Shown here: piece by piece, positions 1 through 20,157 of the stretch
Layout: each line of letters starts with the position of its first letter
Numbering within the stretch: the stretch's first letter is position 1
From: a virus
Length of the DNA: 20,157 nt
IMG/VR virus record: IMGVR_UViG_3300032282_000504
Location: 1-20,157 of that record
Direction: 5' to 3' (one strand)
Translations under genes and position numbers: made by a program
The notes under the pieces: model-generated
What the model saw: the letters and a program-made list of their open reading frames with translations, nothing else
Databases searched by the model: none
What the model was told of the DNA's origin: nothing

Positions 1-221
1 TGTTCAGCCCATTTAATCATATCTGAGTTAGAAGGCATCTCTGCGCCTACCATTCTTAAGAATGATGCAACTGTTCTGTTACCATATCTTTCGAACTCTT
101 TCTCGTAAGTATCAGGTAAGTATTGATTTAAGAAATCAAAGTTAGTGATGTAGTTTGTTGATAAAGGAACCTGCTCTGCACTTGGTGACAACGAGAAGGT
201 TGGATTGTTTAAAATTGCCAT
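1..221 (-). CDS. Major capsid protein, N-terminal part (gene continues past left edge)
   Basis: Reading starts at ATG 221-219 and stays open for 73 codons to the window edge, so the C-terminus is missing. The protein begins MAILNNPTFSLSPSAEQ and continues with a helix-like stretch holding YLPDTYEKEFERYGNRTVASFL. No signal peptide or membrane segment is visible. It is the last gene seen in the order terminase, portal, scaffold-like protein, which in tailed phages is normally followed by the major capsid protein; the call rests mainly on that position. The start lies behind a long A-rich leader (poly-T on the plus strand, 222-247), which is typical of strongly translated Bacteroidota genes and suits an abundant structural protein. 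It could instead be another head protein placed before the capsid gene. Confidence 0.6.
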   Translation of the reverse strand, partial: MAILNNPTFSLSPSAEQVPLSTNYITNFDFLNQYLPDTYEKEFERYGNRTVASFLRMVGAEMPSNSDMIKWAE

Positions 222-247
222 TTTCTTTTTTTAGTTTTTTTTTAGTT

Positions 248-1342
248 TTATAATTTTTTTGCACTTCGGATTTTTAAACTCCTCCCGGAGTCAGGGTTAA
301 CTGCTTTAACTTGCATTCCATCTGTGCGTACAACTTCAGGTGCTCTATTCGTAGTCATATTTATGTTCTTCGTTTTACGCATAACTTCGTTTGTCGCATC
401 CGATAAGCCTTGTTCGTAAAAGAACTTAGCAAATTTGTCAGGGTGCATAGCTATGGCTAAGGACCTGTGATAACCCGCTGCGTCTTTAATCAACCCGTTC
501 TCATCCAAAAACTTCGATATGAAGTTAGATGGTGTGGACTGAGCCTTCTTTAACTCTGCGGCTTCTCCCGGAGTAAACGTGAACTTCTTGTTTTCAATAT
601 TGAAATCAAAACCTTTGAAATCTTTATTGAATAAGTCGTTCGTCTTTTGGTCAAACCAACTTCTCTTACGGTTATTCTCCTCTTCTATAGTCTTCGCCTG
701 TTTGGTGTACTGCTTATAGCTTTCATATTCTTCTCTTTCCTCGTCAGGTAAAGATGCCGTTCTTGACTCAAGTGGAATCTTATATTTACCTTGTTGTTCT
801 GTGAAGAATTTTTTAGCCTCAGCGACAGCCTTCTTCTTAGCAATCTTAACCTTTTTTATTTTTGAATCTTCGTCTATATCTTCATCGAATCTATAGTCGT
901 CCAATAAAACTTCAACGTCTTCATTATCAAGACCTTCTTGTGTGGCCAAGAAGTACTCTTTAAGTAAGGCATCTGAGTCCATTGAATTATAGTCCTTGTT
1001 TAACTTAATGAAGTCTTCAAATCCACGACCTGTTTCATTTTTAAACTTCATATAAGCCGCAACATCGGCAGGCATATTCTCAGCCTCCTTACGTTCAGCC
1101 ATTAGTTCGTCAAAGGAGTTAATCTGCTTATTGTATCTCTTACCAATATAATTAAGAACGTCTTCTTCTTTTAGATCAACACCTGTAGTAGTCTCTTCAG
1201 GTATCGATTCATTTTCATTTTCGTTTACTTCTTCGTTGTCTGCTTCATTAAGGGATTCCTCATGTTTAGCTAACAATTCTTCTTCTACCTCTTGAACACT
1301 TTTTTGTTCTACCGAGTCTAATGCTCTTACTTTAAATTCCAT
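248..1342 (-). CDS. Putative scaffolding protein (acidic, helical, between portal and capsid)
   Basis: A 364-residue, highly charged protein. Residues 15-60 are very acidic (runs of E, D and N), the middle (about 60-230) is predicted by eye to be helical and coiled-coil-like with many K/E pairs, and the C-terminus (about 330-364) is basic (ends RSLKIRSAKKL). An acidic helical body with a basic tail, encoded between portal and major capsid, is the usual pattern for a phage scaffold, whose basic C-terminus binds capsid subunits. No protease motif was recognised. The ATG at 1342 follows a good promoter (1361-1390), so this gene and the capsid gene may be transcribed separately from the genes upstream. 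The function is inferred from composition and position, not from a recognised family signature. Confidence 0.5.
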   Translation of the reverse strand: MEFKVRALDSVEQKSVQEVEEELLAKHEESLNEADNEEVNENENESIPEETTTGVDLKEEDVLNYIGKRYNKQINSFDELMAERKEAENMPADVAAYMKFKNETGRGFEDFIKLNKDYNSMDSDALLKEYFLATQEGLDNEDVEVLLDDYRFDEDIDEDSKIKKVKIAKKKAVAEAKKFFTEQQGKYKIPLESRTASLPDEEREEYESYKQYTKQAKTIEEENNRKRSWFDQKTNDLFNKDFKGFDFNIENKKFTFTPGEAAELKKAQSTPSNFISKFLDENGLIKDAAGYHRSLAIAMHPDKFAKFFYEQGLSDATNEVMRKTKNINMTTNRAPEVVRTDGMQVKAVNPDSGRSLKIRSAKKL

Positions 1343-1360
1343 TTAATTAAATTTAGATTA

Positions 1361-1390
1361 CAAATATATATATAATTTATGAATAATCAA
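1361..1390 (-). promoter_or_regulatory. Bacteroidota-type promoter before scaffold and capsid genes
   Basis: On the minus strand TTG (1390-1388) is followed after 19 bases by TATATTTG (1368-1361), matching the Bacteroidota pattern TTG...TAnnTTTG with the usual spacing. The predicted transcript start is near 1355, which leaves a leader of about 13 bases before ATG 1342. The element lies in the gap between the portal stop and this gene, so it can give extra transcription of the two most abundantly needed head genes. Confidence 0.55.
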
Positions 1391-3832
1391 TTATCTAGGA
1401 TTAAATTCTCCTAAATCAAATCCATCTAAACTGTCCTCATTCGATTCAAAGTTTTGTGGAGCTAGATTATTTTTTCTCTGAGTAATTAATTTAGACTGCT
1501 CTGTATTCTGTTGACTAATACGTTTAGCTTTAGCGTCCTCTTTCTCTTTCTCTCTTTGTTGTAATGAGCTATGGCTCATGCTAGCTAACTGCATATTGTA
1601 GTTAAACTCTACAGACATTAACCTTTCCTTTAACTCAGCCTCCTTCTCCATCACTTGAATTTGAAATGCAGCCTCCATTTGTTTTGTTTGCGCCTTCATT
1701 TGAGCCTCGCCTTGCATCTTCTGCATAGCCGTTTGACCTGCTAACTCTTGAGACTTTAATTGCTGTTGAGCAATCATAGCTTGTTTCTGCATAGCCATCT
1801 GTTCCTCACGCTTCTCTTTCTTAACACGCTTCATCTTAAGTAGTTGGTTTGCCAACTTTAAGTTTTTAATCTCTCTAATATCTATAGCGTCTTCTAAATT
1901 AATGTCACCCTTACTTAAAGCCATCTGTATGTTAGACTCAAGTTGAGCCTTCTGTTCCTCGTCAGGCGATATCTCAATAAATATACCAAAGTCGTATATA
2001 TACAAGTCAGATATTTTATCTAATATAGATACGTTATATTTACCAATCTTATTAATAAACTCATCCTTAAAGTCTGCGTACTCTAAAACGTCAGATACTC
2101 TATAAGTTAAAGCCTCAGCTAAAGACCTATATAAGAAAAGACCTCCCTCTAAAATATGGCGAGTTGCTGTGTTTGAATTTAATGCAGCTAGTTTCTGTAA
2201 GCCAACTAATGAATTAGGATCAGGAGTAGATCCATCCCTAGCCTCATTAAGTCCCGTCACGGATCTAATCATATCCATGTAGTGGTTGTAGTTGGTTATC
2301 AACATCTGAGTCTTACTAGCACCTGAGTTAGACGTAAGCTGAGTAATTGGAATCCTAGCGTTATTAAAATCGCCGTCTCCTGTATAGCTCCTACCAATTA
2401 CACTACCCGTTTGGAAGTATAACCTAAGAGCGTCCTCAGGGTTGTATGCGTTACCCGTACCTAAGTCAACCTCATTTAAACCATCTGCGTCTATGAACAC
2501 GCCATCAGGAACAACACGAGCGATTACCTGCTGTAATTTTAAATGTGTTATCTGAATAAGGTCAGCAAACGGAATCATTCTTCTAACTAAAGATTCGATA
2601 ACCCCTTTGTACATACGAGGAGCACAAGCAACATAGTTAGGTAAAGCGTGCTGTGACGCAGACTTTGGTCTAACCATATTCTTAGATAACTCCCATTTTA
2701 ATAAAATATTTGTACCCATAACCATGATACCCTCGTACCATACGTCAATAGTCTTCTCAACCTTTTCAAAGTTCCCTTCTTCCATCATCTCATTAGGTGG
2801 ATTAAAGTTGTCGTCCTTCTCTATAACCCTAGAGTTTCCGTTTTCTAAGTTCTTCTTCTTGTATACAATCTTCTTAGTGGTCTTGTAGTTGAAGTATAAC
2901 AACGTACATGTATCACGATAGAACATACTGTTCTCATAGAAACGAGCTACGTTATAGTAGTCATACCACCCCTGACTGTACTGAGATATTTCTTGTAGGT
3001 CTTCCTTAGTTAAGCTTTGGTCAATCTTCATAAGCTCAGTCATAGGAAGAGTCTTGATCTCGCCCCAATAAAAACAATCCTTAAAGAAAGGATCCTCTGT
3101 GTAGCTATACACAACATTGGCAGGATCTACATAAGAGATTTGTATACCTGAACCCGGCAAGAACTCATGTTTAGCTACAGCAATACCTATAACGGTCATG
3201 TCGTAGTCTAATCTTTTTCTTGTGTCTTGATAATGGTTCTCATCAAATATAGTATTGATAGCCTCCTCTTCAGCAATCTCAATAGCAGGCTTATACTTAA
3301 GCTGCATATATAACTGCATCTCCTCATCATTCTCAGGCAATTCATTTGGGTTCATAACGAATGGGTTAACACCCGTCTCGTCTTGAATCTTCTCTAACAA
3401 AGGCTTACCTATCATTTGAGTCTGAATCATTTCTTGATGTTTGTTTCTATGGTCCTGAGACATAGCATCCTGTGCGTATGCTTTAACCTTAAACAACCTA
3501 TCAGACATTCCATTAACTACAATATCTACAAACTTTGGTAGTATAGGTACAGGAGTCCAATCTAAGTTTAGATAAGAAAGGTCACCGTCTATGGCTAACT
3601 CGTTCTTATACTTAGCAACAGATTGTTCACCCCTTGCGTATAGTCTTAGTCTATGAAAGTCTTTCCATTGGTTATAATACCTGCATGAAGTACCATCTTT
3701 TCTAAACCATTCATACTGAATAGCTTGACCTACCTGTAATCCAAAACTATCTGCCGCCTTCTCTGCATCTGTAGCTAACTGACTTGGGAATACTGTTGAG
3801 GTTATATCTATTGTTATATTGTTTTTTTTCAT
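1391..3832 (-). CDS. Portal protein
   Basis: An 813-residue protein, the dodecameric ring at the capsid vertex through which DNA enters and to which the tail attaches. It is encoded directly after the large terminase with an ATGA overlap (portal ATG 3832-3830, terminase TGA 3831-3829), the standard neighbour pair. The N-terminal third holds the segment WTPVPILPKFVDIVVNGM (92-109), which I associate with the long portals of crAss-like and related Bacteroidota podoviruses. A long Q/M/K/E-rich helical stretch occupies about 640-770, as in the C-terminal barrel or coiled coil of long portals, and the tail ends in an acidic stretch (EDSLDGFDLGEFNPR). Length and position agree with the family. Confidence is high for portal, moderate for the crAss-like affinity. 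Confidence 0.8.
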   Translation of the reverse strand: MKKNNITIDITSTVFPSQLATDAEKAADSFGLQVGQAIQYEWFRKDGTSCRYYNQWKDFHRLRLYARGEQSVAKYKNELAIDGDLSYLNLDWTPVPILPKFVDIVVNGMSDRLFKVKAYAQDAMSQDHRNKHQEMIQTQMIGKPLLEKIQDETGVNPFVMNPNELPENDEEMQLYMQLKYKPAIEIAEEEAINTIFDENHYQDTRKRLDYDMTVIGIAVAKHEFLPGSGIQISYVDPANVVYSYTEDPFFKDCFYWGEIKTLPMTELMKIDQSLTKEDLQEISQYSQGWYDYYNVARFYENSMFYRDTCTLLYFNYKTTKKIVYKKKNLENGNSRVIEKDDNFNPPNEMMEEGNFEKVEKTIDVWYEGIMVMGTNILLKWELSKNMVRPKSASQHALPNYVACAPRMYKGVIESLVRRMIPFADLIQITHLKLQQVIARVVPDGVFIDADGLNEVDLGTGNAYNPEDALRLYFQTGSVIGRSYTGDGDFNNARIPITQLTSNSGASKTQMLITNYNHYMDMIRSVTGLNEARDGSTPDPNSLVGLQKLAALNSNTATRHILEGGLFLYRSLAEALTYRVSDVLEYADFKDEFINKIGKYNVSILDKISDLYIYDFGIFIEISPDEEQKAQLESNIQMALSKGDINLEDAIDIREIKNLKLANQLLKMKRVKKEKREEQMAMQKQAMIAQQQLKSQELAGQTAMQKMQGEAQMKAQTKQMEAAFQIQVMEKEAELKERLMSVEFNYNMQLASMSHSSLQQREKEKEDAKAKRISQQNTEQSKLITQRKNNLAPQNFESNEDSLDGFDLGEFNPR

Positions 3833-6117
3833 CTAATCAATTTACTATTTTTTCCTTCGTTAGAGTATATTGCAAAGTTAATACTTATTTTTGATTGTTT
3901 CTTCTCAGGCATGTATAAATGCTTCTGATTAGCCATAATAACTAACCCTGAACTTATGGATGCATCAAACTTAGTCCTGTCGTTTATATCGAACTTTGCC
4001 CAATCTTCAAGAGTTCTAGTAAACGGCATCGTACCCATCTCGTCTGAATCCCTGTAAGTACCGGTCATATCTATCCCTACATATTTTTCTATGTATGACT
4101 CTATAGCTGACGCATGAGATTGACGTATGTCTTCCGAAGAGTTGGGTATACCACCTAGTTCCCTTTCTGTTTTAGATAGGTTAGCCATAGGTTTATCAGG
4201 TCTGTTCATACAGAATCCTCTATAACCCCTATTCTTAAAGTGATATAATAACCTAGGCTTGTTGTTCTCTATTAGTATTGGCATTCCGTAAAATACGCAA
4301 GCCATAAGTACCTCTTCAAAAAATATCTCCGCAGTTTGGGGACGGGCAATGTATTCTAAAAAGAATTGGTTTACAGGAGCTTCATCCATATGGAACTTAG
4401 TCATGCCATGTAATGATCCGTTTGAGCCACGCCCTCCAACAACCGCAGATATATCATACGAGTCACACCCGAACGATCCTAAGTGTTCATTGCCGGGATA
4501 CTTAATCCCGTTTCTTGTGATACAATTATTTTGTTGGTGCGCCTTTGGAGCCCAACTTATTAAGAACCTTCCTCGTTGATCAGGGGAGAATATAACCTTA
4601 GTGTCCTTTATACCATCCTTCCATTGAAACGAACCCCTTGTTAAATAGTGTTCTTGAATCATTGTATCGTTATAGTCTATCTGTTGGTATATCTTAGTTA
4701 AGTTAAATAAAGCCTGTTTACTTTCATCCCTAAACGCATGAGACTCTGTCCTTGGAAATTGTCTATAAAATTCATTGAGCGCATCAGCGTCGCTCTTCAA
4801 AGAGTCAACCTCAGCTTCCCAATAATCTATAGCTCCGTTCATTATATTAACACCATCTACACCACGTACAGGTTCAATAGGTTTCCTAAATACAGGCATA
4901 CCATATATATCTATGAATCCCTCCATGTTCCACTCCATAGGTATAAACAATGCGTACAGTCCACTTTTAGTTTGTCCGTTTGCATTTCGATTGGACACCC
5001 TTGAGTCTTCATAAATTTCCTTATAGTTTTGACCTCCCTTTGATAATGCGTTTGATGTAGAACCCATCATACACTTACCAATAATCTTGCTTCCTAACCT
5101 AAGACACGTCTTAGTAATACGCCAATTGTTTTGTATGTTATTGGGTTTTAACCACTTAGCAGACTCGTCATGTGCTAGGAATAATAACTTCTCCCCATCA
5201 TATGAGTTCTCCTCTGTGTTTCTCCAATCTATAGTCGTATCCAACCCATCAATTTCTGAGTCGTCTGTGTGGTACATGTTCTTCTTGGTTATCTTAGACG
5301 CAGGAATCCTAAAAGCTAACTCAGTCTTAGGCTTATCCATACCATCCATAATAGGCTTAAAGAAAAATGGTAGTCTATTATTTATAGGTACTACCTTATC
5401 TGTAAACATTTTCTTAGCATCTGCACCCGTCTTAGACAGTATGCCAATCCTAGAATCTCTAGCTAATGTTCCTATATTCACACACTCGGATGACGACATA
5501 AAAGAAAATCCTGAACGACGAATCTTTAAGTATATCATTCCAAACGATCTATGATCTACCTTGCATGCCTCCCAAAATATCCAATATATTCTATTAGCCT
5601 CACGGAAGTCAGGGTAACCAACGTCTATACTAGACCACTGTAAGTACATATAATGAGATCCCGTTATGTAAGTCTTGACTCCATTGTTCATAAACCAATA
5701 GCCTTGGTCTCTATAGTCAAACTCTTTCTCTATATAGTCAATCCATTTATCCTTAAAGTTACTAGGCATATCGTTCCATTGGAATATAGACTGTATCCTA
5801 ATCAACTCTTTTGGACATTCCTTACGTTCCCAATACTGTTCTGATATCTTAAAACTTCTTTGTGAACACTTCTCAGGTGCTAGTGGTAGCGCTATATTTA
5901 GACCTGATATATTTACAACCTCTCCTATTTGACCTGTCTTAGATATGACAACCATGTCATACGTTTCGTTATATCCATAAACCCAAGACCTAGACTTATT
6001 CTTCTTTGTTTGAATAGTTCCGGGTATAAAGTTTTTTATAACTTTATATAACTTATTTTCTTGAGTTTCTTTCTGCAAAGCCTTTCTTGGTATCTGTTTT
6101 GCTTTCGCCCTTCTCAT
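3829..6117 (-). CDS. terL: Large terminase subunit (packaging ATPase/nuclease)
   Basis: A 762-residue protein that drives DNA into the prohead and cuts it. Visible motifs in order: a variant Walker A at about 198-206 (LKIRRSGFSF, with the K-x-R...G-x-S pattern seen in many terminases that lack GxxGxGK[ST]); Walker B LLFLAHDE at 311-318 with D317 and catalytic E318; the segment FPRTESHAFRDE at 454-465, typical of the end of the ATPase domain; then an RNase H-like nuclease domain with D552 in GSFGCDSYD, E617 in ILIENNK, and a possible third acidic site around 670-680 (SHASAIESY). It overlaps the preceding small gene by 65 bases and the portal gene by 4. The ATG at 6117 gives a basic N-terminus; a start further in cannot be excluded. 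Confidence 0.85.
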   Translation of the reverse strand: MRRAKAKQIPRKALQKETQENKLYKVIKNFIPGTIQTKKNKSRSWVYGYNETYDMVVISKTGQIGEVVNISGLNIALPLAPEKCSQRSFKISEQYWERKECPKELIRIQSIFQWNDMPSNFKDKWIDYIEKEFDYRDQGYWFMNNGVKTYITGSHYMYLQWSSIDVGYPDFREANRIYWIFWEACKVDHRSFGMIYLKIRRSGFSFMSSSECVNIGTLARDSRIGILSKTGADAKKMFTDKVVPINNRLPFFFKPIMDGMDKPKTELAFRIPASKITKKNMYHTDDSEIDGLDTTIDWRNTEENSYDGEKLLFLAHDESAKWLKPNNIQNNWRITKTCLRLGSKIIGKCMMGSTSNALSKGGQNYKEIYEDSRVSNRNANGQTKSGLYALFIPMEWNMEGFIDIYGMPVFRKPIEPVRGVDGVNIMNGAIDYWEAEVDSLKSDADALNEFYRQFPRTESHAFRDESKQALFNLTKIYQQIDYNDTMIQEHYLTRGSFQWKDGIKDTKVIFSPDQRGRFLISWAPKAHQQNNCITRNGIKYPGNEHLGSFGCDSYDISAVVGGRGSNGSLHGMTKFHMDEAPVNQFFLEYIARPQTAEIFFEEVLMACVFYGMPILIENNKPRLLYHFKNRGYRGFCMNRPDKPMANLSKTERELGGIPNSSEDIRQSHASAIESYIEKYVGIDMTGTYRDSDEMGTMPFTRTLEDWAKFDINDRTKFDASISSGLVIMANQKHLYMPEKKQSKISINFAIYSNEGKNSKLIR

Positions 6118-6340
6118 CCAAATCGATAATTTCTTTTTCGGATTCGATGCGACTTAAAATTTCGAATGCATCAAATATAGCTAATTTTTTTGTAGCAGCA
6201 GCATTTTTTAATTTATCGGCAGCCAAGTCTGTATCCGACTCGCCGTGTTTAAGTATAGATTCCTCTGCCACCTTAATGAGTTCGTTGACCGCCTTGTGTC
6301 CCGCCTCAATGATTCTTAATTTAATTTTATTATTGTCCAT
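6053..6340 (-). CDS. Small charged helical protein next to terL; candidate small terminase
   Basis: A 95-residue protein with a strongly helical look, starting MDNNKIKLRIIEAGHKAVNE and containing the helix-like segment LAADKLKNAAATKKLAIFDAFEIL at about 39-62. It overlaps the start of the large terminase by 65 bases in another frame, so the two are surely co-translated. The small terminase subunit, which recognises phage DNA, is often encoded just before terL, is usually 90-200 residues and helical, so this is a reasonable candidate. I see no clear helix-turn-helix, and the family has no signature I can verify by eye. The call is positional and tentative. Confidence 0.35.
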   Translation of the reverse strand: MDNNKIKLRIIEAGHKAVNELIKVAEESILKHGESDTDLAADKLKNAAATKKLAIFDAFEILSRIESEKEIIDLDEKGESKTDTKKGFAERNSRK

Positions 6341-6341
6341 A

Positions 6342-6908
6342 TTATTTATAAAACATTACATAAACAATCCTTCCTGAACCCCATCCTACGTTAGGATACT
6401 TACTATGAAAGTAATTACAAGGGTACATCAAAGCCCTATTAATCTTATAGCCAACCACTGTTTGTAATTCCCATCTGTCTATATTGTTTGACTCCTTGTC
6501 CAACACGTCGTCATATTGTTCGAACGATACGTTGTTAGGTAAACAATCTCCAAGCTCTTTGTGTTTCCAAAATGCAGTGCCATGTAACCCATTCATATTA
6601 GACGGAGATAAGTATAATACCAAAGCCCTGTCAGGTCTCTCTCCATCTATAATAGCATCAGAATGAATGTTCCAATCCGTGTCTACCTTATCGGTAGCTA
6701 CCCTAAAGAAACTAAGTATGTTTCTTCTTCTTGTATCTTCAACTTTGCTTATCTTATCTAAAACTAATTCATCAAACTCAGGTGTACTTAATTGAACCCA
6801 AAATGATTTATCTCCTACATCAACTTTATTAAAGTCGTTTGAAGTTAACTTATTATAAGTCTCATTATATGTATTGCTATCTAAAAAGTTATCGATTATG
6901 TTTATCAT
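6342..6908 (-). CDS. 2-oxoglutarate/Fe(II)-dependent oxygenase-like protein
   Basis: A 188-residue protein that looks like a double-stranded beta-helix dioxygenase of the prolyl-4-hydroxylase type. The facial triad fits: H82-S-D84 in WNIHSDA, distal H168 in YFHSKYP, and R180 (GRIVYV) 12 residues later, the usual place for the arginine that holds 2-oxoglutarate. The segment GTAFWKH (110-116) and the strand ALVLYLSP (95-102) also fit this fold. Such enzymes hydroxylate amino-acid side chains or nucleic-acid bases using oxygen and 2-oxoglutarate; the substrate here is unknown. The gene overlaps the upstream gene by 4 bases (ATGA) and the next gene starts 2 bases after its stop, so it belongs to the packaging transcript. 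Such oxygenases are recurrent in marine phages. Confidence 0.65.
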   Translation of the reverse strand: MINIIDNFLDSNTYNETYNKLTSNDFNKVDVGDKSFWVQLSTPEFDELVLDKISKVEDTRRRNILSFFRVATDKVDTDWNIHSDAIIDGERPDRALVLYLSPSNMNGLHGTAFWKHKELGDCLPNNVSFEQYDDVLDKESNNIDRWELQTVVGYKINRALMYPCNYFHSKYPNVGWGSGRIVYVMFYK

Positions 6909-7468
6909 AACTTTATAGTTATCTGATGGTCAAACATTCTGTACATCTTCTCGCCATCTATATTAAACTCATACTCGCTATCAGGAGTAAAGCAAACCAT
7001 ATCCCCACTACTTATGCCGTTATTTTTTAAGTAATCGTTTGGGTATACCATAACACCCATTAATGGCTCATTAGTAAAAGGCTTCTTGATGTAACTATCT
7101 ATGGCAGGTATTGGCTTAACAAAGCAGTACCTGTCGTACGCATACCATATACCATCCTTCTTGAACATGTAGAACTGATCTAACTCTATTAGAAACTTAT
7201 CGTCCTTAAAGAAACTCTTGCCGCTCTTTTGTACACCCTTTACATCGTTGTAATACTTGAACACGTTGTGGTGAACAAGCAATATGTCTCCGGGTTCTAT
7301 AGGTCCTTTATATCCTAAAGGTGTAGACACAACAACAGCATATCTATTAGAAAAGTTATGATCCTCCTCAGATGTGCTGACAATAAAATCCTTTCCCCCT
7401 ATATCTTTGGTGTTGTCGTATCGCTTATTTTTTAATGGTTTCGCAATGAAATAAAATGGAGATTTCAT
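6905..7468 (-). CDS. Possible tandem GroES-like protein (HHNVF family)
   Basis: A 187-residue, beta-rich protein. The first part (about 5-120) begins FYFIAKPL, then has NRYAVVVSTP, IEPGDILLVHHNVF (57-70) and ends DQFYMFKKD...YCFVKPI; the order 'opening strand, regulatory strand, GD-V/I-V strand, closing strand' is that of a GroES barrel. The second part (about 115-187) repeats it in short form: YCFVKP, LMGVMVYP, GISSGDMVCF, then EYEFNIDGEKMYRM. I recall related HHNVF proteins from marine phages but cannot verify their annotation. The GroES-like reading is inference from strand pattern only. It is co-transcribed with the oxygenase and terminase genes, far from the true groES of this phage. It could equally be an unrelated structural protein. 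Confidence 0.4.
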   Translation of the reverse strand: MKSPFYFIAKPLKNKRYDNTKDIGGKDFIVSTSEEDHNFSNRYAVVVSTPLGYKGPIEPGDILLVHHNVFKYYNDVKGVQKSGKSFFKDDKFLIELDQFYMFKKDGIWYAYDRYCFVKPIPAIDSYIKKPFTNEPLMGVMVYPNDYLKNNGISSGDMVCFTPDSEYEFNIDGEKMYRMFDHQITIKL

Positions 7469-7695
7469 TAGTAGTTAATGTTATATTCGATTGATACAGG
7501 CATTGTTGAATTAAATTCTTTCCATAAAACAATTTCATTCTTGTCGTTAATGATGTAAATTTTAAAGGACTGCTTGTCTGTATCATATTTAATTAAATGT
7601 ATTTCATTAGTATCGTTAAGAACCTTTTGCCCTACAACGTAATGCATAGCTCCTCCTTTATAATCAGGACCTACAGCTATTTTACGTATGTCCAT
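7468..7695 (-). CDS. Small hypothetical protein (75 aa)
   Basis: A 75-residue protein starting MDIRKIAVGPDYKGGAMHYV. The rest alternates hydrophobic and polar residues (EIHLIKYD, SFKIYIIN, EIVLWKEF), which suggests a small beta-sheet domain. No motif, signal peptide or membrane segment is seen. Its start codon abuts the stop of the fibre gene upstream and its stop shares a base with the next start, so it is translated as part of the run from fibre genes to terminase. I do not recognise the family. Confidence 0.7.
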   Translation of the reverse strand: MDIRKIAVGPDYKGGAMHYVVGQKVLNDTNEIHLIKYDTDKQSFKIYIINDKNEIVLWKEFNSTMPVSIEYNINY

Positions 7696-8294
7696 TATGC
7701 TACCTGATTTATAGATAATAAAACAGAAGGTGTTGCAGGTAAAGTATAAGGTAAAGGTATAGGAGGAACTGCGGTTAACTCGACGTGATCGTCAGGCGTA
7801 GCCCACATAACCTCATAGTAATCACCACCCGATGCGTCAACTAAGAATGTAAACACCTGCGGGTTATTAGAATCACTAGAAGTACCTGTTATAACAAGCT
7901 TTCTATTTGTGTTATCCACGTTAGCGTCATTCTTTCTTAGCCACACATTAATAGTAGAAGTAGCAGTATCTGTCCTACGAAACTGAGTAGATACCTGTAT
8001 GCTATACACGCCACCTAACCCAACAGTTATCCTAGTTGGTTCTGATAATGTATTGTCTTCTATTGTTACATTGTTATTAATTGTAGTGCTATCAAACTGC
8101 ATAGCGTATGGAGTGTTTGCTAACGTAGCAACCTGAGTAGCTGAGTTATAAAAAGATCCATAGTTTGAGAATAAGTTTAATATGTCTGACAACATAAAAT
8201 TCTTAGTCTTGTTTGTGTTCATCACATCAGATCCAATTAAAATATCGCTTAGAACAGGTTGAGATATTATAGGATATGTACTTATTTTTGCCAT
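7695..8294 (-). CDS. Short tail fibre/receptor-binding protein with jelly-roll domain
   Basis: A 199-residue protein of two parts. Residues 1-40 (MAKISTYPI...LSDILIGSD...TKNFMLSDIL) match the N-terminus of the large fibre gene downstream, so this is probably a shared anchor for the virion. Residues about 48-199 form a beta-rich domain with ITVGLGGVYSIQVSTQF, STINVWLRKN and GDYYEVMWAT; the order resembles C1q/TNF-like jelly rolls (for example 'G.Y.i...', 'WLRKN', 'GDYYE..W') seen at fibre tips. It also matches the middle domain of the large fibre. It likely sits on the virion surface and may be a second receptor-binding protein or a short fibre. Low-complexity proline-rich loop near 178-190. 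Confidence 0.65.
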   Translation of the reverse strand: MAKISTYPIISQPVLSDILIGSDVMNTNKTKNFMLSDILNLFSNYGSFYNSATQVATLANTPYAMQFDSTTINNNVTIEDNTLSEPTRITVGLGGVYSIQVSTQFRRTDTATSTINVWLRKNDANVDNTNRKLVITGTSSDSNNPQVFTFLVDASGGDYYEVMWATPDDHVELTAVPPIPLPYTLPATPSVLLSINQVA

Positions 8295-8318
8295 GTTTTT
8301 ATTTTAATATTTTATATT

Positions 8319-8531
8319 TTATAGTATTGAATCTAAGTAGTTAGTAAAATCTAACATACTTGCAAATAATTTATCGTTTATCGTAGTGTCATTCCAATAA
8401 AACTTTATAAACTGACCACTTAAAATAATAAATAAACTATTGTCGTCAATGGTTTCATATCCTTGAAATTGATACTCAACATCTCTAAAAATCATTTTTT
8501 TTTCATTAGGAATATAAGTTATATATTGCAT
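8319..8531 (-). CDS. Small hypothetical protein between fibre genes (70 aa)
   Basis: A 70-residue protein starting MQYITYIPNEKKMIFRDVEYQ, with alternating hydrophobic and acidic residues and no cysteine, signal peptide or membrane segment. It sits 3 bases after the large fibre gene and 24 bases before the short fibre gene. A small protein coded between two fibre genes could be a fibre assembly helper, but nothing in the sequence shows this. The A-rich start region and the tight spacing support that it is a real gene. Confidence 0.6.
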   Translation of the reverse strand: MQYITYIPNEKKMIFRDVEYQFQGYETIDDNSLFIILSGQFIKFYWNDTTINDKLFASMLDFTNYLDSIL

Positions 8532-8534
8532 GTT

Positions 8535-11372
8535 TTATAGTTTTTCTATTGAAGCAAATGAATTAAAACCACTATCAGTACCTGCACCCAACTGAATTGA
8601 GAATACTATGTATTGAATAACTGCCCAATTTATATTTACAGTAGTAGGAGCATTTGCAGTAATACCTGTAAAAGTATAAGTAGCACCACTTACTGCACGT
8701 AATCTAGTATTAGTTGCACTTTTAACAGCCATTAAAGAATCCACGCCCATACTTCTAGTAGTAGCAGCAGAAGGAGTTGTTGTTGCCAATAATGACGCAC
8801 CACTTAATGAAGCACTTGTATTAGTATATATTCTACATGTTTTAGTACCTGCTGTACCTGTAAACTCAAAAAAAACTTCTATTCTAATAATATCACCTGT
8901 TGTAAATGTATTAGCAGGTATTGTTAGTGTAGCTGTTAAAGTTTCTCCTGTTGTTCCTGTTATGTTTGTACCATCTGCTGTAGTCTTTGCTACTACTCCA
9001 ATTCCTGCTGATATAGCTGTTCTAAATGCAGATGCATCTAAAGCAGAAACGCTATTATCAGCATTTATTCTAGGGAAAGTAATAGCAGATGGGTTAGTAA
9101 GAGTAAAGAAATTCCCTCCTACTGTAGTTGCACCTAAGGATGTTCTTCCCGTTGCAGCAACTAAACCTGTTGACCCTCCATCCCATTTAAGTCTATCTGT
9201 ATAAGCTGTATTCCAATCTGTAGAATTGTCAGTTATATAGGATATTGTACCTGTTGTTGATTTAACTATTCCTGTTCCTGATAATGCTGATTGTTTTCCA
9301 TTAAAAGTTGTCCAATCAGTTGTGCTTAAAGCCCCTCTATTTGTAGCTGATGCTGTTGGAAGATTAAATGTGTGAGTAGTTCCTGAGGAGCTAATAGCAA
9401 AATCTGTTCCTGTTGTACCTGTAGCAAGAGTTTGTGTAGCACCTGTTAAACTATTAATAGCAGTAATACCTGTCCCTGCCATTATTCCTGCTTGTTGTGT
9501 AACAGTAAATATTGCAGATGCAGTAGAAGGTGGTGGGCTACCTGCTGCAATGAATGGCATAGTTACCTGAGTGCTTGTTGAGCTCCATACTATCTCATAA
9601 TATTCGCCTGCAACAACATCTAACAAGTAATTCCAAGAGGGTAATACGTGTCCATTAACACCACCATGTTTTGATATTACAGCAACAAATCCTGATGATC
9701 CGGCCACATCTACTCCGTTCTTTCTAAGCCATATTGTTACATCGTGCTCCTGTGTGTCGCTGTTCTCAAGTTGAACACTGAATTGTAAGTTATATATTCC
9801 TGTATTAGCAAATGTTATACGAGAATCACTAACTACTGCAATACCATTACTTATGTCTAATGTTCTAAACTTAATTGGATAACCTGTATTAATTACTGCG
9901 ATACTTTGTGTTATATTATCTTGGTATTGGGCATAATAACCTGTTGGTGTAGCAGCTGTATTAGTTCCCCATTTTAATCCTGTGCTTGTAGAGCTATCTG
10001 CTATAAGAACTTGCGTATCAAGTCCTACAGGTAGTCTTGCATCAATTGTACTATATGTATATAAATCTCCTTTAGTTGTGAGAGGAGATGTGCTTCCACT
10101 TGAAGATAAAGTTCCTCCTGATAAAGTAAGCCCACTACCAATAGTTATCTCCTCCATTACACCCGTTCCTGCTGTACTCCTACCAATTAACTTGTTGGTA
10201 GACATAGACGTTGATATAGTAGGAGTTGTCCCACCTGAAGAAGTTATTGGTCCTGTAGCACCTACGGATGTAACCGCAGATGTTAAATACGTGTTCGTAT
10301 CCAAAGCAAATGTTCCTGCCGCTGTCATCTTTACAAAAGGAGTTCCTGAAACCCAAGTTGGGTAGTTTAACTCTCCCCACGTTCCTACGGTAGGTATCGT
10401 TGGAAATGTTTGCCAAGTTTTATCACCCCTCCAATACTGACTAATAGTACCCGGTGTAATAGCCGGCTCACCTCCTAATCCTGAAAGTGTATACGTAGGC
10501 ACGTTTAATACACCTGATAATAACGACGAAGGTCCTGATGAACCCGTTGTAGTAAGCGACGTAAATGTTGCAGCCGGTGGCGTTGGTATGTTTAATACGT
10601 TAGATATTAAAGTAGCAGCACCCGTGCCTGTTGTTGTTAAGCTTGCTATCCTACTACTATATGCAGTATTCCAAAGACTAGCAGATGCAATCCTTGAGTC
10701 TGCTAATGTACCCGTCCATCCTAACGTCAACGAAGTCGCAGCTAGAAGAGATGTACTTGGACTTCCTCCCAATGTAAGCGTCACGTTCGTGTCGTTAACG
10801 CTAGTCAAGGCAGACCCTGATACAGATGCAGCGGCAGTGGTTTGAAAAGTTCCGTCAGGAAACTTTAAACCTAATGGGTTGAGTTCCATTGTCTTAGAGA
10901 CGGTGGTATCTACAACCTGCAACTTATCGTAATATAAAACACCAAACTTAGTACCCGCATTGTTCTCCACACCAAAATATGAGGGAGACATCTCCGTGTT
11001 ATACACACCGTCGTTAGCTATAACGCTATGCGTGTTTATATTCACGTTAGACGAAGCCCCACTATATGGGACATATGCAGCGGCTAGATACGAAGTAGAA
11101 ACATAGGAGCTACTATCTACAGATCCGTCTGCCTTTAAAAACTCAGAAGACGTGCCTCCTAGTTTTATAAAAGATCCCGACGTTATTGTATTCGAACCTA
11201 GGTTTACATCTAATGTAGCGCCAATATACGGCACATATACCCCCGTACCCCCTAATGCGAGTACGTCGGATATCATGAAATTCTTTGTAGCGTTTTCCTC
11301 AACAACATATGTACCTATTAATAGGTCAGATAGTTCAGGCTGTACTACAGGGTATGTCTTTATTTTAGACAT
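8535..11372 (-). CDS. Large tail fibre / receptor-binding protein
   Basis: A 945-residue Ser/Thr/Gly/Ala-rich protein, typical of trimeric phage fibres. The N-terminus (1-42, MSKIKTYPV...LSDLLIGTY...TKNFMISDVL) is shared with the short fibre at 7695-8294 and is a likely virion anchor. Next come fibre-type repeats such as SLTTTG...LNIPT and SLTTTG...LNVPT (about residues 245-295). A jelly-roll-like domain (about 475-630; contains VTIWLRKNG and GEYYEIVW) matches the short fibre. After it comes a segment with DWTTFNGKQ and LTNPSAITFPRINADNSV, often seen in fibres, and a beta-rich C-terminal domain from about 780 to 945. No enzymatic motif is visible. The part coding for the C-terminal half is strikingly poor in CpG compared with the N-terminal part, which suggests that the tip was exchanged. 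Confidence 0.8.
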   Translation of the reverse strand: MSKIKTYPVVQPELSDLLIGTYVVEENATKNFMISDVLALGGTGVYVPYIGATLDVNLGSNTITSGSFIKLGGTSSEFLKADGSVDSSSYVSTSYLAAAYVPYSGASSNVNINTHSVIANDGVYNTEMSPSYFGVENNAGTKFGVLYYDKLQVVDTTVSKTMELNPLGLKFPDGTFQTTAAASVSGSALTSVNDTNVTLTLGGSPSTSLLAATSLTLGWTGTLADSRIASASLWNTAYSSRIASLTTTGTGAATLISNVLNIPTPPAATFTSLTTTGSSGPSSLLSGVLNVPTYTLSGLGGEPAITPGTISQYWRGDKTWQTFPTIPTVGTWGELNYPTWVSGTPFVKMTAAGTFALDTNTYLTSAVTSVGATGPITSSGGTTPTISTSMSTNKLIGRSTAGTGVMEEITIGSGLTLSGGTLSSSGSTSPLTTKGDLYTYSTIDARLPVGLDTQVLIADSSTSTGLKWGTNTAATPTGYYAQYQDNITQSIAVINTGYPIKFRTLDISNGIAVVSDSRITFANTGIYNLQFSVQLENSDTQEHDVTIWLRKNGVDVAGSSGFVAVISKHGGVNGHVLPSWNYLLDVVAGEYYEIVWSSTSTQVTMPFIAAGSPPPSTASAIFTVTQQAGIMAGTGITAINSLTGATQTLATGTTGTDFAISSSGTTHTFNLPTASATNRGALSTTDWTTFNGKQSALSGTGIVKSTTGTISYITDNSTDWNTAYTDRLKWDGGSTGLVAATGRTSLGATTVGGNFFTLTNPSAITFPRINADNSVSALDASAFRTAISAGIGVVAKTTADGTNITGTTGETLTATLTIPANTFTTGDIIRIEVFFEFTGTAGTKTCRIYTNTSASLSGASLLATTTPSAATTRSMGVDSLMAVKSATNTRLRAVSGATYTFTGITANAPTTVNINWAVIQYIVFSIQLGAGTDSGFNSFASIEKL

Positions 11373-11381
11373 GCTGTCTTA

Positions 11382-11723
11382 TTATACTAATGTTAAAAGA
11401 TAAAGTGTCTTGTTTACTAAGCCTAACATCTCGTCCATAATGTTCTGTAACTCAGAAGAGTAGTTATTTCTCTCCCCGTCTAATAACATCTGCATTTCTT
11501 TTAAATGCTCAACTGCGCTTAATACCTTAGACTCAGGTATGACAATGTCTAATCTTTTGTATCTACCGAAGTAAACCTCAGAAAACTTGTCTGTTAAGTC
11601 AAGGATTTCGTCGTAGTAAGCACCTAACGCCTTATGTTCAGCGAAAGATGTTGTGTTTAAATGAGCCAAGTGCATCGCATCTCTTGACTTGAATAACTCT
11701 CCAATAAATTTATTTGGCGCCAT
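11382..11723 (-). CDS. Hypothetical helical protein (113 aa)
   Basis: I place the start at ATG 11723 (MAPNKFIGELFKSRDAMH); an upstream TTG two codons earlier is less likely. The 113 residues look all-helical, with heptad-like stretches (LDLTDKFSEVYFGRYK, VLSAVEHLKEMQMLLDGE, ELQNIMDEMLGLVNKTL). There is no signal peptide. It overlaps the gene upstream by 14 bases and ends 9 bases before the large fibre gene. A helical protein just before a fibre gene could be a chaperone or tail-assembly protein, or a virion protein with a role in DNA delivery; the sequence alone does not decide. Confidence 0.65.
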   Translation of the reverse strand: MAPNKFIGELFKSRDAMHLAHLNTTSFAEHKALGAYYDEILDLTDKFSEVYFGRYKRLDIVIPESKVLSAVEHLKEMQMLLDGERNNYSSELQNIMDEMLGLVNKTLYLLTLV

Positions 11724-11967
11724 CTTCAACTGTTTTTTGTGAAACCTCCCCTGTCTGTAAGTTAATGACAGAGTCCTTTCCGTATTTATTAATTAATAAT
11801 TGTTCGTGGTCTGCAAAGTCTTTCTTTAAGTTCTCGATGTGTTTTAATAGTCCATACTTCTGCAACTCCATGTCTCCTAAAGCCATCTTAGCTTTAGAGA
11901 ACTCGGTGTTCATCCCTTGGATTGTCGCTAACTCATCTTGAGTTATAAATACTTTTTCGTTATTCAT
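11710..11967 (-). CDS. Small coiled-coil protein (85 aa)
   Basis: An 85-residue protein, first gene after the promoter at 11994-12020. Residues 1-25 (MNNEKVFITQDELATIQGMN) are polar; 22-60 form a heptad-like helix (FSKAKMALGDMELQKYGLLKHIENLKKDFADHEQ by segments), then GKDSVINLQTGEV looks like a short beta-hairpin. Proteins of this shape, with an N-terminal 'ITQDELATI' and a coiled coil, are common in Bacteroidota phages, but I cannot name a function. It is translationally linked to the next gene by a 14-base overlap. Confidence 0.65.
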   Translation of the reverse strand: MNNEKVFITQDELATIQGMNTEFSKAKMALGDMELQKYGLLKHIENLKKDFADHEQLLINKYGKDSVINLQTGEVSQKTVEDGAK

Positions 11968-11993
11968 CTTGTTTAATTTAATTTATTAATACA

Positions 11994-12020
11994 CAAATAT
12001 ACAACATTATAATATCTCAA
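11994..12020 (-). promoter_or_regulatory. Promoter for the fibre-to-terminase transcript
   Basis: On the minus strand TTG (12020-12018) and TATATTTG (12001-11994) are separated by 16 bases, one short of the usual 17-23. The -7 box is identical to those at 1361, 15374, 17896 and 18460. The predicted start is near 11988, with a leader of about 20 bases before ATG 11967. It would serve the fibre genes and possibly everything down to the portal gene. Confidence 0.45.
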
Positions 12021-12402
12021 TGAAAATTTTCTCTGACTTGCCCGCTGTTTTTAATTTAGACATAAACTTATTATAAGCCGCCTTACTCTGACCAATAAAG
12101 TCAACGCCCTTAACCTCGCCTAATAATAAACAGCCGTGTGTGTCCTCGCTCTTGTTCCCGGTGTGTATCCTTATACCTTCAAAGTTAGGCACGTTCAATA
12201 GTAACGGCATTAGTTGCTTAAACCTGTTGGAGTAGTTTACAATAACCTCATACTTCCCCTTAGGTATAGCAGTCTTGCCGTATACCTTCTCCCCGTTTCT
12301 CACTACGTCCTCTAACGTATAGCAAAAAAATTCTCCGTTTACAGACATCTCACCAATGGTAGACTCCTTAGTAAACACCTTTCTTATTACCTTTATTTCC
12401 AT
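12007..12402 (-). CDS. DUF5675-type protein, putative lysis enzyme
   Basis: A 131-residue protein that I place in the DUF5675 family of phage proteins. It opens with MEIKVIRKVFTKESTIGEM, has YTLEDVVRNGE (28-38), TAIPKGKYEV (44-53) and the most telling block, IRIHTGNKSEDTHGCLLLG (77-95), with H80, H89 and C91. An H...HGC arrangement recalls L,D-transpeptidase (YkuD) active sites, so an action on peptidoglycan cross-links is plausible, but this comparison is inference. No signal peptide is present, so it would need a holin to reach the cell wall; two holin candidates and a spanin-like gene lie just upstream. No other recognisable endolysin is in the window. Confidence 0.65.
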   Translation of the reverse strand: MEIKVIRKVFTKESTIGEMSVNGEFFCYTLEDVVRNGEKVYGKTAIPKGKYEVIVNYSNRFKQLMPLLLNVPNFEGIRIHTGNKSEDTHGCLLLGEVKGVDFIGQSKAAYNKFMSKLKTAGKSEKIFIEIL

Positions 12403-12408
12403 TTATAT

Positions 12409-12996
12409 TTATTTAAAGATTCCCGTTACAACACCCGCACCAAACCCAATACTACCGCTTATTATAGACCACATTATAGTCCTGCCTGTGTACTTGACCT
12501 TATTCTTTTTTATCTGACTATTTAATAAACTTAAGTCTACGCTTAACTTCTTATTATAATTCTTCTCGTTACTTATCACGCTATCTAATATGTTTATCTT
12601 AGATAACTGAGTCTCAATGATAGTATCATTTATATTATTAAGCGAGTCGCACTGAGAAAGAGCTAGGTCGTATGTCTCTAGTATAGTAATCGTATCTATC
12701 TGCTTGTTTATCAACTGCTCCTTCTGAACAACTATCTTAGTCTTATACTCGGTATACTTCTTATACACGGTGTCCTTCTTTACGTTTACGTCGCTTAGCT
12801 TTTTATTGAGCTTAACTATTGAGTCTATATAAATCTTTTCTTTCTTTATATAGTCAGCCTTCGTGTTGTTAACCTTATACGCCTGATCTTTATGACAAGA
12901 CTTTAGCATAAGTAAAGCTAAGGCTATGATAAGCAATAAACCTAGCCCCATGTTAGAATATTTTTTATATAATTTTTTTCTATACTTCTTGTTCAT
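12409..12996 (-). CDS. Spanin-like coiled-coil membrane protein
   Basis: A 195-residue protein with a basic N-terminus (MNKKYRKKLYKKYS), a hydrophobic segment (about 16-32, GLGLLLIIALALLMLKSC), a long K/D/N/I-rich coiled coil (about 38-168) and a hydrophobic, glycine-rich C-terminus (about 174-194, SIISGSIGFGAGVVTGIF). Cys34 directly after the hydrophobic stretch could be a relaxed lipobox (L-K-S-C), followed by HKDQ, which recalls the charged export signal of Bacteroidota lipoproteins. Lipidated N-terminus, coiled coil and C-terminal membrane segment together describe a unimolecular spanin, which fuses the inner and outer membranes at lysis. The lysine at -2 is not ideal for a lipobox; then it would be a two-membrane-segment coiled-coil protein. 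Its place between holin and lysin candidates supports a lysis role. Confidence 0.5.
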   Translation of the reverse strand: MNKKYRKKLYKKYSNMGLGLLLIIALALLMLKSCHKDQAYKVNNTKADYIKKEKIYIDSIVKLNKKLSDVNVKKDTVYKKYTEYKTKIVVQKEQLINKQIDTITILETYDLALSQCDSLNNINDTIIETQLSKINILDSVISNEKNYNKKLSVDLSLLNSQIKKNKVKYTGRTIMWSIISGSIGFGAGVVTGIFK

Positions 12997-13243
12997 TTTT
13001 AATCTTTGCTATTTTAAAAAATTTAATTAATGTTTGGTATGTAGTCAAGCCTAGTAGTATACCTATTACAATTACAAATATAGATATAATTCCAATAGTA
13101 TAAACATTCCAAGGCTTTGTGTATATAACCCTGTCAATCTCAAATGTGAAGAATAATATTAGAAACCTCTTAATAGAGGGACGGTTATCGTCTCCAAGTA
13201 ATGGTGATAGGAACCAATATGAATATTTTTTTATTTGTTTCAT
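12980..13243 (-). CDS. Holin candidate (87 aa, one or two membrane segments)
   Basis: An 87-residue protein with a strong membrane segment at about 47-67 (TIGIISIFVIVIGILLGLTTY) and a weaker hydrophobic stretch at about 26-42 (RFLILFFTFEIDRVIY). The N-terminus is basic and aromatic (MKQIKKYSYWF) and the C-terminus is charged (KIAKIKNEQEV), a common holin pattern. It overlaps the spanin-like gene by 17 bases. Its length and membrane pattern suit a class II holin, which would release the lysin. A plain membrane protein of other function is possible. Confidence 0.5.
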   Translation of the reverse strand: MKQIKKYSYWFLSPLLGDDNRPSIKRFLILFFTFEIDRVIYTKPWNVYTIGIISIFVIVIGILLGLTTYQTLIKFFKIAKIKNEQEV

Positions 13244-13285
13244 ATAAGTATTTATTTATGGAGCGACTAAGATTCAAGCCTAAAC

Positions 13286-13486
13286 TTAACTCGTATGCTT
13301 ATCTTGATCTTTATTATCCTTATTGTTGTAATACTTCTGAACCTCTGTAACGGTTCTAGCTATAGTATACATAATGGTCATCATTAACAATATAGACTGC
13401 AGGTCGGCATTTATATTCTGCGTCTTCGCTAATATCATACATATTGTATTGGCGCCAAATACCTTGATGTCGTCTAGTTGTATCAT
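13286..13486 (-). CDS. Small membrane protein, second holin candidate (66 aa)
   Basis: A 66-residue protein. The central part (about 28-48, DLQSILLMMTIMYTIARTV) is hydrophobic with small polar breaks, the C-terminus is very hydrophilic (KYYNNKDNKDQDKHTS), and the N-terminus is short and mildly acidic. One membrane segment with a charged tail fits a small holin or antiholin. It lies 42 bases before the other membrane-protein gene and 28 bases after the putative decoration gene. Both small membrane proteins could act together as a holin/antiholin pair; nothing in the sequence proves it. Confidence 0.5.
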   Translation of the reverse strand: MIQLDDIKVFGANTICMILAKTQNINADLQSILLMMTIMYTIARTVTEVQKYYNNKDNKDQDKHTS

Positions 13487-13514
13487 ATTCTTATGCTTAT
13501 TGATATTTCCATGG

Positions 13515-13994
13515 TTACCAAAGTGCTACTATAAATTGAGCAGTTGTATTAGTGTCTAAAATTCTAGTTACAGACACGGGAATAAACTGACCGTTTTGTA
13601 ATTTCTTAAACAACACAGTGTCTCCCGCCTCGGTTACCACGTTTACATCCCCTCCAACCCCAACAAAGAATACACAAGGAGTCTGACTACCCGTGTTAGT
13701 ATTGCCGGTGTATAGGACATATTCGTGGAGTGTCCCTGAGAATATATTAGCGTTAAGTTCTAATCTAGTCTCACTAGTTACACTAACGACTGTTGCTGCG
13801 GTAAAGTCTGTCTTACTATACAAGATATCTCCCGCCTGAACGCCTGAGGTAATAAATGTTGCATTTGAATCAATTAATGCATCCGTATCAAGTCCGGTAT
13901 TATACGCTGAACGTATAACCGCAGGGAATGGTACGTTAGCGTCGTCTGACGGTATCACAGCTAGTGCTCTAAGAGCTTGTAGTTTTTGTGCCAT
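13515..13994 (-). CDS. Putative capsid decoration or spike-base protein
   Basis: A 159-residue protein, rich in Ala, Thr, Val and Gly and beta-strand-like throughout. It begins MAQKLQALRALAVIPSDDAN. The second half contains CVFFVGVGGDVNVVTEAGDTV followed by LFKKLQNGQFIPVSVTRIL and ends NTTAQFIVALW. The pattern 'G-N/D-V-x-V-x-T-x-x-G-D-T-V...G-x-x-x-P-V-x-V-x-R-V/I...T-x-A...VALW' recurs in small surface proteins of many marine phages, some annotated as spike base or head decoration proteins. The domain would sit on the head or the tail-fibre base. It overlaps the preceding gene by 26 bases. Function is from this pattern only. Confidence 0.55.
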   Translation of the reverse strand: MAQKLQALRALAVIPSDDANVPFPAVIRSAYNTGLDTDALIDSNATFITSGVQAGDILYSKTDFTAATVVSVTSETRLELNANIFSGTLHEYVLYTGNTNTGSQTPCVFFVGVGGDVNVVTEAGDTVLFKKLQNGQFIPVSVTRILDTNTTAQFIVALW

Positions 13995-14181
13995 TGTTAT
14001 TTTCTTTTTCTGTCTCCTTATATGGAAACATTTCGTTTAATAATTCTTTTCTTTTATTGCATCCACAGTCTGTGTCCAATACACTAGACACCGTGTCGAC
14101 AATCTTTTTTATACCGGTAGCTGCGGTCACCTTCTCTATGGTGTCACCAAGCCCCCTGCTTTTCATAGGCTCTATCCTCAT
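13969..14181 (-). CDS. Small conserved-looking protein with CGC motif (70 aa)
   Basis: A 70-residue protein starting MRIEPMKSRGLGDTIEKVT. Residues about 8-52 (GLGDTIEKVTAATGIKKIVD, then DTDCGCNKRKELLNEMFP) form a compact helical region with Cys-Gly-Cys that I have the impression of recurring in phages of marine Bacteroidota. The C-terminal 15 residues are low-complexity (ENNNGTKTTSS). The start overlaps the stop of the 51-residue gene (ATGA), and its own end overlaps the next gene by 26 bases. The CGC pair could bind a metal, but a second cysteine pair is not visible. Function unknown. Confidence 0.6.
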   Translation of the reverse strand: MRIEPMKSRGLGDTIEKVTAATGIKKIVDTVSSVLDTDCGCNKRKELLNEMFPYKETEKENNNGTKTTSS

Positions 14182-14333
14182 TTCTTCTTAGCCTTTCCTG
14201 CCATAGCCATCTTCTGAAACTTCTCTTTGCCGTACTTGTTTCTACCGATAGCGGCTGTTATAGCGTCTGCACTCTCCTTGCTGATGTGCTGCTTCTTTTG
14301 AATCTTGCTGCTTAACTCTGAAAATCTACTCAT
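14178..14333 (-). CDS. Very small basic protein (51 aa)
   Basis: ATG 14333-14331 to TGA 14180-14178, giving MSRFSELSSKIQKKQHISKE and ending KFQKMAMAGKAKKK. The segment ESADAITAAIGRNKYGKEKFQKMA (20-43) matches a pattern seen in small basic proteins of many phages (x-S-A-x-A-I-x-A-x-I-G-R-x-K-Y-G-K). Eleven lysines in 51 residues suggest nucleic-acid contact, perhaps as an internal head protein. The stop overlaps the next start (ATGA), which strongly supports that the gene is real. Function unknown. Confidence 0.6.
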   Translation of the reverse strand: MSRFSELSSKIQKKQHISKESADAITAAIGRNKYGKEKFQKMAMAGKAKKK

Positions 14334-14344
14334 AAATTTATTTT

Positions 14345-14635
14345 TCAATATTTACCTTTTACTCCTCTTGGGCTTGGTGTAGTAGGACCGCTTGGTCCTC
14401 CCCACAGATAACTGCAAGCCCAATGCTGAGCCGTTAGCTTATCCTTAGCCTTGTCGCACTTGTGCCTAGCCCTGAAGCTCTTACGAGCAGCCGCCGAGTA
14501 GTTGTTGCCGTACCCCGTAGCGCCGAAGTGTATGAGCTTCTCCTTGCCGTTAGCGCAAGCCTTTACCATCATCTTCTTACCCGCCCTGTCTGACTTAACA
14601 GGCTTATTACACGCCATCTTTAGTTTATCAGCCAT
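14345..14635 (-). CDS. Small basic Cys-containing phage protein (RARHKC type, 96 aa)
   Basis: A 96-residue basic protein. Cysteines lie at about 9, 27, 59 and 73. The core, HFGATGYGNNYSAAARKSFR then ARHKCDKAKDKLTAQHWACS, carries the pattern Y-x-x-x-A-R-K-S-F-R-A-R-H-K-C-D...K-D-K...W-A-C that turns up in small proteins of diverse tailed phages. Four cysteines with basic surroundings would suit a zinc-binding or disulfide-held domain, perhaps on DNA; this is inference. It starts 2 bases after the stop of the gene upstream, so it belongs to the same transcript. No named function is known to me. Confidence 0.65.
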   Translation of the reverse strand: MADKLKMACNKPVKSDRAGKKMMVKACANGKEKLIHFGATGYGNNYSAAARKSFRARHKCDKAKDKLTAQHWACSYLWGGPSGPTTPSPRGVKGKY

Positions 14636-14637
14636 CC

Positions 14638-14901
14638 CTATCTTAGTATTGCGTTGTTAGTTAACTTGTTATACTTATAGTCAGAAGCAGGTCTACCTGT
14701 TCGTCTAGTTGCCCGATCTATAGCCCTCTCCTTAGCAGTCATGCGATTACGTTCCGCACCTTTCTTTGTGAAAGACTTCCCGTCCTCTGTCATGTCTCCC
14801 CTCTTTATTAGTATACCTACAGCATTCTCAACCGATCCAACCTGAGAAGCCAACCTGTTTATTAGTTGGTTCCTACCCGTGTACCTTTGACTAACGCTCA
14901 T
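14638..14901 (-). CDS. Small basic protein (87 aa, 'AERNRMTAKERA' type)
   Basis: An 87-residue, very basic protein starting MSVSQRYTGRNQLINRLASQ. Two parts are visible: a predicted helical domain (about 1-35, with GSVENAVGILIKRGDM) and a basic stretch KKGAERNRMTAKERAIDRAT (about 47-66) followed by a polar tail. The same two-part design occurs in small proteins of other phages of marine bacteria, where it is also encoded near the RARHKC-type protein. The basic stretch suggests binding to DNA or to an acidic partner. It ends 2 bases before the next start and begins 4 bases after the previous stop, so the cluster is tightly coupled. Function unknown. Confidence 0.65.
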   Translation of the reverse strand: MSVSQRYTGRNQLINRLASQVGSVENAVGILIKRGDMTEDGKSFTKKGAERNRMTAKERAIDRATRRTGRPASDYKYNKLTNNAILR

Positions 14902-14905
14902 ACCA

Positions 14906-15085
14906 CTAGCAGTAGCTGTTCTTAGAAGACATACCTTTTTTATTAGCTCCCGACATTACTCTCTTAGTAGCACCCGTCTTAGCTTTCATTCCCCCTACTT
15001 CTTTGATCATAGACACAGAGTTTCCGCCTTGGCTTGGCATCTTTAATCTTGAAGAACCCGGTAATGATGGTGTTGACTTTTTCAT
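14906..15085 (-). CDS. Very small Ser/Gly/Lys-rich protein (59 aa)
   Basis: ATG 15085-15083 to TAG 14908-14906. The product begins MKKSTPSLPGSSRLKMPSQG and ends KKGMSSKNSYC. It is rich in Ser, Gly, Lys and Met, without predicted membrane segment, and looks disordered. The start follows a strong A-rich leader (15086-15104), good evidence for translation in this genome, and the gene fits exactly between its neighbours with gaps of 21 and 4 bases. It may be an internal head or DNA-coating protein like its basic neighbours, but this is only by company. Confidence 0.6.
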   Translation of the reverse strand: MKKSTPSLPGSSRLKMPSQGGNSVSMIKEVGGMKAKTGATKRVMSGANKKGMSSKNSYC

Positions 15086-15106
15086 TTTTTTATTTTTTTA
15101 TTGTGA

Positions 15107-15355
15107 TTAATCTTCTTTCTTTTTCATAAACTGAGTACCCAAGGTGTTACGTAAGGTCTGTAGACCTTGTATCCTAGAAGCCGGACTGCCCGAACTACTA
15201 ACATTTCTTCTCTGCTGACTAGCGTCCTTACGACCTATCATGTACTTCAACTTAGAGTTCTCGTTACTTAACTCTTTGATTTTACTGATAGCCATGTTCT
15301 TAAACGCCATGTCTTTGTCGTCCGTGCTATTAGTTTCCTTAGATACCTCTCCCAT
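15107..15355 (-). CDS. Small charged protein, first gene of the late block (82 aa)
   Basis: I choose ATG 15355 (MGEVSKETNSTDDKDMAFKN) over an in-frame TTG seven codons upstream, because the ATG has a strong A-rich tract just before it and lies about 13 bases from the predicted transcript start of the promoter at 15374-15407. The 82 residues show a helix with heptads (FKNMAISKIKELSNENSKLK) and a disordered Ser/Arg-rich tail ending FMKKKED. No known motif was recognised. It heads the long minus-strand run, divergent from the winged-helix-like gene. Confidence 0.6.
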   Translation of the reverse strand: MGEVSKETNSTDDKDMAFKNMAISKIKELSNENSKLKYMIGRKDASQQRRNVSSSGSPASRIQGLQTLRNTLGTQFMKKKED

Positions 15356-15373
15356 ATTTTTTTTATTAAGATT

Positions 15374-15407
15374 CAAATATAGTTATTTTTTATAACTATA
15401 TTCGCAA
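15374..15407 (-). promoter_or_regulatory. Promoter of the late block, with palindrome inside
   Basis: On the minus strand TTG (15407-15405) and TATATTTG (15381-15374) are 23 bases apart, the upper end of the normal range. The predicted start is near 15368, 13 bases before ATG 15355. An 11-bp inverted repeat fills the spacer and runs into the -7 box, so a protein bound there would block this promoter. Confidence 0.5.
15376..15402. repeat. Perfect 11-bp inverted repeat, candidate operator
   Basis: Arms 15376-15386 (AATATAGTTAT) and 15392-15402 (ATAACTATATT) are exact reverse complements around TTTTT. It sits between two divergent genes. One arm gives the -7 box TATATTTG on the minus strand, the other a near-match TATATTCG (15397-15404) on the plus strand, so the two divergent promoters would share one symmetrical site. 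Confidence 0.55.
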
Positions 15408-15430
15408 CAAAATTAAATAAAATAAAATAA

Positions 15431-15880
15431 ATGGCGGAAAGAAAACACGATTTTTTAAAATATTGGAGGGTTATTAGATACTTCGTTAAGCAGAAGTACA
15501 ACCTATCACAAGCAGACCTAGACATTATATTGTTCCTATACTCGGAGGAGTACTTCGACCAAGACAAGTTCAGCGAGTTTGACGAGCTGCTTAGTTGGGA
15601 TAAGAAACGATTTACGCACCTAGTGCGAGACGGTTGGATCGAGTCCTTCCGTAAGAAGAACCCTACCTATAGAAGGTCTCTATATAAGCTGTCGTATAAG
15701 GCTGTTAGGTTATGCCTGTCCATATACAACAAGCTTAGCGGGGAAGAGATCCCTACAAGCGACTGCCATAACCCTATGTTCGCAAAGAATGTTAGGTACA
15801 CAGACAAGGTATACCGCAACATGATCAAGTCTATGAACAAAGAGTTTAGGACCGCTAGGTTAAACTCTCGCAACGACTAA
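15431..15880 (+). CDS. Winged-helix (MarR-like) DNA-binding protein
   Basis: A 149-residue protein and the only plus-strand gene in the first 19 kb. The start is MAERKHDFLKYWRVIRYFVK. The segment YNLSQADLDIILFLYSEEYF (about 23-42) followed by FSEFDELLSWDKKRFTHLVRDGWIESFRKK (about 47-78 by segments) has the helix, helix-turn-helix and wing order of MarR-type proteins; YKLSYKAVRLCLSIYNKLSGEE (about 87-108) would be the dimerisation helix. I recognise it as a recurring type in phages of marine Bacteroidota. It is divergent from the late block across a palindrome and could control that promoter and its own. It ends 7 bases before the groES stop, so the two genes converge. Confidence 0.6.
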   Translation: MAERKHDFLKYWRVIRYFVKQKYNLSQADLDIILFLYSEEYFDQDKFSEFDELLSWDKKRFTHLVRDGWIESFRKKNPTYRRSLYKLSYKAVRLCLSIYNKLSGEEIPTSDCHNPMFAKNVRYTDKVYRNMIKSMNKEFRTARLNSRND

Positions 15881-15887
15881 CGTCCTA

Positions 15888-16145
15888 TCACAGCACGACC
15901 ACAACGTCGCCCTCTCTTATGATCGTACAGTGAGCCTCGTCGATCACCATCGTGAACGAACGACCTTTGTCGTAGTACACCACGTCGTCTACCTTTATGT
16001 CAGACACCTCTGTGCCCGGAGCAACTACAGTCGCCTTCTTGTACCTCATCTGATTAGCGTCCTCGCCTGATAACACCAAGCCTGACTCTGTTACTATCTC
16101 CTCGTCTATGTTTTTTACTACTATGTATTTCCCTATTGGTTTCAT
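15888..16145 (-). CDS. groES: Co-chaperonin GroES, roofless form
   Basis: An 85-residue lid protein for the chaperonin encoded upstream. Core strands match GroES: MKPIGKYIVVK at the start, ATVVAPGTEV (38-47), IKVDDVVYYDK (50-60) and CTIIREGDVVVVL at the end. The mobile loop that docks on GroEL lies at about 15-32, with LVL (23-25) at the place of the E. coli IVL docking tripeptide. Between APGTEV and DIKVDDVV the protein lacks the approx. 10-residue hairpin (E. coli about 45-57) that forms the roof of the lid. Phage T4 gp31 also lacks this roof, which enlarges the cage for its capsid protein. Two genes downstream of groEL in the same direction, 3 bases after the 29-residue gene. Confidence 0.88.
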   Translation of the reverse strand: MKPIGKYIVVKNIDEEIVTESGLVLSGEDANQMRYKKATVVAPGTEVSDIKVDDVVYYDKGRSFTMVIDEAHCTIIREGDVVVVL

Positions 16146-16148
16146 TGT

Positions 16149-16238
16149 CTAGTCTTTATTGTTTTCAATATCGTTTAGTATTATTACTAGCAACATGCCT
16201 ATTAGTATTGACATAGCTAAAAATGTTGATCCTATCAT
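16149..16238 (-). CDS. 29-residue single-membrane-segment peptide between groEL and groES
   Basis: ATG 16238-16236 to TAG 16151-16149, reading MIGSTFLAMSILIGMLLVII then LNDIENNKD. Residues 4-21 are a continuous hydrophobic stretch, followed by a charged tail, as expected for a small membrane protein with the tail in the cytoplasm. It fits between the groEL stop (16251) and the groES start (16145) with gaps of 12 and 3 bases. Small size makes chance a real possibility; the tight fit, the AT-rich start region and the clean membrane-plus-tail design argue for a real gene. A role with the chaperonin is unproven. Confidence 0.45.
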   Translation of the reverse strand: MIGSTFLAMSILIGMLLVIILNDIENNKD

Positions 16239-16250
16239 ATTATATATTGT

Positions 16251-17861
16251 TTATACAGCGTCGTAGCTACGAGCCATGGTTATGATTGCGTTCGTGCTTA
16301 GTATGGTCACGGCCACCGACATAGCGTTCTCAAGCGCACACCGAGTCACCTTCAACGGGTCTATCACCCCTAGCTTTATCATGTCTCCGTACTCGCCCGT
16401 CTTCACGTTATACCCAACGGTGTTATCTACGCCCGACACCCCACGCCCGTACACGTGTTCGTACGTCAGCCCTGCGTTTATCAGTATCTGATTGATGGGC
16501 GCCCCTAGTGCGTGCATCACGATCCTCGTGGCGTGCTCCCTGCCGCCGATCTCTAACTCCACCGAGTTGAGCGCATGCCCTCCACCGGCAAGGATGCCCT
16601 CCTCCATGGCCGACTTAACCGCACACACGGCGTCGTCCACCCTGTCGTACAACTCCTTCTGCTCCAAGTCGGTGTTGCCACCGACGAATATAACACCGAT
16701 ACCGCCCGTAAGCGATGCGATCCTCTCCGCTATAAAGTCCTTGTCCACCTTCTTGTTGGCCAACTTGTGTGCGTCCCATAGCTGAGACACCCTCTGCTCC
16801 ACCACGATAGACTCCACACCCACGTCGCTCTTCATCAGCACCGTCTTGTCCTTACCGACGATAGCCCTGCGCACGTGGCCTAGGTCCTCCATGGTGATAT
16901 GACTCAGGTCGTCCCCGGTCTTCTCGCTAAAGTAAGTTGCTCCGATAGCCACCGCTATGTCCTGCATCAACTCGTGCTGCTTGTACCCGAAGTTAGGCGG
17001 AGCGACAGCGCACACCTTTATGTTTCCCTTCATCACGTTAGCCGCCAACGTGTTCACCACGTTAGTGCTGCACGGAGATATAATAAGTAACCGCTTGCCG
17101 CTAGCCACGATTGGTTTCAGTATCGCCTCGATCTGCAATATGTTTGGTATCTCGATGTCCGCCACTAATACACACACGTCGTCCATCACGCACTCGTCCT
17201 TCTTGTTGTCGTTTATAAACAGCGGGGACAGATACCCCCGGTCGATCTTTATCCCGTTGGTCACCTCCACATACGTCTCAGTGGTCTGCGACCTCTCCAC
17301 CGCAACCACGCCGTTGCCTCCCACCTGCTTGTACACCTCGGCGATCATCGCGCCCAACACAGGGTCGTTGTTGGCAGAGATAGTGGCGACGTCCACCAAC
17401 ATCTCGTCCGTCACGTCTACGGCCATACCCTTTAACTTGTCCACCACCTCGTCGCATATGTCCACCATGTCTCTTAGCACCACGTTCTTGTTCACGCCAT
17501 CCTCACCCAACACAGCAGACCCGGCCAACACCAAGGCCTCGGTCAGCACAATAGCAGTCGTCGTCCCGTCACCCGCAGACGTCGCCGTCTTGTCGGCAGC
17601 CTCCTTCATCATCTTAACCGCTAGGTTCTCTATCGGGTCCATTAAGTCCACAGACTTAGCCACCGTCACACCATCCTTAGTCACCGTTATACCATGGGTA
17701 TGATTAGGAGACTCTATCAGCACAGTGTTGCCGCTAGGTCCTAACGTGCTCTTTACAGCCTTAGCCATCTTAGTTACGCCGCTTATTAACCTCGACCTTG
17801 CGTCGTCGTCGAAGTTTAAGTTCTTGGGTGAGTACCCTTGGTTTGTATTCATCGTGTTCAT
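16251..17861 (-). CDS. groEL: Phage chaperonin GroEL (Hsp60) with changed ring interface
   Basis: A 536-residue group I chaperonin, full-length in all three domains. Catalytic and nucleotide residues are kept: LGPSGNTV (40-47), TKDGVTVA with D63 (E. coli D52), AGDGTTTA with D98 (E. coli D87), EEGILAGGG (420-428) and D410 (E. coli D398). Apical landmarks DRGYLSPLFI and MQDIA are present, but E. coli GFGDRRK is NFGYKQH here. Aligned by hand to E. coli GroEL, the inter-ring residues differ: K105 to A116, a gap of about 7 residues spanning E434, R452 to N457, E461 to T466, S463 to E468, V464 to H469. The C-terminal GGM tail is absent (ends ITMARSYDAV). GC content is about 57-65% in lines sampled, against about a third in nearby genes, so acquisition from another genome or strong codon selection is likely. 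It leads the groEL, 29-aa gene, groES operon from the promoter at 17896-17920. Confidence 0.93.
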   Translation of the reverse strand: MNTMNTNQGYSPKNLNFDDDARSRLISGVTKMAKAVKSTLGPSGNTVLIESPNHTHGITVTKDGVTVAKSVDLMDPIENLAVKMMKEAADKTATSAGDGTTTAIVLTEALVLAGSAVLGEDGVNKNVVLRDMVDICDEVVDKLKGMAVDVTDEMLVDVATISANNDPVLGAMIAEVYKQVGGNGVVAVERSQTTETYVEVTNGIKIDRGYLSPLFINDNKKDECVMDDVCVLVADIEIPNILQIEAILKPIVASGKRLLIISPCSTNVVNTLAANVMKGNIKVCAVAPPNFGYKQHELMQDIAVAIGATYFSEKTGDDLSHITMEDLGHVRRAIVGKDKTVLMKSDVGVESIVVEQRVSQLWDAHKLANKKVDKDFIAERIASLTGGIGVIFVGGNTDLEQKELYDRVDDAVCAVKSAMEEGILAGGGHALNSVELEIGGREHATRIVMHALGAPINQILINAGLTYEHVYGRGVSGVDNTVGYNVKTGEYGDMIKLGVIDPLKVTRCALENAMSVAVTILSTNAIITMARSYDAV

Positions 17862-17895
17862 CTTATTAAATTTAATTTGTTTATTATATAAAGCG

Positions 17896-17920
17896 CAAAT
17901 ATAAAAAATATTTAGACCAA
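17896..17920 (-). promoter_or_regulatory. groEL operon promoter
   Basis: On the minus strand TATATTTG (17903-17896) matches the -7 box exactly. The nearest TTG (17920-17918) is only 14 bases upstream, short for this promoter type, so the -33 part is weak or replaced by an activator. Predicted start near 17890, leader about 30 bases. This leader is longer than those of the other promoters here. Confidence 0.4.
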
Positions 17921-17997
17921 TACTATACCATACCTAAATAATAATTTATGCCAACTATATGACGAGGATTCCTAATAAAAACAATACAATGTCAGAA

Positions 17998-18147
17998 ATG
18001 TCGAGTTTATCTCCCCCTATATATATATATATATTTATATATATATTATTTTTTTTCCCATAAAATAATAGGATAAAAATCGACATTATCGACATCCCAT
18101 TGATAATCAATAAGTTACTCGACACAAAATCGACATCAAAATGTCGA
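17998..18147. repeat. Cluster of TCGACAT/ATGTCGA sites around a TA tract
   Basis: ATGTCGA occurs at 17998-18004 and 18141-18147, and its reverse complement TCGACAT at 18080-18086, 18089-18095 and 18130-18136, with a partial TCGACA at 18119-18124. The last two full sites form an inverted repeat around CAAA. The TA tract 18018-18050 lies between the first and second sites. Five copies of a 7-mer within 150 bases is far more than expected by chance. Suggests binding sites of one protein: a repressor, or an initiator at an origin whose easily melted part is the TA tract. Confidence 0.6.
18100..18117. repeat. 18-base repeat TTGATAATCAAYAAGTTA, copy 1
   Basis: The 18 bases reappear at 19289-19306 with one mismatch (T for C), in the same orientation. 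The first 11 bases are a palindrome (TTGAT-A-ATCAA). The two copies bracket the small gene 18228-18446 and most of the repeat-rich gap. Confidence 0.5.
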
Positions 18148-18227
18148 ATATCGGGTATTTTAATAGAAAAGGGGAAAAGAAATTAATCTCCTCCCCTAGA
18201 CTCAACATAAATAACAAACAAAAAATA

Positions 18228-18446
18228 TTAATAACCTCTGTTCATCTTCATCGCTAACGCCATTCCCGTGGCACAGGTTTCAATCTTCTGAGCCATCTTC
18301 TTAGCGTTCGCAATCTCTTTCCTTTCGATAGCCATCTTGGTTATACCCGCCATGCTATCAGGTCTGTTGTTAATCAACCTGCCGCCTCTAACCTCCAATC
18401 CGTCGGTTCCAATGAAGCCGTCCTGTAGTTTAATGTTGTTGTACAT
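18228..18446 (-). CDS. Small hypothetical protein (72 aa) alone in the control region
   Basis: A 72-residue protein starting MYNNIKLQDGFIGTDGLEVR. The first half (1-25) looks beta-like, the second half (33-70) is one long helix rich in Lys, Ala and Met (ITKMAIERKEIANAKKMAQK). Its codon use resembles the late genes rather than groEL. It lies alone, 366 bases upstream of groEL, and has its own -7 box 14 bases before the ATG (18460-18467). A role near a putative origin is possible, for example as a small binding protein, but nothing in the sequence shows it. Confidence 0.5.
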   Translation of the reverse strand: MYNNIKLQDGFIGTDGLEVRGGRLINNRPDSMAGITKMAIERKEIANAKKMAQKIETCATGMALAMKMNRGY

Positions 18447-18459
18447 AATAAAGTTTTTA

Positions 18460-18467
18460 CAAATATA
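18460..18467 (-). promoter_or_regulatory. -7 box before the 72-aa gene
   Basis: TATATTTG on the minus strand, the same octamer as at 1361, 11994, 15374 and 17896, 14 bases before ATG 18446. No TTG is found 17-23 bases upstream, so the promoter is incomplete or activator-dependent. Confidence 0.35.
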
Positions 18468-18667
18468 CAGATATTTTTAGACTTTAGGCTATATACCCGA
18501 TCTGCGAAACACGATCGCTACAGAAAGTCGAATTTTTTTCGAGGGGTGGGGGTGCAGTTTTGGAATTCCCTTGGACATTTTTTAGGGATTCCCCATAGGG
18601 GTATGGGGTATAGTGGCGTTGTTATAATTAAATTAGTACGCATACATATATATAGGTAGCTAATTCG

Positions 18668-18681
18668 TAGGCTATAGCCTA
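18668..18681. repeat. 14-base perfect palindrome TAGGCTATAGCCTA
   Basis: A perfect self-complementary site in the divergent region. The half-site TAGGCTATA also occurs near 18485 (TTTAGGCTATATA). Could be an operator for a dimeric protein; there is no gene close enough to say which promoter it would serve. Confidence 0.45.
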
Positions 18682-18740
18682 TGGCTTGCCGTATGCACGT
18701 AGCACACGCTAGCTATCGCATAGGATTAGAGAGAGTAAAC

Positions 18741-19202
18741 TTGAAGTAATACTTTAACCTTCCCTTATAAGTTATTGATTACTAACTACTTATGTAAATA
18801 TGTAGTACGAGCACACTTGCTCCCTGTCAACAAGTGTATGCATACAGATTAGTTTATTTGGTTTGGCTTTTCCTATTTAACATAATATTATTTATAAGAC
18901 AGATGCACAGCAATTTAAACTTAAAGTATAGCTTTAAGTTGGAAATGTTAATTCATTGATTCACAATTAGTTATGATTCTTGAATATGCTTAAAGTAATA
19001 CTTTAACTTATTCGCATAACTAACTGAATGTCAAGCACTTATGCAAAAATTCGCATAAATAATTCACGCTTGAACAATCACTTTAACTTTTACTACGCAA
19101 CTTACTGAACATCAAACACTTATGCAATAAAATTTAGACAAGCCTAAACTTTTTTTTAGGAAAACCTAAGCTTATAATGTATTAAGTATCAATCGCTTAT
19201 GC
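18741..19202 (+). repeat. Family of degenerate ~50-base repeats
   Basis: Best pair: 19000-19046 and 19080-19127, both ACTTTAACTT..., then TAAC/AACTTACTGA, then TCAAxCACTTATGCAA, with the 11-mer CACTTATGCAA identical (19036 and 19117, 81 bases apart). A looser copy at 18751-18800 starts ACTTTAACCTTCC and ends CTACTTATGTAAAT; another at about 19181-19202 keeps ATCAATCGCTTATGC; a very loose one is at about 18932-18978. Inverted repeats precede three of them: 18741-18757, 18918-18940 (arms AACTTAAAG/CTTTAAGTT) and 18990-19006 (TTAAAGTA-A-TACTTTAA). These look like initiator or regulator sites (iterons), or a repeated RNA element. Confidence 0.6.
18990..19006. repeat. 17-base palindrome TTAAAGTA-A-TACTTTAA
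   Basis: Perfect 8-base arms around a single A. A one-mismatch version is at 18741-18757 and a related 9-bp inverted repeat is at 18918-18940. It forms the left part of repeat unit 19000-19046. Confidence 0.6.
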
Positions 19203-19226
19203 TCAGACAGAGGGTAGCCCCTCGCC

Positions 19227-19247
19227 TATTTAGAATCGGTCTAAATA
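19227..19247. repeat. 8-bp hairpin TATTTAGA/TCTAAATA
   Basis: Arms 19227-19234 and 19240-19247 around ATCGG. It is not followed by a T run on the plus strand, so it is not a clear terminator. May be an operator or part of a structured leader for the plus-strand genes. Confidence 0.4.
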
Positions 19248-19288
19248 ACAAGCCCTACTTACCAAATCTCAAATTAAAATTTTTCCCC

Positions 19289-19306
19289 TTGATAATCAAC
19301 AAGTTA
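19289..19306. repeat. 18-base repeat TTGATAATCAAYAAGTTA, copy 2
   Basis: Same orientation as 18100-18117, one mismatch. Lies 118 bases before the first plus-strand start codon. Confidence 0.5.
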
Positions 19307-19337
19307 GAATATATTTAAAAAAAAGTTATATAAAAAT

Positions 19338-19368
19338 TTGGAAAGATCAAAATATCGTTGTAGAATTG
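19338..19368 (+). promoter_or_regulatory. Weak promoter candidate for the plus-strand block
   Basis: TTG (19338-19340), 20 bases, then TAGAATTG (19361-19368), one mismatch from TAnnTTTG. Predicted start near 19374, about 50 bases before ATG 19424. The spacing is right but the -7 box is imperfect; early phage genes may use an activator. Confidence 0.3.
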
Positions 19369-19423
19369 CACATCAATTAAACAAACGATTGACAATTATT
19401 AAACACTAAAACAAATAAATATT

Positions 19424-19681
19424 ATGACACAGATCAAAATGACAGAGACACGCTTTGAATTAGTAGGTAAGGTAACCTACAAGCAAGTAAGCGAAGAGGT
19501 AACAACAATTGACGGCAACCAATACAATCTAATTATTAGCTCTTGCAATGCGTTTAGGAGGTTAGGAGGTAGCGAGACTATAACTAGAGGCTACACTTGT
19601 ATAGGCTATAACGTGGTTAAGCTAGTTAGCAAGAGTCCAAGCAGAGCGATTAAGGTAGTAAGACAATTCGAATTCAATTAA
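19424..19681 (+). CDS. Small hypothetical protein (85 aa), first of the divergent block
   Basis: An 85-residue protein starting MTQIKMTETRFELVGKVTYK, probably a small beta-rich domain (alternating strands FELVGKV, YNLIISS, YTCIGYNVVKLV) with a basic end (SPSRAIKVVRQFEFN). There is no membrane segment. It begins behind the leader AACAAATAAATATT, almost the same as the leader of the third gene at 19932. Codon use is AT-rich with G/C in some third positions. Such tiny genes after a control region are typical of phage early regions that interfere with the host; the role of this one is unknown. Confidence 0.6.
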   Translation: MTQIKMTETRFELVGKVTYKQVSEEVTTIDGNQYNLIISSCNAFRRLGGSETITRGYTCIGYNVVKLVSKSPSRAIKVVRQFEFN

Positions 19682-19704
19682 TAAACCAATAAACAATAAA
19701 CACT

Positions 19705-19899
19705 ATGACAATTTTAGTAGCAAAAGCAATCTTTATAATTCAGTTAAACCTAGGTTTAATCATACCTACAGATGACGTAGACGGCAGAGTAATCTACTCA
19801 ATACCATCGGCAAATATCGAATACGCTTACGAGGGGGAGGTTTTAGAATACATACAAACGGGTACGTTCGACTATAACGAGGACTTACAAGACAATTAA
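19705..19899 (+). CDS. Small acidic hypothetical protein (64 aa)
   Basis: A 64-residue acidic protein. It begins MTILVAKAIFIIQLNLGLII, continues with PTDDVDGRVIYSIPSANIEY and ends FDYNEDLQDN. Residues 2-21 are hydrophobic (a possible signal or membrane segment, or buried strands) and the rest is acidic. It follows the first gene by 23 bases with the leader AACCAATAAACAATAAACAC. Not recognised; an acidic small protein could mimic DNA or bind a host protein, but there is no direct evidence. Confidence 0.55.
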   Translation: MTILVAKAIFIIQLNLGLIIPTDDVDGRVIYSIPSANIEYAYEGEVLEYIQTGTFDYNEDLQDN

Positions 19900-19931
19900 T
19901 TAATTAACCAATAAAAAAACAAATAAAAATT

Positions 19932-20157
19932 ATGACACTATTTAAAATTAACACAACTGCATTTGAAGACGAAGACTTTATGCTTGTAACAAACCTTACC
20001 GAGCAAGACATTATGGAGGTAATAAATCCAATTGTAATGGCAGAGCGAGACGGATACGAATACTATGATAACGATATGCTCGTGGAGGCTTTAATTACAC
20101 GTTATCCTAAAGCTAAGATACATATGTACACAGACTCATCAATCAATTTAATAACAA
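19932..20157 (+). CDS. Small hypothetical protein, C-terminus beyond right edge
   Basis: From ATG 19932 the frame stays open for 75 codons to the window end. The product starts MTLFKINTTAFEDEDFMLVT and is acidic, with the helix-like NLTEQDIMEVINPIVMAERD and DMLVEALITRYPKAKIHMYT. Its leader, AACCAATAAAAAAACAAATAAAAATT, repeats parts of both earlier leaders in this block, which supports the start. All three genes begin Met-Thr. Function unknown; the gene is incomplete here. Confidence 0.55.
   Translation, partial: MTLFKINTTAFEDEDFMLVTNLTEQDIMEVINPIVMAERDGYEYYDNDMLVEALITRYPKAKIHMYTDSSINLIT

Follow-up and report, generated by a model that had tools for sequence, protein, structure and literature searches.

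A GroES-paired phage GroEL in which the ring–ring contacts of bacterial GroEL are lost, and which may work mainly as a single ring

All six conserved ring–ring contact residues of E. coli GroEL are replaced in the GroEL encoded by the window, the 20,157-nucleotide stretch of viral DNA analysed here, and the same face is hypervariable in the phage clade to which it belongs. We put at roughly 60% the probability that this phage GroEL is a GroES-capped, mainly single heptameric ring without a maintained ring–ring interface. We favour the single ring because all the contact positions changed together, to acidic or variable residues. Moreover, the surfaces that serve the ring, ATP and GroES are fixed while the ring–ring face is variable, as expected of rings that assemble and engage GroES but no longer contact each other.

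It has long been asked why GroEL should need two rings and how GroES is released from a single one, mostly in work on the engineered mutant SR1 and on mitochondrial Hsp60. In this clade nature seems to have done the experiment: evolution removed the ring–ring interface from a group I system paired with GroES while the other working surfaces were held fixed. Its dozens of homologues, about 70% identical, would serve for testing which changes permit single-ring cycling, and E. coli from which groEL can be depleted would offer an assay for this group I phage protein. The phage family that carries the GroEL/GroES pair is widespread and water-living.

The phage GroEL and its GroES

The GroEL gene lies on the minus strand at 16251..17861, with its start codon at 17861, and encodes 536 aa; the plus strand of the same interval is not open and contains many stops. 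The product matches Pfam PF00118 (Cpn60_TCP1, 1e-52) and PHROG 5725 (groEL, 3e-130). Against TIGR02348, the NCBI GroEL equivalog, it scores 430.7 bits, below the cut-off of 582.1 bits; it is a divergent GroEL homologue outside that equivalog. The Cpn60 domain architecture and the fold of a group I chaperonin are present, as judged by Pfam, AlphaFold and Foldseek.

Next to it, at 15888..16145 on the minus strand, is a gene for a GroES of 85 aa (Pfam Cpn10, 9e-11; PHROG 3188), in which the mobile-loop motif GLVLSG is present and the nine-residue roof hairpin is missing. That this gene adjoins GroEL argues against a co-chaperonin-free function. A GroES match was found at 79 of 80 loci of the clade; the clade GroES sequences inspected keep the mobile loop as [GI/GL][VIL]LSG, and their roof hairpin is shorter by about nine residues. 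T4 gp31 is likewise without a roof.

Ring–ring contact residues of the phage GroEL

How much of the E. coli interface does this protein retain? Residues were mapped by aligning the protein with E. coli K-12 GroEL in MAFFT and with solved GroELs in HMMER. At the left site K105, at the end of helix D, corresponds to A116 (codon at 17514..17516) and A109 to E120 (17502..17504). At the right site the salt-bridge residues R452 and E461 correspond to N457 (16491..16493) and T466 (16464..16466), and the contacts S463 and V464 to E468 and H469 (16455..16460); all of these codons are on the minus strand. In E. coli numbering the changes are K105A, A109E, R452N, E461T, S463E and V464H. An earlier note on this DNA had paired the four right-site residues in this way by hand, and both kinds of alignment agree with it; its pairing of K105 with A116 also stands, and to these A109E, absent from the note, adds another relevant change. 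It had also recognized correctly that the four right-site positions are those of SR1, in which R452E/E461A/S463A/V464A splits E. coli GroEL (PMC12696368; PMC2741606).

How well are these positions kept in bacteria? From 80 diverse bacterial GroELs we defined the residue classes K/R105, A/S109, R/K452, E/D461, S/A/G463 and V/I464. The class is retained in 80/80 sequences at each of 105, 109 and 452, and in 79/80 at each of 461, 463 and 464. K105, R452, E/D461 and V/I464 are each found in 23/23 Bacteroidota GroELs, in line with the note's statement that R452 and E461 are kept in that phylum. The window GroEL has lost 74 of the 271 positions that are at least 98% conserved in bacteria, all six contacts among them (hypergeometric P 3.6e-4). 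The conserved, staggered ring–ring contacts that mark group I (105, 109, 452, 461, 463, 464) are absent from it.

Two single losses were set aside. The stretch from helix N through the loop to helix O (16506..16568, minus strand) is indeed seven residues shorter than in E. coli, the gap lying between GGGHAL and GAP, where E434 would fall, as the note had observed. However, the E434 position is variable across bacterial GroELs (A, G, E and D, among others), so the deletion is uninformative alone and was dropped as evidence of interface loss. Loss at 461 alone was dropped because 14-mers are formed by chloroplast Cpn60-beta despite its N461, and E. coli E461K still forms double rings; E461K, E434K and K105A mutants all crystallised as double-ring GroEL, so that one change by itself leaves the rings joined.

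Might equivalent contacts persist at shifted positions, in an ordinary GroEL-type double ring? The protein does keep a GroES partner, and its fold is closest to that of E. coli GroEL. An AlphaFold2 model of the single chain, made with 54 sequences (pLDDT 83, pTM 0.65), has the usual three-domain layout, and its best Foldseek match is E. coli GroEL (E 1e-48, TM 0.71), the TM-score probably being limited by domain rotation. In the model helix D spans 100–118, helix N is cut to 429–432 and helix Q is short, at 467–471. But right-site positions 446–466 of the window and E. coli proteins align gap-free, as a pair of 21-residue stretches that includes HALGAPINQILINAGLTYEHV. This leaves no room for a shift and rules out a shifted-contact alignment in that stretch, where we found none of the displaced contacts that the earlier note had named as telling against its claim. 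Near the face, no column of the clade alignment is conserved as an interface would demand. We regard such a double ring as improbable.

Variability of the ring–ring face in the phage clade

Do the relatives of this GroEL share the loss? Of 362 relatives recovered by scanning IMG/VR, 80 were retained; together with MW202828 and the window these make 82 GroELs, or 40 non-redundant ones (<90% identity; median identity 72%). The bacterial class is retained in 22% of the 40 at position 105, 12% at 109, 20% at 452, 17% at 461, 42% at 463 and 5% at 464. Among the 82, K105 has become E in 48, A109 has become E, P or D in 74, and V464 has become D in 47 and E in 13; the commonest replacement of E461 is K, in 39. 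Between the two rings A109 touches A109 and V464 touches V464 (PMC2741606), and an acidic residue stands at 109 and/or 464 in 80% of the 40. Opposite charges at 452/461 occur in only 6/40.

The six contact columns fall in the 88th–99th entropy percentile of the clade (permutation p about 1e-5), and in the 86th–100th percentile in 12 sequences of <75% identity from which the window was excluded. Their mean entropy is 2.61 bits, and position 452 reaches 3.3 bits. The most variable columns cluster at 104–111, 423–448 and 452–471, which are the end of helix D, the N–O loop and helix Q; the equatorial domain holds 42 of the 52 most variable. These data show, at the level of sequence, that the ring–ring face of the clade has been lost and freed from constraint.

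Could this face simply have drifted along with the whole protein, and so be uninformative on assembly? The divergence is certainly large, the window GroEL being 38% identical to bacterial GroELs, with a different consensus in 57% of columns. Other surfaces, however, changed once and were then fixed. In the within-ring stem loop 34–52, 63% of the columns have changed from bacteria, with an entropy of 0.33 bits in the clade; for the apical GroES/substrate residues the values are 62% and 0.20 bits. Strand 513–523 has 0.14 bits. The ATP site (TLGP 30–33, D52, DGTTT 87–91, D398, D495) is identical in the window GroEL, each element is kept in at least 39/40 clade GroELs, and its mean entropy is 0.17 bits. 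The within-ring contacts were checked for the pattern of the ring–ring face, and it was not found there; only the ring–ring face is both changed and variable (permutation p below 1e-5 against matched conserved columns). We consider uninformative drift very improbable.

A private interface

If the GroEL-type interface is gone, have the rings acquired another? The earlier note had left two outcomes, a single ring or a new interface. The fork was the right one, and the clade data favour the single ring; an interface that is private, weak or ATP-dependent is nonetheless compatible with the sequences. Such rings might, for example, meet 1:1 in register, as in phage EL, and split in the course of the cycle. 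EL gp146, like the window GroEL, has lost the canonical contacts; its apo form is a double ring joined by unique contacts, and in ATP at 100 mM KCl its rings are single (PMC7185714). Within the clade K461 might find a partner in D/E at or near 464, and in E. coli GroEL the mutation E461K makes residue 461 touch E434 instead of R452 (PMC2741606). On the other hand, the window GroEL has T at 461, E at 109 and the E434 stretch deleted, and the clade has no conserved replacement residues: the end of helix D, 423–448 and 460–471 are hypervariable, as is 452. EL itself differs from the window GroEL (27% identity) in its private 1:1 interface, its lack of GroES and its altered helices. The elements of its ring–ring interface, an extended helix N1/N2 and a loop replacing helix Q, do not appear in the window model, where helix N is short and a short helix Q is kept.

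A control on the EL family bears on how far variability can be read. The EL contact residues are not conserved among EL relatives, though EL is an apo double ring, and this weakened hypervariability as a proof of single rings, a use of it that we rejected. What hypervariability excludes is a shared GroEL-type interface, a weak private one being compatible with it. Human mHsp60 forms double rings with few contacts in its ATP state (PMC7174398). We judge a new, private or nucleotide-dependent interface in the phage protein to be unlikely, and prefer the mainly single, GroES-capped ring.

Comparison with known chaperonins

Single-ring phage chaperonins are already known. OBP gp246 and AR9 gp228 form single heptameric rings, and the chaperonins of OBP, EL and AR9 reportedly function with no co-chaperonin (PMC9598537). 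The window protein resembles OBP (compared by description only) and AR9 in being a phage-encoded GroEL homologue; single rings were seen there and are proposed from sequence here. Those proteins come from jumbo phages and reportedly have no co-chaperonin, whereas the window's relatives have genomes of ~60 kb, and their GroEL is near group I, with GroES adjoining; the AR9 chaperonin is ~26% identical to the window GroEL. Because OBP, AR9 and EL act without a co-chaperonin and GroES adjoins here, a GroES-paired group I relative with the same kind of loss, in ~60-kb podovirus-like phages, appears to be a new variant. MW202828 (Podoviridae sp. ctfjg026, Manatee Spring) belongs to the same clade; its GroEL is 60% identical and adjoined by GroES, and the record annotates groEL only, with no word on the interface. 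A literature search brought up no paper that treats the ring contacts of phage GroELs paired with GroES; the virioplankton GroEL survey of Marine et al. 2017 lay outside its coverage.

Beyond phages, the closest likeness is to SR1, in which the same four ring–ring positions are changed; but SR1 is engineered and traps GroES, whereas the phage GroEL is also changed at 105, at 109 and over its apical face. Mitochondrial Hsp60–Hsp10 is a natural GroES-type system, and mHsp60 demonstrates that a natural single ring can work; its right site still relies on E462 and S464, and with ATP it assembles into double rings (PMC7174398), whereas none of the residues at that site is fixed in the phage clade. 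In ACI, a resurrected ancestral chaperonin, V464E is present, and its single ring is ascribed to changes at the same positions (PMC12696368); ACI is an inferred, non-phage ancestor.

Apical changes and the release of GroES

How might GroES leave such a ring? SR1 with wild-type GroES is trapped, and engineered single-ring GroEL cycles only with weakened GroES binding (PMC5575113). A single ring therefore requires a solution to release, one that we can only infer here. The apical changes L234E, V263A and V264A are fixed in 40/40 clade GroELs, and E257N is present in 39/40. In the window the first is E245 (codon at 17127..17129) on the apical GroES/substrate helix H, and the next two are A273 and A274 (17040..17045) on apical helix I, both on the minus strand. 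On the client/GroES-binding helices these three residues are charged or small, the bacterial ones hydrophobic. Mutations of E. coli GroEL at 234, 263 and 264 impair the binding of client and GroES, and the phage GroES has presumably co-adapted to the apical changes.

Other features of E. coli GroEL are altered as well. With D83T one allosteric salt-bridge residue is gone; R197, E386D, D155 and R395 remain. The gly-met C-terminal tail is found in 0/40 clade GroELs, against 72/80 bacterial ones; a tail-less single ring may have an open floor (the tail end of the window GroEL is at 16251–16270). Among the sites of E. coli mutations, 92 and 399 are unchanged and 191 is lost; some of these sites are said to have emerged as SR1 suppressors in the hands of Sun et al. 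2003. In one paper E191G appears only as groEL44.

Tentatively, we propose that a clade of ~60-kb aquatic phages, probably on Flavobacteriia, has a group I chaperonin that is tail-less, capped by GroES and obligately single-ring, and that goes through its cycle with no second ring; in it, fixed apical changes would replace the trans-ring release signal and the contacts would prevent mixing with host GroEL. The phage ring would bind client protein and ATP; phage GroES would then cap it and the client, probably phage structural proteins, would be folded; and GroES would leave without a signal from a second ring, through hydrolysis within one ring. L234E, V263A, V264A and E257N may lower the affinity for GroES enough to permit release, and the altered contacts may stop phage rings from combining with host GroEL.

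Phylogeny, host and neighbouring genes

Was this GroEL recently captured from a host? In the tree the phage clade forms one side of a branch (SH-aLRT 95), apart from bacteria, and recent capture was rejected on this ground; the branches of EL and AR9 reach the length limit, so that their placement is not interpretable. The GroELs of Bacteroides phage DAC22 and of a 735-kb phage fall inside Bacteroidota and have retained R/K452, E/D461 and V464; by placement and residues, these are later captures from hosts. In the GroELs of the Vibrio phages K469, VAP7, K382 and YC, R452 and V464 are also lost, and no GroES is annotated within the stretch examined.

The window carries a terminase gene (PHROG 6681, 2.5e-175) and a portal gene (PHROG 6547, 1.5e-141). 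The terminase shares 78% identity with its counterpart in MW202828 and 45% with those of the Flavobacterium elemo phages, and its other matches are only to Cellulophaga, Tenacibaculum, Azobacteroides and Maribacter phages. Because of these matches the host is likely to be one of the Bacteroidota, probably in Flavobacteriia.

Three further genes deserve mention. A 187-aa protein (6905–7468, minus strand), encoded in the virion/tail module apart from the true GroES, matches PHROG 13932, 'co-chaperonin GroES' (5e-17), and has no Pfam match; by eye it may consist of two GroES-like barrels. Also on the minus strand, 6342–6908 encodes a protein of 188 aa that matches both PHROG 1644 (minor coat) and Pfam DUF6445. 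A 149-aa ORF (15431–15880, plus strand; PHROG 17028) adjoins GroES on the opposite strand, and MW202828 has at the corresponding place, in the same orientation, an ORF annotated 'repressor protein'.
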